Origin: Elusimicrobiaceae bacterium
GTDB taxonomy: Bacteria > Elusimicrobiota > Elusimicrobia > Elusimicrobiales > Elusimicrobiaceae
NCBI GenBank assembly: GCA_017534965.1
Contig: JAFXVA010000021.1
Location: 1-61,077 of the forward strand
DNA: 61,077 bases
Direction: 5' to 3'
In this document: in pieces, positions 1-61,077 of the stretch
Numbering within the stretch: the stretch's first letter is position 1
How the letters are laid out: every line of letters begins with the position of its first letter
Made by a program: the position numbers and the translations under genes
The notes under the pieces: generated by a model
Database searches by the model: none
The model's input: the letters and a program-made list of their open reading frames with translations, nothing else
Told to the model about the DNA's origin: nothing

Positions 1-596
1 AAAGATAAAATATCGTTATATTTTAATTTTTCTTTGAAAAATAGGATTAGGGCCATATATTTATAAGGTAGCATAACAGTAGGTATTTCTTTTGTGGAGC
101 AATATTGATAAGTATCACTATCAGCTGTCCATTCATGAGTATCTGGATAAGTTACAAGTCCCCCTAATTTTTTTGTTCCATACCTATTTAACCACTTTCG
201 TATATCTTCTAGTTTTATAAAGTCTTTTACATTTGGCGCTTTTTGACTTCTTCCTAATCTAAAGCTCTTGGCATCACATACTATAACTTTATTATTTTTT
301 TCTAAATAAACATCTTCATAACTTGCTTTTTGTTTAACATACTTACTTTCAAAATTCAGTTTCTGAGCCCAAACACACACTAAAACTTCAACAAGTTTAG
401 AATATAAAGTTTCATCACTAGAATCCGCTAAATATAAATCAGGTATAAAACCACTAAATAATAACAAGTATATAATATCTTCATCTGGAAGATTTTTAAT
501 AGTAGCCTCAAACTCCGAAGCAACCATATCTGTGTTTTTGTTATTATTCTTATCAACAAAATTCTTTATGTAATAATATGCTTGTTTTACATCCAT
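1..596 (-). CDS. HindIII-family type II restriction endonuclease (partial, C-terminus beyond the left edge)
   Basis: An open frame runs from an ATG at 596 down to the window edge without a stop; 198 residues are visible, while HindIII has about 300. The segment around residues 94-115 matches my memory of HindIII: an acidic pair E94-D95, then 13 residues on the motif VCDAKSFRLGRSQK, giving the D...DxK arrangement (D95, D108, K110) of the PD-(D/E)XK nuclease core. HindIII has VADAKSFRLSRTAK at the same place. The family cuts AAGCTT, but specificity here is not shown by sequence. It lies 47 bp downstream of a small XRE regulator gene in the same direction, like a controller-endonuclease operon. 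No methyltransferase is visible; it may lie left of the window. The region appears more AT-rich than most neighbours, which suggests acquisition. Confidence 0.85.
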   Translation of the reverse strand, partial: MDVKQAYYYIKNFVDKNNNKNTDMVASEFEATIKNLPDEDIIYLLLFSGFIPDLYLADSSDETLYSKLVEVLVCVWAQKLNFESKYVKQKASYEDVYLEKNNKVIVCDAKSFRLGRSQKAPNVKDFIKLEDIRKWLNRYGTKKLGGLVTYPDTHEWTADSDTYQYCSTKEIPTVMLPYKYMALILFFKEKLKYNDILS

Positions 597-643
597 AATT
601 ACCAGCTATACCTTAGGGCTTTTCTATTGGTTAACATACCAAT

Positions 644-856
644 TTATCTTATTAATTGCTCTAACTTTACATTTAAACCTACACCTAATTTTTCCAATGT
701 TTCTACACTTATATTACATTTTGCACTTTCAATCCTTCCTATATAATTATCATGCAATCCAGCCCTAAATGCTAACTCAGCTTGACTAATATTAAGTTTA
801 GACCTTATTTTCTTTACATTATTAGCAATTCTTATTCTTATATTTCCCATAAACAT
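644..856 (-). CDS. Small XRE-family HTH regulator, probable R-M controller (C) protein
   Basis: A 70-residue protein that is almost entirely one helix-turn-helix domain of the XRE/Cro type: VKKIRSKLNISQAELA, then an AGLHDNYIGRIES recognition region, then NISVETLEKLGVGLNV. Length and fold match controller proteins that delay endonuclease expression in type II restriction systems. Two in-frame ATGs exist (856 and 850); neither has a convincing Shine-Dalgarno site. A TATACT -10 hexamer (870-875) lies so close that the transcript would be nearly leaderless, as reported for several C genes. The promoter is overlapped by the perfect palindrome at 887-900. The endonuclease follows on the same strand. 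It could instead be an unrelated small repressor. Confidence 0.7.
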   Translation of the reverse strand: MFMGNIRIRIANNVKKIRSKLNISQAELAFRAGLHDNYIGRIESAKCNISVETLEKLGVGLNVKLEQLIR

Positions 857-886
857 ATGTTATCATTAAAGTATATAAGATAAAAA

Positions 887-900
887 CACACTATAGTGTG
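887..900. promoter_or_regulatory. Perfect 14-bp palindrome, candidate controller-protein operator (C-box-like)
   Basis: CACACTATAGTGTG is a perfect 7+7 palindrome placed at about the -35 position of the leftward promoter whose -10 is TATACT (plus-strand AGTATA at 870-875). The ACTATAGT core resembles C-boxes with a TATA centre such as those of C.Esp1396I. Only one clear palindrome is visible where classical C operators usually have two. The binding role is inferred. Confidence 0.5.
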
Positions 901-960
901 GAGAAGTATTGAAGATATTTTTAATTAAAAAATAATTTAATTTTTCTATGTAAAGCAAAT

Positions 961-1124
961 ACTTTTTGCGAGGATTTTGGGGTTTATGAAAAACTAGGCA
1001 GAGCAAATTGTTTTGCAAGGATTTTGCGTTTAGAGAAGGCTTGCCGAGCGAAGCATATCTTGAGCGAGTGGCAACCCCGTATATGTGAGCGAGGCATAAC
1101 GCACTATAAACGCAAAAGCCGAAG
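961..1124 (+). repeat. Dispersed palindromic element, copy A
   Basis: A non-coding element with 11-bp perfect inverted arms, TTTTGCGTTTA (1022-1032) and TAAACGCAAAA (1107-1117), and inner TTGCC/GGCAA pairing. A truncated extra left end (TTTTTGCGAGGATTTT) sits just upstream. About 70 bp from 1012 is nearly identical to copy B at 17484. It occupies the spacer between the restriction genes and the terminator of the GGGtGRT gene. A spurious open frame crosses it but has no ribosome site and no counterpart in the other copies. Confidence 0.7.
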
Positions 1125-1158
1125 AAAAAATCCCCCCGCTTTTGCGGAGGGATTTTTT
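1125..1158. terminator. Hairpin terminator of the GGGtGRT operon
   Basis: AAAAATCCC and GGGATTTTT arms around a CCGC/GCGG stem; flanked by A- and T-runs, so it can act in both directions. It ends the leftward transcript of the gene at 1178-2176. Confidence 0.85.
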
Positions 1159-1177
1159 GTCAAAACAACTTTAAAAG

Positions 1178-2176
1178 TTATTTATTGGCTTCTTCGATGG
1201 CAACAGCCACTGCCACACTTGCGCCGACCATCGGGTTATTACCCATACCGATAAGACCCATCATTTCAACGTGAGCCGGAACGGATGAAGAACCAGCAAA
1301 TTGTGCATCACCGTGCATACGGCCCATTGTATCGGTCATACCGTAAGAAGCGGGACCTGCGGCCATATTATCGGGGTGCAAGGTTCTGCCTGTGCCACCG
1401 CCGGAAGCAACGGAGAAGTATTTTTTGCCGTTTTCAATAGCCCATTTTTTATAAGTACCTGCAACGGGATGTTGGAAGCGGGTTGGGTTGGTGGAGTTGC
1501 CGGTAATGGAAACGTCAACACTTTCGTGGCGCATAATGGCAACACCTTCGTTAACATCATCAGCACCGTAGCATTTAACTTTGGCTTTATCGCCATCGGA
1601 AAAAGCTTTTTCACTAACGATTTTTAAATTGCCGGTATAGTAATCATATTCGGTTTCAACATAAGTAAAACCATTAATACGGGAAATAATATAAGCGGCA
1701 TCTTTACCAAGTCCGTTTAAAATAACTTTAAGCGGTTCTTTGCGGACTTTGTTTGCCGTTCTTGCAATACCGATTGCACCTTCTGCTGCGGCAAAACTTT
1801 CGTGCCCTGCTAAAAAGCAGAAGCATTTTGTGTTTTCGCGAAGGAGCATTGCGGCTAAATTGCCGTGGCCAAGGCCGACTGCTCTTTGATCAGCAACGGA
1901 ACCGGGAATACAAAAACTTTGCAAACCGACACCGATTTTTTCTGCTGCTTCGGCGGCTGTTTTTACACCGCTTTTAAGGGCAATAGCTGCACCAACGGTA
2001 TAAGCCCAGACGGCATTTTCAAAAGCAATAGGTTGAATACCTTTAACGATATTTTCAACATTAACACCTGCTTTATCGCAAATTTCTTTAGCTTCTTCCA
2101 AGGAAGCGATGCCGTTTTCTTTTAAAACTTTAGTGATTTTTTCTATTCTTCTATCATAGCCTTCAAAAGTTATCAT
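1178..2176 (-). CDS. GGGtGRT family protein
   Basis: A 332-residue protein containing the literal signature GGGTGRT at residues 259-265, which names the conserved GGGtGRT family of unknown function (Pfam PF14057 from memory). No signal peptide or membrane segment is seen, so it is probably cytoplasmic. Several Gly-rich and His/Cys-containing stretches (GLGHGNLAAM near 101, CFCFLAGHES near 118) suggest a ligand or metal site, but no reaction is established. Its start is 3 bp after the stop of a NifU-like gene upstream, and this adjacency is known in other anaerobes, so the two products probably act together, possibly around an Fe-S cluster. The start ATG has an AAGGAG-type site just upstream inside the preceding gene. 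Confidence 0.85.
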   Translation of the reverse strand: MITFEGYDRRIEKITKVLKENGIASLEEAKEICDKAGVNVENIVKGIQPIAFENAVWAYTVGAAIALKSGVKTAAEAAEKIGVGLQSFCIPGSVADQRAVGLGHGNLAAMLLRENTKCFCFLAGHESFAAAEGAIGIARTANKVRKEPLKVILNGLGKDAAYIISRINGFTYVETEYDYYTGNLKIVSEKAFSDGDKAKVKCYGADDVNEGVAIMRHESVDVSITGNSTNPTRFQHPVAGTYKKWAIENGKKYFSVASGGGTGRTLHPDNMAAGPASYGMTDTMGRMHGDAQFAGSSSVPAHVEMMGLIGMGNNPMVGASVAVAVAIEEANK

Positions 2177-2179
2177 AAA

Positions 2180-2881
2180 TTACTCCTTGCGCGGGTCAAT
2201 TTTTTTGACGGCTTCATTAAAACGGCCGTAGGTATTGACATTTTTTTCATAGGCAACTTTTGGATCTTCGCCTTTTTTAATGGCGTCCATCATTTTGCCG
2301 AGGTGGACAAATTTATATCCGATAATTTCATTATTTTTATCAAGACCGATTTCTAAAACATAGCCTTCTGCCATTTCCAAATATCTGGGGCCTTTGGCCT
2401 GGGTGCCATACATTGTGCCAACTTGGGAGCGAAGACCTTTACCCAAATCTTCCATACCGGCACCGACAGGCAAGCCGTCTTCTGAAAATGCGCTTTGGGT
2501 TCTGCCATAGACAATTTGCAAAAAGAGTTCGCGCATAGCAGTATTGATAGCATCGCAAACTAAATCTGAATTTAAGGCCTCAAGCAAGGTTTTGCCGGGC
2601 AAAATTTCTGCTGCCATAGCGGCGCTGTGGGTCATACCGCTGCAGCCGAGAGTTTCAACAAGGGCTTCTTTAATAACGCCGTTTTTGACGTTTAAGGTAA
2701 GTTTGCAAGCACCTTGTTGGGGTGCGCACCAACCGACACCATGGGTAAGACCGCTGATATCGCTAATTTGTTTTGCTTTAACCCATTTGCCTTCTTCGGG
2801 AATTGGGGCTGGGTCATGTTTTGCGCCTTTGCAGACGCTACACATATTTGCTATGTGTGGATTGCATTTTTCGCAGCTCAT
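2180..2881 (-). CDS. NifU-like iron-sulfur scaffold domain protein, partner of GGGtGRT protein
   Basis: A 233-residue protein. It opens with two CxxC pairs (C3/C6 and C14/C17), like a small zinc- or cluster-binding knuckle, followed by a NifU/IscU N-terminal-like domain with Cys at about 52, 59 and 80 in GVGWCAPQQGACKL and ETLGCSGMTHSAA. The LGCSGMTHSAAMAAEIL segment resembles the IscU-type motif around a cluster ligand. A second part (from about 130) is specific to this family. An AGGAG site precedes the ATG, and the GGGtGRT gene begins 3 bp after its stop. The pair likely forms one functional unit. Whether it assembles clusters for general use or only for its partner cannot be told from sequence. 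Confidence 0.8.
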   Translation of the reverse strand: MSCEKCNPHIANMCSVCKGAKHDPAPIPEEGKWVKAKQISDISGLTHGVGWCAPQQGACKLTLNVKNGVIKEALVETLGCSGMTHSAAMAAEILPGKTLLEALNSDLVCDAINTAMRELFLQIVYGRTQSAFSEDGLPVGAGMEDLGKGLRSQVGTMYGTQAKGPRYLEMAEGYVLEIGLDKNNEIIGYKFVHLGKMMDAIKKGEDPKVAYEKNVNTYGRFNEAVKKIDPRKE

Positions 2882-2962
2882 AAAATCTCCTAATTATTAA
2901 ATATATATACATTTTATCAAATTTATAAAAAGTTTGATAAAAACACTTTGCTCTTTTTTTGC

Positions 2963-2968
2963 TAAAAT
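2963..2968 (+). promoter_or_regulatory. Extended -10 element upstream of the small lipoprotein gene
   Basis: TGCTAAAAT (2960-2968) is an extended -10 hexamer with the TGn upstream motif. It gives a leader of about 26 nt carrying an AAAGGAG ribosome site before the ATG at 3001. Confidence 0.45.
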
Positions 2969-3000
2969 ATATTTATAAGACCTTAAAAGGAGATTATTTT

Positions 3001-3312
3001 ATGAAAAAACTTATATTCTGTTTAGCTTGTGTTTTTGCTTTTGCCGCCTGCGCAACAACCGGCACAGAACAAACAACAACACAAAAATCAAAAATCAACC
3101 CGGAAGATATTACTTTGGAAAATGCTATTAAAACTTCCCAAAATTTAAGAAACCAGGTTGAAGATGCAAAAACTGCTTATAAAGCAGCTCAAGCCGCAAA
3201 CCAAGCAACCAATGCTACTGATGGTATTAAAAACCAAGTAAACAAACAAATTGAAACAGCAAAAAAACAAATCAAAGACGAAGCTGATGCTTGGAAAAAT
3301 GTAACAAAATAA
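3001..3312 (+). CDS. Small lipoprotein with helical, Ala/Lys/Gln-rich mature part
   Basis: A 103-residue protein starting at the ATG at 3001, chosen because AAAGGAG lies 8 bp upstream; an earlier in-frame ATG at 2959 overlaps the promoter. The N-terminus is a lipoprotein signal: KK, a hydrophobic run, then AFAAC with the lipidated Cys at about residue 18. The rest is low-complexity, Thr/Gln-rich, then a predicted amphipathic helix (NLRNQVEDAKTAYKAAQAA) ending KNVTK. It resembles small Lpp-like or alanine-zipper envelope lipoproteins only in general character. Monocistronic: own promoter and own terminator. Confidence 0.75.
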   Translation: MKKLIFCLACVFAFAACATTGTEQTTTQKSKINPEDITLENAIKTSQNLRNQVEDAKTAYKAAQAANQATNATDGIKNQVNKQIETAKKQIKDEADAWKNVTK

Positions 3313-3336
3313 GTTTTAATTTTTTTGAAACTTTTA

Positions 3337-3370
3337 AAAGACTCGGTTATTTTAGACCGAGTCTTTTTTT
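3337..3370 (+). terminator. Terminator of the small lipoprotein gene
   Basis: AAGACTCGGT and ACCGAGTCTT arms with a TTTTTTT tail. Confidence 0.9.
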
Positions 3371-3402
3371 ATACCATAATTTGCCAAAAAAGACGAAGCC
3401 AC

Positions 3403-3430
3403 AAAAAAGCCCCTATCGTTTGATAGGGGC
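3403..3430 (-). terminator. Terminator of rpsO-pnp
   Basis: GCCCCTATC / GATAGGGGC stem; read leftward it is followed by TTTTTTG. Confidence 0.85.
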
Positions 3431-3453
3431 CTTTAAATTATTCTGCTTAAAAA

Positions 3454-5550
3454 TTATTTAAGCAAGATTTTGCGTGACAGGCGGACTTTGCCGTTATTGT
3501 CAATTTCAATAACTTTAACTTCCACTTCATCACCGAGTTGCAAAACATCTTCTACTTTGTTAATTCTGTGTTTTTCAATTTCAGAAATATGTAAAAGACC
3601 ATCTTTGCCCGGCAAAAGTTCAACAAAGGCACCAAAGGGTTGAATAGATACCACTTTACCTTTGTAAATTTGACCGACTTCAACATCTTTTGTTAAAAGG
3701 TCAACTTCTGCTTTGGCCTGGGCAAGTTTTGCTGCATTGGCGGCGGCAATCATAACTTTGCCGTTGTCGTCAATATCAATTTTGCATTCGGTTTCTTCGC
3801 AAATTCTTTTAATATTTTTACCGCCGGGGCCGATTAAAGCGCCGATTTTATCCTGCGGAATCATCATTGTATAGATTACAGGAGCTGTCGGTGAAACATT
3901 TGGTCTTGGGGTTTTAATAGTGCTTTCCATGTGGTCCATAATGAAAAGTCTGCCTCTTGTTGCTTGGGCAATGGCTTTTCTTAAAACATCAAGGGAAATA
4001 CCGCTTGAAAGTTTAAGGTCCATTTGGAAGGCAGTAATACCTTTGCGGGAACCGGTTAATTTAAAGTCCATATCGCCGAGGTGGTCTTCAAGGCCCATAA
4101 TATCGGAAAGTATGGCATACTTATCATCTTTTGTGATAAGTCCCATAGCAATACCGCTACAAGTGCCTTTCATTGGCACGCCGGCATCAAATAAAGATAA
4201 GGAACCGCCGCAAACGCTAGCCATTGAAGAAGAACCGTTTGATTCCATAATATCAGAAACAACTCTGATAGTATAAGGGAATTTTTCCGGATCGGGCAAA
4301 AGTGGCATTAAAGCGCGTCTTGCAAGTTCGCCGTGGCCGATTTCGCGTCTGCCGGGGGATCTATCGGGTTTGCATTCGCCGGTAGCAAAACCGGGGAAGT
4401 TATAGTGAAGCATAAAAGTTTCTTCGCTATTTTCTTCAAGGCCTTCAATTTGCTGAGCATCTTGGGCTGTGCCAAGGGTTGTGGTAACGAGTGCTTGGGT
4501 TTGGCCTCTTGTAAAAAGGGCAGAACCATGGGCGCAAGGCAAAACACCGACCATAGAACTTAATGGGCGGATTTCTTCTGTCTTTCTGCCGTCAACACGG
4601 ATGCCTTCATTTAAAACCATGGCTCTTGATTCTTCGTAAGCAAGCATTTCCATAGCAAAACCTGCATATTCGGCTGCTTGTTCGGGGTATTTTTCGGTTA
4701 AACTATTGGTGAAATTTTCCTTAAGTGTGGCAATTTTTACATCGCGGGTTTGTTTATCTAAAAACTCGTGTAAAATTTTGGCAACTTCCGCACGGAAGGT
4801 ATTGTTTGCCATATCCAAAACATCTTGGGGCAAGACTTCCGGGGTCCACTCAAATTTTTCTTTACCGGCTTTTTCTCTTAAATCAAGTTGGGCTTGGCAA
4901 AGTTTTTTAACTTCGGGGTGGGCAATTTCAATTGCTTTTACCAAATCTTCTTCGCCGACTTCATGGGCGCCGCCTTCAACCATCATAATGCCGTCTAAAG
5001 TTCCGGCAATTACAAGGTCCATATCGGCAGTTTTGCGCTCTTCAAGAGTCGGGTTAATAACATACTGGCCGTTGATTCTGCAAACGCGAACACCTGCAAC
5101 CGGGGTTGTAAAAGGTATGCTTGAAATAACTGTTGCGGCAGATGAAGCAGCGATACTTAAAACATCGCTTTCGTTTTTACCATCTGCGGAAACGACCATT
5201 GCCGTTACATTGACTTCGCAGGCAAAACCTTTAGGGAAAAGCGGCCTCATAGAGCGGTCAATCAAGCGGGAAGAAAGAGTTTCTTTCTTGCTTGGTCTTG
5301 ATTCTCTTTTGAAAAAACCGCCCGGTATTTTGCCGGCAGCATAGGTTCTTTCCTTGTAATTTACGGTTAAAGGAACAAAATCTTGTAAGCCGGGTTTTTG
5401 ATTCTTATCGGATACGGCAGTTGCTAAAACCATGGTATCGCCGAGTCTTGCCATAACAGAGCCATCAGCTTGTTTAGCAATGACACCGGTTTCCAAAGTT
5501 ATTTTTTTGCCGCCGATTTCAACCTCAACGCTAACTTTGTTATTTGTCAT
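3454..5550 (-). CDS. pnp: Polyribonucleotide nucleotidyltransferase (PNPase)
   Basis: A 698-residue protein of the usual length. Two RNase PH-like cores (about 10-140 and 315-540) flank the helical linker. The second core has FTRGQTQALVTTTLGT and the catalytic-core stretch GDMDFKLTGSRKGITAFQMD. A KH domain follows (IGALIGPGGKNIKRI, GxxG near 563), then an S1 domain (VGQIYKGKVVSIQPFGAFVELLPGKDGLLHIS). It degrades RNA 3'-5' phosphorolytically. The gene starts 7 bp downstream of rpsO, the common bacterial arrangement, and both share the strong terminator at 3403-3430. No odd residues were noticed. Confidence 0.97.
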   Translation of the reverse strand: MTNNKVSVEVEIGGKKITLETGVIAKQADGSVMARLGDTMVLATAVSDKNQKPGLQDFVPLTVNYKERTYAAGKIPGGFFKRESRPSKKETLSSRLIDRSMRPLFPKGFACEVNVTAMVVSADGKNESDVLSIAASSAATVISSIPFTTPVAGVRVCRINGQYVINPTLEERKTADMDLVIAGTLDGIMMVEGGAHEVGEEDLVKAIEIAHPEVKKLCQAQLDLREKAGKEKFEWTPEVLPQDVLDMANNTFRAEVAKILHEFLDKQTRDVKIATLKENFTNSLTEKYPEQAAEYAGFAMEMLAYEESRAMVLNEGIRVDGRKTEEIRPLSSMVGVLPCAHGSALFTRGQTQALVTTTLGTAQDAQQIEGLEENSEETFMLHYNFPGFATGECKPDRSPGRREIGHGELARRALMPLLPDPEKFPYTIRVVSDIMESNGSSSMASVCGGSLSLFDAGVPMKGTCSGIAMGLITKDDKYAILSDIMGLEDHLGDMDFKLTGSRKGITAFQMDLKLSSGISLDVLRKAIAQATRGRLFIMDHMESTIKTPRPNVSPTAPVIYTMMIPQDKIGALIGPGGKNIKRICEETECKIDIDDNGKVMIAAANAAKLAQAKAEVDLLTKDVEVGQIYKGKVVSIQPFGAFVELLPGKDGLLHISEIEKHRINKVEDVLQLGDEVEVKVIEIDNNGKVRLSRKILLK

Positions 5551-5557
5551 TTTAAAT

Positions 5558-5827
5558 TTATTTCCTTAATTTGAGTTCTTTGGTAACTTCTTGATATTTT
5601 GCTAAATCTTTTTTCTTCAAGTAAGCAAGTAATCTTTTGCGTTGGCTGACGAGTTTTGTTAAACCTTGTTCGCCTGCAAAATCTTTAGGGTTTGTTCTGA
5701 GATGTTGGGAAATATATTGAATTCTTTCAGTAATTAAAGCAATTTGCACAGCGGGGCTGCCGGTATCGGCAGGGGCTGCCTGAAATTTAGAAATAATATT
5801 TTTTCTGTCTTGTTTTGTTAATGCCAT
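5558..5827 (-). CDS. rpsO: 30S ribosomal protein S15
   Basis: An 89-residue protein of normal length with the S15 pattern: TGSPAVQIALITERI, then LTKLVSQRKRLLAYLKKKD. It binds the 16S rRNA central-domain junction early in assembly. It is the first gene of the rpsO-pnp operon and has a leader of about 138 nt, which may serve S15 autoregulation (see the leader entry). Confidence 0.97.
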   Translation of the reverse strand: MALTKQDRKNIISKFQAAPADTGSPAVQIALITERIQYISQHLRTNPKDFAGEQGLTKLVSQRKRLLAYLKKKDLAKYQEVTKELKLRK

Positions 5828-5977
5828 TTTGTTTTTACACTTAAATCAAGGACTGATTACCGAGTATGGGCCCCGCGCTGCTAAATGGTTAAATTGAACT
5901 TAAAGCCAATACCAAGCAAGAGTCTGATTTTCTCCTTATTTTTAGTTTGTATATCTAAATATACACATATAATTATA
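5828..5977 (-). promoter_or_regulatory. rpsO promoter and structured leader, candidate S15 autoregulatory element
   Basis: Read leftward, an extended -10 TGGTATAAT (hexamer on plus 5972-5977) starts a leader of about 138 nt before the rpsO ATG. Inside it GGTATTGGC can pair with GCCCATACT (eight of nine positions, one G-U), and a GC-rich GCGCGGGGCCC segment follows. rpsO leaders in many phyla mimic the rRNA junction and bind S15. That this one does is inference; no ribosome site looks strong apart from weak A-rich sequence before the ATG. Confidence 0.45.
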
Positions 5978-6040
5978 CCATATATAGCGGTTTTTTGCTG
6001 TTTTTGGGGCTATTTTAAAACAAATAAAGTATTTTGTTCT

Positions 6041-6186
6041 CAAGGATTTTTGTGAAAATTTTAATTAGCTTTTTTCTAAACAGAAAAAAGCGATTCTTTC
6101 AAACGAGGTATACCTAGAGGGGCTGGCAAGCCCGAGTATCCGAAGTTTGAAAAAAATTAAAATTTACCAAAAAGCCGAAGCAAAAA
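6041..6186 (+). repeat. Dispersed palindromic element, copy C
   Basis: Nested inverted arms: AAAATTTTAATT (6055-6066) with AATTAAAATTT (6155-6165), TTTCAAAC (6097-6104) with GTTTGAAA (6145-6152), GGGCT (6120-6124) with AGCCC (6129-6133), plus a side hairpin GCTTTTTTCT/AGAAAAAAGC. Its right end (GTATCCGAAGTTTG to AAAAAGCCGAAGC) closely matches copy B, although its left arm differs. It lies between rpsO and the AlkD-like gene. Confidence 0.6.
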
Positions 6187-6197
6187 AGAAAAAAGGG

Positions 6198-6224
6198 AAG
6201 GCAGCCTAGGGGTAAGGCTGCCTT
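6198..6224. terminator. Strong hairpin between divergent genes, possible leftward terminator
   Basis: Perfect 10-bp stem AAGGCAGCCT / AGGCTGCCTT with a 7-nt loop. Read leftward it is followed by CCCTTTTTTCTTTTTT, so it could terminate leftward transcription, yet no gene upstream on that strand is visible. The rest of 5978-6386 beyond this hairpin, copy C and the promoter below holds no gene I can support. Confidence 0.5.
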
Positions 6225-6359
6225 GGGATAAATTCATGGAGAATAGAATTTATACTTATAGTTTAACATCTTGTTTAAAATACTCCAAGGGTCAAAAGTC
6301 CCAAATACCCCCCTTTTTTAGACCTAGTTATTTTTGGGACTAAAGGCCCAGAGCATTTT

Positions 6360-6367
6360 GCTATAAT
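6360..6367 (+). promoter_or_regulatory. Extended -10 of the AlkD-like operon
   Basis: TGCTATAAT (TATAAT at 6362-6367) predicts a start about 13 nt before the ATG at 6387, with an AAGG in the short leader. No good -35 is seen, as expected for extended -10 promoters. Confidence 0.5.
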
Positions 6368-6386
6368 TATTTTTAAGGTTTAGCAA

Positions 6387-7118
6387 ATGCAAAAGAAAAT
6401 AACAAGAAAAGAAATAGAAAAATTTTTACAAAAAAATGCTGATAAAAAATTTCAAAAGTTCTCTACCACTTTAACACCAAACGCACAAAATATTATCGGC
6501 GTAAAAGTGCCTATTGTTAAACAATACGCAAAAGAACTTACAAAACAAAATATAACCCTCAAAGACATCACACTAAAAAATGATATTTTTGAAGAAATTA
6601 TGCTTGAAGGTTTTTTAATTGCTTACGGCAAAACCGATTTTGAAACTTTTGTTAAAGAAATAAAAAATTTTGTTCCCAAAATAAATAATTGGGCGCACTG
6701 CGATTTATTTTGCTCGGCCTTAAAAAGAATAAAAAAAGATGAAGATTATTTTTTTAACTTTATACAACCTTATCTTAACAGCAAGCAGGAGTTTAAGGTG
6801 CGTTTTGGGCTTGTTATTTTGCTTGGCTATTATGTAAAAGAAGAATATTTAAGTTTTATTTTTGAAACTCTTGATAATTTTAAGCACGGCGGCTATTATG
6901 CCAAAATGGCAGCAGCTTGGCTTTTAAGTGTGTGTTTTGTTAAATTTCCTAAAGAAACTTTTGCTTATACAAAAAATTCAAAATTAGATGCGTGGACTTT
7001 TAAAAAAGGTATAGAGAAAACGAAACAATCTTTTAGAGTTTCTAAAGAGTTTAAAGAGAAATTAAATTTTGATAAAATAAAGTTTAATGTAAAATTTAAT
7101 AAAGAGGTAGTAATATGA
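6387..7118 (+). CDS. DNA alkylation repair protein, AlkD-like HEAT-repeat glycosylase
   Basis: A 243-residue, Lys-rich, all-helical protein with the AlkC/AlkD pattern: NNWAHCDLFC near residue 96 (the NW...D motif carrying the catalytic Asp and an aromatic wall in AlkD), then KVRFGLVILLGYYV where the Arg matches the DNA-contacting Arg of AlkD, then MAAAWLLSVCFVKFP. Such enzymes excise positively charged alkylated bases such as 3-methyladenine and 7-methylguanine. The last codons overlap the next gene in an ATGA arrangement, so the two are translationally coupled. The exact substrate is not visible, and some family members of this length are uncharacterised. Confidence 0.85.
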   Translation: MQKKITRKEIEKFLQKNADKKFQKFSTTLTPNAQNIIGVKVPIVKQYAKELTKQNITLKDITLKNDIFEEIMLEGFLIAYGKTDFETFVKEIKNFVPKINNWAHCDLFCSALKRIKKDEDYFFNFIQPYLNSKQEFKVRFGLVILLGYYVKEEYLSFIFETLDNFKHGGYYAKMAAAWLLSVCFVKFPKETFAYTKNSKLDAWTFKKGIEKTKQSFRVSKEFKEKLNFDKIKFNVKFNKEVVI

Positions 7119-7816
7119 ATATTATAAATCAAATCGGGGTTATAGGCGATTCTATTTTAAAAGGGGTTGTTTTTGACGAAATCGCCGGGAAATATAAATT
7201 TATTAAACAAGGTGCGGTAAATTTATTTAGCAGAGATAATAAAGTTGAAATAAAAAATTATTCCAAATTCGGATGTACTTCTAAAAAAGCCTTGGAACTT
7301 TTGCCCCAGGCACTTGCGAAGTGTCCTTCCCAAGCAATGCTAGTAGAACTCGGAGGAAACGATTGTGATTATAATTGGGAAGAAGTTTTAAAAAACCCAA
7401 AATCAAACCATACTCCTTTTGTACCTTTTGAAGAATTTAAGACAAATCTTTCCCAAATCATTGAAAAAATTTTAATTTCCGGTAAAAAACCTTTTGTTAT
7501 GAGTTTGCCCCCCATTGATGCCGATAGATATTTTAACTGGATAACAAAAGGTTCCAAAGAAAAAGCCGAAAATCTTATGAATTTTCTAGGAAATAAAAGC
7601 ATTATTTATCGTCATCAGGAACTTTACTCCCGTGCTATTGAAAGTGTTGCCCGTCAATATGATTTATTTATTGTTAATGTTCGGGAAGTTTTTTTACAAA
7701 TACATAATTATACAGACTATCTTTGTATAGACGGCATACACCCAAATGAAAAAGGACAAGCCATAATAAAACAAATTTTTGATAATACTTATAAAAAAGT
7801 TGTTTTAGGGATCTAA
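7115..7816 (+). CDS. SGNH/GDSL-type hydrolase
   Basis: A 233-residue protein with all SGNH blocks: GDS at 11-13 (nucleophile Ser13), Gly in NYSKFGCTS (block II), GGND at 80-83 (block III), and DGIHPN near 206-211 giving the catalytic Asp and His (block V). No signal peptide, so probably cytoplasmic. SGNH enzymes hydrolyse esters (lipids, acyl groups, carbohydrate acetates); the substrate is unknown here. Starts inside the stop of the AlkD-like gene, so it belongs to the same operon. Confidence 0.87.
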   Translation: MNIINQIGVIGDSILKGVVFDEIAGKYKFIKQGAVNLFSRDNKVEIKNYSKFGCTSKKALELLPQALAKCPSQAMLVELGGNDCDYNWEEVLKNPKSNHTPFVPFEEFKTNLSQIIEKILISGKKPFVMSLPPIDADRYFNWITKGSKEKAENLMNFLGNKSIIYRHQELYSRAIESVARQYDLFIVNVREVFLQIHNYTDYLCIDGIHPNEKGQAIIKQIFDNTYKKVVLGI

Positions 7817-7821
7817 AAATT

Positions 7822-8196
7822 ATGCTTACTTTAAAAGCTTCTTTACTATTTTGTATTTTAGGTATTATCTTTATGATAAAAAATCCGCTTCATAAAAGCG
7901 GTTTTTTGCGCGCGCAAGGTATTATTACAGATTATGAAAAGAGTTTAAAAAACGGAAAAGATATTTTTTTTGCAAGAGTAAAATTTCCTTGTAAAGAAGA
8001 CGAAATACTTTTTACTGATAAAACACCGCACCGCAAAAAACCTGTTTTTGGCAAAATAGTTTCCGTCTTATATAATAAAGAAGACCCGCAAGAGGCGCAA
8101 ATTGAAAGTAATTTTTCTATCCTTTTCCCCTGGTTATTTGTTCTAGTAGCTTTTGGCATACTGATATATAACTTAAAGCAAACTTTTATACTCTAA
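7822..8196 (+). CDS. DUF3592-like small membrane protein
   Basis: A 124-residue protein with an N-terminal membrane segment (LKASLLFCILGIIFMI), a central exported beta-rich region (residues 25-95, with ARVKFPCKEDEILFT and KIVSVLYNKEDPQEA), and a C-terminal membrane segment (ILFPWLFVLVAFGILIY). The layout and the Y-N-x-x-D-P-x-x-A motif fit DUF3592 proteins, whose function is unknown. It follows the SGNH gene by 5 bp and ends the operon at the terminator at 8201-8237. Confidence 0.6.
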   Translation: MLTLKASLLFCILGIIFMIKNPLHKSGFLRAQGIITDYEKSLKNGKDIFFARVKFPCKEDEILFTDKTPHRKKPVFGKIVSVLYNKEDPQEAQIESNFSILFPWLFVLVAFGILIYNLKQTFIL

Positions 8197-8200
8197 AGTA

Positions 8201-8237
8201 AAAACCCTGCTCTTTTTTAAGAAAGCAGGGGTTTTTT
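8201..8237. terminator. Bidirectional terminator
   Basis: AACCCTGCT / AGCAGGGGTT stem with A- and T-runs on both sides, between convergent operons. Confidence 0.9.
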
Positions 8238-8261
8238 ATTTTAAAACTTACTCAGTAAGTT

Positions 8262-8690
8262 TTATATCCAAAGATTTAACTTTGTTACTTTATCTTGTTT
8301 GCGGACTTTCGGTTCGCCAACAAGTTCTTGGATATAAACTTCCGCCACAAAAACTTTTGTGCCGGCCATTAAATGTCCGCCAAGAACTTTGCCTTCTTCA
8401 TCAGATAAGGTCAAATGAACATGAATATTGGAGCGGTTATCCATAATGCTTACATTGCCGGAAATATTAAGAATTTCAGTCTTTTTGTTTACAACTTGTT
8501 TTTCATATTTCTTTTTAACTTGGTCAAAATATGCAAGAGTTGCATTTTCAAGTGAACCGATACCACTGATAATACCGCATTTTATTTGATTATCGTGGCA
8601 AAAATCGGTAAGGGCTTCAAATAAATCTTTGCCTTTGCTGATTTTAAAGATATAAGTTCTTCCTGTTAAATAAGGTTTTTGTTCTGCCAT
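8262..8690 (-). CDS. PPC/DUF296-domain protein
   Basis: A 142-residue single-domain protein of the plants-and-prokaryotes-conserved (PPC, DUF296) type. The hallmarks are IISGIGSLENATLAYFD near residue 40 and the histidine cluster NIHVHLTLSDEEGKVLGGHL near residues 88-108, which binds metal in solved members. The fold forms trimers. Some are annotated DNA-binding because of the plant AT-hook relatives, but bacterial single-domain members have no proven function. It starts 3 bp after the transketolase stop, so they are probably co-transcribed. Confidence 0.85.
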   Translation of the reverse strand: MAEQKPYLTGRTYIFKISKGKDLFEALTDFCHDNQIKCGIISGIGSLENATLAYFDQVKKKYEKQVVNKKTEILNISGNVSIMDNRSNIHVHLTLSDEEGKVLGGHLMAGTKVFVAEVYIQELVGEPKVRKQDKVTKLNLWI

Positions 8691-8693
8691 TTT

Positions 8694-11006
8694 TTATTTC
8701 TCCTTGATTTTTTGTAAATAGTTTTTAATTGCCAAAAGTTGCGATTTAGCGTCTAAATGCGCCTGCTCGTAAATTTTTGGTGCTTTGCCGCTTGATAAAT
8801 ATTTGCCGTCTTTAAAAGGTGAAAGAGAGCATTTTTGCCCAATTTCACTTTTAAGCCAGCAATATAGTGTCGGCATAGTAAAATCTGTTATTGCCATAGC
8901 GCGTTTTTGCTCGCTTAAAGGTAAGATTTTCTCCTGCTCTTTTTCATCTAAACTCAAAAAAAGTTCGCGCGAGCAAACATAATAAACATTTAATTTTATA
9001 CCTTCTTGTTTTAGCATTGGGTAAGTTTGTTGCATAAAAATTTCGCCAACGCCACTACCTTGAATAATTAAAGTGCCTTGCGCATCTTTTTCTTTAACTA
9101 AAGCATAAACGCCTTTTGTTGCATCTGCACCTTTTATACGGGCATTTTGGCAAACTTCCGGGCGGGTTACAAAAGGATATAATACCGCCGGTTTTTTTGC
9201 CATTGCCGCACATAAAGAAGGCCAAACATCGTAAGCGTCAAGTGGTGTTAAAGTAATTGCCATATTTTTGGGGAAATCTTCCTGCACAAGTTGCAAGGCC
9301 TGCGGATCTGCGTGAGTCGGGCCGTCTTCGCCTGTTGGGATGCCGGCATGTCCGCTGAAAACTACAAAAGTGTTCATAGCTTTGCCGGTTATTTCGTGAT
9401 AAGATTGCTGACCTATTGCGTGTAAACGCGAAGCCGTGTGCATCATAGAACTTGTGAAAGCAGCATAAGAAGCCGCAACACCTGTATTAAGCCCGTAAGC
9501 ACTAACACCGCTCATAACGGCACTAAGGCCATCTTCGCAAATACCGCCACTTGCAATTAAACGGCTTTCCGGATTAGTTTGCTTATTGTAAAAACCTTTA
9601 TCATAAGGTTTTGCAATTTGGCCTGCCGCCGTTGAACCGCTTAAATCTGCCGTAGAAACATAAAAACTATTTTTTTGTTTCTCGCCCATATATTGCAAGG
9701 CCTGGGCCATAGCATTTCTTAAAGCAACTTTTTTATCACTTGGATAATTTAGAACTTCAGGTGTTTTAAACGGGTCAAAAGTTTCTTGCGGTTTTGTTAA
9801 AACAGGCAAGTTTTTAGCAAGTAAATTTTGTTTTACCGTTTTTAATTTATCGGCAAAAGGTGCAAAAATTGCTTTATTTTCGGAAATTGCTTTTCTAAAA
9901 CAAAGCAAAGTTTGATAATAGTAATTTTCCACATTTTGGGCGTCCATTTCGCCTTCAAAATGCGGTATTTTAATATTAAAAGTTTGCTCAAAATCAGCTA
10001 GGGCATTATAATAGCCCTCACTTGCAAATTTATGCCCGCTGCCGTGGCTTTTGCGCCCTTCAATGCCGTATTTGCGGCCTTTAATAGTTCTGTAAACTAT
10101 TGCTGTGGGTTGACCGTTATTTAAAGTGTTGGCAAATTTTTGTGCGGCGTAAATTTGTGCAAAATCACTGCCGTCATCAACTTCAATAACATTTAAGCCG
10201 TTGATATAGAAAAGTTCACTTGGTTGCCAGGCAACATAATCACCTGCTTGGCCGTTTTCGGCGCAGACTTTATCAGAATCAATAGAGGCCTGGTTCCAAT
10301 CTAAATGTATAATCAAATTATCAAGACCTGAGCGTGAGGCAATGGCAAGTGCTTCTGCCACTCTGCCGGCAGTTAAGCCCCCCTCGCCTTCAAGAACATT
10401 GACTTTTGGTGCTTTTTCTTTATAGTTAATAGCCGCGCCTAAAGCAAGGCCCACACTTGCGCCAAAACCAACCCCGCTTGCGCCTGTGGCAAGGCAGACA
10501 AAAGGGGTTAAAGGTTCCGGGTGTCCGTCTAAAGATTTAGAATTAAATTCTTTAAAATATTTTGTGTTTGTGGTGGGTGCTTTTCTAAAACCGAGCAAAT
10601 CTTCAAGTCTAAGTTGCCAAGCTTCTTTTGGCAAAAGTTCGCTTGCATAAGTTTTGGCAATTTCGTTTCTAATTGCGCTTAAAGCATAAAGACCAAGCGC
10701 TTTATGGCCTGCAGCGTAAGATAAAATATCAAAACCTGTTTGATAAGGATTTCTTAAATCATAAGCCATAATATTGTAAACAAGATTTAAGACAATCGGC
10801 CCGCTTGAAATACTGCCACCTGGGTGGCCTGAAAGCGGAACATAATTATATAAAACCGCACACAAAGAACGATATAAAACTTCTAATTTTTTTAGTTTTC
10901 TTATTTCGTCTTGTGATAACTGATACTTTTTCTCTTTTAAAATATCGGTTGCTTTATAATACTGGCCTTGTTTTTTATCAAGTTTAAAATTTATTGGCTT
11001 AATCAT
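8694..11006 (-). CDS. tkt: Transketolase, long divergent form
   Basis: A 770-residue protein, about 100 longer than common transketolases. ThDP-enzyme hallmarks: SGHPGGS near 59, EGEGGLTAGRVAEAL through HLDWNQASIDSD (the GDG...N motif, here GEG, with Glu instead of Asp as metal ligand), a Glu in GGICEDGLSAVMSG where typical enzymes have REH, and GEDGPTHADPQ in the pyrimidine domain. Domains are ordered PP, Pyr, C-terminal. It should move two-carbon units between sugar phosphates in the pentose phosphate pathway; rpe is elsewhere in this window. The changed motifs could alter substrate choice. It lies between the M42 peptidase and the PPC protein with 3-bp spacings, suggesting one operon. Confidence 0.85.
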   Translation of the reverse strand: MIKPINFKLDKKQGQYYKATDILKEKKYQLSQDEIRKLKKLEVLYRSLCAVLYNYVPLSGHPGGSISSGPIVLNLVYNIMAYDLRNPYQTGFDILSYAAGHKALGLYALSAIRNEIAKTYASELLPKEAWQLRLEDLLGFRKAPTTNTKYFKEFNSKSLDGHPEPLTPFVCLATGASGVGFGASVGLALGAAINYKEKAPKVNVLEGEGGLTAGRVAEALAIASRSGLDNLIIHLDWNQASIDSDKVCAENGQAGDYVAWQPSELFYINGLNVIEVDDGSDFAQIYAAQKFANTLNNGQPTAIVYRTIKGRKYGIEGRKSHGSGHKFASEGYYNALADFEQTFNIKIPHFEGEMDAQNVENYYYQTLLCFRKAISENKAIFAPFADKLKTVKQNLLAKNLPVLTKPQETFDPFKTPEVLNYPSDKKVALRNAMAQALQYMGEKQKNSFYVSTADLSGSTAAGQIAKPYDKGFYNKQTNPESRLIASGGICEDGLSAVMSGVSAYGLNTGVAASYAAFTSSMMHTASRLHAIGQQSYHEITGKAMNTFVVFSGHAGIPTGEDGPTHADPQALQLVQEDFPKNMAITLTPLDAYDVWPSLCAAMAKKPAVLYPFVTRPEVCQNARIKGADATKGVYALVKEKDAQGTLIIQGSGVGEIFMQQTYPMLKQEGIKLNVYYVCSRELFLSLDEKEQEKILPLSEQKRAMAITDFTMPTLYCWLKSEIGQKCSLSPFKDGKYLSSGKAPKIYEQAHLDAKSQLLAIKNYLQKIKEK

Positions 11007-11009
11007 AGT

Positions 11010-12062
11010 TTAAATTTCCGGTGTATATCTTGAGGGGCAACACTCAAGGGCAAAATTTTCCACCAAGGCAACGGCGGCATCAACATCATTTTTATTGGCT
11101 ACTTCTACATTGGAGTGGATGTAGCGCACCGGCACTGATAAAGTGCATTCCGCCACGGCTCCTGCGTGCCTTTGCATAATCATACCATTGTTAGAACCTC
11201 TTGAAGCAACCCTTAATTGATGGGGAATTTTGCGCTTTTGGCAAATTTCAACAAGGTGATCTACAACGCCTTGGTTTGCTATTGTTGTTCTATCAACCAT
11301 ACTGATACCGATACCCTGCCCGAGCCGTAAAACATAATCTTGCACGGGAATACCCGGGGTATCAAGAGCGCCTGTTGTATCTACGGCAAGAGCAACATCT
11401 GGCTTAATATCAAAAACTGCACATTGACAACCGATAAGGCCAAATTCTTCCTGTGTGGTAAAGGTAAAATAAATATCGGCATCGTGTTCTTTTGGTAAGT
11501 TTTCCATAACCTTTAAAAGAATATAAACGCCGGCCCTATCATCTATTGCTTTGGCGGAAAATAAATCTTTGCCAAATTCAATAGGGGCTCTATCAAGAGT
11601 AATAGGATCGCCGATAGCAAAAACTTCTCTTGCGGTTTTGCCATCAAGCCCGGTATCAATAAAAAGGGCTTCAACGCTTGCTGCTTTGGCAAGATCTGCC
11701 GAGGTCAAATAGTGTGCCGGTTTTGAGCCGATAATACCTGTTAAAATGCCGTGTTTTTTGGTTTGAATTTTGACTCTTTGAGCAACTAAAGTTCTTGCAT
11801 CAATACCGCCGGTGGTGACAAAGCGCAAAAATCCGCTTTCTTCAATATATCTAACTCTTGCGGAAACTTCGTCAATATGTGCATCAAGCATAAGTTTAAA
11901 TTTGCCTTTGCCTTTTTTTAAGGCGATAATATTGCCTAAAGCATCGGTTTTGACTTCGTCAACTAAAGGTTTAATAAGGGGTAAAATTGTTTCTCTTAAA
12001 AGTTCTTCTCTGCCACAAGGGGCCGGTGTAGAACTTAATTTTTCAAAAAGTTTAAAATCCAT
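11010..12062 (-). CDS. M42 family glutamyl aminopeptidase-like metallopeptidase
   Basis: The start at 12062 is chosen because AGGAGG lies 8 bp upstream; the longer frame reaches 12107 across that site. The 350-residue product has the M42 metal motifs: AHIDEV (H62, with D64), AIDDRAG (D174, D175), TTQEEFGLIG (E205, E206) and PVRYIHSNVE near the C-terminus for the last His. M42 enzymes are tetrahedral cytoplasmic aminopeptidases cutting oligopeptides. Insertion of an apical domain between the first two motifs is as expected. First gene of the operon with transketolase and the PPC protein. Confidence 0.9.
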   Translation of the reverse strand: MDFKLFEKLSSTPAPCGREELLRETILPLIKPLVDEVKTDALGNIIALKKGKGKFKLMLDAHIDEVSARVRYIEESGFLRFVTTGGIDARTLVAQRVKIQTKKHGILTGIIGSKPAHYLTSADLAKAASVEALFIDTGLDGKTAREVFAIGDPITLDRAPIEFGKDLFSAKAIDDRAGVYILLKVMENLPKEHDADIYFTFTTQEEFGLIGCQCAVFDIKPDVALAVDTTGALDTPGIPVQDYVLRLGQGIGISMVDRTTIANQGVVDHLVEICQKRKIPHQLRVASRGSNNGMIMQRHAGAVAECTLSVPVRYIHSNVEVANKNDVDAAVALVENFALECCPSRYTPEI

Positions 12063-12120
12063 AGCGTAAAATCCTCCTTTATATATATATTTTATCATAC
12101 GAATCAAGAGGCAATAAAAA

Positions 12121-12138
12121 ATAGGCCTTTAGGCCTAT
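12121..12138 (-). terminator. Small perfect hairpin with leftward T-run
   Basis: ATAGGCC-TTTA-GGCCTAT, followed on the minus strand by TTTTTTATTG. It could stop leftward read-through before the M42 gene. Confidence 0.45.
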
Positions 12139-12162
12139 ATTTATTTAAATCTAAGGAAGATT

Positions 12163-12323
12163 ATGGATTTATGCGTTGAAAAGAAGTATTTGATAAAGAA
12201 AGCAAGGTAATTTGGAGCGGAAAAGAGGTTGCGCCCTGTAAAATAGATATTGATTTTAACATAAAGAAAAGTGGAATAAATTATATCCTTTTTGAGAACT
12301 TAAGATTCAAAGCACAATACTAA
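12163..12323 (+). pseudogene. Small frameshifted coding remnant
   Basis: An AAGGA site precedes an ATG at 12163 reading MDLCVEK, which soon stops; the next frame stays open from 12180 to a TAA at 12323 and reads KEVFDKESKVIWSGKEVAPC and onward to NYILFENLRFKAQY. Restoring one A in the GAAAAG run would join both into about 53 residues. It is followed by the rightward terminator at 12353-12397. I do not recognise the product; it may be the tail of a decayed gene or a sequencing-error frameshift in a real small gene. Confidence 0.4.
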
Positions 12324-12352
12324 CACAAAATAAATGAAAATAATTTAATATA

Positions 12353-12397
12353 AAAACACCCTTGCTTTCTTTTTTAAAAGCAAGGGTTTTTTTTATT
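12353..12397. terminator. Bidirectional terminator
   Basis: CCCTTGCTTT / AAAGCAAGGG stem with TTTTTTTT rightward and TGTTTTTA leftward; closes the ankyrin gene on the minus strand. Confidence 0.85.
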
Positions 12398-12417
12398 TTG
12401 TCTTTTTCAATAAAAGA

Positions 12418-12957
12418 TTATTTTAAATCTTTGCCACTTTTTGCACCTTGTTTGATAAGAAGTTTTTTTATTTCTTCATCTGTGGTGGCATAATCAAGCG
12501 GAGTCATGCCGGAAACATCTCTTACATTTACATCCGCACCTGCGGCAATGAGCAATTTAACTTTCTCTTCACTCGCATTAAAAATAGGAGTTCTGCCATA
12601 ATCATCTTTTATATTTACATCTGCACCTTTAGCTATTAATAACTTAACTGTTTCTATATATTCTCCCCACCCGGGCACACAATGAAGGGCAGTCCTACCC
12701 AGCAAGTTTTTTTCATTAACATTTACAAGCTTTTGGGCTAATTGTTTTATATAAGCAGGGTCTGGATACTCCGTTACGATACAATCACAATCATCAAGAA
12801 ATTCCGAACAAATTTCATTAGTAATATTTGTAATTCCTTCGGTTTTTACCACATTTTTTTTGTACTTTATATTTTTTGGTGTAAAAACTGAAGAAACGAA
12901 TTTAACACAACATATACTTACAACTATAACAAACAACAATAACAAAATTTTTTTCAT
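12418..12957 (-). CDS. Secreted or membrane-anchored ankyrin-repeat protein
   Basis: The start at 12957 is preferred (AAGGATAACATT just upstream, then MKKILLLLF). The 179-residue protein has an N-terminal hydrophobic signal or anchor (ILLLLFVIVVSICCVKFV), a linker of about 60 residues, and then about three ankyrin repeats from residue 85: NLLGRTALHCVPGWGEYIET, GADVNIKDDYGRTPIFNA, GADVNVRDVSGMTPLDYA. Ankyrin repeats bind other proteins; the partner is unknown. It stands alone between two terminators. A Cys pair near residue 17 is inside the hydrophobic stretch, but no convincing lipobox follows. Confidence 0.8.
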   Translation of the reverse strand: MKKILLLLFVIVVSICCVKFVSSVFTPKNIKYKKNVVKTEGITNITNEICSEFLDDCDCIVTEYPDPAYIKQLAQKLVNVNEKNLLGRTALHCVPGWGEYIETVKLLIAKGADVNIKDDYGRTPIFNASEEKVKLLIAAGADVNVRDVSGMTPLDYATTDEEIKKLLIKQGAKSGKDLK

Positions 12958-12973
12958 AATGTTATCCTTAAAC

Positions 12974-13013
12974 AAAAAGGGCGTTTACTCTTTTAAGGTA
13001 AACACCCTTTTTT
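12974..13013. terminator. Terminator of thrS
   Basis: AAGGGCGTTTAC / GTAAACACCCTT stem with one mismatch, T-runs on both sides. Confidence 0.8.
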
Positions 13014-13021
13014 ATAAAAAC

Positions 13022-14773
13022 CTAGTTAAAGTAAGGTTTTAAACTGAAAGATTTAACTTCCTCACTAAGTTTAGCAATTAAATCATCCACTGAAACGCCT
13101 TCCAAGTTCTTGCCACTTCTAAGGCGGATGGTGGCCGTCTTATTTTGGGCTTCCTTTGCGCCGATAACAAGTGTATAAGGCACTTTTTCAAGGTGGGCTT
13201 GGCGGATTTTTGCGCCAAGTTTCTCTGGCCTTAAATCAAGTTCCGGGCGCAAACCTGCTTCGCGCATCTTTTGGGCTAACTCTTTGGCAAAAGGTATTTG
13301 CTCATCAGTCAAAGTTAAAATTTTTGCTTGGACCAGGGCAAGCCAAAGCGGGAATAAACCTGCATAATGCTCAATTAAAATACCGATAAAGCGTTCAATA
13401 GAGCCAAGCATTGCTCTGTGGACCATTAAAGGTCTTTGTCTGCCTTCTTTTGCGATATAAGTTAAGTCAAAGCGTTCGGGCAAGTTAAAGTCAAACTGAA
13501 TTGTGGAAAGTTGCCACGGACGGCCAATAGCGTCAATTAACTTAATATCAATTTTGGGGCCGTAGAAGGCGGCCTCGCCTGCTTGGGCGGTATAGGGAAT
13601 ATTGTTCTTTTTTAAAACATCTTCCAAAGCGGCTTGGGCGCGGTGCCAATCTTCTGCCTTGCCGGTGTAATTTTCCGGCTTGGTTTCATCCCAGGTGGAA
13701 AGTTCCACTTTATATTTTTCAAAACCGAAAGTTTTAAAAATATGTAAAGCAAATTCAAAACAGGCCTGGACTTCGCTTTCAATTTGCTCGGGCGTGCAGA
13801 AAATGTGGGCATCATCTTGGGTAAAACCGCGCACTCTTAAAAGTCCGTGCATAACACCGGAGCGTTCATAGCGGTAAACCGTGCCTAGTTCGGCTAAACG
13901 CAAAGGCAAATCGCGGTAGCTTCTAAGTTCGGAATTGTAAATTGAAATGTGAAAAGGGCAGTTCATCGGTTTTAACTGATATTTTTGATCGTCAACTTCA
14001 ATAGGACTAAACATATTTTCGCTATAAAAGTTTGCGTGGCCGGATTTTTGCCACAAGTGCAGGCGTGCAATATGCGGGCTAAAAACCATATCATAACCGC
14101 GTTTAAGGTTTTCCGCTCTGATCCAATCTTCCAAAGTTTTTCTAAGCATACCGCCTTTTGGTTGCCATAAAACAAGGCCCGGGCCGATATCTTCATCCAT
14201 AAAGAATAATTTTAAATCTGTGCCAAGTTTGCGGTGGTCGCGTTTGGCGGCTTCTTCTTGCTGTTTGATATAGTCGTTTAATTCTTCTTTGGTTTCAAAG
14301 GCAATACCATAGATGCGTTGCATTTGGGGGCGTTTTTCATCACCGCGCCAATAAGCACCGGCGGTATGGGTTAATTTAAAATGTTTGATTTTGCCCGTAT
14401 GTTCCATATGCGGACCGCGGCATAAATCGGTAAAATTGCCGTTTGTATAAATGGTTATTTCATCTTCAGGGAGTTCTTTAATTAACTCAACTTTAAATTC
14501 TTCACCTTTATCGCCAAAAATTTTAAGGGCTTCAGCTTTAGAAACTTTTTGGCAGACAAATGGCTGGGCTGAAGCAACAATTTGTTGCATCTTTTTTTCT
14601 ATTGTTTTGAGGTCTTCGGGTGTGAATTTATGATCTGATAAAAAATCATAATAAAAGCCGTTTTCAATAGCAGGACCAATGCCAAGTTTTGTGCCTTTAA
14701 AAAGTTCCTGCACGGCGGCTGCTAAAATGTGCGAACAACTATGTCTTTTTACTTCTATATTTGCGTTTTCCAT
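13022..14773 (-). CDS. thrS: Threonyl-tRNA synthetase lacking the N-terminal TGS domain
   Basis: Start at 14773 (GAGGT spaced correctly; the ATG at 14785 overlaps that site). The 583-residue protein begins directly with the editing domain (VKRHSCSHILAAAVQELF, the HxxxH motif), whereas the usual enzyme of about 640 residues first has a 60-residue TGS domain. The class II core is intact: PMNCPFH with the zinc Cys, RVRGFTQDDAHIFC, and MVHRAMLGSIERFIGILIEH as motif 3, then the anticodon-binding domain (LPFAKELAQKMREAGLR region). It charges tRNA-Thr and edits Ser-tRNA. No upstream T-box or rRNA-like operator was seen. Confidence 0.93.
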   Translation of the reverse strand: MENANIEVKRHSCSHILAAAVQELFKGTKLGIGPAIENGFYYDFLSDHKFTPEDLKTIEKKMQQIVASAQPFVCQKVSKAEALKIFGDKGEEFKVELIKELPEDEITIYTNGNFTDLCRGPHMEHTGKIKHFKLTHTAGAYWRGDEKRPQMQRIYGIAFETKEELNDYIKQQEEAAKRDHRKLGTDLKLFFMDEDIGPGLVLWQPKGGMLRKTLEDWIRAENLKRGYDMVFSPHIARLHLWQKSGHANFYSENMFSPIEVDDQKYQLKPMNCPFHISIYNSELRSYRDLPLRLAELGTVYRYERSGVMHGLLRVRGFTQDDAHIFCTPEQIESEVQACFEFALHIFKTFGFEKYKVELSTWDETKPENYTGKAEDWHRAQAALEDVLKKNNIPYTAQAGEAAFYGPKIDIKLIDAIGRPWQLSTIQFDFNLPERFDLTYIAKEGRQRPLMVHRAMLGSIERFIGILIEHYAGLFPLWLALVQAKILTLTDEQIPFAKELAQKMREAGLRPELDLRPEKLGAKIRQAHLEKVPYTLVIGAKEAQNKTATIRLRSGKNLEGVSVDDLIAKLSEEVKSFSLKPYFN

Positions 14774-14822
14774 AAAATACCTCAAACATATTTTTGGGCA
14801 GACTTACTGCCCCATTAAATAG

Positions 14823-14828
14823 TATAAT
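14823..14828 (+). promoter_or_regulatory. -10 element of the sulfatase-like gene
   Basis: TATAAT 35 bp upstream of the chosen start, divergent from thrS, with a GAGAGG ribosome site between them. Confidence 0.35.
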
Positions 14829-14862
14829 TATTTTATCATTTTTTGAGAGGTTGTGCTTTATT

Positions 14863-16623
14863 ATGAAATTATTAAATAAATATTTTTCCCTTTTAAAACA
14901 AGATTTTTTGCTTTTTTCTCTTTTGAGTTTGCCGGGTATAGTTTTTTATTTTATCGGTCTTTGGCAACTTGAGGCCTTTAGTTTATCCACCTTAACTATT
15001 GGGCTTTTAACAAAATTTTGCGTGGAATTTTTAACCATTTCCATAATTTTTTATATCGTGCATATTTTGGGTTTTAAAAAACGCGGTGTTTTTGCTTTGG
15101 TCTTTTTTCTTTACTATATAACAATTACGGCTGATATTGTTTTGCTAATGTATTTTAAGGAAAGATTTGGCTTAAAACATGTTATGACGCTTGGCGGGGC
15201 GCAATATCAGTTTATGACGGATATCCGCTTGCTTTGCTATTTTGCTTTTATTTACTTTTTCCCCTTCTTTGTTGTGGGCAAGTTTTGGCATGCACCAAGC
15301 CGCCACATTAGCGCAAAAAAAATGGCTTTCTCTGCGGTGCTTTTGTTAGTTGTTTCTATTATCTCGCCGATTTTTTATTTAAAAACACCGCAAGCATTCT
15401 TTAGCACGCAGTTAATGGATACAACTTTGGCCGGTATTGTTAAAGATTTAATAAATAAAAAATCGGCACCTGAAGTTTTGCCCCTTGACGATAGTGAAAT
15501 ACAACTTGCCGCCCAAAATTATAATCTTTTTAGGCCAAGCGATTTTGTTAACAAAAAAAATTATAAACGCATAATTTTGATTACTACCGAAGCCCTTTCA
15601 AATAAATTTAGCAATATGGTAAACCCAAATATTCCGCCAGCAGCAAGCGCGGTTATTGATAATCTTAAAAAAACTTACCCTAATGTTTCTTTAAAACCGA
15701 CTACAATTTCCACCTTATACGGCTTAAGTGTTATTTTTTCGGGCCACGCAAATCCTGAGTTAATGTTTGAAAATGAGTATCCATTATCTTTTGTCAAAAT
15801 CTTAAAAGATAATGGCTTTAAAACTGCTTTTATACGCGGTGCAAACGAACATTATATGAACGAAGATGTCCTTTTTAAACAGGCAGGTTTTAGCGAAGTT
15901 TACGGCGCAGATTATTTTGCTAGCACGCCTTATAAAGATAAAATTGCCTGGTGGGGACTTACCGATAGAGCCTTGTTTGATTTTACTATCAATTATCTTA
16001 AAGAAAACCGTGATCAAAAAGTTTTTATTGATATTTTAAATGTTGATACCCATGTGCCAAGCGGCAGAACAGATTATCTCGGGCAAACTTACCCCCCTTT
16101 AAATTTAGAAGGTACTAGCCCCAAAATTGCCGCTGCATACGATAGACCCAATATGGCACGTGCCTTTAGAAATTACGATTATGAGTTAGGCCTTTTTATT
16201 GAAAATTTACAAAAGGAAAATTTGCTTGACGATGATACTTTGCTTATTGTTACAGCCGACCACCCCTTTTACGCTAATTTAGATATTGGCCCTTTAGTTA
16301 AAAATTATCAAAAGAACTTTGAAGAAGTGCCTTTTATTTTAATTACCAAAAATAAAATTGAAGAAGTTTTGACAACTGATAAAAACGCTTCCCAGCAGGA
16401 TATTGGACCTACGATACTTGGCCTTGCCGGACAAAAAACACCGCAAAATATGATGGGACGCAGTTTGTTTGAAGAAACGCCCGAGCGTTCTGTTTTTGAG
16501 TTAAAAAATAATTATGTTATAGTGCAAAGCGAAGGGCAAAAACAAATAATTTCCAAAAAAGCAAAAGAGCCAAACCAAAAGGCCTTAATAAAATTACTGA
16601 CAAGCGTAGTTTCCCCAAAATAG
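14863..16623 (+). CDS. LtaS/OpgB-type membrane phosphoglycerol or phosphoethanolamine transferase
   Basis: Start at 14863 behind a GAGAGG site. The product has 586 residues: about five membrane helices in residues 15-190, then an extracytoplasmic alkaline-phosphatase-fold domain. Sulfatase-family elements are visible: ITTEALSNKF (metal Glu), SLKPTTISTLYGL (probable nucleophile Thr), NVDTHVPSG (His) and VTADHPFY (Asp-His). This is the layout of LtaS in Gram-positives and OpgB/MdoB in Gram-negatives, which move phosphoglycerol from phosphatidylglycerol onto acceptors. In a diderm, decoration of periplasmic glucans, LPS or other glycans is more likely than lipoteichoic acid. The acceptor is unknown. 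Confidence 0.8.
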   Translation: MKLLNKYFSLLKQDFLLFSLLSLPGIVFYFIGLWQLEAFSLSTLTIGLLTKFCVEFLTISIIFYIVHILGFKKRGVFALVFFLYYITITADIVLLMYFKERFGLKHVMTLGGAQYQFMTDIRLLCYFAFIYFFPFFVVGKFWHAPSRHISAKKMAFSAVLLLVVSIISPIFYLKTPQAFFSTQLMDTTLAGIVKDLINKKSAPEVLPLDDSEIQLAAQNYNLFRPSDFVNKKNYKRIILITTEALSNKFSNMVNPNIPPAASAVIDNLKKTYPNVSLKPTTISTLYGLSVIFSGHANPELMFENEYPLSFVKILKDNGFKTAFIRGANEHYMNEDVLFKQAGFSEVYGADYFASTPYKDKIAWWGLTDRALFDFTINYLKENRDQKVFIDILNVDTHVPSGRTDYLGQTYPPLNLEGTSPKIAAAYDRPNMARAFRNYDYELGLFIENLQKENLLDDDTLLIVTADHPFYANLDIGPLVKNYQKNFEEVPFILITKNKIEEVLTTDKNASQQDIGPTILGLAGQKTPQNMMGRSLFEETPERSVFELKNNYVIVQSEGQKQIISKKAKEPNQKALIKLLTSVVSPK

Positions 16624-16632
16624 ATAGAAACT

Positions 16633-17145
16633 TTAATTTACATAATATCCCGTTGCGCTCTTGTAAGTTGCGCCCGGCAAAGAAGCGCAAAATTTTACAG
16701 CAGCCGCCCCTACCCCATAACACACATTCCTCCTGTGCCCCTGTTCTGAAGGTAAAACATAATACCATAACGTAGCGTCGTATATATGCATTGTTCCTGC
16801 AACCTCATTTGAGGCTTTAGCATCTAAAAAAATTTCTTGTCTTAATTTATTATTAGTAGCAATTTGTCCATACCAGCTATCATCCCGAATACCCCAATCT
16901 TTTGGCAAGGAAATTGAAAGCTCTTCAAATTTTCTTGCCATTTGACCGGTAGCTAGATAATATTCGCTTTTTGCATTTGCTACTGCTTTAAGTAGCAAAA
17001 CCAAACTTCTAAGACGCGTTGTATAAACAGCTTTTTGATACTTTGGCAAAGCAATTGCCGCCAAAATACCAATGATTAAAACGACTATCAACAGTTCAAT
17101 TAAAGTAAAGGCTTTAATCTCTTTTAATATATTTTTTATTTTCAT
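16633..17145 (-). CDS. Type IV pilin-like protein 1
   Basis: Start at the ATG at 17145 with GGTG just upstream; a GTG at 17154 is an alternative. Class III signal: a Lys-rich leader, then IKA-FTLIELLIVVLIIGILA, so the residue before the cleavage site is Ala rather than the usual Gly, followed by Phe1 and Glu5. The N-terminal helix continues into a globular domain of about 120 residues with two Cys near the end (RNVCYGVG, VKFCASL), probably a disulfide loop as in major pilins. It would be processed by PilD and assembled in a pilus or type II-like pseudopilus. Preceded by the structured RNA at 17196-17429. Shares its C-terminal region with no other pilin here by eye. Confidence 0.85.
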   Translation of the reverse strand: MKIKNILKEIKAFTLIELLIVVLIIGILAAIALPKYQKAVYTTRLRSLVLLLKAVANAKSEYYLATGQMARKFEELSISLPKDWGIRDDSWYGQIATNNKLRQEIFLDAKASNEVAGTMHIYDATLWYYVLPSEQGHRRNVCYGVGAAAVKFCASLPGATYKSATGYYVN

Positions 17146-17195
17146 TTTTTGCACCAGTTTTTATCCGTTTTAAAAAGTATCGGCAAAAAAGCAAA

Positions 17196-17441
17196 TAAAA
17201 AACGGCTATTGCTTTATGAGTACACAAACGCATAAAACAACAGCCGTAGTTTGCCGTTCATAAGAACGGCAAACATTAAGCATAAAACCAAAGGCTCATG
17301 ACTTCCTTTCGTTTTATGCTTTTATAACGACTGCTTTTTGGTTTGTGTACTGTTTTGTTCTTCACAAAACCGTAATCTTTGCAGATTCCCAAAAAACAGA
17401 TTAAATTTTGTGTAAGTTATAAAACTTACAAGGTTATTATA
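17196..17441 (-). ncRNA. Candidate structured RNA or attenuator of unknown family, with promoter and terminator
   Basis: Leftward extended -10 TGCTATAAT (plus 17436-17444) predicts a start near 17429. Stems by eye: 8 bp (17411-17418/17423-17430), 6 bp GTTTTG/CAAAAC, 11 bp AAGCATAAAAC/GTTTTATGCTT (17278-17288/17311-17321) plus inner AAAGG/CCTTT, and 10 bp TTTGCCGTTC/GAACGGCAAA (17250-17273). A long-range 11-bp helix pairs 17341-17351 with 17219-17229. A 10-bp hairpin (17238-17247/17202-17211) followed by TTTTTT looks like a terminator. The long-range helix has its 3' strand inside the terminator loop, so the two form a pseudoknot or exclude each other. The RNA would be about 235 nt and ends about 50 bp before pilin 1. 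No match to tmRNA, 6S, SRP or T-box signatures that I know. Confidence 0.6.
17276..17299 (-). CDS. Possible 7-codon leader peptide MSLWFYA inside the structured RNA
   Basis: Within the 11-bp hairpin an AAAGGAAG site lies 4-5 nt before ATG, followed by codons for Ser-Leu-Trp-Phe-Tyr-Ala and TAA. Three consecutive aromatic residues are reminiscent of attenuator leader peptides. The codons form the 3' arm of the hairpin, so translation would open it. It may equally be chance; no conservation can be checked here. Confidence 0.25.
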   Translation of the reverse strand: MSLWFYA

Positions 17442-17482
17442 GCATATTTATTTAATTATATTTTCCGATAACAGAACAACTG

Positions 17483-17600
17483 CTTTTTGCAAGAATTTTG
17501 CGTTTAGAGAAGGCTTGCCGAGCGAAGTATATCCCGAGCGGGTGGTAACCCCGCGTATCCGAAATTTCTAAAAAATTAAAAATAGCCCAAAAGCCGCCGC
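17483..17600 (+). repeat. Dispersed palindromic element, copy B (chimeric arms)
   Basis: The left 70 bp (TTTTGCAAG to GTGGTAACCCC) are nearly identical to copy A; the right 45 bp (GTATCCGAAATTTC to AAAAGCCGCCGC) match copy C. Because the halves come from different types, the outer arms no longer pair, which suggests recombination or gene conversion. It sits immediately after the ribF stop. Confidence 0.65.
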
Positions 17601-17605
17601 AAAAA

Positions 17606-18487
17606 TTATTTGGTAAGTATTCTTACGGCACAAGCAGTATCTTTATTAATTTGTTGGGTAAGTTCGCCGAGGGAGTCAAATTTCTTTTCGCCGCGGATTT
17701 TGGAAACAAGGGCAATTTTTAAAATTTTGCCGTAAATATCTTGATTAAAATCTAAAATGTGGACTTCGCATAAAGGCGCGCCGTTTTTTTCCACAGTTGG
17801 CCTAAGGCCGATATTACAAACGCCTTTATATTCTTTGTTATCTAAAAAAACTTTAACTGCAAAAACGCCTTTTGGCAAGATTTTGCAGGTATCTATTTTT
17901 AAATTGGCTGTGGCAAAACCCATTTGGCGCCCAAGTTGCTGGCCTTTAACAATAAGCCCTTTTAAAGTGTAAAAATGGCCGAGCATTTTAGAAGCAACGC
18001 TAACTTCACCCTGTTCTAAAAATTTGCGTATTAAAGAAGATGATATTTTGTGGCCTTCTTTATTATTAACAAAATTTTGGCAAGAGTAAATTATATTATT
18101 TTCCGCGCACGCTTTGGCTAAAAAATCTTTTTTACCCAGGCGGTCTTTGCCAAAGGCAAAATCTTCCCCCGCCAAAATGCCGCCCATTTTATAATCTTTT
18201 ATAAGAATATCAAAAAATTCTTGGCAAGTTAAATTTTTAATTTTTTCAAAATCAAGTTTTTTAACTTCGCAATTTTCCTGTTTTAACAAAACAAGTTTTT
18301 CATCGGGCAAGGTTAAAACTTTGTTTTTGGTATCATTATTTTTTAAAAGTTTTGGCGCAAAATCAAAAGTTAAAATAAGCGGCTCTAAATTATTTTTGGC
18401 GGCAAGTTTTTTAAGTGTATCAAAAATAAATTTGTGGCCAAGATGCACGCCGTCAAAAGTGCCTATTGTTATAAACTTTTTACCCAT
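17606..18487 (-). CDS. ribF: Bifunctional riboflavin kinase / FMN adenylyltransferase
   Basis: A 293-residue protein of usual length. N-terminal nucleotidyltransferase domain with GTFDGVHLGH (9-18), and LRxGFAxG-like GEDFAFGKDR near 108, then ISSSLIRKFLEQG. C-terminal riboflavin kinase domain with GxxxGFATANLKID near 190 and GVCNIGLRPTV. It makes FMN and FAD from riboflavin. The start overlaps the end of truB by 19 bp, so it is the last gene of the rbfA-nrnA-truB-ribF operon, a widespread order. Confidence 0.95.
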   Translation of the reverse strand: MGKKFITIGTFDGVHLGHKFIFDTLKKLAAKNNLEPLILTFDFAPKLLKNNDTKNKVLTLPDEKLVLLKQENCEVKKLDFEKIKNLTCQEFFDILIKDYKMGGILAGEDFAFGKDRLGKKDFLAKACAENNIIYSCQNFVNNKEGHKISSSLIRKFLEQGEVSVASKMLGHFYTLKGLIVKGQQLGRQMGFATANLKIDTCKILPKGVFAVKVFLDNKEYKGVCNIGLRPTVEKNGAPLCEVHILDFNQDIYGKILKIALVSKIRGEKKFDSLGELTQQINKDTACAVRILTK

Positions 18488-19164
18488 TTTACTATATCCT
18501 CCGGCGCGCTTTTTCTAAGTGTATCAAGCGGCAAAGCATCTTTAATTTTATAAGGGCCGATTTGCGTTCTTCTTAACGCGCTAAGTGTGCCAAAAGTGCC
18601 AAGTTTTTCCCCCAGCATAAAAGCAAGACTTCTAATATAAGTGCCGCTAGAGCAAGAAACTTCAAAACTGATAATATTATCTTTTAAAGATATTTTAGAA
18701 TATTTATAAATTTCTACAACACTTTCTTTTTTGATATTAACTCCGTTTCGCGCGTGTTCATACATGGCTTGGCCTTTAACTTTTTTTGCGCTGTAAAAAG
18801 GTATGGGGTGGCTTATTTTGCCCGTCATAGTTTTAAGGGCTTCTTTAACTTGTTTTAAAGTGATTTTAGGGCAAGGTTCCTGCTTTAAAATAAAACCTTG
18901 CATATCCCAAGAATCTGTTAAAATACCTAAAGTTATTTGCGCTTGATAAACTTTATCAAGCCCTAAAAATTCGGCCTGCTTTTTAGTGGCTTCACGCCCT
19001 ATTAAAACAAGCAAAAGCCCGCTTGCCATAGGGTCTAATGTGCCACAATGTCCGATACGCGAAAATTCATAAGTGCTTAAAATCCCGCGAGTATAAGCAA
19101 TAACATCGTGCGAGGTCCACCCCGGTGTTTTATCTATCGGCAAAAGGCCAAGAAGTTGTGTCAT
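18469..19164 (-). CDS. truB: tRNA pseudouridine-55 synthase
   Basis: A 231-residue TruB, at the short end of the family because little follows the catalytic domain. Catalytic Asp lies in CGTLDPMASG near residue 40-49; KVKGQAMYEHARNG is the KxKGxxxYxxAR motif; CSSGTYIRSLAFMLGE is the third motif. It modifies U55 in the T-loop. Overlaps nrnA by 4 bp upstream and ribF by 19 bp downstream. Confidence 0.95.
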   Translation of the reverse strand: MTQLLGLLPIDKTPGWTSHDVIAYTRGILSTYEFSRIGHCGTLDPMASGLLLVLIGREATKKQAEFLGLDKVYQAQITLGILTDSWDMQGFILKQEPCPKITLKQVKEALKTMTGKISHPIPFYSAKKVKGQAMYEHARNGVNIKKESVVEIYKYSKISLKDNIISFEVSCSSGTYIRSLAFMLGEKLGTFGTLSALRRTQIGPYKIKDALPLDTLRKSAPEDIVKWVKSL

Positions 19165-20135
19165 TTTAATTTTTCTTTAACGGCTTTTAAAAGTTTCTTT
19201 TTGATAGTTTCAAGATTGCCTTTGGCAATTTTAAAACCGGCCGCTCTTGCATGCCCGCCACCGCCGAACTCTTGGGCAATAGCGCTAACATCCACTTTGC
19301 CTTTTGAGCGCAAGTTCACTGCCACTTTGCCCGGCTCTTCCCTTAAAAGAAGGGAAACTTCAACACTTGGCACCATTATCGGTTGGCTTACAATGCCTTG
19401 TGTGTGGCGCGGGTCGGTTTTAAGTTTTTTGAAATCAGATTTTAAAAGGGAAATTTCCGCAATTTGCCCTTTGTGGTGCAATTTTAATTTTTCTAAAGCA
19501 CGCCCTAAAAGTTTCATTTCAGGGTAAGGTTTTGTGTTATAAATTATTGTATTTATCGTCTTAATATCAGCGCCGCACTCAAGCAAAAAAGCACCTGCTG
19601 CCATACTTTCTGGCGTGGTATTGGAGTGTAAAAAACGCGCCGTATCGGTAACAAGGCCGGTATAAAGACAGGTTGCCTCGTTTGCGGTTGGACGCGCGTT
19701 CATTTCTTTAAAAAGGCGCACCATAATTTCCGCCGTGGAAGAGGCCTTAGCATCAATATAATTAAAATCGCCGTAAAATTGGCCTGTTATATGGTGGTCA
19801 ATATTTATTACTTGTTTTGCGTTTTTAAAACAAATATCAAGATTTCCGCCGCGGGTGGGTTCGGAACATTCAAGCATAATTAAAGTATCGTAATTATGTT
19901 CTGTTGGTAAAACACCGAAATTAACTTTATTTAAGTCGGGCAGGAAAAATAAATCATCGCCCGGTCTATCTTTGCTGAAAGGGTAAACCTCTTTATCCAT
20001 TCTTCTTAAAAGAGATGTTAAAGCCAAGGTTGAGCCAAGACTATCCCCATCGGGGTTTTGATGCCCAGTAATAAAAAAACTTTTACCTTTTTTTATGGCT
20101 TGAGCAATTTGCGCAAGGGTATTATTTTTCTTCAT
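19161..20135 (-). CDS. nrnA: Bifunctional oligoribonuclease / PAP phosphatase (DHH-DHHA1)
   Basis: A 324-residue DHH-family phosphoesterase: GHQNPDGDSLGS (23-34), an acidic residue in TLIMLECSEP, INIDHH near 112 (the DHH motif), and FGGGGHARAAGF in the DHHA1 domain. NrnA removes short RNA and dephosphorylates pAp. It lies between rbfA and truB with short overlaps, as in many Firmicutes and related operons. Confidence 0.92.
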   Translation of the reverse strand: MKKNNTLAQIAQAIKKGKSFFITGHQNPDGDSLGSTLALTSLLRRMDKEVYPFSKDRPGDDLFFLPDLNKVNFGVLPTEHNYDTLIMLECSEPTRGGNLDICFKNAKQVINIDHHITGQFYGDFNYIDAKASSTAEIMVRLFKEMNARPTANEATCLYTGLVTDTARFLHSNTTPESMAAGAFLLECGADIKTINTIIYNTKPYPEMKLLGRALEKLKLHHKGQIAEISLLKSDFKKLKTDPRHTQGIVSQPIMVPSVEVSLLLREEPGKVAVNLRSKGKVDVSAIAQEFGGGGHARAAGFKIAKGNLETIKKKLLKAVKEKLK

Positions 20136-20478
20136 GTTCTTTTTCTATTTTGGCAAAAATCTTTTCCACCGCGGAAGCACGCTCCGGCGTATTATCAAGT
20201 TCAAAAGTAAAAGAAGGTATCCTTTTAATATGCACTCTTGAACGCAAGGCCGCACCGATTTCCCCCCTGACTTTGGCAAGTTGTTTTGCGGCATTTTTTT
20301 TATCGGCTTCATTACCAAAAACCGAATAAAATACTTTAGCAGTGGTTAAATCTTTGGAAACTCTTACTGCCGTTAAAGTTATAAAACCGCTAAAATGCCC
20401 ACTTGCTATCAGACGGGAAACAAGGGAATTTATTTCTTCCAAAAACAAATTTTCAAGTCTTTTGATTCTATCTACCAT
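20122..20478 (-). CDS. rbfA: Ribosome-binding factor A
   Basis: A 118-residue protein (start at 20478, MVDRIKRLE; an ATG at 20484 is an alternative). KH-like fold with [30 protein letters not shown] and [21 protein letters not shown], the RbfA pattern. It matures 16S rRNA. First gene of the operon, divergent from clpP; the two promoters must share about 50 bp. Confidence 0.9.
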
Positions 20479-20499
20479 ATACATATATTTTAGTTAATA

Positions 20500-20508
20500 T
20501 GGTAAAAT
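20500..20508 (+). promoter_or_regulatory. Extended -10 of clpP
   Basis: TGGTAAAAT ending 20 bp before the ATG at 20529, with an AAGGAG ribosome site between. Confidence 0.4.
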
Positions 20509-20528
20509 TTATCAATAAGGAGAAAATT

Positions 20529-21116
20529 ATGATTATCCCTACAATTATTGAAAAAAACATTGGTTATGACATTTTTTCCCGTCTGTTAAAAGATAGAATT
20601 ATCTTTGTTGGCGGGCGCGAAGGTGAAGTTAGCACAGAAGCGGCAAATATGATTATCGCACAATTACTTTACCTTGATGCCGAAGATTCTTCAAGAGAAA
20701 TTAATTTGTATATTAACTCCCCCGGTGGTTTGGTAACAGCGGGACTTGCAATTTACGATACTATGCAATATATCAAAGCACCTATTACCACAATTTGTAT
20801 GGGACAGGCCATGAGTTTTGGTGCAGTTCTTTTGGCTGCCGGCTCTAAAGGCAAAAGATATGCTTTACCGCACGCAAGAATTATGATACACCAACCTTTA
20901 ATTTGGGGCGGCGGAATTTCCGGCCAGGTAACAGATATTGAAATTGAATCAAAAGAACTTCGCGAAAATAAAGAACATCTTTTGGATATTTTGGCACATC
21001 ACACAGGCCAAAAGAAAGAAAAAATAAGACAAGACAGCGAACGCAATTTCTATATGTCTGCCGAAGAAGCAAAAGAATATGGCCTTATTGATGAAGTTTT
21101 AAAACTTAAAAAATAG
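20529..21116 (+). CDS. clpP: ATP-dependent Clp protease proteolytic subunit
   Basis: Start at 20529 with AAGGAG correctly placed; an upstream ATG at 20499 lies in the promoter. The 195-residue protein has the Ser-His-Asp triad: MGQAMSFG (S96), RIMIHQPL (H121) and an Asp near 170. NSPGG at 63-67 forms the oxyanion region. It forms the tetradecameric chamber fed by ClpX or ClpA/C. Here it is monocistronic and not next to tig or clpX, unlike the common tig-clpP-clpX order; tig is at 46.8 kb. Confidence 0.95.
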
Positions 21117-21138
21117 TTTTTTAACTAAAAAACAAAAT

Positions 21139-21172
21139 AAAAACCCCTTGTAAAAAAGTAAGGGGTTTTTTT
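21139..21172. terminator. Bidirectional terminator between clpP and pilin 2
   Basis: AAACCCCTT / AAGGGGTTT stem with a TTTTTTT tail. Confidence 0.85.
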
Positions 21173-21635
21173 AGATTTTGGTAAAACCCTTATCTGCTAA
21201 ATCATCACAAATATAATCAGGGCCTTGGCAAGTTTTTATAGTATTTTGGTTTTTCTCACCCGTAAAAGTTAAAGTATATAAAGGCGCGCCTTCTTTTGGA
21301 TAATAAATATGTGCCACACATTGTTCGTCTTGGCAAGTAATATCTAAAGCGTGTGTTTTTGTGGAATATATTAAGCCCTCTTCATTCCAAGAAGCCCCAC
21401 TTAAACTAAAAGAAGCGGCAATTTCTTTGCCTTGACCGGAAACTCCTTTGTGGGCCAAATATTTTACACCAGCTTCTAAACTTTTAGAGAGTAAAACAGC
21501 TTCCGCTAGGCGTGATTTGTTAACGGACTTTTTATAATTTGGCAAAGCAATAGCCGCTAAAATACCGATAATCAAAACTACTACCAAAAGTTCAAGTAAA
21601 GTAAAACCTTTATCATTTCTATTTTCTATTTTCAT
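21171..21635 (-). CDS. Type IV pilin-like protein 2
   Basis: Start at 21635 (MKIENRNDKGFTLLELL); the frame extends further upstream only because it reads through a repeat. The 154-residue product has a perfect class III signal, KG-FTLLELLVVVLIIGILAAIALPNYKK, with Gly before the cut and Glu5. Two Cys pairs are present (DITCQDEQCVAH and TIKTCQGPDYICDD), suggesting disulfides. No Shine-Dalgarno is visible; a TATAAT lies only 7 bp upstream of the ATG, so the mRNA may be leaderless. Convergent with clpP. Confidence 0.85.
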   Translation of the reverse strand: MKIENRNDKGFTLLELLVVVLIIGILAAIALPNYKKSVNKSRLAEAVLLSKSLEAGVKYLAHKGVSGQGKEIAASFSLSGASWNEEGLIYSTKTHALDITCQDEQCVAHIYYPKEGAPLYTLTFTGEKNQNTIKTCQGPDYICDDLADKGFTKI

Positions 21636-21642
21636 AATTTTA

Positions 21643-21648
21643 TTATAA
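21643..21648 (-). promoter_or_regulatory. -10 element of pilin 2, predicted leaderless start
   Basis: TATAAT on the minus strand ends 7 bp before the ATG at 21635, so transcription would begin at about the start codon. Confidence 0.4.
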
Positions 21649-21674
21649 TTTATTTTTACATTAAATACAGTAAA

Positions 21675-21862
21675 TATTTTTTGCGAGGATTTTGCATTTA
21701 ACAGAGCAAATAATTTTTGCAAGTATTTTGTGTTTAGCAGAGCAAACAATTTTGCAAGTATTTTGTGTTTAGAGTAGGCGCAACCGAGGAAGAGTATACT
21801 GTAAAAGGCCGGCCAGGCCGAAGTATCCGACCGAGGTTGCAACACCCTATAAACGCAAAAGA
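21675..21862 (+). repeat. Dispersed palindromic element, copy D, with tandem left ends
   Basis: Three tandem left-end units of about 40 bp (TTTTGCAAGTATTTTGTGTTTAG type, separated by CAGAGCAAAYAA) precede a core with arms 21761-21774 and 21847-21860 (TTTTGTGTTTA / TAAACGCAAAA, one G-U) and inner GCAACC / GGTTGC. The centre holds GGCCGGCCAGGCC and GAAGTATCC. It lies between pilin 2 and tRNA-Asn. Confidence 0.65.
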
Positions 21863-21869
21863 CGCAGTA

Positions 21870-21907
21870 AACAAATAAACCTCTTATTACTAAGAGGTTT
21901 ATTTGTT
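21870..21907 (-). terminator. Terminator of tRNA-Asn
   Basis: Perfect 16-bp stem AACAAATAAACCTCTT / AAGAGGTTTATTTGTT immediately downstream of the tRNA on its strand. Confidence 0.7.
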
Positions 21908-21915
21908 CAAAATTG

Positions 21916-21987
21916 CTCCTCGGATAGGACTCGAACCTATAACCTATCGGTTAACAGCCGATCGCTCCACCATTGAGCTACCGAGGA
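21916..21987 (-). tRNA. tRNA-Asn (GTT)
   Basis: Seventy-two nt, acceptor TCCTCGG/CCGAGGA with discriminator G, D arm GCTCAATGGTGGAGC, anticodon loop CTGTTAA (GTT), T loop GGTTCGAGTCC. CCA is not encoded. Confidence 0.95.
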
Positions 21988-22070
21988 TTACATATATATT
22001 GTATTATAATCTAAAAATTTTTGCAAGTATTTTTTATTTTTCAGACGATAAAATCTAATTTAAAAAATAT

Positions 22071-22113
22071 TTGACAAATATTTGATTTAACATCTTTTAA
22101 TAAATTATATAAA
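22071..22113 (+). promoter_or_regulatory. Possible promoter of the DnaJ-class gene with a direct repeat
   Basis: AAATATTTGA occurs twice, 11 bp apart, giving TTGACA (22071-22076) and TTGATT (22082-22087); the second lies 18 bp from TATATA. No CIRCE is present. The direct repeat could be an operator. Confidence 0.3.
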
Positions 22114-22138
22114 ATATTTGTAGTAAGGGGGTTTGATT

Positions 22139-23110
22139 ATGGCAGACTATAAAGATTATTATAAAATACTTGGCGTTAACAAAAACGCAACAGAAGCTGA
22201 AATAAAAAAAGCTTTTAAAACTCAGGCACGCAAATATCACCCTGATATGCACCCTGAAAGTAAAAAGGCCGAAATGACCGAAAAATTTAAAGATATTAAC
22301 GAGGCCTACGAAGTTCTTTCAGATAAACAAAAAAGAACTATTTACGACCAAGTCGGCTCAGGTAATTATCAAAATTATGCACGCGGCGGTGGCGGTGCCA
22401 GCGGAGCAGGAGCAGGTAATTATTATCAAAACCCGGGCGGTGCTCAATATTATCAATATTCCACCGGCGGAGCAAATCCCTTTGGACAAGGTTTCAATTT
22501 TAACGGAACAGGTGGCTTTGAGGCAAGTGATTTTAGCGATTTCTTTCAGTCAATTTTCGGTGGGCTTGGCGGTTTTGGCGGAGGAGGAAGAACTTCCCGC
22601 AGAAGAAGCGCCGCACAAGATCCTTACGGCATTTATTCACAACCGCAACAGGAAGAAGCTAATTTATCTTTAGACCTTGCTTCCGCTTATCAGGGTGGCA
22701 TGGTGCGCTTAACTTTACCGAGTGGTAAAAGTGCTCAAGTTAAATTCCCTGCCCGTATTGCACAAGGCGCAAAAATAAAACTTAAAGGCCTTGGCTCTAG
22801 AGGTGGCGATTTATATGTAAATATTAAAATAACCGCAAAAGAGCCGTATTCTTTAGAAGGCACAGATATTTATTATGATTTAAACCTTATGCCCTGGACG
22901 GCAGCACTTGGCGGAACGGCAAGCGTTTATTTGCCCGATTCTTCAAGCATAAATATCAAAATACCTGCCGGCGCAAAGAGCGGACAAAAACTAAAATTAT
23001 CAGGCAAAGGGCTTGGCAGAAACGGCAATTTTTATGTTCGCCTGCTTATCAATAACCCGGAACATTTAACCAGCAGACAAAAAGAACTTTACAAAGAACT
23101 TGCCAAATAA
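22139..23110 (+). CDS. DnaJ-class co-chaperone without zinc finger (CbpA-like)
   Basis: Start at 22139 (MADYKDYYK) behind AAGGGGG; the TTG six bases upstream is less likely. The 323-residue protein has a J domain (residues 1-70, HPD in KYHPDMHPE), a Gly/Tyr/Gln-rich linker of about 100 residues (GGGGASGAGAGNYY, GGLGGFGGGGR), and the DnaJ C-terminal peptide-binding domains (ANLSLDLASAYQGG, RLTLPSGKSAQVK, GDLYVNIKI). The CxxCxGxG zinc repeats of DnaJ are absent, so it is type II, like CbpA. It stimulates DnaK. Monocistronic, with its own terminator. Confidence 0.9.
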   Translation: MADYKDYYKILGVNKNATEAEIKKAFKTQARKYHPDMHPESKKAEMTEKFKDINEAYEVLSDKQKRTIYDQVGSGNYQNYARGGGGASGAGAGNYYQNPGGAQYYQYSTGGANPFGQGFNFNGTGGFEASDFSDFFQSIFGGLGGFGGGGRTSRRRSAAQDPYGIYSQPQQEEANLSLDLASAYQGGMVRLTLPSGKSAQVKFPARIAQGAKIKLKGLGSRGGDLYVNIKITAKEPYSLEGTDIYYDLNLMPWTAALGGTASVYLPDSSSINIKIPAGAKSGQKLKLSGKGLGRNGNFYVRLLINNPEHLTSRQKELYKELAK

Positions 23111-23131
23111 AAATAATTTGTCAGCCCAAAT

Positions 23132-23166
23132 AAAAAGCCCCTTGCCAAAAGCAAGGGGCTTTTTTG
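23132..23166. terminator. Bidirectional terminator
   Basis: AAAGCCCCTTGC / GCAAGGGGCTTT stem with a T-run, between convergent genes. Confidence 0.9.
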
Positions 23167-23175
23167 AACAAAACC

Positions 23176-23430
23176 TTATTTGAGGTGTTTGCTGATAAGT
23201 GAAGTCATTTCAAACATATTAACTTGGGTTTTTCCGCCGAAAATCGGTTTCAAAACTGCATCTGCGTTAATATTGCGTTTGTTGGTGCTGTCTTGCAAGT
23301 TGTTTGTTTTGATATAAGCCCAAACTTTTTTAACAACTTCAGTTCTCGGTAACGGACTCGAACCTGTAACTTTTGCGAGTTCTGCGCTCGGGGTTAAAGG
23401 TGTCATAAATTTTGCATTTGCTTTTGCCAT
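23176..23430 (-). CDS. SWIB/MDM2-domain protein
   Basis: An 84-residue protein that is one SWIB domain: PLTPSAELAKVTGSSPLPRTEVVKKVWAYIK, then NLQDSTNKRNINADAVLKPIFG and MFEMTSLISKHL. Bacterial stand-alone SWIB proteins (Chlamydia, Bacteroidetes and others) are small and basic; a chromatin-like or DNA-topology role has been proposed but not proven. AGGAG precedes the ATG. It lies 52 bp after pckA and may be transcribed with it. Confidence 0.88.
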   Translation of the reverse strand: MAKANAKFMTPLTPSAELAKVTGSSPLPRTEVVKKVWAYIKTNNLQDSTNKRNINADAVLKPIFGGKTQVNMFEMTSLISKHLK

Positions 23431-23481
23431 AATATTTTTCTCCTATATTTTTATCTTTTTATATTTTTTAAATATCCTAAA

Positions 23482-25104
23482 CTAAGCAATTTTTGGTGCT
23501 GCGTCTAAAATATCTTGTGAACAACCCTCTTTAAACTTTTCAAAGTTTTTAACGAAGGCTGCTGCTAGTTCTTTGTATTTCTTATAGTATTCTTCTTTAT
23601 CTTTCCAAGTATTTGCGGGTTGCAAAATGGAAGCGTCAACGCCTTCACACTCGGTTGGAATTTCAAAGCCGAATACATCATCTTTTACAAATTTTACATT
23701 ATCTAGTTTACCATGTAAAGCAGCATTAAGCAAGGCCCTTGTATGTTTAATGCTGATTCTGGTGCCAATACCATAAGGTCCACCGACGAGTCCTGTATTA
23801 ACAAGCCAGCAATTTACATTATATTTTTCAATTCTTTCTTTAAGCAAGTGGGCATAGGTGGAAGGGTGTAAAGCCATAAAAGGCCCGCCAAAACAAGTGC
23901 TGAAGGTTGTTTGCGGTTCTTTTACGCCCTTTTCTGTGCCAGCAACTTTTGCAGTATAACCGCTGATAAAGTGATACATTGCCTGTTCTTTAGAAAGTTT
24001 GGAAAGCGGAGGTAAAACACCAAAAGCATCATAAGTTAAGAAAATGATGTTTTTGGGGTGCGGTCCTTTTGCACCGGGGACTGCATTATCAATGAAGGTT
24101 AAAGGATAGCTTGCGCGGGTATTTTCTGTCAAAGTAGCATCATCTAAATCTAAGGTGCGGGTATTAGGATCAAAGACCACATTTTCAAGCAAGGTGCCAA
24201 AGCGTTGGGTTGTGGAGTAAATTTGAGGTTCGGCTTCTTTAGAAAGTTTAATAACTTTAGCATAGCAACCGCCTTCAAAGTTAAATACGCCTTCTGCGTC
24301 CCAGCCGTGTTCATCATCACCGATTAAACCTCTGTGCGGGTCAGCGGAAAGAGTTGTTTTACCTGTGCCGGAAAGGCCAAAGAAAACAGCGCTATCGCCC
24401 TTATCGCCAACATTGGCAGAGCAGTGCATTGTCATAATGCCTTTTTGCGGTAAAAGATAGTTCATAACGGTAAAAATAGATTTTTTAGATTCCCCTGCAT
24501 AAGCAGAACCGGCAATTATTACCATTTTCTTTTTAAAGTTAATTTCAATTGCGGTTTCGCTTGCGGTGCCGTCTGTTGCAGGGTCTGCTTTTAAACCCGG
24601 TAAAAAGACAACCGTAAATTCAGGAACAATTTTTGTAATTTCTTCTTTTGAAGGTTCAATAAACATATTGCGAGCAAAAATATTATGCCAGGCATATTCG
24701 TTAATAACGCGGATAGCAAGGCGGGAGTTTTTTGCCGCACCGACATAAGCATCTCTAACGAATAAATCTTTATCTTCTACATATTTTTGAGCTTTTTTGA
24801 ATAGTTTTTCAAAGTTTTCTTCGCTGATACCTTTATTGCCTTTATGCCACCAAAGCGTATTTTTGGTTTCTTCGGTTTCCACAAAGAATCTATCATTGGG
24901 TGCGCGGCCGGTTAATTTGCCGGTTTCAACACACAAAGCACCGCCGTGGGTTATATTGCCTTCCCCTCTTTTTAAGGATTCTTCGGCAAGCGCTTCACTT
25001 GTCAAGTTCCAATAAATTGTTTTGTTTGTTTTTAAGCCCGAATTTTCAAAAGCATATTCGCTCTTAAGGGCGTTTGGATCAATCTTTATCATTTGTTTTA
25101 CCAT
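23482..25104 (-). CDS. pckA: Phosphoenolpyruvate carboxykinase (ATP)
   Basis: A 540-residue ATP-type enzyme with GLSGTGKTTLS (P-loop, near 245), the kinase-1a motif GDDEHGWD, and a Lys/His metal site in MTMHCSANVGDKGDSAVFF. It interconverts oxaloacetate and PEP; in gut fermenters it often runs toward oxaloacetate. The first ATG (25104) overlaps the stop of the aminotransferase gene; a second in-frame ATG lies 12 bp later at 25092 and may be used, since the GAAGG site abuts the first. Tight coupling with aspartate aminotransferase makes sense because both use oxaloacetate. Confidence 0.96.
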   Translation of the reverse strand: MVKQMIKIDPNALKSEYAFENSGLKTNKTIYWNLTSEALAEESLKRGEGNITHGGALCVETGKLTGRAPNDRFFVETEETKNTLWWHKGNKGISEENFEKLFKKAQKYVEDKDLFVRDAYVGAAKNSRLAIRVINEYAWHNIFARNMFIEPSKEEITKIVPEFTVVFLPGLKADPATDGTASETAIEINFKKKMVIIAGSAYAGESKKSIFTVMNYLLPQKGIMTMHCSANVGDKGDSAVFFGLSGTGKTTLSADPHRGLIGDDEHGWDAEGVFNFEGGCYAKVIKLSKEAEPQIYSTTQRFGTLLENVVFDPNTRTLDLDDATLTENTRASYPLTFIDNAVPGAKGPHPKNIIFLTYDAFGVLPPLSKLSKEQAMYHFISGYTAKVAGTEKGVKEPQTTFSTCFGGPFMALHPSTYAHLLKERIEKYNVNCWLVNTGLVGGPYGIGTRISIKHTRALLNAALHGKLDNVKFVKDDVFGFEIPTECEGVDASILQPANTWKDKEEYYKKYKELAAAFVKNFEKFKEGCSQDILDAAPKIA

Positions 25105-26303
25105 TCCTTCTTTATAATTTTATTTCCAATCTTTATTTCACCTGTGGCATTTTTATCAAGAGCCCATTTAATTCTCCTGATACCTTCCACAATATTTTCC
25201 TTACCGGCGCAATAGCTGATTCTTAAATAGCCATCCACGCCGAAGGGTGCGCTTGGCATTGTCGCCACCAAAACTTTTTCAAGTAAGAAAGCAGACATTT
25301 CAAGCGAGCTTTTATTATAATAACTAAAATCTACCAAGCAATAAAATGTTCCGTCTGAGACATTGGCTTTGATATTAGGAATTTGACTTAATTCTTTAAG
25401 CAAAATATCTCTGTTTGTCTCAAGGGTTTTTTGCAAATTCTTAATAAAATCTTGGTCTTTTTGTAAAGCAGCAAGCGCACCAACTTGGCTTAAATCACTT
25501 GTGCAAGAAGTTGTTTGTGCTTGCATACGGCCCATGGCTTTAATCATTTCTGTATTTGTGCTGACTGCCCAACCGATTCTAAGACCCGTTAAACCAAATA
25601 ATTTTGAAACGCCGTTAATTGCGACAATATTATCTGAGTTTTTAGAGTAAGCAAAAGGACTCGGGGCTTTTTTACCGCCGAAGACAAGTTGGTGGTAAAT
25701 ATCATCAGTCATAAGCCAGATATTTTTTTCTTCACAAAGTTCAACTAAATTTTTAATAAAATCTGCTTCAAACAAAATGCCGGAAGGATTATTGGGGCTG
25801 TTAAACATAATGGCTTTTGTTTTAGGTGTAACAGCGGCTTTAATTTCTTCAAATTTTACTTTAATGCCTTCTGAAGGTTTAACAACAACAGGGGTTCCGC
25901 CGACAAGTTTAACCATTTCCGGATAACTTACCCAATACGGAGCCGGGAAAATAACTTCATCACCGGGGTTTACGGCACATAAAAGGAAATTATAAATTGC
26001 TTGTTTTGCGCCACCGGTAATAATAACATTTTCATTAGTAATATCTTTACCATATTGTTCTTTAGTATAGGTGCAAACGGCTGCTTTTAACTCCGGCAGA
26101 CCTGAAGCCGGGGAATATTTAATTTTACCGCTTTGCACTTTGGCTAGCATTGCTTCAACAGAACCTTTAGGGGCAAGTTCAATAGGTTCCCCACCACCTA
26201 AGTGAACAATAGGTTCGCCTTGTTTTTTTAACTGGGCTGCTTTTGCATTTAATTTTAAGGTCGGCGAATCGCCAATAACACTTGATAAAACGCTTAACTT
26301 CAT
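25098..26303 (-). CDS. Class I pyridoxal-phosphate aminotransferase, probable aspartate aminotransferase
   Basis: A 401-residue fold-type I enzyme: GGGEP near 38, the ITGGAKQAIYN cofactor-binding turn, NSPNNPSG, TDDIYHQLVF, the Schiff-base Lys in NGVSKLFGLTGLRIGW, and the substrate Arg in YLRISYC. The subgroup matches Ib aspartate aminotransferases. The LFGLTG segment deviates from the usual xAMTGWR. It would link oxaloacetate and aspartate, feeding nadA-type and amino-acid pathways, and is co-transcribed with pckA with overlapping ends. Confidence 0.9.
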   Translation of the reverse strand: MKLSVLSSVIGDSPTLKLNAKAAQLKKQGEPIVHLGGGEPIELAPKGSVEAMLAKVQSGKIKYSPASGLPELKAAVCTYTKEQYGKDITNENVIITGGAKQAIYNFLLCAVNPGDEVIFPAPYWVSYPEMVKLVGGTPVVVKPSEGIKVKFEEIKAAVTPKTKAIMFNSPNNPSGILFEADFIKNLVELCEEKNIWLMTDDIYHQLVFGGKKAPSPFAYSKNSDNIVAINGVSKLFGLTGLRIGWAVSTNTEMIKAMGRMQAQTTSCTSDLSQVGALAALQKDQDFIKNLQKTLETNRDILLKELSQIPNIKANVSDGTFYCLVDFSYYNKSSLEMSAFLLEKVLVATMPSAPFGVDGYLRISYCAGKENIVEGIRRIKWALDKNATGEIKIGNKIIKKEW

Positions 26304-26393
26304 TTTGGACCACCTGTTTTTATAATATACTGCCTTTTTAATATTATACTTTATATTTTTTATGCTTTACAATCTTGCCAAAGATAATATACA

Positions 26394-27479
26394 ATGAAAT
26401 ATATGAAAAAGACTATTTCTATAATGTTTGTTTTTATTGTTATTTATTTAGGACTAATGTATGTGGCTGAGAAGAAATATAATTATGATTGGTCACCCTA
26501 TCCTAAACAGGAAAGACCTGTTGTTGATCAAAGCACAATCTTAACAACAGATGTTTTGCCTACCGCACAACAAGATGCTACTAAACAAGATTCTGTTATA
26601 GAGCAAGGTATTTTGCCTGCAGAAAATAAAAATTACTTAGACCAAGCCCATTCTGAAGGATTAGAAGAACAAACCCCTGCTTTAGAAGAACAAGAAGAAC
26701 AAAATATTCAACCGGAAACAAAGCAGGATTTTCCGACTATAACAGAAGAACAAAATTTAACAATAGAACAAACTACTCAGGAACAAGCAGAAACAATTTT
26801 AACCCAAGAAGCAACGACGCAACAAATTATACATGAAGCATCCGTTAAAACACCGGAAACTACAATTTCAGCCCAAGAGAAAATAGAACAAAATATTACA
26901 CAAGTAGCAAAACCCTTAACCCTTAAAGAACAACTTGAAGCAAAAGATTTGATAGATATTGAAACTTTACCCGTTAAAATATTTTTAGATTTAAGATATG
27001 CAACCGAAAATAATTTTACCGGTAAAAAACTTTATAAAAGGGCAAAATGTTATCTTAAAAAACCGGCAGCCCAGGCCCTTGCAAAAGCGGCAAAAGCTGC
27101 TTTAAATGCAGAAGAACCCTTTTATTTATGCGCTTATGATTGCTACAGACCTGCAAGTGTGCAAAAAATTCTTGTTAACAGCACACAAGAAGTAGGTTTT
27201 GTTTCAAGAGTATCAAATCACTCCAGAGGTATGGCTATTGATATAGGTCCTTGTGATGAAAACGGGGAAGCCCTTGTAACTCCAACGGAATTTGATACTT
27301 TTTCCCCCCTTTCAGCGGCTTATTATGAAGGCGATGAAATACCACAAATTGCTATAGAAAACAGAACGGCTTTACAAAAAGTTATGAAAGAAGCAGGGTT
27401 TTCAACAATTTCAAAAGAGTGGTGGCACTTTGATTATAAAGGTGCAAAAAACGAAGAAGTTTTAAATATCAGATTTTAA
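26394..27479 (+). CDS. VanX-like D-Ala-D-Ala dipeptidase with N-terminal anchor and Gln/Glu-rich stalk
   Basis: A 361-residue protein (MKKTISI at 26403 is an alternative start). A membrane anchor at residues 5-25 is followed by about 140 residues of low-complexity Gln/Glu/Thr sequence, then a M15D peptidase domain from about 185. Metal motifs: SNHSRGMAIDIG (SxHxxGxAxD) and KEWWHFDY (ExxH), plus YDCYRP near 240. VanX and DdpX cut D-Ala-D-Ala; here the stalked, exported form suggests murein recycling or remodelling rather than glycopeptide resistance, and no van genes are nearby. Convergent with the DUF2238 gene, overlapping 4 bp. Confidence 0.85.
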   Translation: MKYMKKTISIMFVFIVIYLGLMYVAEKKYNYDWSPYPKQERPVVDQSTILTTDVLPTAQQDATKQDSVIEQGILPAENKNYLDQAHSEGLEEQTPALEEQEEQNIQPETKQDFPTITEEQNLTIEQTTQEQAETILTQEATTQQIIHEASVKTPETTISAQEKIEQNITQVAKPLTLKEQLEAKDLIDIETLPVKIFLDLRYATENNFTGKKLYKRAKCYLKKPAAQALAKAAKAALNAEEPFYLCAYDCYRPASVQKILVNSTQEVGFVSRVSNHSRGMAIDIGPCDENGEALVTPTEFDTFSPLSAAYYEGDEIPQIAIENRTALQKVMKEAGFSTISKEWWHFDYKGAKNEEVLNIRF

Positions 27480-28075
27480 GATTTATTTTTGTTTTTAAAG
27501 TTAAAATAGAATAAACAACTGCCTAAAATTGCGCCTAAAGTATCCATTAGCATATCTTTTTGGGCATCCCAAATATCGCCTTGTGAGCCAAGAAAGGCAA
27601 GCCCGGCACTTCCGCCGTCTATTTCGGCATAAGCCCATTCTATCAATTCCCAGAGATTAGCAAGGGCCATTATAAATATTAAACCAAAGAAAGCAGCCCA
27701 TTTTAAAGATTTAACTATCTTTTTACGCCAAACAAACTCTGCTATTAAAAAAGAACTTACCCCAATAGTAAAGTGAGCAAATCTATCATAGTTATTTCGC
27801 TTAAAACCAAAGAAGTTATTAACATAATCAAAAGGGACTTTTTCAAAAGTATAACAGGCCCCTAATATTTGCATTAAACACCAAATAAATATTAAAAAAT
27901 AAGCTAAATTTGAAAATTGAAATTTTTTGTAAGTAAAGGCAAGCAAAGCTACTATAAAAAACATACTTGTAGCTTCTATCCACCATACTTTTACATCCCA
28001 AGCGCAACAATAGGAACAAATGGTAGCAATTCCTAAACCGATTAATAATAACAGGGGTAATTTATTTTTTTTCAT
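27476..28075 (-). CDS. DUF2238 (YjdF-like) inner-membrane protein
   Basis: A 199-residue protein with about six membrane helices. Family motifs: NNYDRFAHFTIG near residue 94, NLWELIEWAYAE near 141, and GDIWDAQKDMLMDTLGAILG near 166, rich in conserved acidic residues inside or next to helices. DUF2238/YjdF has no established function. Monocistronic; the ATG has only a weak site upstream. Confidence 0.85.
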   Translation of the reverse strand: MKKNKLPLLLLIGLGIATICSYCCAWDVKVWWIEATSMFFIVALLAFTYKKFQFSNLAYFLIFIWCLMQILGACYTFEKVPFDYVNNFFGFKRNNYDRFAHFTIGVSSFLIAEFVWRKKIVKSLKWAAFFGLIFIMALANLWELIEWAYAEIDGGSAGLAFLGSQGDIWDAQKDMLMDTLGAILGSCLFYFNFKNKNKS

Positions 28076-28117
28076 AAAATTAATAAGAATATTCTAACAA
28101 AAAATTAATATCTTTTA

Positions 28118-28158
28118 TAACAAAATATTTTGTAAGGATTTTGTATTTGGAGAAGGTG
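28118..28158 (+). repeat. Fragment of the dispersed element (left end only)
   Basis: TTTTGTAAGGATTTTGTATTTGGAGAAGGTGC matches the left end of copies A, B and D and stops just before tRNA-Arg. Confidence 0.5.
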
Positions 28159-28169
28159 CAGTATAAAAT

Positions 28170-28241
28170 TGCGCCTAGTCGGAGTCGAACCGACATCTCC
28201 AGCTTCGGAGGCCGACGCTCTATCCATTGAACTATAGGCGC
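28170..28241 (-). tRNA. tRNA-Arg (CCG)
   Basis: Seventy-two nt, acceptor GCGCCTA/TAGGCGC with discriminator A, anticodon loop CTCCGAA (CCG), T arm GTCGGTTCGACTCCGAC. CCA is not encoded. Confidence 0.93.
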
Positions 28242-28247
28242 AGAAAA

Positions 28248-28775
28248 TTAGAAGACCATTTCCCAAGGACGAGTCGTCAAAACAAATTTTACGCGTCTGT
28301 TACAAGCACGGGCTTCCGGACTATCTGATCTAACTAAAGGATGGTGTTTGCCATAGCCATAAGTTTTAATAGAATCGGCGTAAACATCACGACTGACTAA
28401 ATAACTCTTAATTGCATTTGCACGCGCACTGGAAAGCCAGTCATTATATTCATCACTGCCGACTTCATCGGTATGGCCTTCAATAATAAGTTTATATCTT
28501 CTATCGGAGGTCATTATTTGGGCAACTTTATCTAAAACTTCATACCCACTAGGTAAAAGAATAATACCATCAAATTCAAAATCTACACTAGGTATCTTAC
28601 GAGATTTTATAATTTCTTCTACACTTTGCTTGCGCAAGCGGTCTTCATCTGCGCGTTCCGGACAAATTGCACTTAAAGTAAAGTTATCATTAACCTTTCT
28701 TTCTCTACTGCCGGAATTAATACAGCCGGCGCATAAAATACTTAAAACCAAAATTGAAAAGATTGAAATTTTCAT
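28248..28775 (-). CDS. OmpA/Pal-family peptidoglycan-binding lipoprotein
   Basis: A 175-residue protein. Lipoprotein signal with lipobox LCAGC (Cys about 18), a spacer, then an OmpA C-terminal domain from about 60: VDFEFDGIILLPSGYEVLDKVA, IIEGHTDEVGSDEYNDWLSSARANAIKSYL, YGYGKHHPLV, ACNRRVKFVLTTR. The NxxLSxxRA-like and NRRV motifs bind diaminopimelate peptidoglycan. Pal normally works with TolB, but no tol genes are near, so the exact paralogue is uncertain. Its promoter must lie in or next to the DnaA-box region. Confidence 0.88.
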   Translation of the reverse strand: MKISIFSILVLSILCAGCINSGSRERKVNDNFTLSAICPERADEDRLRKQSVEEIIKSRKIPSVDFEFDGIILLPSGYEVLDKVAQIMTSDRRYKLIIEGHTDEVGSDEYNDWLSSARANAIKSYLVSRDVYADSIKTYGYGKHHPLVRSDSPEARACNRRVKFVLTTRPWEMVF

Positions 28776-29190
28776 AAAAAACCTCCGATATTTTTATTAT
28801 ACAAAAACTAGCAAATATAGCAAAATTTTTATTTGTTTTTTAAATTAAGTTATCCACATTTTTATAGGATTTTGACACTTTTCTAACAAAATCCACAAAA
28901 TTTCAAGTAATTTGGACCTATTGACAATTAACACTTTAACAAATTGTGTATAACCCCTATTTTATGTGGATAACCTAATTTAAAACCCTTAAAATAAAAT
29001 CTAAAAATAACACCAAAAAAATTATATTTTATCGTCTTAAAAACGAATAATTATTTTAGATAATAAAATATAAAAAGCCCTAATTAAATTTTATTAATTT
29101 TTTTGTGGATAACTTGGCTTTTAAATAAGAAAATTATTAAAAAATTTGTATTCTAAGGCCTAATTTAATAAAGTTATCCACATTTTTAGA
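28776..29190. other. Candidate chromosomal replication origin (oriC) with DnaA boxes
   Basis: A gene-free, very AT-rich 415-bp stretch. Perfect TTATCCACA boxes lie at 28850-28858 (+), 28975-28983 (-), 29104-29112 (-) and 29174-29182 (+); TTATACACA at 28945-28953 (-) is a one-mismatch box; AAATCCACA at 28889-28897 is weak. The outer two share an identical 18-bp context (AAGTTATCCACATTTTTA). Between 28984 and 29103 there are almost no G or C runs, a plausible unwinding element. The neighbours are a Pal lipoprotein and an esterase-like gene; dnaA, dnaN and rpmH are absent from the window. Confidence 0.75.
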
Positions 29191-30138
29191 TTATTTAGAT
29201 ATTTTTATCTTTTGGGCCCATTTTTTGCCTGCAAAAACACCGCTTATTTTAACTTTTTTAACTTCCGGAAGTAATACTTTTAAATAAGCCGAATCTTCAT
29301 CATAAGCTAAAACAGGGGGTGCAAATTTTATCTGCGTTGGCAAGAAATCTAAAACATCATAAGCTGTTTTAACTTGCAAATAAAAAGGTGTTTCCTGGGC
29401 AATTTCTTTTGATAAAATAGGTTTTATTTGTTTAATTTTAGGTAATAAATTTAAAAAATATCTTAAATCAAATTGTTCAAAAGAGGGCTTATCATTTATT
29501 TTAAAAAAGAAGTTTTGCATGGGTTCTAAGCCGGCAGAAATAAAAATATTTTGCATATTTATAATATTTGCTTTTTGTGAGAAAGCAAAAATACGGACAG
29601 GTTTTTTATAAACTTTATCTATGTTAGGCAAGGCTGTTGTATTATCTAAAATAATGCCAAGATTATAGAAATAATTTGACTCTTTATTTAGAGAATTTAA
29701 AGCTAGTAAAGCAAAATTATTTTTGGCAAGGATTATCTTTTTTAAAGGCTCATTTTCGGCTTTATAATTTAATTCAAAAAAAGCAAAAACTTCTTCTAAG
29801 AACTTGTCAAATTGTTCTTGGGTTAAAGCTGCATTTTTGAATCTTACTGATGCAATTAAAGATTGAGGGTTATTATTTATATCTCCATAGAACATTTGTT
29901 TTAAGTTTTCTATTTTATATTCTTGAGTATCTAATATAAATGTCAGGGGGACTCTATCACTATCCTTATAATTTGCGGGATAAAGAATATTTATTTTTAC
30001 TTCTACAGAAGAATCTGCAACTTTAAAACCACTAATAATTTCCCCATCCTCTCTAACGGAAATATGAATATTATCCTTAGCAAAAACCGGCATAAAAACA
30101 AAAGTAAAAAGAGCAAAAACGCACAAAAATTTTTTCAT
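29191..30138 (-). CDS. Secreted protein resembling a putative esterase (alpha/beta hydrolase) without nucleophile
   Basis: A 315-residue protein with a Sec signal ending VFMPVFAKD. From residue 45 the pattern follows the esterase D/enterochelin-esterase fold: VKINILYPANYKDSDRVPLTFILDTQEY, then SLIASVRF, TQEQFDKFLEEVFAFFELNY, and KKIILAKNNFALLALNSLNK. The last segment is where GxSxGG should sit, but it reads LAKNNFA, so the catalytic Ser and its glycines are missing. It is probably a binding protein or structural relative, not an active hydrolase. The assignment is from pattern only. It lies 10 bp after nadC and may end that operon. Confidence 0.5.
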   Translation of the reverse strand: MKKFLCVFALFTFVFMPVFAKDNIHISVREDGEIISGFKVADSSVEVKINILYPANYKDSDRVPLTFILDTQEYKIENLKQMFYGDINNNPQSLIASVRFKNAALTQEQFDKFLEEVFAFFELNYKAENEPLKKIILAKNNFALLALNSLNKESNYFYNLGIILDNTTALPNIDKVYKKPVRIFAFSQKANIINMQNIFISAGLEPMQNFFFKINDKPSFEQFDLRYFLNLLPKIKQIKPILSKEIAQETPFYLQVKTAYDVLDFLPTQIKFAPPVLAYDEDSAYLKVLLPEVKKVKISGVFAGKKWAQKIKISK

Positions 30139-30148
30139 TATTTAACCT

Positions 30149-30967
30149 CTATTTAATTAATAAACTAATATCTTTTGCGCCAACACTATGAGTTAAAGCA
30201 CCCATAGAAATAACATCAACACCCGTCTTACAATATTCTTCAAGATTATTTTGATTAATACCGCCGGAGGCCTCAACAATGGCTTGCTTATTTATAACTT
30301 TTAACATCTTTTTTATTTCGGCAGGGGTCATATTATCAAGCATAATAATATCCGCCTTAGCAAGCAGGGCTTCTTTAACTTCTTTTAAATTCTTTACTTC
30401 AACTTCAATCTTTGGCGTGTGGCCGATTGCCTTGCGGATTTTTAAAACGGCTTGCTTTATACCGCCACAAGCGGCAATATGATTATCTTTTATTAAAACT
30501 CCGTCAGATAGACTCATGCGGTGGTTTTTTGCCCCGCCAATTCTTACGGCATATTTATCAAATTTACGAAACCCGGGCAAACTTTTGCGGGTATCAACAA
30601 GCATAACATTATATTTTTTGGCAATTTTATTTAACTCGTAAGCTTTACTTGCAATAGCACTCATGCGTTGCATAAAGTTTAAAGCGGGGCGTTCGGCCTT
30701 TAATATGCTTAAAGTTTTGCCTTTAACCTGCGCAATAACTTGCCCTTTTTTGACAAAAGTTCCATCCGTCTTTAAAATTTTAAAATCAATTTTACTATCA
30801 ACATATTCAAAAACCTCTTTTGCGACAAGCGTGCCACAAACCACCATATTTTCTTTGGCAATAAAAGAAGCGGTGCTTTTATCTTTTTCAGTAAAAATAT
30901 TATCTGAAGTGATATCGCCAAGTCCCATATCTTCTTCTATGGCTAGGGCTATAATTTTATCTATCAT
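30149..30967 (-). CDS. nadC: Quinolinate phosphoribosyltransferase
   Basis: A 272-residue NadC of normal length: EEDMGLGDITSDNI near 12, RPALNFMQRMSAIAS, DTRKSLPGFRKFDKYAVRIGGAKNHR with the Arg/Lys/His binding set, IEVEVKNLKEV, ADIIMLDNM and VEASGGINQNN. It makes nicotinate mononucleotide from quinolinate and PRPP. Start overlaps nadA by 4 bp. Confidence 0.96.
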   Translation of the reverse strand: MIDKIIALAIEEDMGLGDITSDNIFTEKDKSTASFIAKENMVVCGTLVAKEVFEYVDSKIDFKILKTDGTFVKKGQVIAQVKGKTLSILKAERPALNFMQRMSAIASKAYELNKIAKKYNVMLVDTRKSLPGFRKFDKYAVRIGGAKNHRMSLSDGVLIKDNHIAACGGIKQAVLKIRKAIGHTPKIEVEVKNLKEVKEALLAKADIIMLDNMTPAEIKKMLKVINKQAIVEASGGINQNNLEEYCKTGVDVISMGALTHSVGAKDISLLIK

Positions 30968-31995
30968 TTTTGGGCTCCTTTAAACATCGCATTAATTGAT
31001 TTTAAAGCCGAAACAGCAACTTTATCATCAACTTTTACTTCCGGAATATCTTTATTGTCTTTTAAAATTTCCAAAATATCTTCAAGTTTATTTAATTTCA
31101 TTTGGGCGCAAACTCGGCCTGTTGGAAGGAAAGTTTTTGTTGGATTTTCTTGTTCTAAAACGGCAATAATACCGCGCTCGCTTAAGACGGCAAAAACTTC
31201 CGCCGAAGTTTCTTTGACATATTTAAGCATGGCGCTTGTGCTACCACAGAAATCAGAGGCCTGGCAGACTTCCTTTCTGCATTCCGGGTGGCAAATAATT
31301 TTTGCCTGCGGATATTTTTGTTTTACAATTTCAATATCTTTTAAGGTATATTTATCATGCACGCAACAAGTTCCGCCGGCGGCAATAATTTGTTTCTTAA
31401 TGCCTTTAGATTGCAAGAAGGCATCAATATTTTGCGCCATAAAAATATCGGGCAAAAAGACAATTTGCTCATGTTTACTATTTGCCACGATATCAAAAAC
31501 ATTTGCGGAAGTCACACAAACATCACATAAGGCCTTAACTTCAGCCGTGCTGTTTATATAACAAACGAACTGCGCTTTAGGATATTCTTTTTTTAATTCT
31601 TCAACTTCTTTAGCAGTAATACTTTGGGCTAACGAGCAACCTGCATAAGTCGGCGGAAGAAAAACTTTTTTTGCAGGGTTAACAAGTTTGGCCGTTTGAG
31701 CCATAAAACTTACCCCGCAAAAAATTAAAATATCCTGCCTTGCCTGAGCGGCTTTTTTGCTTAAGCCATAAGAATCCCCCACTTCATCACTGACGCCAAA
31801 AATAATTTCCGGCGAACAATAATAATGAGTTAGAATTAAAGCATTTTTTTGCTTTTTAAGTGTATTTATTTGGCTTGTTAAAGGGGCTATTTTTTTGCAA
31901 TAATCTAAAGAATACTTTTGTCCGTCAAGACGAGTAATCTGCCCCAAAACTTTGTAAAGTCTTTTGGCTTCTTGCTCAAGCAAATCTTTATTCAT
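30964..31995 (-). CDS. nadA: Quinolinate synthase
   Basis: A 343-residue NadA with three [4Fe-4S] Cys: C120 in TYAGCSLA, one of C210/C211 in AAGGTCCVHD, and C296 in TGRVCAQMK. ILTHYYCSPEI near 53 and GVSFMAQTAKLVNP near 94 are family motifs. It condenses iminoaspartate with DHAP. nadB, the usual partner supplying iminoaspartate, is not in this cluster; aspartate dehydrogenase or an L-aspartate oxidase must be elsewhere. Confidence 0.96.
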   Translation of the reverse strand: MNKDLLEQEAKRLYKVLGQITRLDGQKYSLDYCKKIAPLTSQINTLKKQKNALILTHYYCSPEIIFGVSDEVGDSYGLSKKAAQARQDILIFCGVSFMAQTAKLVNPAKKVFLPPTYAGCSLAQSITAKEVEELKKEYPKAQFVCYINSTAEVKALCDVCVTSANVFDIVANSKHEQIVFLPDIFMAQNIDAFLQSKGIKKQIIAAGGTCCVHDKYTLKDIEIVKQKYPQAKIICHPECRKEVCQASDFCGSTSAMLKYVKETSAEVFAVLSERGIIAVLEQENPTKTFLPTGRVCAQMKLNKLEDILEILKDNKDIPEVKVDDKVAVSALKSINAMFKGAQK

Positions 31996-32014
31996 AAAAA
32001 CTTAAACTCTAGTT

Positions 32015-32272
32015 TTATTTGACTGAAACGGGATGTTTTGCCGGTTTTTCTGTTCTGCTATATGTTGTTGTAGTTGTTGTTTGAGTTGTGGTTTTAATTT
32101 GTTCGGCATAAGGAACATCGCTTTCATAATCATATTCCGGTGCGACGAGCAAATCAAATTCCTCATCATAAATAGCATTTTGGGAATTAGAAGCTTTTCT
32201 ATTATTTTGATTTTGAGTGGTTGTGCACCCTAAAACGAGTAAACCTGCAAGTATGGCTAAAAAGTATTTCAT
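32015..32272 (-). CDS. Small lipoprotein with Thr-rich tail
   Basis: Eighty-five residues with a lipobox LVLGC (Cys about 16), then a hydrophilic Asn/Gln, Asp/Glu/Tyr and Thr-rich region (TTTQTTTTTTYSRT). No known domain. AGGT lies just upstream of the ATG. It stands upstream of nadA on the same strand and may share its transcript, but no functional link is evident. Confidence 0.7.
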   Translation of the reverse strand: MKYFLAILAGLLVLGCTTTQNQNNRKASNSQNAIYDEEFDLLVAPEYDYESDVPYAEQIKTTTQTTTTTTYSRTEKPAKHPVSVK

Positions 32273-32336
32273 AAAGACCTCCGTTATCTATACTTATATT
32301 TTACATTATAAGAACGATATTTTGTATTATTTTTTT

Positions 32337-32344
32337 GCTATAAT
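32337..32344 (+). promoter_or_regulatory. Extended -10 giving a predicted leaderless transcript
   Basis: TGCTATAAT (hexamer 32339-32344) ends 6 bp before the ATG at 32351, so transcription should begin at the start codon; no Shine-Dalgarno is present. Confidence 0.5.
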
Positions 32345-32350
32345 CAAATT

Positions 32351-33538
32351 ATGAAAAGAATTTATACATTAATGGCTTTTATCTTACCCTTGTGCGCTTG
32401 CGCAGGGATGAGTTCGTTTGACGGAAATTCTACAAGAGAATGGATAACTATAGAATCTTCCAAGCAAGACCTTGAAGGCAAAACTATTGATGTTTGCTAT
32501 CGTTTTGATGTGCGCTTTTCCCCTATAGAAGCAACCCAAAGATTTGATACCGACAAGGCCTGCATAACAAAATGTTGTTGGTATAGTGATACAAGACAAA
32601 TCAATTTACACCTTAATACTGATTTTGCTAAAGAACTTGCTCAAACAGGTCAAGCAAATAAATATGCTTTAGATGTTTTAAGCTTTAATGTCAGATATTC
32701 AAATTTACTTAATACTATTCACGCTTCCGTTAGTCCAAGTTCCGTCTTACGTTCAGATGGGTTAATTACTCTTGATTATTCTACCGTTACGGATGATAAA
32801 GGTTTACTTCAAATTGACCTTGGCGATTTAAAACCTTATGATTATTCTAATCCGGAAGACGGCCATAAAGGAAATTATTTATATAAAGATGATGAAGAAG
32901 CCATGGCAAAACGCCAAGCTGAAATTGATGAATTAAGAGGATTATATAAAGTTGATACTGGTATAACCCCGGGTGAAAGAGTTGTAGAAAGAACAAATAC
33001 TTATATTCAAGAAGAAAAAGCTGTTCTTCAAAATCAAAAAACCGTTATTGGCACTTTACAAACAAGAGAAGCTTTAGAAGCAGAGCAAAAGGCCTTGCAA
33101 GCACAAAATGCAAAATTACAAGCTTCCTTGAAACAAACAGCAAACTCTATTAATTCCAAAACTTATGATTTGAGCGATCCCGCACAGCGTCAGGAATTAT
33201 TGGAAAAGAAACTTGCTTATGAAAGAACACAAGCTGTGCTTTTGTTAAAACAATTTTATCAACAAGATATTGATGAATATATTCGCTTTATTGATAAAAG
33301 CCAAGCCGCAAAAGGTAATGTCTTACTTGCTAATGACAGAGAATGGAAAGCAACTAAAGTGGGATATCCCGTTTATAGAATATCCTGTAATGTTAAAGGA
33401 AAACTCGGTAAGACACAAAATTCTTTGAAAGATTACCCCATCCCTTGTGGCACTTATGAAGTTGACCTTGACGAAAAAACCATTTCCCCCAAGGATATTA
33501 CTGCAATAACTATCATAAATAAAGATTATTTGTATTGA
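32351..33538 (+). CDS. Lipoprotein with coiled-coil middle, unknown function
   Basis: A 395-residue protein. Signal ILPLCACAG suggests lipidation at Cys about 15 or 17. Residues 40-170 contain beta-rich sequence with Cys (DVCYRFDVRF, ACITKCCWYS); residues 185-290 are strongly helical with heptads (TREALEAEQKALQAQNAKL, ELLEKKLAYERTQAVLL); the C-terminal 70 residues hold two more Cys (ISCNVKGKLG, PIPCGTYEV). I do not recognise the family. The coiled coil suggests an oligomeric envelope role. Monocistronic with its own promoter and a shared terminator. Confidence 0.7.
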   Translation: MKRIYTLMAFILPLCACAGMSSFDGNSTREWITIESSKQDLEGKTIDVCYRFDVRFSPIEATQRFDTDKACITKCCWYSDTRQINLHLNTDFAKELAQTGQANKYALDVLSFNVRYSNLLNTIHASVSPSSVLRSDGLITLDYSTVTDDKGLLQIDLGDLKPYDYSNPEDGHKGNYLYKDDEEAMAKRQAEIDELRGLYKVDTGITPGERVVERTNTYIQEEKAVLQNQKTVIGTLQTREALEAEQKALQAQNAKLQASLKQTANSINSKTYDLSDPAQRQELLEKKLAYERTQAVLLLKQFYQQDIDEYIRFIDKSQAAKGNVLLANDREWKATKVGYPVYRISCNVKGKLGKTQNSLKDYPIPCGTYEVDLDEKTISPKDITAITIINKDYLY

Positions 33539-33552
33539 TTATTTTAATACAA

Positions 33553-33596
33553 TAAAAACCCCCGTTGCTAAGTAATATAAAGCAACGGGGTTTTTA
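33553..33596. terminator. Bidirectional terminator
   Basis: CCCCGTTGCT / AGCAACGGGG stem flanked by A- and T-runs. Confidence 0.88.
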
Positions 33597-33605
33597 TATA
33601 AATTC

Positions 33606-34400
33606 TTATTTTCCTGTAGGGATATACCAATCGCTCCAATTCTTACATTCAAGACCTTCTATTTGCAGACAATATCTTTGTATTTCTCCCTCACTTTCCC
33701 ACATGCCGCTATAACTATTACAAAAACCATCTGAACTATCAGCATAAGCACATTCATTAACAACCTGTATATTATCTCTATAAGTGATAGATTGGCAATG
33801 TAAAGTTGATTCAATAAGGCCTCTGTCTGCAAACCACCATCCGCTACATTTCATTGTTTCTGTATGACCATTATTTTCTCTTTCATAACAACTAACTGTC
33901 CCATAGCCAGTATCACAACTGTTCCATGGAACTTGGCTGTAATCTTGGCCTTCTTCCAAGTTTAAATCAATGCAAGTTTTATTTGTCATAGGACGGCAAA
34001 ATATTTGCCCCGTGCCATAATTTACAGATAATTCATATTGTTTTTCGCCGGTAGCATTTTTACGTGTAGCTGTAGCAACACCTCTATCATCGCCGTAAAC
34101 TCTATAGGTAAAATATTCCGTATCGAAACTGCCGCCTGTTGCTCTTTCTCCGCTTGATTCATCTATTAAAGAAATATCAAGATTATTCATATCATTAGTA
34201 TAATGATAGGTTGCAAGCATGCGGGCATTTTGTGCCTTGGCTATAGCCGAAAGATTTGCCATAGGGTTTGCAGCCCTGCTCTTTTCTACTGCTCTTGTAT
34301 AAATAGGAAAAGCTATCGCAGATAAAATCCCAATTATTAACACCACAACAAGCATTTCTATCAAGGTAAAACCCTTCTTTTTTTTCTTTTTCTTATCCAT
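33606..34400 (-). CDS. Large Cys-rich type IV pilin-like protein 3
   Basis: A 264-residue pilin-like protein: a leader of seven Lys in MDKKKKKKKG, cut before FTLIEMLVVVLIIGILSAIAFP. The globular domain is about 230 residues, much larger than the other two here, and has ten Cys (FCRP, TCID, SCDT, SCYE, KCSG, HCQS, ECAY, FCNS, YCLQ, ECKN), enough for five disulfides. That suggests an exported, oxidatively folded tip or minor pilin, perhaps an adhesin. AAAGGAG precedes the ATG. Its promoter (34537-34565) and leader hairpin are separate entries. Confidence 0.85.
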   Translation of the reverse strand: MDKKKKKKKGFTLIEMLVVVLIIGILSAIAFPIYTRAVEKSRAANPMANLSAIAKAQNARMLATYHYTNDMNNLDISLIDESSGERATGGSFDTEYFTYRVYGDDRGVATATRKNATGEKQYELSVNYGTGQIFCRPMTNKTCIDLNLEEGQDYSQVPWNSCDTGYGTVSCYERENNGHTETMKCSGWWFADRGLIESTLHCQSITYRDNIQVVNECAYADSSDGFCNSYSGMWESEGEIQRYCLQIEGLECKNWSDWYIPTGK

Positions 34401-34420
34401 AATTTAACTCCTTTTATAAA

Positions 34421-34457
34421 AACAACCCCTATTTACTTTTTAAAAAGTAAATAAGGG
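34421..34457 (-). promoter_or_regulatory. Leader hairpin just upstream of the pilin 3 ribosome site, possible attenuator
   Basis: CCCTTATTTACTTTTT pairs with AAAAAGTAAATAGGGG across 34421-34457 with one mismatch; on the mRNA strand it is followed by TTGTTTTTAT and then AAAGGAG. It could terminate or protect the transcript. Confidence 0.45.
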
Positions 34458-34536
34458 CTTTTATTAGTATTAAAATATGATGCTAATTCTTATATATAAA
34501 TATCTTAACTCTACCTCTTAAAAAGCTTCTACTATA

Positions 34537-34565
34537 AGTATAGCTCATATTCGCTATTTTGACAA
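34537..34565 (-). promoter_or_regulatory. Sigma70-type promoter of pilin 3
   Basis: On the minus strand TTGTCA (34560-34565), a 17-bp spacer and TATACT (34537-34542). Predicts a leader of about 130 nt. Confidence 0.6.
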
Positions 34566-34611
34566 GGGGCAAATTGTTTATAATACCCCATATCCCCGAA
34601 AGGATAGCAAT

Positions 34612-34640
34612 ATACGAAAGTTTTTGCGAGAATTTTGCAA
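34612..34640 (+). repeat. Degenerate fragment of the dispersed element
   Basis: AGTTTTTGCGAGAATTTTGC resembles the left end of copies A-D; no right end follows. The rest of 34401-34727 holds the promoter, hairpin and terminator listed, and no gene. Confidence 0.4.
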
Positions 34641-34680
34641 AAATTTAATTTAAGCAAAGAACATCCTTTTGCAAGAAAAA

Positions 34681-34713
34681 AGGCCCTCTTTTTTAAAGAG
34701 AGCCCTTTTTCTT
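34681..34713 (-). terminator. Terminator of groES-groEL
   Basis: GGGCTCTCTTT / AAGAGGGCCT stem, followed leftward by TTTTTTC. Confidence 0.85.
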
Positions 34714-34727
34714 GGAACAAAAACAAA

Positions 34728-36374
<1,647 letters not shown>

Positions 36375-36377
36375 TTA

Positions 36378-36674
36378 TTACCCCAAAATACCAAGAATTT
36401 CGTCTTGGTGCATAATTAAATATTTTTCATCTTCCATTTTGATTTCGGTGCCGCTGTATTTGCCATAAAGCACTTTATCGCCTACTTTAACATCCATAGG
36501 TAATCTTTCGCCTTTTTTATTTAATGCGCCCGGACCTACGGCAACGACTTTGCCTTCCATAGGTTTTTCTTTTGCGCTATCGGGTATAATGATACCCCCT
36601 TTTATAACTTCCTTAGGTTCAATGGGACTTATAATTACTCTGTCGCCTAAGGGTTTAATTTTAATATTAGCCAT
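36378..36674 (-). CDS. groES: Co-chaperonin GroES
   Basis: Start at 36674 (MANIKIKPLGDRV) with AGGAGG 8 bp upstream; the longer frame to 36707 crosses promoter DNA. Ninety-eight residues, with the mobile loop around KGGIIIPDSAKEKP and the GKYSGTEIKMEDEKYLIM strand. First gene of groES-groEL. Confidence 0.97.
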   Translation of the reverse strand: MANIKIKPLGDRVIISPIEPKEVIKGGIIIPDSAKEKPMEGKVVAVGPGALNKKGERLPMDVKVGDKVLYGKYSGTEIKMEDEKYLIMHQDEILGILG

Positions 36675-36701
36675 TTTGTATCCTCCTAAAAAAACTATAA
36701 T

Positions 36702-36754
36702 TGGCAATTAATGCCATCTACTGCTAATTTAGCATTATTTTTTATTTTTGTCAA
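36702..36754 (-). promoter_or_regulatory. groES promoter with two palindromes, candidate non-CIRCE operator
   Basis: Minus strand: TTGACA (36749-36754), 17-bp spacer, TAAATT (36726-36731). The -10 is centred in a perfect palindrome TGCTAAATTAGCA (36722-36734), and a second, TGGCATTAATTGCCA (36702-36716), lies in the start region. The CIRCE sequence (TTAGCACTC-N9-GAGTGCTAA) is not present, although the first arm TTAGCA is shared. Confidence 0.6.
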
Positions 36755-36774
36755 TCTCTTTATTTGATTGCTAA

Positions 36775-37596
36775 TTATTTTTCACTCGTAAAATGAGTAA
36801 ATAAAGTTTGTAGGAAAGTTTTTTCTTGAGGTTCTATAATTTTGATAACAACGCAAGAAACATTATCTTTTCCGTCATTGTGTGCAGAAACTTTTACAAT
36901 TTCTTGAGCAATTTTACCGGCGGAAGCATTTGTTTTTATAATCTCTTCTAACTCAGCATCAGTAAGGCCTTTGTTTACGCCATCAGAACAAAGCATATAA
37001 ATATCACCTATATGCGGCTCTATTAAAATAGCATCGCACAAAGTTTCGGCTTTAAGGCCAAGGGCCTTTGTCAAAATATTTTGTATGCGAGATTTTTCTG
37101 CTTCTTCTTTAGTCATAAGACCTTTTTGGACTTGTTCCATTACATAGGAATGATCTTTTGAAATTTGTGAAAAAGTATTATTTCTGTAAAGGTAAATTCT
37201 GCTATCTCCGATATGAACAGCAGCGCAAGTATTATTATCTTCAAAATACAGCGCACTTAAAGTTGTGCCCATACCGCGTCTTTTAAAATTTTCACTGGCT
37301 AAAGTAAATATTTTTGCATTAGCAATCCAAGCAGCATATAAAACCTTACGGCAAATAAGCGGAAGTTTTGGTTCAAATTCAGAAGGAATTGTTATTTTTT
37401 TATCTTTTAAATCGCTAAGGGTCTGACGCAAAATGCTAACTGCTATATTGCTTGCAATTTCCCCGCTATTATGCCCGCCCATGCCGTCAGCAACGGCACC
37501 GAGGCAAAGCTCCGGAGCAATTAAAACGCTGTCTTCGTTTTTTTCTCTTATTTTACCTATATCGCTATAGGATGCAAGCTCTATATCAAAGTCCAT
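36775..37596 (-). CDS. PP2C-type serine/threonine phosphatase
   Basis: A 273-residue PP2C/Stp-like enzyme: ASYSDIGKIREKNEDS (first Asp and the KNEDS motif), AVADGMGGHNSGEIAS, VHIGDSRIYLYR, SKDHSYV, MLCSDGVNKGLTD and HNDGKDNVSCVVIKI: all metal-binding Asp are visible. It should reverse the adjacent kinase; the two genes overlap by 16 bp. Last gene of the 36.8-44.5 kb operon. Confidence 0.95.
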   Translation of the reverse strand: MDFDIELASYSDIGKIREKNEDSVLIAPELCLGAVADGMGGHNSGEIASNIAVSILRQTLSDLKDKKITIPSEFEPKLPLICRKVLYAAWIANAKIFTLASENFKRRGMGTTLSALYFEDNNTCAAVHIGDSRIYLYRNNTFSQISKDHSYVMEQVQKGLMTKEEAEKSRIQNILTKALGLKAETLCDAILIEPHIGDIYMLCSDGVNKGLTDAELEEIIKTNASAGKIAQEIVKVSAHNDGKDNVSCVVIKIIEPQEKTFLQTLFTHFTSEK

Positions 37597-39854
37597 TTTT
37601 CCTCTTTATAAGCAAAGACTTCTATAATATAAGCAATTAGTCCATATAAAATCAAGGCTACGATTATCAACATTACAGATCCGTTTTTTTGATAATCTTT
37701 TAAGCCGTCAAAGGGTTGTTTTATGCAGTAACGCCACAAAATATTATCAACTACTTCAGGAGTTATATTCTTTGTTGAATTAATTTTATAAAGTAATTCC
37801 CTTGGGCTTTCCTCTAAAGTTACCTTTAAAGAGGCCTCTTTCTTCTCTTTATTATTTGTGGGCTCGTTCTCATTTAATAAGGTATTATCCAAGGTCTTTG
37901 CACCATATTCTTTTGTTATTTCTGCCATTAAAGCATTATCTTCTAATTGATTTTTAAAATAATAGAAGCTTCCGCTTACTTGATATAAGAAAACGGCTGT
38001 TATCGCTGCTACAAAAAGCATAGCACTTAACATACGCATAAAAGAATTATTGTTAAAAAGTAAACTTACACAGGCAGCAGAACATAAGGCAAACAATACA
38101 TAAAATATCATAACGCTCAAAGAACCGAGCATAGAATTAGCAGGGGTAGCAAATTTATATACCAATACAAAACTTCCTATAAAAAGTAATATGGAAATAA
38201 TTTTAAACGGCAAAGATAAATATTCTTTTTCATTCAATTTTATTGCCACAGCACCTAAAAGAAAAGAATAAATAAGCAAACTTATAGGTTCACTAAAAGC
38301 TATTGTTGAAGTGCTTAATGCAAGATTAAAAACCCCTGTTACATAAGATATTACAGATACCGCAACAATAACAAGAATAGATTTTTTCATCAACTTAAAG
38401 AAAGCCATGGCAACAAGTAAAACTAAAAATATAAACACCATGGATATTGTAAGTGTATTTTGGGCAAAAAATTGAGGATCTATTAAAGCTTTTGATAAAA
38501 GCAATAAGACATTGTTTTCTTGCACCATTTGAGCATTAAAAGCTGATACTAAGGAACCGAGTTTCAAGAATAATGCAGCGGAACTAATCAGCATAAAGCC
38601 AACTAAAGCAACAGAAATTGCGCTTTTCTTTATAAAAGAGCGCAAAGTCTTTAAATAGGATTTAGAAGGCGTTGTTAAAGTTGCGCCTTTATTAATATTA
38701 AAAACACTTGTTCTTGATTCATCCACCGTGGGCATAAAAGTTTGTATTTTATCAGCTTTTTTTATAGGTGGGACATCATCACTATATCTTCTTATAACAG
38801 GGGCTTGCGATCTGGATTTTAAAGTAGGTTTTGTTACTTCTTCCTGTTTGCTTAAACGTAAACCGACTTCTTCGGAAATGTTTAAGCCCTTATTAAGTGC
38901 TAATTTCTCATCTTCTCTTGATTTTTTAAAGTAAAGCAAGGCTTCTTGGGCACTTTGGAATCTGTCTTCCGGCTTTTTGGCCATCAATTTATTAACAGCC
39001 ATTACAATCCAAGCAGGAATATTGCTTCTATAAGTTAAAATATCCGGCACAGGCATATTAATATGTTTCTGTATAATATCCATAGAATTTTTACCGGTAA
39101 AAGGATATTTACCTGTTAACACATAAAATAAACTTGCCCCAAGAGCATATAAATCTGTTCTGGCATCTATAGGACGCCCCAAAGCCTGCTCCGGAGAAAT
39201 AAAATAAGCCGTTCCTGCAAGTTCTGTTGTTTTGGCAACGCCTTTATCTTTATCTACTTTTTTGGCTATACCGAAATCTACAATCTTAGGTTCAAGTTTT
39301 TTATTAATTAAGATATTTGAAGGTTTAATATCTCTGTGAATAATACCTTTTTGATGAGCCGCATCTAAACCTTGTAAAATACCGCAAAAAGCATCAACAA
39401 TAAAAGAAAGCGGCAAATTAGGTCTGCGACGAACTATAGAAGATAAACTTTCCCCTTCTATATAAGACATTACAATAAAGTGATAGCCCTTTTCCTTACC
39501 GACATTATAAACGAAAACGATATTAGGATGGTCAATTTCAGCAATAGCTCTTGCTTCTGTTAAGAATAAACCGACAGCTTTTTTATCATCCGCAAGAGCC
39601 GGACTTAAAATTTTTACACAGACAATTCTATCTAAAGCTTTGTGTTTGGCTTTAAAAACACTTCCCATACCGCCTTCGGCGATTTTTTCCAAGATTACGC
39701 AACCGCCGATTTCTTGCCCTACTAAATCCACATGGCGATTTGCCGCTGCTGTAGAACGAGTATTTGGTACAGAGGATCCGGAGGAACCTGTAGGATTAGC
39801 TGATCCTGTTGCACTTTTTTGCGTGGGATTTTGTTGTTGATTGTCTGTTGCCAT
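37581..39854 (-). CDS. Membrane serine/threonine protein kinase (PknB-type catalytic domain, no PASTA)
   Basis: A 757-residue protein. After a 40-residue Gln/Ser/Thr-rich head comes a kinase domain (about 48-315): GGMGSVFKAK glycine loop, catalytic Lys K81, IIHRDIKPSN (D175), VDFGIAKK (D193), GTAYFISPEQALG activation segment. After about 90 linker residues there are about eight membrane helices (residues 410-650), a short soluble segment (SLKVTLEESPRELLYKI) and a last helix. Unlike PknB it has no PASTA repeats; the PASTA protein at 53.3 kb is separate. Kinase, phosphatase and a PC4-like protein are adjacent, so that protein may be a substrate. Confidence 0.9.
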   Translation of the reverse strand: MATDNQQQNPTQKSATGSANPTGSSGSSVPNTRSTAAANRHVDLVGQEIGGCVILEKIAEGGMGSVFKAKHKALDRIVCVKILSPALADDKKAVGLFLTEARAIAEIDHPNIVFVYNVGKEKGYHFIVMSYIEGESLSSIVRRRPNLPLSFIVDAFCGILQGLDAAHQKGIIHRDIKPSNILINKKLEPKIVDFGIAKKVDKDKGVAKTTELAGTAYFISPEQALGRPIDARTDLYALGASLFYVLTGKYPFTGKNSMDIIQKHINMPVPDILTYRSNIPAWIVMAVNKLMAKKPEDRFQSAQEALLYFKKSREDEKLALNKGLNISEEVGLRLSKQEEVTKPTLKSRSQAPVIRRYSDDVPPIKKADKIQTFMPTVDESRTSVFNINKGATLTTPSKSYLKTLRSFIKKSAISVALVGFMLISSAALFLKLGSLVSAFNAQMVQENNVLLLLSKALIDPQFFAQNTLTISMVFIFLVLLVAMAFFKLMKKSILVIVAVSVISYVTGVFNLALSTSTIAFSEPISLLIYSFLLGAVAIKLNEKEYLSLPFKIISILLFIGSFVLVYKFATPANSMLGSLSVMIFYVLFALCSAACVSLLFNNNSFMRMLSAMLFVAAITAVFLYQVSGSFYYFKNQLEDNALMAEITKEYGAKTLDNTLLNENEPTNNKEKKEASLKVTLEESPRELLYKINSTKNITPEVVDNILWRYCIKQPFDGLKDYQKNGSVMLIIVALILYGLIAYIIEVFAYKEEKWTLI

Positions 39855-39861
39855 ATTCTAT

Positions 39862-40320
39862 TTATTTATTTCCTTCAAAATATTCAGCCGATAATCTAAA
39901 AAGCTCTTTAATTTCTGCAAGTTTTTCCAAAGGCAAGCGAATACCTTTCTTAGTCCAACCGGTATAAGTTTCATCTTCTTGCCATTGGCGGATATCAATG
40001 CCTTTATTAGTATTAAAAGAGCTTACTCTTAAAACGATAGCAAGGCCTTGTCTTCTTGCATATTTACCAAGTTCCCCATCTTTAATAGAGTTAATATCTT
40101 CCGGTAAAGTTGCAAGGGCTTTGGCAATTTTAATTACGACTTCTGAAGTTAAAGTGATACCTGCTTTTGTAGGACCGCTATAAGTTTCAGATTTAAGATA
40201 CTTACGAACTGAAAGATAACGGCTTTGTTTATAAGCATCAACAGAAAATCTTATTTCATTGCCCTCATCTATTTTTATAGAACCTATTTGTTTCAAAATT
40301 GAAAAAGAAGATATTGCCAT
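39862..40320 (-). CDS. Tandem PC4/p15-like single-stranded-DNA-binding protein
   Basis: A 152-residue protein made of two PC4-like units: residues 13-68 (IKIDEGNEIRFSVDAY, YLSVRKYLKSETYSGP, KAGITLTSEVV) and 92-148 (GLAIVLRVSSF, GIDIRQWQEDETYTGW, KKGIRLPLEKLAEIKELF). The beta-beta-beta-beta-alpha pattern with the (R/D)(K/Q)(Y/W)...KxG(I)xL signature matches the transcriptional coactivator p15 family. Bacterial PC4-like proteins bind ssDNA and RNA. Two repeats in one chain would mimic the usual dimer. It lies 7 bp from the kinase gene. Confidence 0.75.
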   Translation of the reverse strand: MAISSFSILKQIGSIKIDEGNEIRFSVDAYKQSRYLSVRKYLKSETYSGPTKAGITLTSEVVIKIAKALATLPEDINSIKDGELGKYARRQGLAIVLRVSSFNTNKGIDIRQWQEDETYTGWTKKGIRLPLEKLAEIKELFRLSAEYFEGNK

Positions 40321-40335
40321 AATTGCCTCCTGGAT

Positions 40336-42450
40336 TTATTTTTTAAATAAACCGCTTATCGTTTTAATTACATCTTTGGCGTTGCCTTTTATTTCTGTAG
40401 CAGAATCCTGTTGTTGTTCTGTTGAAGATTCCTCTTTATTCTTGCTTAATATAGAAGCAAGCGAAGATAAAACATCTACTTTATAACTAGGATTGCTTAA
40501 AGCACCTTTGACATTTATTACAACCGGTTTAAAACCACTTGAACCTGTTTTGCCAAGCTGTGCTTGAATCTTCATATTTATAGAGTCTTTCAATAAATCA
40601 GCATTGCCTGTTGCTCTTACAACTGTCAAATCTGAATCTATATCACTTTTGGTAATATTTAATAAACCATTATTAAGTGTATATTCAGCATTAATAACAC
40701 TACACTTAATTATACCATTAGTAATGGAACTGTTGTCAAGTTTTGCAAAATCAAATGCTTTTTGCATAATCTTTACAGAAGTGAACATAACATTTAACAA
40801 TTTGGACGATTTCATTAATTTATCAATATCCCTAATTTCAACATCTTTTGTATTTAGGGTTAAATTACCTTGTGCTTTTGCAAAAGTTAAGTCAAAATCT
40901 TTAACATCTGTTTTTATACTAAAATTATTAGCAGTTAAAACATTATTTTCTATTTTATCAATAATAATATCTGCTTTTAAATTATATAAATCAGAACTGG
41001 TTCCTTTGGTATTTTTTTGTGTTTTTTCTTCTTGCACTTCTTCTTTGCTATCTTTATTATCTTTTGAAAGCAAAGTTTCAAAGTTCATATCTTCAAGAGT
41101 AAATTTTTTAAGATAAAAAGATAAATCTATATTTGTATTTTTCTCTTTTTTATAAGTAAGAGTCATATTCCAAGGTTCCAAAGCAAATAAACCATTTAAT
41201 TTGCTGGTAGAAATATCATTTATAGATTTTATGGTAATTGTGCCATTTGTCTTTTCTAAATCTTGTTTTAAAAGTTTTGCTCCAATATCTTTCAAATTAA
41301 TATTTCCCTTGACATTTAATTTTCTATTTTGGGAAGCATTAATATTGCCGTTTAGAGTCCCTTTTAAATTAAATTCCGCTAAAGTTTCTTTTGCAATAGA
41401 GGATATTTCATCAAGCGAAATTGCCATATCCGTATTGCTTGAAAAAACAATATCTTGCTTTGAATAATCTACCGAACCCCTTGTTTTTATAAAAGAATTA
41501 CCGATAGATATTTTTGCTTGTGAAATATCTGCAAGACTTTTTTCTAAGTTTACTTTTGCGCTTAAAATCATATTAATTACCGGTATAGAAAAAGGACTCA
41601 TTTCACTTTTGGTAAAGCGTTTAATTAAGGTATCATCTATTCCTTTTAAGTTACCGGTTAAATTAACTTGCGGATTTGTAAAATCATCAATTAAACCTTT
41701 TAAATTAAGAGAAGAATTTTTATAAACTATAGAAAAATCTTTTATTTCCGCTTTGGCTTTTGGTAAATCAAGTGAAGCTAAATTTATCAGTCCGTCAATT
41801 TTAAATAATACCGGATCTAAATTTAAAGTAGAAGTTTTTATTTTGCTTAAACAAGAAATCAAAATAGAAAATTCCTTATCTAAAGCAAAATTATCTATTT
41901 GTATATCTAAATTCCCGACGCTAAAATTAGTATCTTCTGCTTCATCAGAAAAATTAATTGTGGCATTTTTTGTATATAATTGTTTTGCGCTTATCTCAAA
42001 CATTTGCTGGTCTTCTGCCACTTGGGTAGGCGAATCAACAGAAGCCGGTTGATTTTCCCTTGAGAGTAAATCATCAAAATTAAATTTGCCTTCTTTATCT
42101 TTTATTACATTAATTGTAAAATCTTCAAGACCGATTGTTTCAATTTTTATTTGTTTATGAAAAAGTGCTTTTAAATCAACGCTCGCTTTAACTTGCTTTG
42201 CAGAAACAAATATTCCGTCTTTAAAACTTGTTTTTTCAGATAAAGCAAAATCTGTTATATTAAGACCTTTTAAAGATAAAGAAAGGTCTTTAAAATCAAC
42301 TTCTCTGTTTAATTTATTTTTAACTTGAAGCTGCAGTTGTTCTTTAACTTTTTCCATCGGGAATAAAAGTCTTAAAGCAATTATACCTGCAACAGCTAAA
42401 ACAGCAAGAATAGCACAAGAGATAAATAAAAACTTAAAGATCTTTTTCAT
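40336..42450 (-). CDS. AsmA-family protein
   Basis: Start at 42450 (MKKIFKFLF behind GGGG at 6 bp); the frame extends to 42495 into the next gene. The 704-residue product has an N-terminal membrane anchor (ILAVLAVAGIIALRLLF) and a long beta-rich periplasmic region, opening LQVKNKLNREVDFKDLSLSL and ending with the AsmA C-terminal pattern (SDIDSDLTVVRATGNADLLKDSINMKI) and a poly-Glu/Gln tail. AsmA-like proteins form bridges that carry phospholipids between inner and outer membranes, supporting a diderm envelope. Overlaps the DUF1232 gene by 17 bp. Confidence 0.85.
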   Translation of the reverse strand: MKKIFKFLFISCAILAVLAVAGIIALRLLFPMEKVKEQLQLQVKNKLNREVDFKDLSLSLKGLNITDFALSEKTSFKDGIFVSAKQVKASVDLKALFHKQIKIETIGLEDFTINVIKDKEGKFNFDDLLSRENQPASVDSPTQVAEDQQMFEISAKQLYTKNATINFSDEAEDTNFSVGNLDIQIDNFALDKEFSILISCLSKIKTSTLNLDPVLFKIDGLINLASLDLPKAKAEIKDFSIVYKNSSLNLKGLIDDFTNPQVNLTGNLKGIDDTLIKRFTKSEMSPFSIPVINMILSAKVNLEKSLADISQAKISIGNSFIKTRGSVDYSKQDIVFSSNTDMAISLDEISSIAKETLAEFNLKGTLNGNINASQNRKLNVKGNINLKDIGAKLLKQDLEKTNGTITIKSINDISTSKLNGLFALEPWNMTLTYKKEKNTNIDLSFYLKKFTLEDMNFETLLSKDNKDSKEEVQEEKTQKNTKGTSSDLYNLKADIIIDKIENNVLTANNFSIKTDVKDFDLTFAKAQGNLTLNTKDVEIRDIDKLMKSSKLLNVMFTSVKIMQKAFDFAKLDNSSITNGIIKCSVINAEYTLNNGLLNITKSDIDSDLTVVRATGNADLLKDSINMKIQAQLGKTGSSGFKPVVINVKGALSNPSYKVDVLSSLASILSKNKEESSTEQQQDSATEIKGNAKDVIKTISGLFKK

Positions 42451-42778
42451 CCTTTGCCCCTTTTTGTTCAAGTCTAAATTGTCTATATCTTTCAATATCA
42501 GGTCTTATTTGATTTAAAATATAGATAAGCACGAGTAAATCATCCCCTAAACCAAGAAATGTAAAAAAAGCTTCCGGGACGAAATCTAAAGGTAAAACAA
42601 AGTAAAATACCCCTATTAAGGCCCAGCAAATAGTAGATAATTTAATTTTAAATTTACCTCTAATAGCAGCAAAAAGCATAGCAATAAAATCTTTTAAATC
42701 TTTAAACAAGATTATCGGATTTATACTGAATTTATTTTTTTCTTGATTATTATTTTGATTATTATTTTGTTCTTCCAT
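42434..42778 (-). CDS. DUF1232 (YkvA-like) small membrane protein
   Basis: A 114-residue protein. After an Asn/Gln-rich start comes the DUF1232 core: IKLSTICWALIGVFYFVLPLDFVPEAF, then GLGDDLLVLIYILNQI, with the YxxxPxDxxPE and GxxDD motifs. Two membrane segments. No proven function. Overlaps the Na/Pi transporter gene by 17 bp and asmA by 17 bp, so translation is coupled through the three. Confidence 0.87.
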   Translation of the reverse strand: MEEQNNNQNNNQEKNKFSINPIILFKDLKDFIAMLFAAIRGKFKIKLSTICWALIGVFYFVLPLDFVPEAFFTFLGLGDDLLVLIYILNQIRPDIERYRQFRLEQKGAKDEKDL

Positions 42779-44531
42779 TTTGATTTCCTTGTGTATGGGC
42801 TTTAGAGTTTAAAAGAGATAAAAACTTCTCTTCTCTAATACCCAAAGTTGTTTCAATTACATTTAAAGCATAATCGCCTATTTTTTCAAATCCGGTTAAA
42901 ATATCAGAATATAAGGTTAAAGAAAGCGGCGATTTAACTTGTTTAGAATTATAATCTCTTAAGCCTTTCTGTTCTCTTAAATTATAACGGAGTTCATTTA
43001 ATTTAGCTTCCCTTTCAAGAGCTTTTTTCATAACAATTGCTTTGTTTAAATTTTCTGCCAAAATTGTTTCTCTTGCTTCGTGAACAATAAGTTTTGTGCT
43101 TACACAAATAAGTTCAAGGTTTTCTAAATCTTTAGCAGAAAAAACTTTCCCCTCTTTTGCCTTTTTTAATAGTTTAGCAATATTATTTCCATGGTCGGCC
43201 ATTTTTTCAAGATAATTTGTAAGATCAAAAATCTGCAACACTTCGCCAATCATATTACGGGATAATTGTTCGTGGGCAAGGTTTTGTAAAAAGGCATTTA
43301 TTTTATATTCTAAAATATCGCTGTTATGTTCATAAGTATTAACTTCTTGCAAAACTCTGGTAAAAAGTTTTGGAGAAGTTGTTTTTAAAGCATGCATAAT
43401 TTTGCTTAAAATGATTTCAACTAATTCTGCCATTCTATCGGCTTCTTTAGAAGCTGCTTCCAAAGAAAGTTCCGGTGTGGAAGTTATGCCTGCTTTAAGA
43501 TAAATTAAATCCCCATGATCTTCTTCATTTTTCTTTAAAGGCATAATAAACATAATCAGTTTTTCAAATTGTTTAATAAAGATAAGCATTACACAAGTAT
43601 TAATAACATTGAATATTGTATGAAAAGCTGCCAAATGATAGGGAATACTTGTAAGTAAAACTTCAGAACTTGTGCCTTCTGTAACCCCGGGAACAATATA
43701 TGCAACAACTTTAAGAAGTTGATTAAAAAATATTATTGCCCAACTGACCCCTATTAAATTAAAAAGCAAATGCCCGAGAGCTGCGCGTTTGGCCATTTTG
43801 CTAGCCCCAATTGCTGCAATATTAGCCGTAATTGTGGTGCCGATATTTTCTCCTAAAACTAAAGCTGCGGCTGTAGGATAATCAATTAACCCTTTTGCCG
43901 CACAAGTAATTGTTAAAGCCATAACTGCGCTTGAAGATTGTAAACATATTGTTAAAATTGTGCCTACCCCTACAACTCCTAAAAGCATAAATATATTATG
44001 GGGTTTAAATTTAGTAATCCAAGCTAAAACAGCAGAAGAATTTTGAATATCCGGTATAGAATTTTTAATTAAGTCTAAACCTAAAAACAAAAGACCAAAG
44101 CCGAGCATCGCTTCACCAATACGACGGGCAAAAGGCCATTTTTGAATAAATTGCGAAAAGAAACCAAGCCCTATCATCGGTAAAGCAAACATTGTTATAT
44201 TAACTTTAAAACCAAGTAAACTGATAAACCAAGCGGTCGTTGTTGTGCCGATATTAGCACCGAAAATTACCCCTAAAGCTTGAGATAAAGTTAAAAGCCC
44301 TGCACTTGTAAAGCCAACAACCATAACGGTAGTAGCAGAAGAAGATTGAACAATGGAAGTTGCCGCAATACCAGATAAAGTTGCGGCAAATCTGTTTGTA
44401 GTTGCTTTGGAAATTATGCTTCTTAGTTTAGTGCCGGCTGCTTTTTGCAAGCCCTCACTCATCATCTTAATACCAAGTAAGAAGACCCCTAAACCGCCAA
44501 GCAAATTCAATAATAAGAGAATAACTTTCAT
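42762..44531 (-). CDS. Na/Pi cotransporter family protein with PhoU-like domain
   Basis: Start at 44531 behind GAGG; an earlier ATG at 44546 overlaps that site. The 589-residue product has two inverted transport repeats, each with the QSSSATTVMVVGF or QSSSAVMALTITCA motif, and GANIGTT(T/I)T-type repeats (near 95 and 235), about nine membrane helices up to residue 320, then a soluble PhoU-like helical bundle to the end. It is expected to move phosphate with sodium. First gene of the operon with a kinase and phosphatase, which may link phosphate uptake with signalling. Confidence 0.93.
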   Translation of the reverse strand: MKVILLLLNLLGGLGVFLLGIKMMSEGLQKAAGTKLRSIISKATTNRFAATLSGIAATSIVQSSSATTVMVVGFTSAGLLTLSQALGVIFGANIGTTTTAWFISLLGFKVNITMFALPMIGLGFFSQFIQKWPFARRIGEAMLGFGLLFLGLDLIKNSIPDIQNSSAVLAWITKFKPHNIFMLLGVVGVGTILTICLQSSSAVMALTITCAAKGLIDYPTAAALVLGENIGTTITANIAAIGASKMAKRAALGHLLFNLIGVSWAIIFFNQLLKVVAYIVPGVTEGTSSEVLLTSIPYHLAAFHTIFNVINTCVMLIFIKQFEKLIMFIMPLKKNEEDHGDLIYLKAGITSTPELSLEAASKEADRMAELVEIILSKIMHALKTTSPKLFTRVLQEVNTYEHNSDILEYKINAFLQNLAHEQLSRNMIGEVLQIFDLTNYLEKMADHGNNIAKLLKKAKEGKVFSAKDLENLELICVSTKLIVHEARETILAENLNKAIVMKKALEREAKLNELRYNLREQKGLRDYNSKQVKSPLSLTLYSDILTGFEKIGDYALNVIETTLGIREEKFLSLLNSKAHTQGNQNGRTK

Positions 44532-44588
44532 TATAAAAATCCTCATATATATTATATAAAATATAAAGGTTCTCTTAATTTAATAAAA

Positions 44589-44622
44589 AACAGCGGAAAT
44601 TTTAAAAATTCCCGCTGTTTAA
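44589..44622. terminator. Terminator of the DUF885-like gene
   Basis: AAACAGCGGGAATTT / AAATTTCCGCTGTTT stem with T-run leftward. Confidence 0.85.
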
Positions 44623-44642
44623 TTTAATTTAGAACTTAAAAA

Positions 44643-46457
44643 TTAAAAGTAAGTTGTATTAAACAAACTATCAATAGGTTTTGCTTTATAAGATTGTTCA
44701 ATACCTTCTTCTAATACATTAAGAGGAACTCTGCCGAGTGAAAGAATCTTTTCGTTAAATTCTTTTTGATTGAATTTATCTTTAAGTTTCTTTTGGAACT
44801 TAGCAGTAACTCTTTCAAATTCTTTTTCACCTAATATATAAGATAAGGCCTGAGCAGGATTAACAGCCATATAGTCAACTTGTGCTGTTGCTTCTTCGTC
44901 GTTAATACCGGCACTTATAAGCATATCTAAAGTTTGGGTATAATTTAATTCTTTAGTTTGCATTTTGACATCTGCTAAAGCATACAAGACTCTCTTATAA
45001 TTAAGCCAGGCAATATTTATGATATCAGCTTCATCATCAAAATAACCTTGATTTTGGGCAAGTTTCAAAGCATAAGCACTCCACCCATTTAAGTAGAACA
45101 TATCATCTGAAACATTAACTAATACCTGTTGTTCTTCTGCCGTAGCATTATAACTTAAACTGATACCGGGAATCAATTTTTGTGCTACATCAATTTTGAT
45201 ATCAGAATAAGTAAACGGCTTAGAGAACATATCTTGATTGGTTTCTTCTTCCGGAAGATTTAAGAGCAAATCACTAGTCTTTTTAGAGGCAAAAGGATAA
45301 GGTGCCAAATAATAAGAAAGTGAGTTGTTATTTCTTAAAAATTTAGGATTGTTTTTTAAAAACAAAGGTAAAGAAGGCATAGAAACAAGTTCTTTTTCCG
45401 TAAAGAAAGAGGCCGCTTCTTTATAATTATTTGCATAAGTTTGAGCGATATTATAAGTTTCCGGTGCTTTGGCAAATTTAACACTTCTAACAATATAATA
45501 ATCAGAAGGTAAAACAAGCATATTGCCTAAATCATCTAATCTTTGGGCTTGCTCTTCTTCATTTAAAATCTCAAGAAGATAGGGCGAAAGCAAATCAACA
45601 AGAATTTGTTTTCTTATAACAAGTTCATCTTCTAAATATTTTGTATGCTGGGCAATTGTTCCGTTTATGAAGTAAATATCTTTAAGAAGATAAAGGTAAT
45701 TTTCTTCACCTAAACGGAAATCCGAATAGTTTTTTGTTTCTAAAGTTGTTTTTAAGAATTCATAATAACTTTTCAAAGCTTCTTTTGCTTTTTTACAAAC
45801 TTCAGTTACTTTTGCTTTTGTTTGTTCGGCTTTTGCCATTTTTTCAAGAGAGTCATAAATATCGTCGAAAGAAAGATAGGCCTCTTGTGTTTTTTGGGCA
45901 GCTAAGCGAAGTCTTAAATCCGGAGCATTACGTAAATTTTCTTTACCCTGTTCAAGAATTTGAGGTAAGGCCTCAATTCTTTTTATGATATCACGCATGC
46001 GGTCTTCTTTATTTGCATATTCTTTTTCCATAATATCATAAACAGAAGATAAGGATTCCATATACCACATAGGATCTTGATTAAGTTGATCCAAAGTCTT
46101 TTCTTCAAAAACTTTCTTATTTACTTGTTCAAGCAAAGTATAATATTGCATTCTTCTTTTAACGGAAAGTTTTTTAGGGTTAATTGATTGCAAAGTTTTT
46201 TGTAAAGCTTCAACAGCTTTGCCTCTTGTAATTTGGCTCTGTTTATCTCTTTGCAAAAGTTGGTCATGATATATGCCGGTTCCAAGACGGGTTGCTTCTT
46301 CCGGATACATATTAGAGAGCAAGGCCAAATATTTATCCCCTAATTCCATAATCTTATGGTCGGCCATAAGGACATTTGTTTCTTCTGTTATTACTTGTGC
46401 AAATGCCCCTGAAAATAAAGCACCTACTAATGTTAAAGCTAGGAAAGTTTTCCTCAT
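44643..46457 (-). CDS. Secreted DUF885-family relative lacking the metal-binding motif
   Basis: Start at 46457 behind AAAGGAG (a GTG six bases upstream is possible). Sec signal ending GAFAQ. The roughly 600-residue helical protein follows DUF885 (EEATRLG near 55; GWSAYALKLAQNQGYF near 475, the EGWAxYxExL motif; PAQALSYILGEKEF near 545). Where active members have HExxPGHHLQ, this one has AQKLIPGISLSY: both His and the Glu of the zinc motif are lost. It is probably a non-catalytic member with a binding or structural role. Only gene between two terminators or promoters. Confidence 0.75.
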   Translation of the reverse strand: MRKTFLALTLVGALFSGAFAQVITEETNVLMADHKIMELGDKYLALLSNMYPEEATRLGTGIYHDQLLQRDKQSQITRGKAVEALQKTLQSINPKKLSVKRRMQYYTLLEQVNKKVFEEKTLDQLNQDPMWYMESLSSVYDIMEKEYANKEDRMRDIIKRIEALPQILEQGKENLRNAPDLRLRLAAQKTQEAYLSFDDIYDSLEKMAKAEQTKAKVTEVCKKAKEALKSYYEFLKTTLETKNYSDFRLGEENYLYLLKDIYFINGTIAQHTKYLEDELVIRKQILVDLLSPYLLEILNEEEQAQRLDDLGNMLVLPSDYYIVRSVKFAKAPETYNIAQTYANNYKEAASFFTEKELVSMPSLPLFLKNNPKFLRNNNSLSYYLAPYPFASKKTSDLLLNLPEEETNQDMFSKPFTYSDIKIDVAQKLIPGISLSYNATAEEQQVLVNVSDDMFYLNGWSAYALKLAQNQGYFDDEADIINIAWLNYKRVLYALADVKMQTKELNYTQTLDMLISAGINDEEATAQVDYMAVNPAQALSYILGEKEFERVTAKFQKKLKDKFNQKEFNEKILSLGRVPLNVLEEGIEQSYKAKPIDSLFNTTYF

Positions 46458-46537
46458 TTTCACAAACTCCTTTTAAAATAACATAATTAGATTTTAACAC
46501 TTTTTTACCATTTTGTGCAATTATATTAAAATTTTTG

Positions 46538-46543
46538 TATAAT
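46538..46543 (+). promoter_or_regulatory. -10 element of the tRNA-Lys gene
   Basis: TATAAT 12 bp before the tRNA; a weak TTGTGC lies 19 bp further upstream. Confidence 0.45.
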
Positions 46544-46555
46544 TTATATAGAAAA

Positions 46556-46628
46556 GGGCCATTAGCTCAGTTGGTAGAGCAGACGCCTCTTAAGCGTAAG
46601 GTCGTGAGTTCGAGTCTCACATGGCCCA
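46556..46628 (+). tRNA. tRNA-Lys (CTT)
   Basis: Seventy-three nt, GGGCCAT/ATGGCCC acceptor with discriminator A, D arm GCTCAGTTGGTAGAGC, anticodon loop CTCTTAA (CTT), T loop GTTCGAGTC. CCA is not encoded. Confidence 0.95.
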
Positions 46629-46641
46629 CTTTTTATAAGAG

Positions 46642-46674
46642 CGTAGAACACATTTTTTGCGTTCTACGTTTTTT
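46642..46674 (+). terminator. Terminator between the two tRNA genes
   Basis: CGTAGAAC / GTTCTACG stem followed by TTTTTT. Confidence 0.75.
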
Positions 46675-46681
46675 AACACAA

Positions 46682-46763
46682 GGGCGGATGGCGGAATTGG
46701 CAGACGCGTACGGCTTAGGACCGTATGGAGCAATCCTTAAGGGTTCAAGTCCCTTTCCGCCCA
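46682..46763 (+). tRNA. tRNA-Leu (TAG)
   Basis: Eighty-two nt with a long variable arm, GGGCGGA/TCCGCCC acceptor, discriminator A, anticodon loop CTTAGGA (TAG), T loop GGTTCAAGTCC. Trigger factor starts 17 bp downstream, so they may share a transcript. Confidence 0.94.
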
Positions 46764-46780
46764 CTTTTTGAGGAGAAAAT

Positions 46781-48061
46781 ATGTCAAACTTTGCAGTAGC
46801 ACAAGATAATGAAGTTTCCTATAAGGAAATTGAAAAAAAAGGTTGTAATGTTAAATTAGAGGTTAAAGCAGAAGCTTCTTTAGTAAATAAATGTTATACT
46901 TCAGCCGTAGGCCAAGTGCAAACAAAAGCACAAATTCAAGGTTTTAGAGCAGGTAAAGCTCCCGCTGATTTAGTTAAAAGAAATTTCCCGGGCCACATTC
47001 AAGAAGCCGCTATTGATTTAGTAGTTCGCAGTGCCGCCGCAAAAGCAATTGAACAATCTAAAATTCAAGCAGTAATGACCCCACTTTTAACAAAAGCAGA
47101 TTTTAGTTCTTTAAAAGAAAATGCCCCTTGGTCTTTTGAAATTTCCGTTGATGTAGCACCGGAAGTTGACCCTAAAGATTATAAAGGTATTGAAGTAACA
47201 AAAAAATCTGCCGATGTTACACCGGAAGAAATTCAAAAAAATATTGATCATCTTTTAGAACATAATGCCCGCCTTGAAACTTTAGGCGCAGATGCCGTTG
47301 TTAAAGAGGATAGTTTTGTAGTTGTTAAATATAGCGGTTCTAAAAACGGCGTTGCTCAAAAAGAATATACCGCCAATGAAGAACTTATTAATATGAAAAA
47401 CGACCAAAATATCGCCGGTATGGCTGATGCTCTTAAAGGCGCTAAAAAAGGTCAAATTGTTAAATTTGATACAAAAATAGGCGAAGATACTATAAACTTT
47501 ACTGTTGAAGTTCAAGAAATCAAAACAAAAATTATGCCCACCTTAGATGATAATTTTGCAAAAGATATGGGTTTTGACAGCGTTGAAAAACTTAAAGAAA
47601 CTTTAACAAATAATTTAAAAGAAGATGCCAAAAATGCAAGTGAAAGAGATTTTGTAAATCAAATTGAAGAAGCCCTTGTTAAAGCAAATAATTTTGAACT
47701 TCCGCAAAGCTTAGTTGCTTATCACACAAATTTGGCAGTTGAAAACTTCTTAAACAGAATGTTCGGCGGTAAGAAACCTGATTTGACCGACGAGAACCGC
47801 AAACATTTTGCCCAAAGAATGCAACCTTCTGTTGAAAAAGATTTAAGAATCGGCTATCTTGTTCATGCTATTGCTAAAAAAGAAAATCTTGTTGCAACCG
47901 AAGCAGATTTACAAGCAGAATTAAAGAAAGCTCTTGAGCAAAACCCTAAACAAAAAACACAAGTTGAAAAGTTCTTTAAAGAAAGAAAAGAAGAAATTCT
48001 TGCTTCTTTAAATGAAAAGAAAGTGTTTGAATATCTCAAGACAAATGCTAAAGTAAAATAA
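46781..48061 (+). CDS. tig: Trigger factor
   Basis: A 426-residue protein with GAGGAG before the ATG. The ribosome-binding signature appears as QGFRAGKAP near residue 52 (GFRxGxxP). A PPIase-like domain (VVKYSGSKNGVAQKEYTANEEL to GQIVKFDTKIG) is present but diverges from FKBP, and then comes the helical C-terminal chaperone domain. It binds nascent chains at the exit tunnel. Not linked to clpP/clpX here, unlike the classical order. Confidence 0.9.
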   Translation: MSNFAVAQDNEVSYKEIEKKGCNVKLEVKAEASLVNKCYTSAVGQVQTKAQIQGFRAGKAPADLVKRNFPGHIQEAAIDLVVRSAAAKAIEQSKIQAVMTPLLTKADFSSLKENAPWSFEISVDVAPEVDPKDYKGIEVTKKSADVTPEEIQKNIDHLLEHNARLETLGADAVVKEDSFVVVKYSGSKNGVAQKEYTANEELINMKNDQNIAGMADALKGAKKGQIVKFDTKIGEDTINFTVEVQEIKTKIMPTLDDNFAKDMGFDSVEKLKETLTNNLKEDAKNASERDFVNQIEEALVKANNFELPQSLVAYHTNLAVENFLNRMFGGKKPDLTDENRKHFAQRMQPSVEKDLRIGYLVHAIAKKENLVATEADLQAELKKALEQNPKQKTQVEKFFKERKEEILASLNEKKVFEYLKTNAKVK

Positions 48062-48074
48062 GTTTGATTAACTC

Positions 48075-48112
48075 AAAAAACCCGTTATTCTTTTTAGAAT
48101 AGCGGGTTTTTT
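48075..48112 (+). terminator. Terminator of trigger factor
   Basis: AAACCCGTTATTC / GAATAGCGGGTTT stem with a T-run. Confidence 0.9.
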
Positions 48113-48186
48113 ATATATTTTTTTGCTTTAAATGCCAATTTGCCCTTTAGTCTTAAATATAGTATCATTAAGTGATAGAGGTTTTT

Positions 48187-48789
48187 ATGGATATAATTTT
48201 ATCTGCAGTTGTAACTTTGATTTTGGTAATGGACCCTTTTGGGAATATTCCGCTTTTTATTACAGCATTAAAAAAAGTTTCCCCCGAAAGGAGAACAAAA
48301 GTTCTGCTTAGGGAACTTTTTATTGCTCTTCTTATAATGCTCTCTTTCCTTTTTGCCGGCACAAAAATTTTGGGTTGGTTTGGTATTGCGCCTTATTCTA
48401 TGAGCATTGCAGGAGGTATAATTTTGTTTATTATCTCTGTTAAACTTGTTTTTAATTCCTCTTTAGAAGAAGAAACAAAATTAAGCCCTAAAGAAGAAGA
48501 ACCTTTTGTTGTGCCGCTGGCTATACCGCTTATTGCCGGGCCTGCAAGTTTGAGTATGATTTTAATTCTTTCTGCAGGGCCTATGTCAAAAGCACTTTTA
48601 GTATTAATAGCCATCTTAATTGCCTCTGCTTTTAATGCGGCAGTGTTAATGCTTTCTTTTCCGATAAGTAATTTACTTGGTAAAAAAGGGCTTATAGCTG
48701 TTGAAAGATTAACCGGTATGTTACTTATTTTAATGTCAGTAAACATGGTTATGAACGGCATTAAAGATTTTTTAATTACTTTAAAATAG
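48187..48789 (+). CDS. MarC/SNARE-type membrane protein
   Basis: Start at 48187 behind AGAGG; a GTG at 48172 is less likely. The 200-residue protein has six membrane helices and MarC motifs: VMDPFGNIPLFI near 14, FAGTKILGWFGI, SIAGGIILFIIS, VPLAIPLIAGPASLSMILIL, and ERLTGMLLILMSVNMVMNGI near the end. The function is not established (older multidrug-resistance naming has been withdrawn). First gene of the redox/ClC cluster, 7 bp before the next. Confidence 0.92.
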   Translation: MDIILSAVVTLILVMDPFGNIPLFITALKKVSPERRTKVLLRELFIALLIMLSFLFAGTKILGWFGIAPYSMSIAGGIILFIISVKLVFNSSLEEETKLSPKEEEPFVVPLAIPLIAGPASLSMILILSAGPMSKALLVLIAILIASAFNAAVLMLSFPISNLLGKKGLIAVERLTGMLLILMSVNMVMNGIKDFLITLK

Positions 48790-48796
48790 AGGAAAA

Positions 48797-49600
48797 ATGA
48801 AAAAATTTTTAATATTCTTATTTTTACTTACCCCTCTAATTTTGGTTCTAATTCCTTCCAAAAAGCAAGATATATATTTATTATCTCCTAAAAATGAAAA
48901 ACCTGATGTTTATGTCTTTACCATGATATCTTGCCCCTATTGCCAAAGCTTTAAAAAAGAATTTCTTCCCAAGTTAAAACAACAATTTAAAGGTAAAGTA
49001 AATTTTTATGATTTTGTTCTTTCAGACCAAAAAGGAATGCAATTATATTCTAGTGCTACAAGCCAATGCAATAAACGCGGGGTTCCGCTTTTAGTTGTAG
49101 GCAATAAATGCGTAAACGGCTATCCGGGAGACATAAAATATCACGCCATACAAGCAATTAACGATACTCTTAAAGAAAAAGGCTTTGAAGCCGTACCTAC
49201 TCCTACCACTAACAAACAAACAGCAACAAATACAAAGCCAACACAAAAATCAAATCTAATAAATAATGGTAAACCCACTATTTATGTTTGGCTATCGCCA
49301 ACTTGCCCTTATTGTAAGAGATTTAAAAGTGAACTTTACCCACAATTAAAAAGAATGTATGGCAATAAAGTTAATTTTTATGAACCGTCCAATATTGTTT
49401 ATCCAGGTTCAGAAGAAGAAAGATTTTTTAAGAATAAAGCTAAATATTGTAAGGGAAGAACTGGGGTCCCCCTTATACTAGCGGGTAGCCACTGTGTTAT
49501 CGGCTATTCCGCAGCTAAAAGGACTGAAATCTTTGACGCAATAGAAAAATTTCTTAACGAGCGTGAGATCCAGACCGGAAAAGTAAAAGTTTATTCATAA
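48797..49600 (+). CDS. Membrane-anchored protein with two thioredoxin-like domains
   Basis: A 267-residue protein: N-terminal anchor (FLIFLFLLTPLILVLI), then two thioredoxin-like domains facing outside. Domain 1: ISCPYCQSF (C46, C49), GVPLLVVGNKCVNGYPG with an extra Cys105. Thr/Asn-rich linker 135-155. Domain 2: SPTCPYCKRF (C170, C173), GVPLILAGSHCVIGY with Cys233. The GVP turn before the extra Cys is the cis-Pro loop. A CPYC active site in both suggests glutaredoxin/Dsb-like thiol exchange in the periplasm. The next gene supplies a DsbD/CcdA-type membrane reductase, a probable electron source. Confidence 0.85.
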   Translation: MKKFLIFLFLLTPLILVLIPSKKQDIYLLSPKNEKPDVYVFTMISCPYCQSFKKEFLPKLKQQFKGKVNFYDFVLSDQKGMQLYSSATSQCNKRGVPLLVVGNKCVNGYPGDIKYHAIQAINDTLKEKGFEAVPTPTTNKQTATNTKPTQKSNLINNGKPTIYVWLSPTCPYCKRFKSELYPQLKRMYGNKVNFYEPSNIVYPGSEEERFFKNKAKYCKGRTGVPLILAGSHCVIGYSAAKRTEIFDAIEKFLNEREIQTGKVKVYS

Positions 49601-49633
49601 AAATTTTAAATGATATTAAGGAGGAATCTAAAA

Positions 49634-50830
49634 ATGTATATAAAAAGACTACTATTAGTATTGACAATTTTAATTTTACCTTTTGCCTTATTTGCACAAG
49701 AAAATATCTCCACAAATGAAATATTTGCTGAAGAGCAACAAGAATTATCACAAAAACAAAATGTTAAACCGGATGTTTATGTTTTTACTTCCCCCACTTG
49801 TGGGCACTGCTTACATTTTAAACAAGAATTTTACCCACAATTAAGAGAGGAATTTAAAGATAAAGTTAATTTTATAGATATAGATACTTCTGATGGAAAA
49901 GGCAATTTGCAATTAAGAGATATGGCTGCAAAATATGGCTTTAAAGAATATGGCGTGCCTTGTTTAATAGTAGGAGATAATTGCCTTATGGGATACCCGG
50001 GCGAAATTAAAATGAAATCCGATAAGGCAATAAATTCCGCTATTGAAGAAAAAATAAAAACAGCACAAATCAGTGAAGTAAATTCAAAAGAGGCCTTTTC
50101 TAAATTTACTTTAACAGCTATTATTTTAAATGGGCTTATTGACGGCATAAATCCTTGTGCCTTTGCTGTAATTGTGTTTTTAGTTTCCTTCTTAACAATT
50201 TACCGCTATGATAAAAAGGAAGTTATTTTAATAGGTTCCGCTTATTGTTTAGCCGTATTTATAACTTATATTTTACTTGGTCTTGGCTTATTTAAAGCCC
50301 TTTATGCTTTAAGTGGTTTTCAGACCTTTATAAAGATTTTTTATATCGTAACAGCAAGCATTTGTTTTATTTTATTTGCTTTAAGTGTTTATGACTTCTT
50401 AGTCTATTTAAAAACAAAAAACAGCAAAGAAATGCTTTTAACTTTATCTACGAATTTAAAGATAAGAATAAATAAAATTATTGGTTTCTTTTTAAGAGGT
50501 AAAAACCACTCCACAATCGGCTTGGTTTTGGCTTCTTTGGCTGTCGGATTTAGTGTTTCTTTAGTGGAAGCCGTTTGCACAGGACAGGTTTATATACCGA
50601 CTATCGTTTTAATTATGAAAGATCCCGCTTTGCGTTTGAAAGCCTGGCTTTATTTGCTTATGTATAATGTAATGTTTATTTTACCTTTACTTTCCGTCTT
50701 TATACTTTGTGCTATCGGTATTAAATCAGAAGGAATAAATAATTTCTTTAAAAAGCATTTAGCAGTTGCAAAACTTTGTTTATCTTTAGTGTTTTTAGGG
50801 CTTGCCATAATGCTTTTATTAAACATTTAA
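49634..50830 (+). CDS. Thioredoxin-like domain fused to a DsbD/CcdA-type membrane reductase domain
   Basis: Start at 49634 behind AGGAGG; the frame upstream lacks a site. The 398-residue product has a signal (ILILPFALFAQE), a thioredoxin-like domain with SPTCGHCLHF (C56, C59) and GVPCLIVGDNCLMGYPG (C117), then six membrane helices with GINPCAFAV (C175) and VEAVCTGQVY (C315), the Cys pair that carries electrons across the membrane in CcdA/DsbD. In DsbD the thioredoxin part is C-terminal; here it is N-terminal. It should hand reducing power to the tandem thioredoxin protein upstream. Confidence 0.88.
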   Translation: MYIKRLLLVLTILILPFALFAQENISTNEIFAEEQQELSQKQNVKPDVYVFTSPTCGHCLHFKQEFYPQLREEFKDKVNFIDIDTSDGKGNLQLRDMAAKYGFKEYGVPCLIVGDNCLMGYPGEIKMKSDKAINSAIEEKIKTAQISEVNSKEAFSKFTLTAIILNGLIDGINPCAFAVIVFLVSFLTIYRYDKKEVILIGSAYCLAVFITYILLGLGLFKALYALSGFQTFIKIFYIVTASICFILFALSVYDFLVYLKTKNSKEMLLTLSTNLKIRINKIIGFFLRGKNHSTIGLVLASLAVGFSVSLVEAVCTGQVYIPTIVLIMKDPALRLKAWLYLLMYNVMFILPLLSVFILCAIGIKSEGINNFFKKHLAVAKLCLSLVFLGLAIMLLLNI

Positions 50831-50834
50831 AAAT

Positions 50835-52334
50835 ATGGAAACTAAATTTAATTTAAGAAGAAAAATATCTTTTCTCAATTTATTTAAATGGTTCCTTGCC
50901 TCTATGTTTATAGGGGCTATTGTCGGATGTTTTAATGCCCTATTTTTAAATTTACTAAGCAAATCGGTAAACTTTACAAATTCTTATAAATATTATTATT
51001 TATTTTTACCCGTTGCTTTATATATTGTTAATCATTTGGCCCGCAAAGTTTATCCTGAAGATAAAGGGTTTTCTACTAATGCAGCCATTGCTAGTATTAA
51101 TGATAAAAAACCAATAAGTGTAATATCTTCAGTAAAGGCCTTTATCTTGCCGATTTTTACAATTGCGGCAGGTGGTTCTGCAGGTAAAGAATCCCCTTGC
51201 GCTGATGTCGGGGCAGGGGTTGCTTCTCTTGTTTCAAAACTATTATCCTTTAATGCTAATGAAAGACGCAAACTTATGATTTGTGGTGTTTCGGCCGGTT
51301 TTGCCGGAGTGTTTGGTGTGCCAATATCAGGGGCAATTTTCGGTCTTGAAGTTTTAAGTGTCGGGTCTATATTTTATGAAGTTATGTTCCCGGCTTTTAT
51401 TTCGGGTATAACTTCTTATCAAATAACACAAAAATTTGGTGTTGAATATGTTTACCACCCTTTACAATTATCAACCTTAAATTTAGATAGTTCTTTGTGG
51501 CATGTTCTTGCTGCAGGTATATTTTTTGGCCTTATTTCTTTGCTTTTTATAGAAATCTTAAGACTTACGCAAATTTTATTTAGATATATTTCTATACGTT
51601 TTTCTGTTTTTTGGAAATGTTTTCTTGCCGGCTGTTTAATTATCCTGATAACCCTTTTAACTTCTGATATTTATTTAGGTTTAACGATGGAAAGAGTGGA
51701 TGCTATTTTAGGCGGAGATAAAGCAGCGTCTTTTGGTTTTCTATTTAAAATTTTAACAACATCTCTTACTTTTGCTGGTGGTGGTGTAGGTGGCCTTATA
51801 ACCCCCGTTTTCTTTATCGGTGCAAATGCCGGCTATTTCTTTGCCGATTTATTTGGTTTAAATACTATTACTTTTGCGGCACTTGGCCTAGTAAGCATTT
51901 TGGCCGGTGTTGCAAATACACCGCTTGCAGCAAGTATTATGGCTATGGAACTTTTTGGTGCAGATATTGCGCCTTATGCGGCTGTTTCCTGTATAGTTAG
52001 TTTTTTAATTACAGGCCAAAGATCCTTGTTTGATAAGCAAAGATTCCATTTTGATAAAAGAATTTCTGATGACGAAGATGAAGAAAATGACAATCAAACC
52101 CTTGCCCAACTTGAAAATAAACTTAACAAAAAGAATTTCTTTTTGGCAATGGTGCGTCATTTAATACCTCAAGATAATTCTGCCCAAACGCCTAAAGAAG
52201 AAGAAATAATTACACCTAAAACTAAAAAGAAATCTACTAAAAAATCTTTATCTCAAACTCTCTTTGGCCATCTTATTCCTACAAAGACAGAAAAAGATAC
52301 AGAAAATAAAGATTCTCAAAAACAAGATAAATAA
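50835..52334 (+). CDS. ClC family chloride channel/transporter
   Basis: A 499-residue protein with about ten membrane helices up to residue 400 and a charged C-terminal tail (poly-Lys/Thr). ClC signatures: GGSAGKESPCADVGAG near 117 (GKE with the gating Glu), GFAGVFGVPISGAIFGLEVL near 155, GGGVGGLITPVFFIGANAG near 315. The family exchanges Cl- for H+ or conducts Cl-. No CBS domains. Starts 4 bp after the DsbD-like gene, so it is the last gene of the cluster; why it joins redox genes is unclear. Confidence 0.9.
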   Translation: METKFNLRRKISFLNLFKWFLASMFIGAIVGCFNALFLNLLSKSVNFTNSYKYYYLFLPVALYIVNHLARKVYPEDKGFSTNAAIASINDKKPISVISSVKAFILPIFTIAAGGSAGKESPCADVGAGVASLVSKLLSFNANERRKLMICGVSAGFAGVFGVPISGAIFGLEVLSVGSIFYEVMFPAFISGITSYQITQKFGVEYVYHPLQLSTLNLDSSLWHVLAAGIFFGLISLLFIEILRLTQILFRYISIRFSVFWKCFLAGCLIILITLLTSDIYLGLTMERVDAILGGDKAASFGFLFKILTTSLTFAGGGVGGLITPVFFIGANAGYFFADLFGLNTITFAALGLVSILAGVANTPLAASIMAMELFGADIAPYAAVSCIVSFLITGQRSLFDKQRFHFDKRISDDEDEENDNQTLAQLENKLNKKNFFLAMVRHLIPQDNSAQTPKEEEIITPKTKKKSTKKSLSQTLFGHLIPTKTEKDTENKDSQKQDK

Positions 52335-52377
52335 AAAATACACCTTACTTACATAACTTTGTTTTGCTCTCAATAAA

Positions 52378-52386
52378 TGATAAAAT
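52378..52386 (+). promoter_or_regulatory. Extended -10 of fmt, predicted near-leaderless start
   Basis: TGATAAAAT ends 6 bp before the ATG at 52393; no Shine-Dalgarno is visible. Confidence 0.45.
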
Positions 52387-52392
52387 ATATAT

Positions 52393-53340
52393 ATGTTAAA
52401 AAGTGTCTTTTTTGGCACGCCGAGCGTGGCAGTCCCTTTTCTTGAAGAACTTGCAAAAACAACGCAAGTTCTGCTTGTCGTTACACAACCTGATAGGCCT
52501 TCTGGCAGAGGGCTTGAAGTTAAGCCTTGCCCCGTAAAAAAACGTGCTTTGGAACTGGGCCTACCCGTTATGAGTCCGGAAAAATTTAAAGATATTGTGC
52601 CACAAATTGCCAAGTTAAAAGCAGATTTAGGCCTTGCCGTTGCTTATGGCAAAATTTTTAGGAAACCGGCATTAGAGGCCTTAAAATACGGCATTTTAAA
52701 TGTTCATTTTTCCCTTTTGCCAAAATATCGCGGTGCAGCCCCCGTTCAATATACGCTTTTTAATAATGAAAAAGAAAGCGGTGTTTCTCTTTTCTGGATA
52801 GACGAAGGCCTTGATACAGGCAAAATTGCTTTGCAAAAGAAAACCGAAATTTTACCAAACGAAGATTCTATATCCCTTTTTGAAAAACTGACAACTCTTG
52901 GCCTTGAAGCAACTAAAGAAGTTCTAAAAGATATTGAAAATGGCAAAATAACAAAAATAGAACAAACCGGCACACCTTGCCTTGCTCCGACAATTCAAAA
53001 AGAAGAGTGTCTTATTAGTTTTACAAAAATGACCGCACTTGAAATACACGGCAAAGTTAGAGGCCTTGCCAGTGCAATGCCTTCTTATGCGCGCGCTTTA
53101 ACCCCGCAAGGGCAAAGTGTGCAAATCTTAAAAACAACTTTTTTAGAAGATAAACAAGGTAAAAGCCAAGCAAAAGCCGGAACCTTGCTATCTATTGTAA
53201 AAGAGGGCGGTTTTTTTATACAATGTATAGAGGGTGTTTTATTGATAGAAAAAGTGCGCCCCGCAGGTAAAAATACAATGTCCGCTAAAGATTATGCCAA
53301 TGGCAGAAGTTTTAAGACGGGCAGTGAAGTTTTTTTATAA
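52393..53340 (+). CDS. fmt: Methionyl-tRNA formyltransferase
   Basis: A 315-residue Fmt: VFFGTPSVAVPFLE near 5, NVHFSLLPKYRGAAPVQ near 107 (catalytic Asn/His region), SLFWIDEGLDTGKIALQ, and LYGAP-type cleft residues as in the family; the C-terminal OB-like domain follows residue 205. It formylates initiator Met-tRNA. First gene of a run of seven rightward genes. Confidence 0.95.
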   Translation: MLKSVFFGTPSVAVPFLEELAKTTQVLLVVTQPDRPSGRGLEVKPCPVKKRALELGLPVMSPEKFKDIVPQIAKLKADLGLAVAYGKIFRKPALEALKYGILNVHFSLLPKYRGAAPVQYTLFNNEKESGVSLFWIDEGLDTGKIALQKKTEILPNEDSISLFEKLTTLGLEATKEVLKDIENGKITKIEQTGTPCLAPTIQKEECLISFTKMTALEIHGKVRGLASAMPSYARALTPQGQSVQILKTTFLEDKQGKSQAKAGTLLSIVKEGGFFIQCIEGVLLIEKVRPAGKNTMSAKDYANGRSFKTGSEVFL

Positions 53341-53344
53341 AGTT

Positions 53345-54358
53345 ATGAAAAAAAATAAAGATAATAAAAATTTTGATGAATTTTTAAATGATAAACCAAT
53401 AGTTATAAAAAGTCTCTTTAAAGTCATTTTAATTTTGGGACTTATTGCCCTTTTCTTAGGGGCAATTGCTTTTGTTTCTTTTGATTGGGCTTTTTCTGCC
53501 TTAGTTCACAGCAGAAAAGAAGTTAAAGTCCCCGACATAACAAACAAAAAAGTTATTGAGGCCTTAGATTTACTTGAAGTCCCTAAACTTGCTTTGCGTA
53601 AAATCGGTTCCGAATTTGATGCAAAATTACCTGCCGGCACTATTATCAGACAATTACCCACCGCCGGAACAACTGTTAGGGAAGGAAAAGTCATTCGCGT
53701 TTATATCAGCCAAGGCAGTGAAAATTTACCCGTACCGGATCTTACCGGATTACCTCTTAGAAATGCAGAACTGCTTTTAAGACAAAACCATTTATCCGTA
53801 GGTACAAAAGAAACAGCTTATTCTTTGACGGTGGAAAAGGGTGAAGTTATTTCCCAAGAACCTGCCGCAGGCGAAACTTTAGATAAAGGCCAAGCCGTTA
53901 ATTTGGTCGTATCAAGCGGTTTACCGCCTTCGAATTTAACTTTAGTACCGGATTTCCGCCACAAGAAAATTGCTGATGTTAACTTGTGGGCTTCGGCAGA
54001 AAATATGCAAGTTGAAATTAAGGAAGATAGAGATTCACCTTTCCCTAATGGAACTATTACAGAACAACAACCCGCACCTGACACCGAACTTGCACCGCAA
54101 AGCACTATAAGTGTTGTAGTCAGCACGCGCCCTGTTCAAGAAAACGAAAAAATGCACCATATTCACTATGAATTACCGCAAGGCAAAAATGATAATATGG
54201 TAAAAATTATCGTGCAAGATTCTTTGGGCGAAAGAGAAATTTTAAACGAAGCAAAACAACCCGGCTCTAAAATAGATTTGAATGTTCCTTACGGCGGTAT
54301 TGCAACCTTTAGAATTTATGTTGACGGCATTTTGGTGCGTGAAAAAGAGATGAGATAA
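53345..54358 (+). CDS. Membrane-anchored PASTA-domain protein
   Basis: Start at 53345, 5 bp after fmt; longer frames overlap fmt. The 337-residue protein has a short cytoplasmic head, one membrane helix (VILILGLIALFLGAIAFV), then three PASTA units: VPDITNKKVIEALDLL, VPDLTGLPLRNAELLL, VPDFRHKKIADVNLWA, each followed by the GTI/GEVI...Q.PxxG(T/E)x(V/L) pattern, then a C-terminal beta domain (VKIIVQDSLGEREIL). PASTA repeats bind muropeptides, usually on kinases or PBPs; here no kinase is attached, so it is an envelope sensor or scaffold, perhaps working with the kinase at 37.6 kb. Confidence 0.88.
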   Translation: MKKNKDNKNFDEFLNDKPIVIKSLFKVILILGLIALFLGAIAFVSFDWAFSALVHSRKEVKVPDITNKKVIEALDLLEVPKLALRKIGSEFDAKLPAGTIIRQLPTAGTTVREGKVIRVYISQGSENLPVPDLTGLPLRNAELLLRQNHLSVGTKETAYSLTVEKGEVISQEPAAGETLDKGQAVNLVVSSGLPPSNLTLVPDFRHKKIADVNLWASAENMQVEIKEDRDSPFPNGTITEQQPAPDTELAPQSTISVVVSTRPVQENEKMHHIHYELPQGKNDNMVKIIVQDSLGEREILNEAKQPGSKIDLNVPYGGIATFRIYVDGILVREKEMR

Positions 54359-54361
54359 ACC

Positions 54362-55045
54362 ATGATATCAATGCCGCAGTTAAAACAAGATAAGGTTTAT
54401 ATCGCGCCGTCTATACTTTCGGCTGATTTGACTTGTCTTGGTAACCAAGTTAAATTAGTAGAAGAAGCAAAAGCCGATTGGTTACATATTGATATTATGG
54501 ACGGACACTTTGTGCCAAATTTAAGTTTTGGTCCGGCTATTGTAAAAAATTTGGATAAAATGGTTAAGATACCGCAAGATGTTCACTTGATGGTGCAAGA
54601 ACCGCAAAAATTTATTGATCCTTTTGTAAAAGCAGGTGCAAGCGCTTTAACAATACACGCCGAAGCAAGAGGTAATATTAGGGAAACTTTAAAGCAAATT
54701 AAAAAGGCCGGCCTCTGGTGCGGTTTATCAATTAAACCAGATACTAATGCCGCAACTTTAGTGCCCTATTTAGATATACTTGATTTGATTTTAGTTATGT
54801 CCGTTTATCCGGGCTTTGGCGGGCAAGAGTTTTTGCCTAAAAGCACCGAGCAAATAAACCAAGTTGCAAAACTTGCAAAGGACCATAATATTTTAGTGGA
54901 AGTTGACGGCGGAATTAACCGCCAAACAGCCAAAATTGCACGCAAGGCCGGTGCACAGGCACTTGTTGCAGGTGCGGCAATTTTCGGCCAACCAGATATT
55001 AAACAAGCCCTTGCCGATATAAGAAATGCGGCTTTGGCACAATAA
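54362..55045 (+). CDS. rpe: Ribulose-phosphate 3-epimerase
   Basis: A 227-residue TIM barrel: APSILSADLTCLG (Ser/Asp near 20), LHIDIMDGHFVPNLSFGP (metal His/Asp), DVHLMVQEP, MSVYPGFGGQEF, VEVDGGIN. It interconverts ribulose-5-P and xylulose-5-P, and fits the transketolase at 8.7 kb in the pentose phosphate pathway. Starts 4 bp after the PASTA gene. Confidence 0.96.
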   Translation: MISMPQLKQDKVYIAPSILSADLTCLGNQVKLVEEAKADWLHIDIMDGHFVPNLSFGPAIVKNLDKMVKIPQDVHLMVQEPQKFIDPFVKAGASALTIHAEARGNIRETLKQIKKAGLWCGLSIKPDTNAATLVPYLDILDLILVMSVYPGFGGQEFLPKSTEQINQVAKLAKDHNILVEVDGGINRQTAKIARKAGAQALVAGAAIFGQPDIKQALADIRNAALAQ

Positions 55046-55066
55046 TAAATAGGAGGAATAAAGTAA

Positions 55067-55309
55067 ATGTCAGTGGTAATCAGACTTCAGAGAACAGGCA
55101 AACGCTCTCAACCGCAATACAGAATCGTTGTTGCTGAAAAAAGAAGCGCAGTAGGTTCTCAAGCAAAAGAAGTATTAGGAACGTTTAATCCCTGCTTAAA
55201 AGAAAATGAGCAAATTAAACTTGATACAGAAAGATTAAACCATTGGGTAAAAGTTGGCGCAGTGCCTTCTAAAACCATGGCAAGCTTGATTAAAAAAGCA
55301 AGCAAATAA
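55067..55309 (+). CDS. rpsP: 30S ribosomal protein S16
   Basis: An 80-residue S16: SVVIRLQRTGKRSQPQYRIV, VLGTFNPCLKE. AGGAGG before ATG. First of the rpsP-khpA-trmD-rplS cluster. Confidence 0.97.
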   Translation: MSVVIRLQRTGKRSQPQYRIVVAEKRSAVGSQAKEVLGTFNPCLKENEQIKLDTERLNHWVKVGAVPSKTMASLIKKASK

Positions 55310-55323
55310 GCGGAGTATCTTAA

Positions 55324-55554
55324 ATGAAAGACTTAGCCCTTTATTTGCTTAAATCTTTGGCCATCAATAAAGATGGCGTAGTTGTTGAAATGAAGGAAGA
55401 ACAAAATAATGTTTATCTAAACGCGCGCGTTGCGCCGGAAGATAAAGGCAAAGTGATAGGTAAAGACGGTTGCATTATTAAAGCAGTAAGAACTATCCTT
55501 AGCGCAAGTGCTTCAAAGGCAAATAAGAAAGTTTCTTTGAAGTTGGAAGACTAG
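55324..55554 (+). CDS. khpA: KH-domain RNA-binding protein (KhpA-type)
   Basis: A 76-residue single KH domain: GKVIGKDGCIIKAVRTIL near 50 contains the GxxG loop, and VVEMKEEQNNVYLNARVAPEDK matches YlqC/KhpA. It binds RNA, often as a heterodimer with KhpB. Stands between rpsP and trmD as in many bacteria. Confidence 0.93.
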   Translation: MKDLALYLLKSLAINKDGVVVEMKEEQNNVYLNARVAPEDKGKVIGKDGCIIKAVRTILSASASKANKKVSLKLED

Positions 55555-55565
55555 CTCTTTGATAT

Positions 55566-56291
55566 ATGAAAATTGATATTATTACCCTTTTCCCGGAAAT
55601 GATGGAAGCCGTTCTCGGCAGTAGTATAATCGGCCGGGCAAGAAAGAAAGGCGTAGTAAAAATCAATTATCAAAACCCAAGAGAGTTTGCAAAAGATAAA
55701 CATAAAACAGTTGACGGCAGACCATACGGTGGCGGAAGCGGAATGTTAATGATGGCAGAACCCCTGTATCAGTCTATCAAAAAACTTAAAAAGAAAAGTT
55801 CTTTTATAATTATGACAAGCCCCCGCGGCAAAGTTTTTGACCAGACTTTAGCAAAGAAACTTGCTAAAAAAAGGCATTTAATTATAGTTTGCGGGCATTA
55901 TGAGGGTGTTGACGCAAGAATATACCCTGAAATTGATTTAGAAGTTTCCCTTGGCGATTTTATTATTACCGGCGGCGAAATGGCCGCTTGTGTGATGGTA
56001 GATGCCATAACAAGACTTCAAAAGGGCACCTTCGTTAAAGAAGATGTTGCGCAGAAAGAAAGTTTTGAAAATAACCTTCTTGAAGCACCGCAATATACCC
56101 GCCCTGAAGTTTGGCGCAGAAGAAGAGTGCCAAAAGTTTTGTTAAGCGGAAATCATAAAGAAATTTCAAAATGGCAGGAAGAGGAGGCCTTAAAAATTAC
56201 TAAAAAGTTTAGGCCTGATTTGCTTGATAATAGACCTCTCAAAACAAGCAAAGTCCCTGCAAAAAAAGAAACAAGAGGAAGAAAAAAATGA
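55566..56291 (+). CDS. trmD: tRNA (guanine-37-N1)-methyltransferase
   Basis: A 241-residue TrmD with the trefoil-knot motifs: [73 protein letters not shown]. It methylates G37 of tRNA. Overlaps rplS by an ATGA. The usual gene between khpA and trmD, rimM, is missing: only 11 bp separate them. Confidence 0.97.
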
Positions 56292-56716
56292 ATATAAATA
56301 ATACACAACAATTAAAAAAAGGTATCCCTGAATTTAAAGCCGGTGATACTTTAAGAGTATCCGTAAAAGTTGTTGAAGGCGATACTGAAAGAATCCAAAA
56401 TTTTGACGGCGTTGTTATGTCAAGACGCGGCAGCGGCATTAGCGAAAGCTTTACCGTTCGCAAAATTTCCTTTGGCGTGGGTGTGGAAAGAATTTTCCCC
56501 TTACACTCCCCCAGAATTGAAAAAATCCAAGTCTTAAAAGTCGGTAAAGTCAGAAGAGCAAAACTTAACTACTTAAGAAAACTCTCCGGCAAAGCAGCCA
56601 GACTTCAAGAAAAGGCAAAACTTACTCCCGGTAGCCAAACTACCAAAGAAGAAGTTACAGCCGAAAACGTTGCCCCGGCCCCTGTTGCAGAAGCAACAAC
56701 AACCGAAGCAAAATAA
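56288..56716 (+). CDS. rplS: 50S ribosomal protein L19
   Basis: A 142-residue L19: [68 protein letters not shown], and a family-extra Ala/Thr/Glu-rich tail of about 30 residues. Last gene before the terminator. Confidence 0.97.
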
Positions 56717-56741
56717 AATCTGTAAAGATTTTAATTAAAGA

Positions 56742-56775
56742 AAAACCCTGCTCTTAATTAGAGCAGGGTTTTTTA
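56742..56775. terminator. Terminator of the rplS cluster
   Basis: AAAACCCTGCTCT / AGAGCAGGGTTTT stem with a T-run; also faces the convergent barrel gene. Confidence 0.92.
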
Positions 56776-56792
56776 CTTTCCAATTTCTAAAT

Positions 56793-57374
56793 TTAGAATT
56801 TAATACCGACTTTTAAAAGTAAAGCAACATCACTTAACCATTCGGTATCACCGAATTTTTCTTTATCAAGCTGCCAAGCATTAAATCTGGCTTCACCGCC
56901 GATAATAAAGATATCATTTAAATCTGCTTCAACACCAAGGCCGGCATAAGCGGCTGGTTTTGTGCAAGATTCTTCTGCACCATTAGATTTACCTGTATAT
57001 TTTGCCATACCGGCGCCAAGCGGAATATAAAATCTTGTTTTAGCTTCCGGGGTAAAAGTAAATTTCATTGCAACCATAAAGCGGGCAATATCGGCAGAAT
57101 AATCAACACCGGCTGTTTTTTCTTTTTCATATTTAGCCATATTTAATTCTGCACCGATACCAAAATGTTCTGTTCCGTGGAACATAAGTTGGGCGCCGTA
57201 AGTAGGGCCATTACCGCCATAGGCAACATCACCTTCATAATCTGTAATAGGGGCTGTAAAACCACCCAATACAGAAACATGGACCATACCTTTATCAATG
57301 CCTTGGTCAATACCGGCAAATGCTGGCAAGCCCATAACACAAAGGGCAAAAAGTAATACTGCTAGTTTTTTCAT
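56793..57374 (-). CDS. Small outer-membrane beta-barrel protein
   Basis: A 193-residue protein with a Sec signal ending LPAFAG. The mature part alternates polar and apolar residues in about eight strands, with an aromatic C-terminal Phe (LLLKVGIKF), typical of OmpX/opacity-type barrels recognised by BamA. YGAQLMFHGTEHFGIGAEL and LGVEADLNDIFIIGGEARF are typical strand pairs. AGGAG before the ATG; it starts 1 bp after the GGDEF regulator stop. Confidence 0.83.
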   Translation of the reverse strand: MKKLAVLLFALCVMGLPAFAGIDQGIDKGMVHVSVLGGFTAPITDYEGDVAYGGNGPTYGAQLMFHGTEHFGIGAELNMAKYEKEKTAGVDYSADIARFMVAMKFTFTPEAKTRFYIPLGAGMAKYTGKSNGAEESCTKPAAYAGLGVEADLNDIFIIGGEARFNAWQLDKEKFGDTEWLSDVALLLKVGIKF

Positions 57375-57375
57375 A

Positions 57376-58314
57376 TTAATTATCTCCTCTTCTATCTATT
57401 GCTGCAAAACTGCCTTTTTGGCTTTTTGCATAATGCTTTAACTCACTTGCTATAGCGGAAATTTGCCCATAGGAAGATAAAACCCTATTTGTATTATGGA
57501 CAACTGCTATGGCAATAGAAAGTAAAGCAAAATCTTTTATATCTCCGCTTCTGTCTTTAGCGGAAAGAAAACCTTTTTCTCTATCAGCATCATTATAAAA
57601 AGTCGGAGCCATTTGGTCAAATTCTCTTACTATTTGTTTTGCAATTTCGGGGGCAGCTTCGGCCTTGCAAACACAAATAAAATCATCCCCGCCAATATGC
57701 CCTAAGAACGAAGAAAAATCATAATTTAAAGAAATATCTTCTATAAGTTTGGCTGTTTTTTTAATAACATTATCGCCTTCTTTAAAGCCGTAAACATCAT
57801 TATATACTTTAAAATTATTTAAGTCCATATACATAACGGCAAAAGGTTTTTTAGAAGCAATTTCTTTTTCTATACGGGCTTGTATGGATGGATTGCCCGG
57901 CAATTTGGTTAAAGGATTGCTATCAATCTTTTGCATACTGCGTTTGATTAAAAGTTGGACACGGGCCACAATTTCATCTTCATCTGCAGGTTTAGTTAAA
58001 TATTCATCAATATCCAAAGAAAGACCTTCAAGCTTGGTATCTTTTTCCCCGTCAGAAGTTAAAATAATTATAGGTATATTTGAGCAAGAAGGATATTTGC
58101 GGATTTCGGCAACAGCTTCAAACCCGTTTAAAACAGGCATATGATAATCCATTATTATAACATCCGGGTGATAGTTAAGAGCCGTATGAACTGCCATTTT
58201 GCCATTAGGCGAAGTTAAAACTTCATAACCGCGACTTAAAAAAGCTTCGGCAATAGAATCTCTGATAATTTGATTATCTTCCGCAATTAAAATTTTAAAT
58301 TTCATTTCTGCCAT
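57376..58314 (-). CDS. Response regulator with REC and GGDEF-like domains
   Basis: A 312-residue protein. REC domain: acidic pocket ED near 12-13, phospho-Asp56 in VIIMDYHMP, Thr86 in ILTSDG, Lys108 in TKPA. GGDEF-like domain from about 150: MDLNNFKVYNDVYGFKEGD and the active loop GHIGGDDF (208-212), where Glu is replaced by Asp; GGDDF may be weakly active or inactive. An I-site RxxD is not obvious. Could be a diguanylate cyclase or a GGDEF used for binding. Co-transcribed with the barrel gene. Confidence 0.88.
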   Translation of the reverse strand: MAEMKFKILIAEDNQIIRDSIAEAFLSRGYEVLTSPNGKMAVHTALNYHPDVIIMDYHMPVLNGFEAVAEIRKYPSCSNIPIIILTSDGEKDTKLEGLSLDIDEYLTKPADEDEIVARVQLLIKRSMQKIDSNPLTKLPGNPSIQARIEKEIASKKPFAVMYMDLNNFKVYNDVYGFKEGDNVIKKTAKLIEDISLNYDFSSFLGHIGGDDFICVCKAEAAPEIAKQIVREFDQMAPTFYNDADREKGFLSAKDRSGDIKDFALLSIAIAVVHNTNRVLSSYGQISAIASELKHYAKSQKGSFAAIDRRGDN

Positions 58315-58321
58315 AAAATTA

Positions 58322-60061
58322 TTATAACACTTTATACAAGGGATAGAAATAGATTCCCATAAAAACAGGATTATCTACAAACCCTTGAACTTTCTTACTC
58401 ATTACCCAAACACCCGGGGAATAAATAGTATAAAGTCTGCCGGCCGATTCATAATCAAGACGGCCGATTTTTTTATAAAGTTCCTCTCTTTTTTTAATAT
58501 CTGTAGTGCTTACTGCTTGTTCTATTAAATTATCTAAAGCACTATCTTTAAAATTCTGCGCAATAGCATATCTGCCGTTAGAGTGTAAAAACGGGAAGGC
58601 AAAATTGTGTGCATCGGGATAATCTGCCACCCAGCCACGCACCCATAAAGGCATTTTGTGGTTTTGTGTTTTTTCAAGAAAATTTGCCCACGGAACAGCG
58701 CGAAGTTCAATTTTAAATTTAGGATTTATTTTTTCTATATTGCGTTTTAAAATTTCACACGCCATTTGACCAAGAGTATTACCACTGCTGTAAGTTATAG
58801 TAAAACTAAAACCTTTATCCCACACTTCGCCGTTATAAGCTTTTTTAAAATATTCTTCCGCTTTTTTTAGGTCTAAAGAATATTTTGGCATTTTTTCATC
58901 ATAACCGCTTAAAGCCGGAGGTATTGCGCCAATGGCACGCGGGGCTTTATTTTTAGCGGAATCTTTTACAAAAGCGTCATAGTCAAAACTATACAAAAAA
59001 GCTTTACGGATATTAATATCTTTAAAAAAGTCCGTCGGTATGCCGTTGCCGTCAAGTTTACCGCTACCGATATCCGGGTTAGAAATGCCGTTAATATCAA
59101 AAGTAAAGAATAAAACAGGATCGGTTTTTAAACGCGGTAAAGTATCATAAACCACAACATTTGGATCAGAAGCAATTTGGTCCACAAAACTGCCCGCAAT
59201 TTCAGCAATATCAATATCGCCGGACTGAAGCATTAGACGCATTGTGCTTTGCTCAGGTACACTTAAAACTAAAACACTATTTAACTTTGGCACACCGAGA
59301 AAATAATTTTTATTTGCACTTAAATAAACTCTTTTTGCGGCTCTATCCCAGCGTTCAACTATAAAAGGACCGCTGCCGTTTGTATGATCAAAAAGATGAG
59401 ATGCACTTTTCTCTCTGTTATTAAATTCTTGCCAATTTGGTTTTGAGGGGTCCCACTCGCCATGTTCAATAGCCCATTTTTTGTTTAAAACATAAGACCA
59501 GCGCGCCATAATACCAAGAAAAGGGGCAAAAGGTTTTTTAAGCTTTATTATAACTTGATTATCTTTTGCTTGAACGGCCTGTAAAATATCTTTAATATCA
59601 ATTTGAAGTTTGCCGTTTTTATCACGCGTGGAAGAAATACCCAAAATAGGTTCAAGCAAAAGACTGCTTGGCCCACCGAGATTATCACTTAACATAAATC
59701 TTTGCAAACTATAAGCTACGTCTTCGGCAGTTAAAGGAGTGCCATCTTGAAAAGTTATATCTTTTCTTATATTAAAGGTATAAGTTAGGCCGTCTTTACT
59801 TATAAGGCCGTTTTCAAGTGTTGGAACTTCACTTGCAATTAAAGGTTCAAATTCTTTTAAAGAACTGCCTTTAAATTTTATTAAAGTATCATAAACATTT
59901 AATAAAAGGCCGTGGCTGATGCCGTCATAAGAAAAGGCCGGGTCTAAAGATTCAACTTCCCCCCTTAAAGCAAGGGTCAAATTATTATCGGTTTTACTTT
60001 GGGCGCAAGCACAAATACCTAAAACACAAAGAAGTAAAATAAATTTATTTGCTAAGCGCAT
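58322..60061 (-). CDS. ABC-type oligopeptide/nickel-like substrate-binding lipoprotein
   Basis: Start at 60061 (MRLANKFILLLCVLGICACAQ); the frame to 60211 is read inside the next gene. The 579-residue product has a lipobox GICAC, then a family-5 binding protein: LALRGEVESLDPAFSYDG, TYTFNIRKDITFQDGTPLTAEDVAYSL, FIVERWDRAAKRVYL, AFLYSFDYDAF, VRGWVADYPDAHNF. It would bind peptides or other ligands for an ABC importer. Permease and ATPase genes are not in the window. Overlaps the C39-like gene by 17 bp. Confidence 0.92.
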   Translation of the reverse strand: MRLANKFILLLCVLGICACAQSKTDNNLTLALRGEVESLDPAFSYDGISHGLLLNVYDTLIKFKGSSLKEFEPLIASEVPTLENGLISKDGLTYTFNIRKDITFQDGTPLTAEDVAYSLQRFMLSDNLGGPSSLLLEPILGISSTRDKNGKLQIDIKDILQAVQAKDNQVIIKLKKPFAPFLGIMARWSYVLNKKWAIEHGEWDPSKPNWQEFNNREKSASHLFDHTNGSGPFIVERWDRAAKRVYLSANKNYFLGVPKLNSVLVLSVPEQSTMRLMLQSGDIDIAEIAGSFVDQIASDPNVVVYDTLPRLKTDPVLFFTFDINGISNPDIGSGKLDGNGIPTDFFKDINIRKAFLYSFDYDAFVKDSAKNKAPRAIGAIPPALSGYDEKMPKYSLDLKKAEEYFKKAYNGEVWDKGFSFTITYSSGNTLGQMACEILKRNIEKINPKFKIELRAVPWANFLEKTQNHKMPLWVRGWVADYPDAHNFAFPFLHSNGRYAIAQNFKDSALDNLIEQAVSTTDIKKREELYKKIGRLDYESAGRLYTIYSPGVWVMSKKVQGFVDNPVFMGIYFYPLYKVL

Positions 60062-61019
60062 AAGCAAGCCCCTTTTTATTTTTAAGCCAAGCGGCGGCAA
60101 ATTGTTTTCTATCGTAAACGCGGCGCACGCTTTTGGCAGAAGGTGCTGCCGGATCATAAACAATAGGATTGCCTTTTTCGTCAAAACCTGCAAGAACAAC
60201 CAAGTGACCATCGGTTTGTTTTTGCGGGGAATTTTTTAAAGCACTATTTTTAAAAGCAATACTAACAATTAAAGGTCTTGCTTGTAAAATTTCGCCTTCG
60301 GCTTGTGCTAAAGAAGCACAATGCAAAACAGCACCTTTAAGACCTTGCTGGCTTGCATAGGCAATATTTAAAGGCCAATTACCGAAAATTCCTGTTTGCT
60401 GATCTCTTACGCCGGTGCAGACATTTTTTAAAGAAGTTAATTTGCCATAATAATCAAGCACCATTGCAACTGATGTTGCACTGCAAATTATATTGCGCAA
60501 TTTTTTATCTTCAAATTCTTTTTGGCTAAGAGGTGTCAAATCAAGTTCAAAGTTTTTAAGGTCAAGGGTATCTTCTGCCAGAGTTTTATCATACTTTGCC
60601 CCTTTTTTACAGACGGAAACAGAAATTAAATCAATTTTTGCTTTGCCTAAAATTGTAATTTTATATTTTAAGGCCGTTGCCCCTTTTTTAATTAAAAGTT
60701 CATCAATATTTGTCTGGGCAAATTTATCTTTTTGCTCGGCAAAACTTTTTTTGTAGTCTTGGCTGATATAAGAAAGTTTATAAAAAGAACTCCAGCCGTC
60801 TGCCGTTTTAACACTTGCCTGCAAAAGCAAGGCAGCGTTTTTTTCAAGTTTTGCACTTACACTTAAAACAAGTCTGTCAAAAATGAAAGGTGTTTTAATT
60901 GCATTGGAAGATATTAAAGAAATATCTTTATTAATTTTTAAAGTTTTAAATTGTTTTGTTGTGTGAAGGATATTTGCACAGGGCAATAATGCGCGCTGTT
61001 TGGAAGTGAGGCTTTGCAT
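60045..61019 (-). CDS. C39-like papain-fold peptidase domain protein
   Basis: Start at 61019 behind GAGG; a longer frame to 61055 would run into the tRNA. The 324-residue protein has an N-terminal beta region of about 165 residues and a C39-like Cys protease core: C179 in NIICSATSVAMVLDYYG, H272 in TDGHLVVLAGF and D289 in PIVYDPAAPS, a complete Cys-His-Asp triad. No clear signal peptide. Neighbouring a peptide-binding lipoprotein with overlapping ends, it may release or process peptides that the binding protein picks up, but substrates are unknown. Confidence 0.8.
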   Translation of the reverse strand: MQSLTSKQRALLPCANILHTTKQFKTLKINKDISLISSNAIKTPFIFDRLVLSVSAKLEKNAALLLQASVKTADGWSSFYKLSYISQDYKKSFAEQKDKFAQTNIDELLIKKGATALKYKITILGKAKIDLISVSVCKKGAKYDKTLAEDTLDLKNFELDLTPLSQKEFEDKKLRNIICSATSVAMVLDYYGKLTSLKNVCTGVRDQQTGIFGNWPLNIAYASQQGLKGAVLHCASLAQAEGEILQARPLIVSIAFKNSALKNSPQKQTDGHLVVLAGFDEKGNPIVYDPAAPSAKSVRRVYDRKQFAAAWLKNKKGLAYALSK

Positions 61020-61046
61020 AAAATAATACCTCTTTGTTTTAGAAAA

Positions 61047-61077
61047 TCGGGGCACCCGGACTTGAACCGGGAACCTC
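61047..61077 (-). tRNA. tRNA 3' part (partial), probably tRNA-Pro
   Basis: The minus strand gives variable loop, T arm CCCGG-TTCAAGT-CCGGG, acceptor TGCCCCG and discriminator A, cut at the window edge. A C1-G72 pair with A73 is typical of bacterial tRNA-Pro; the anticodon is outside the window. Confidence 0.75.

Follow-up and report, generated by a model that had tools for sequence, protein, structure and literature searches.

Among the described systems, the closest to the RNA studied here are leaders in which a terminator competes with an antiterminator, such as riboswitch expression platforms, T-box leaders and pyr/trp-type attenuators. The likeness extends to a promoter of its own, the mutually exclusive terminator and antiterminator, a P1-like anti-antiterminator and a gene directly downstream. 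Unlike these leaders, our RNA has an antiterminator that contains a copy-private sequence, different in almost every copy. A single genome may carry up to about 128 copies of it, most of them preceding members of one gene family, and it has no match in Rfam. c-di-GMP (GEMM) riboswitches occur before pilin genes and resemble it as leader RNA switches in this position, but the anatomy is different and Rfam again gives no match. LoaP/RfaH/UpxY-type antitermination leaders belong to surface-structure operons and are similar in the leader-level control of surface genes (pili, glycosyltransferases), whereas in our case exactly one NusG match, the ordinary one, was found in each of the six genomes tested, and control by a NusG paralogue was rejected.

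The window, that is, the whole analyzed stretch of 61,077 nt, is part of a 1.32-Mb genome of 47 contigs. The RNA copy considered here occupies positions 17441-17197 of the minus strand (Table 1). The preliminary description of a structured RNA with a leftward extended -10, hairpins followed by a terminator with a T-run, and a perfect 11-bp long-range helix agrees with our data. In particular, the folding energy of the minus strand is -93.7 kcal/mol, compared to a shuffled mean of -47.5 (z -10.2, with 0 of 200 shuffles as good). The plus strand folds less well (z -7.5), and its covariance-model match at 17142-17323 (32 bits) is taken as an antisense shadow of the hairpins. The extended -10 was not reported by a simple promoter scan, since the scan demands a match to the -35 hexamer. 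The 5' strand of P1 sequesters the 3' strand of the same helix and is similar to the 5' strand of the terminator. A short ORF starting at the ATG of the P2 loop was considered and rejected, as other loop variants lack it.

Table 1. Features of the RNA copy in the window and of the gene behind it.
Feature	Position	Strand	Basis
Extended -10 promoter TGCTATAAT (TGC-TATAAT; TATAAT at 17441-17436)	17436..17444	-	sequence
Hairpin P0 (GTAAGTTTTATAACTTAC), where the 5' end is expected	17412..17429	-	fold
P1 5' strand (CTGTTTTTTGGG)	17388..17399	-	covariance-model alignment, pair counts
Hairpin P1a (AATCTGCAAAGATT)	17374..17387	-	fold, covariance-model alignment
Hairpin P1b (GTTTTGTGAAGAACAAAAC)	17352..17370	-	fold, covariance-model alignment
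J, private "barcode" strand (AGTACACAAAC), complement of terminator loop 17219-17229	17341..17351	-	inverted repeat
P1 3' strand (CCAAAAAGCAG)	17331..17341	-	duplex energies
Antiterminator strand (J, P1 3' strand and linker 17330-17322)		-	duplex energies
Hairpin P2	17278..17321	-	covariance-model alignment
P2 loop palindrome TCATGA	17301-17296	-	palindrome statistics
Hairpin P3 (GTTTGCCGTTC TTAT GAACGGCAAAC)	17249..17274	-	fold
Intrinsic terminator P4, stem and loop; J pairs with loop positions 17229-17219	17202..17247	-	fold, pair counts
Terminator T-run, six T	17197..17202	-	sequence
Gene behind the leader, encoding a type IV pilin-like protein (N_methyl, PF07963); 173 aa from GTG 17154, ATG also at 17145	16633..17154	-	ORF, Pfam

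With the 261-nt element as query, BLAST matched parts of it in most related genomes, and several times in the genome of the window itself. The alignment of 36 copies shows a common architecture, consisting, in the 5' to 3' direction, of the extended -10, P0 (variable between copies), P1, P2, P3 and the terminator P4 with its T-run. The family helix P1 (GUUUUUGGA / UCCAAAAAC) encloses the hairpins P1a and P1b and the single strand J. With the pairing of J and the terminator loop included, 88.4% of the alignment cells are paired, compared to 75.0% in shuffled alignments, and compensatory (double) changes are seen at 59 of the 77 pairs, among them all 9 pairs of the J:terminator-loop helix and all 11 of P3; none of 500 shuffles reaches any of these measures. 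Covariation in relatives had been suggested as a check of the structure, and hundreds of homologues indeed retain it with compensatory changes. The copies are mutually related, which inflates some of the counts; within-genome swaps (see below) and an out-of-sample set address this kinship. The latter comprises 32 copies, from a second family of the phylum (f15) and, in one case, from a related genus, aligned by a model built without them; here 91.7% of the cells are paired (73.6% in shuffled data), and 57 of 68 pairs show a compensatory change. The promoter is also a family feature: the best upstream -10 across copies is T88 G76 n TATAAT, and 33% of the copies have an upstream -10 score of at least 10, compared to 0.5% of shuffled upstreams.

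In Rfam 15, no family reaches the gathering threshold for the RNA element, tRNAs being the only families that do so in the window; the preliminary description had likewise called the class unknown. In four loci there are weak Rfam matches far below gathering, and the T-box covariance model is not among the matches. Searches of the open-access literature did not turn up an account of this RNA. By sequence comparison, the RNA of the window is one copy of a large, previously undescribed family.

The strand J is highly variable and, at the same time, strictly matched. It is complementary to the terminator loop of its own copy over 7-10 nt in 148 of 153 distinct copies; the mean length of this helix is 8.5 nt for own and 3.7 nt for swapped pairs (z -35 for within-genome swaps). 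The 11-bp inverted repeat of the window is its local representative. The match also holds out of sample in f15, although the covariance models omit the J:loop helix. Between copies, J shows 33% identity, like random sequence, and no over-dispersion of these barcodes was detected, as they differ as much as random draws do. Three otherwise consensus-like copies have no J:loop match (L077:1501-1708, L142:2555-2760 and L081:261-466); the terminator loop of L081 fits J of L080, from another genome, and these copies may be recombinants or assembly chimeras. In one genome (G191), two degenerate leader copies stand in tandem before a methyltransferase-like gene (L335/L346) and have the same J (TAGTTACCAG), which recurs in G113 and G160.

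J runs directly into the 3' strand of P1. These two segments and the linker can pair either with the 5' strand of P1 (through the P1 3' strand) or with the 5' strand and loop of the terminator, this competition being conserved. On average, the antiterminator has -26.3 kcal/mol and the terminator stem -23.9, while P1 has about -12. Outside the J:loop helix, the antiterminator still has -14.7 kcal/mol, compared to -6.7 in shuffled sequences. In this part, own pairs are better than within-genome swaps (z -3.6; two control pairs show no effect, with z 0.5 and 1.8), the evidence for covariation being modest because both strands, P1 3' and terminator 5', are conserved. For transcripts cut off at the terminator loop, before the 3' arm, the antiterminator is the MFE structure in 98.6% of 219 copies, and for complete transcripts the terminator is the MFE structure in 94.5% of them. 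If J is exchanged between copies, the antiterminator fraction falls to 61%. The window copy switches its MFE fold in the same way as the family. The MFE fold of shortened transcripts is a crude proxy for co-transcriptional folding, and, as the terminator prevails in the complete RNA, any read-through must depend on kinetics or on a factor.

Two competing folds as in an attenuator had been proposed for the window, and the competition is conserved, with partners other than those suggested. The proposed version involved two occurrences of GTTTTATGC competing for one GCATAAAAC. Both occurrences are present, but their competition is not conserved in the family: between the 5' strands of P2 and of the terminator, the mean longest helix is 6.04 nt in own and 5.89 nt in swapped pairs. 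The duplication of GTTTTATGC is a peculiarity of the window copy.

The same covariation of J and the terminator loop would also be expected if the two formed a pseudoknot that stabilizes a compact terminated RNA, with no conditional read-through; indeed, in the full-length fold P1 and the terminator coexist, leaving J and the loop free to pair. Against this, a loop of 11 nt accommodates a 9-bp duplex only under strain, and J abuts the P1 3' strand, which gives a near-continuous helix of -26 kcal/mol with the 5' strand of the terminator. The pairing may also serve in both ways; we consider a pseudoknot alone rather unlikely. The same applies to a ligand-binding OFF riboswitch, in which P1, P1a, P1b and J would form the aptamer and a metabolite would hold P1 and thereby cause termination. 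This reading shares with our data the architecture of an expression platform, where the 3' strand of P1 is common to P1 and the antiterminator. However, few unpaired bases of the three-way junction are conserved and its J is random, which would be unusual in a ligand pocket, no Rfam riboswitch matches, and the downstream genes (pilins, glycosyltransferases, a nuclease, methylase-like proteins, lipoproteins) have no metabolic theme; we regard such a riboswitch as doubtful.

The gene context of the family is strongly biased. Among all copies with enough downstream sequence, a type IV pilin gene follows directly in 153 of 207. In three genomes studied on contiguous stretches, where a few copies had no readable downstream sequence, the first gene downstream of the terminator on its strand is pilin-like in 31/33, 21/26 and 11/19 cases, and no opposite-strand gene lies between the terminator and this gene. 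The remaining copies precede genes encoding glycosyltransferases, a TM2/zinc-ribbon protein, nucleases, lipoproteins and methylase-like proteins. The start codon usually lies 35-50 nt (about 40 nt) past the terminator and has a ribosome-binding site. A gap of about 40 nt accommodates this site but no second promoter, thus the gene must be transcribed through the terminator. An intrinsic terminator is located between the promoter and the start codon, and a mutually exclusive antiterminator is conserved in homologues. The suggested regulation of the adjacent pilin gains support from this arrangement, and the other suggestion, a free small RNA, loses it, given the fixed same-strand place directly before start codons.

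In detail, a structured small RNA that stands on its own, perhaps as a homodimer, would act in trans, and its adjacency to pilins would reflect the spread of the unit. It would account for the RNA's own extended -10, the 5' hairpin, the strong terminator, the preference of the complete fold for termination and the palindromic P2 loops (see below). It would not need a strong antiterminator mimicking P1, and it leaves the close same-strand start codon with its ribosome-binding site, and no room for a promoter, without a role. We thus hold this explanation to be improbable. At the same time, termination within the leader would set free a small RNA.

In the three genomes, about half of the pilins have no leader. 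Pilin repertoires are very large: the 384 kb of G045 on stretches L170-L189 contain 53 pilin-like ORFs, with tblastn pilin matches numbering 28 in the genome of the window and 81 in a single-contig relative, G018; the latter has no covariance-model match, and its inspected pilin upstreams are short and plain. The window itself carries on the minus strand a second N_methyl pilin-like gene (Pfam; 21171-21845), which has no leader by the covariance model. Many leaderless pilins have a promoter with TTGAC(G/A) and a spacer of 10-15 nt of poly-T (or poly-A) before the -10, e.g. on the minus strand near 3012 in L173 and at 14521 in L176, on the plus strand at 3613 in L187, and in L318 and L309 of the genome of the window. 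This is a candidate phase-variable homopolymer promoter. Some pilins with such promoters are divergent to a leader-type pilin.

Two close relatives have a ribF gene 94-95% identical to that of the window and lack the leader-pilin unit at this site. At this empty site, ribF is followed after about 23 bp by a convergent sulfatase gene, and in the window about 1 kb with the leader and the pilin lies in between; since both are absent from the empty site in the two relatives, leader and pilin were gained or lost together. Empty sites, along with the 1 to about 128 scattered copies and their lineage-specific expansion, could indicate a mobile repeat or a cassette end (MITE- or attC-like); the structure would then function in moving DNA and not in regulation by RNA. 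Still, no target duplication was seen at the empty site, and no conserved 3' end of the unit was observed, sequences after the pilin stop codon sharing nothing but A/T-rich words. Moreover, compensatory changes in every helix and J strands that differ between copies are not expected from recent copying, and the promoter and the T-run are kept, so that this explanation is highly improbable.

The genome survey with the covariance model R1 (E-values from a shortened calibration) detected the RNA in 53 genomes of two gut Elusimicrobiaceae genera, comprising nearly all sampled genomes of both; the other four genera sampled in this family gave no R1 match at E <= 0.001. The number of copies per genome varies from 1 to about 128, the genome of the window having 11 strong ones; the 128 matches belong to G045 (about 1.7 Mb), and a few weak ones among them may be spurious. 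A second model, R2, built from Elusimicrobiaceae copies only, finds the RNA in 13 genomes of the distant family f15 (best E = 4e-41). In nearly all full-length f15 copies, J and the terminator loop match over 8-10 nt and the P2 loop is palindromic. The named carrier genomes are all Elusimicrobium, Elusimicrobiaceae, Elusimicrobiales or Elusimicrobiota records, with the exception of one "uncultured bacterium", and several come from rumen or from yak, buffalo, deer or horse gut. A phage or plasmid origin was rejected, as phage and plasmid records have no match. Viral contigs gave 0 matches with one pattern and 11 with a looser one; only one of these is below E 0.01 (L359:7454-7609 of IMGVR_UViG_3300000236_000003, a weak R2 match of 25.7 bits), probably a chance hairpin.

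In the genome of the window (L068:1501-1697) and in f15 (L339:1501-1698), accessory genes of one type, possibly DNA methylase-like and with a similar N-terminus, stand behind the leader, which suggests horizontal transfer of leader and gene between the two distant families. The window leader is 81% identical to a leader in another genus (loci L001 and L009), and yet the two pilins behind these leaders look unrelated except at the N-terminus; combinations of leader and pilin may have been reshuffled.

The P2 hairpin presents one more conserved property, self-complementarity of its loop. Palindromes of at least 6 nt occur in 154 of 223 P2 loops (shuffled mean 15, maximum 29), and self-complementary stretches of at least 4 nt in 213 of them (shuffled mean 90); the loop length is 9 nt in 98 cases. 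At least 12 different 6-nt palindromes are used, e.g. TAATTA, TTATAA, TCATGA, TTCGAA, TTGCAA and CTCGAG, so the self-complementary apical loop is kept by compensatory change, as in kissing-loop homodimers. The P3 loops, taken as a control, contain a 6-nt palindrome in 0 of 213 cases. A partner within the molecule was rejected: a second copy of the P2 palindrome in the same RNA was observed 14 times, compared to 19 expected. Since second copies are not enriched in this way, the natural partner would be another molecule, presumably the same leader or another one with the same loop.

Such loops are known to dimerize: the six-nt palindromic apical loop of the HIV-1 DIS forms a kissing dimer, and the GACG loops of MoMuSV kiss (PMC7357161). 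The P2 loops are similar both in the six-nt palindrome and in GACG, the commonest of the ten non-palindromic P2 loops; they differ in being part of a bacterial leader and in having many palindromes, often A+U-rich, and their dimerization is predicted. OLE, ROOL and GOLLD are homo-oligomeric structured bacterial RNAs with intermolecular contacts that include kissing loops (PMC12286853); compared to them, the pilin-leader RNA, of about 230 nt, is smaller, occurs in many copies and acts as a leader whose terminator is predicted to be switchable. Taken with these parallels, the loop statistics suggest that P2 loops form kissing dimers.

Both folds, their exclusivity, their near-equal strength and the J:loop complementarity are established by comparison and computation, as are the promoter motif, the association with pilin genes and the self-complementarity of the P2 loops. 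The RNA is probably a cis-acting 5' leader, a transcription attenuator for the gene behind it, here the pilin, and the best reading is that it also controls the other accessory genes. We infer that the choice of fold sets pilin expression and that the switch operates in vivo. RNA polymerase would start at the extended -10, and P1 would form first, holding its own 3' strand. The emerging 5' strand and loop of the terminator would then pair with J, the P1 3' strand and the linker, producing the antiterminator, which would use the copy-specific J:loop duplex and open P1. Should the antiterminator persist, the terminator would be blocked and the gene read; should P1 be held, or the 3' arm of the terminator capture its partner first, transcription would stop and the leader would be released.

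The trigger is possibly an RNA or a protein that acts in trans and has P1, J or the P2 dimer as its target. A more specific and quite speculative variant, which we deem improbable, is a gene-private RNA feedback, where a terminated leader would persist in the cell, kiss a nascent one through the palindromic P2 loop and its terminator loop would occupy the nascent J, so that only the next transcripts of the same gene would be pushed to terminate. Private J would prevent cross-talk, and each pilin gene would have a self-sustaining on/off state without DNA change.

If the attenuator reading is true, this lineage runs a large pilin repertoire by one RNA design, with up to about 128 copies, each having a different address. 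It would be a large cis-regulatory RNA family outside Rfam, with an unusual antiterminator whose sequence is hypervariable while its complementarity is strict, as well as a candidate for RNA homodimerization inside bacterial leaders. The choice among dozens of pilins in gut Elusimicrobiota would then become directly testable.
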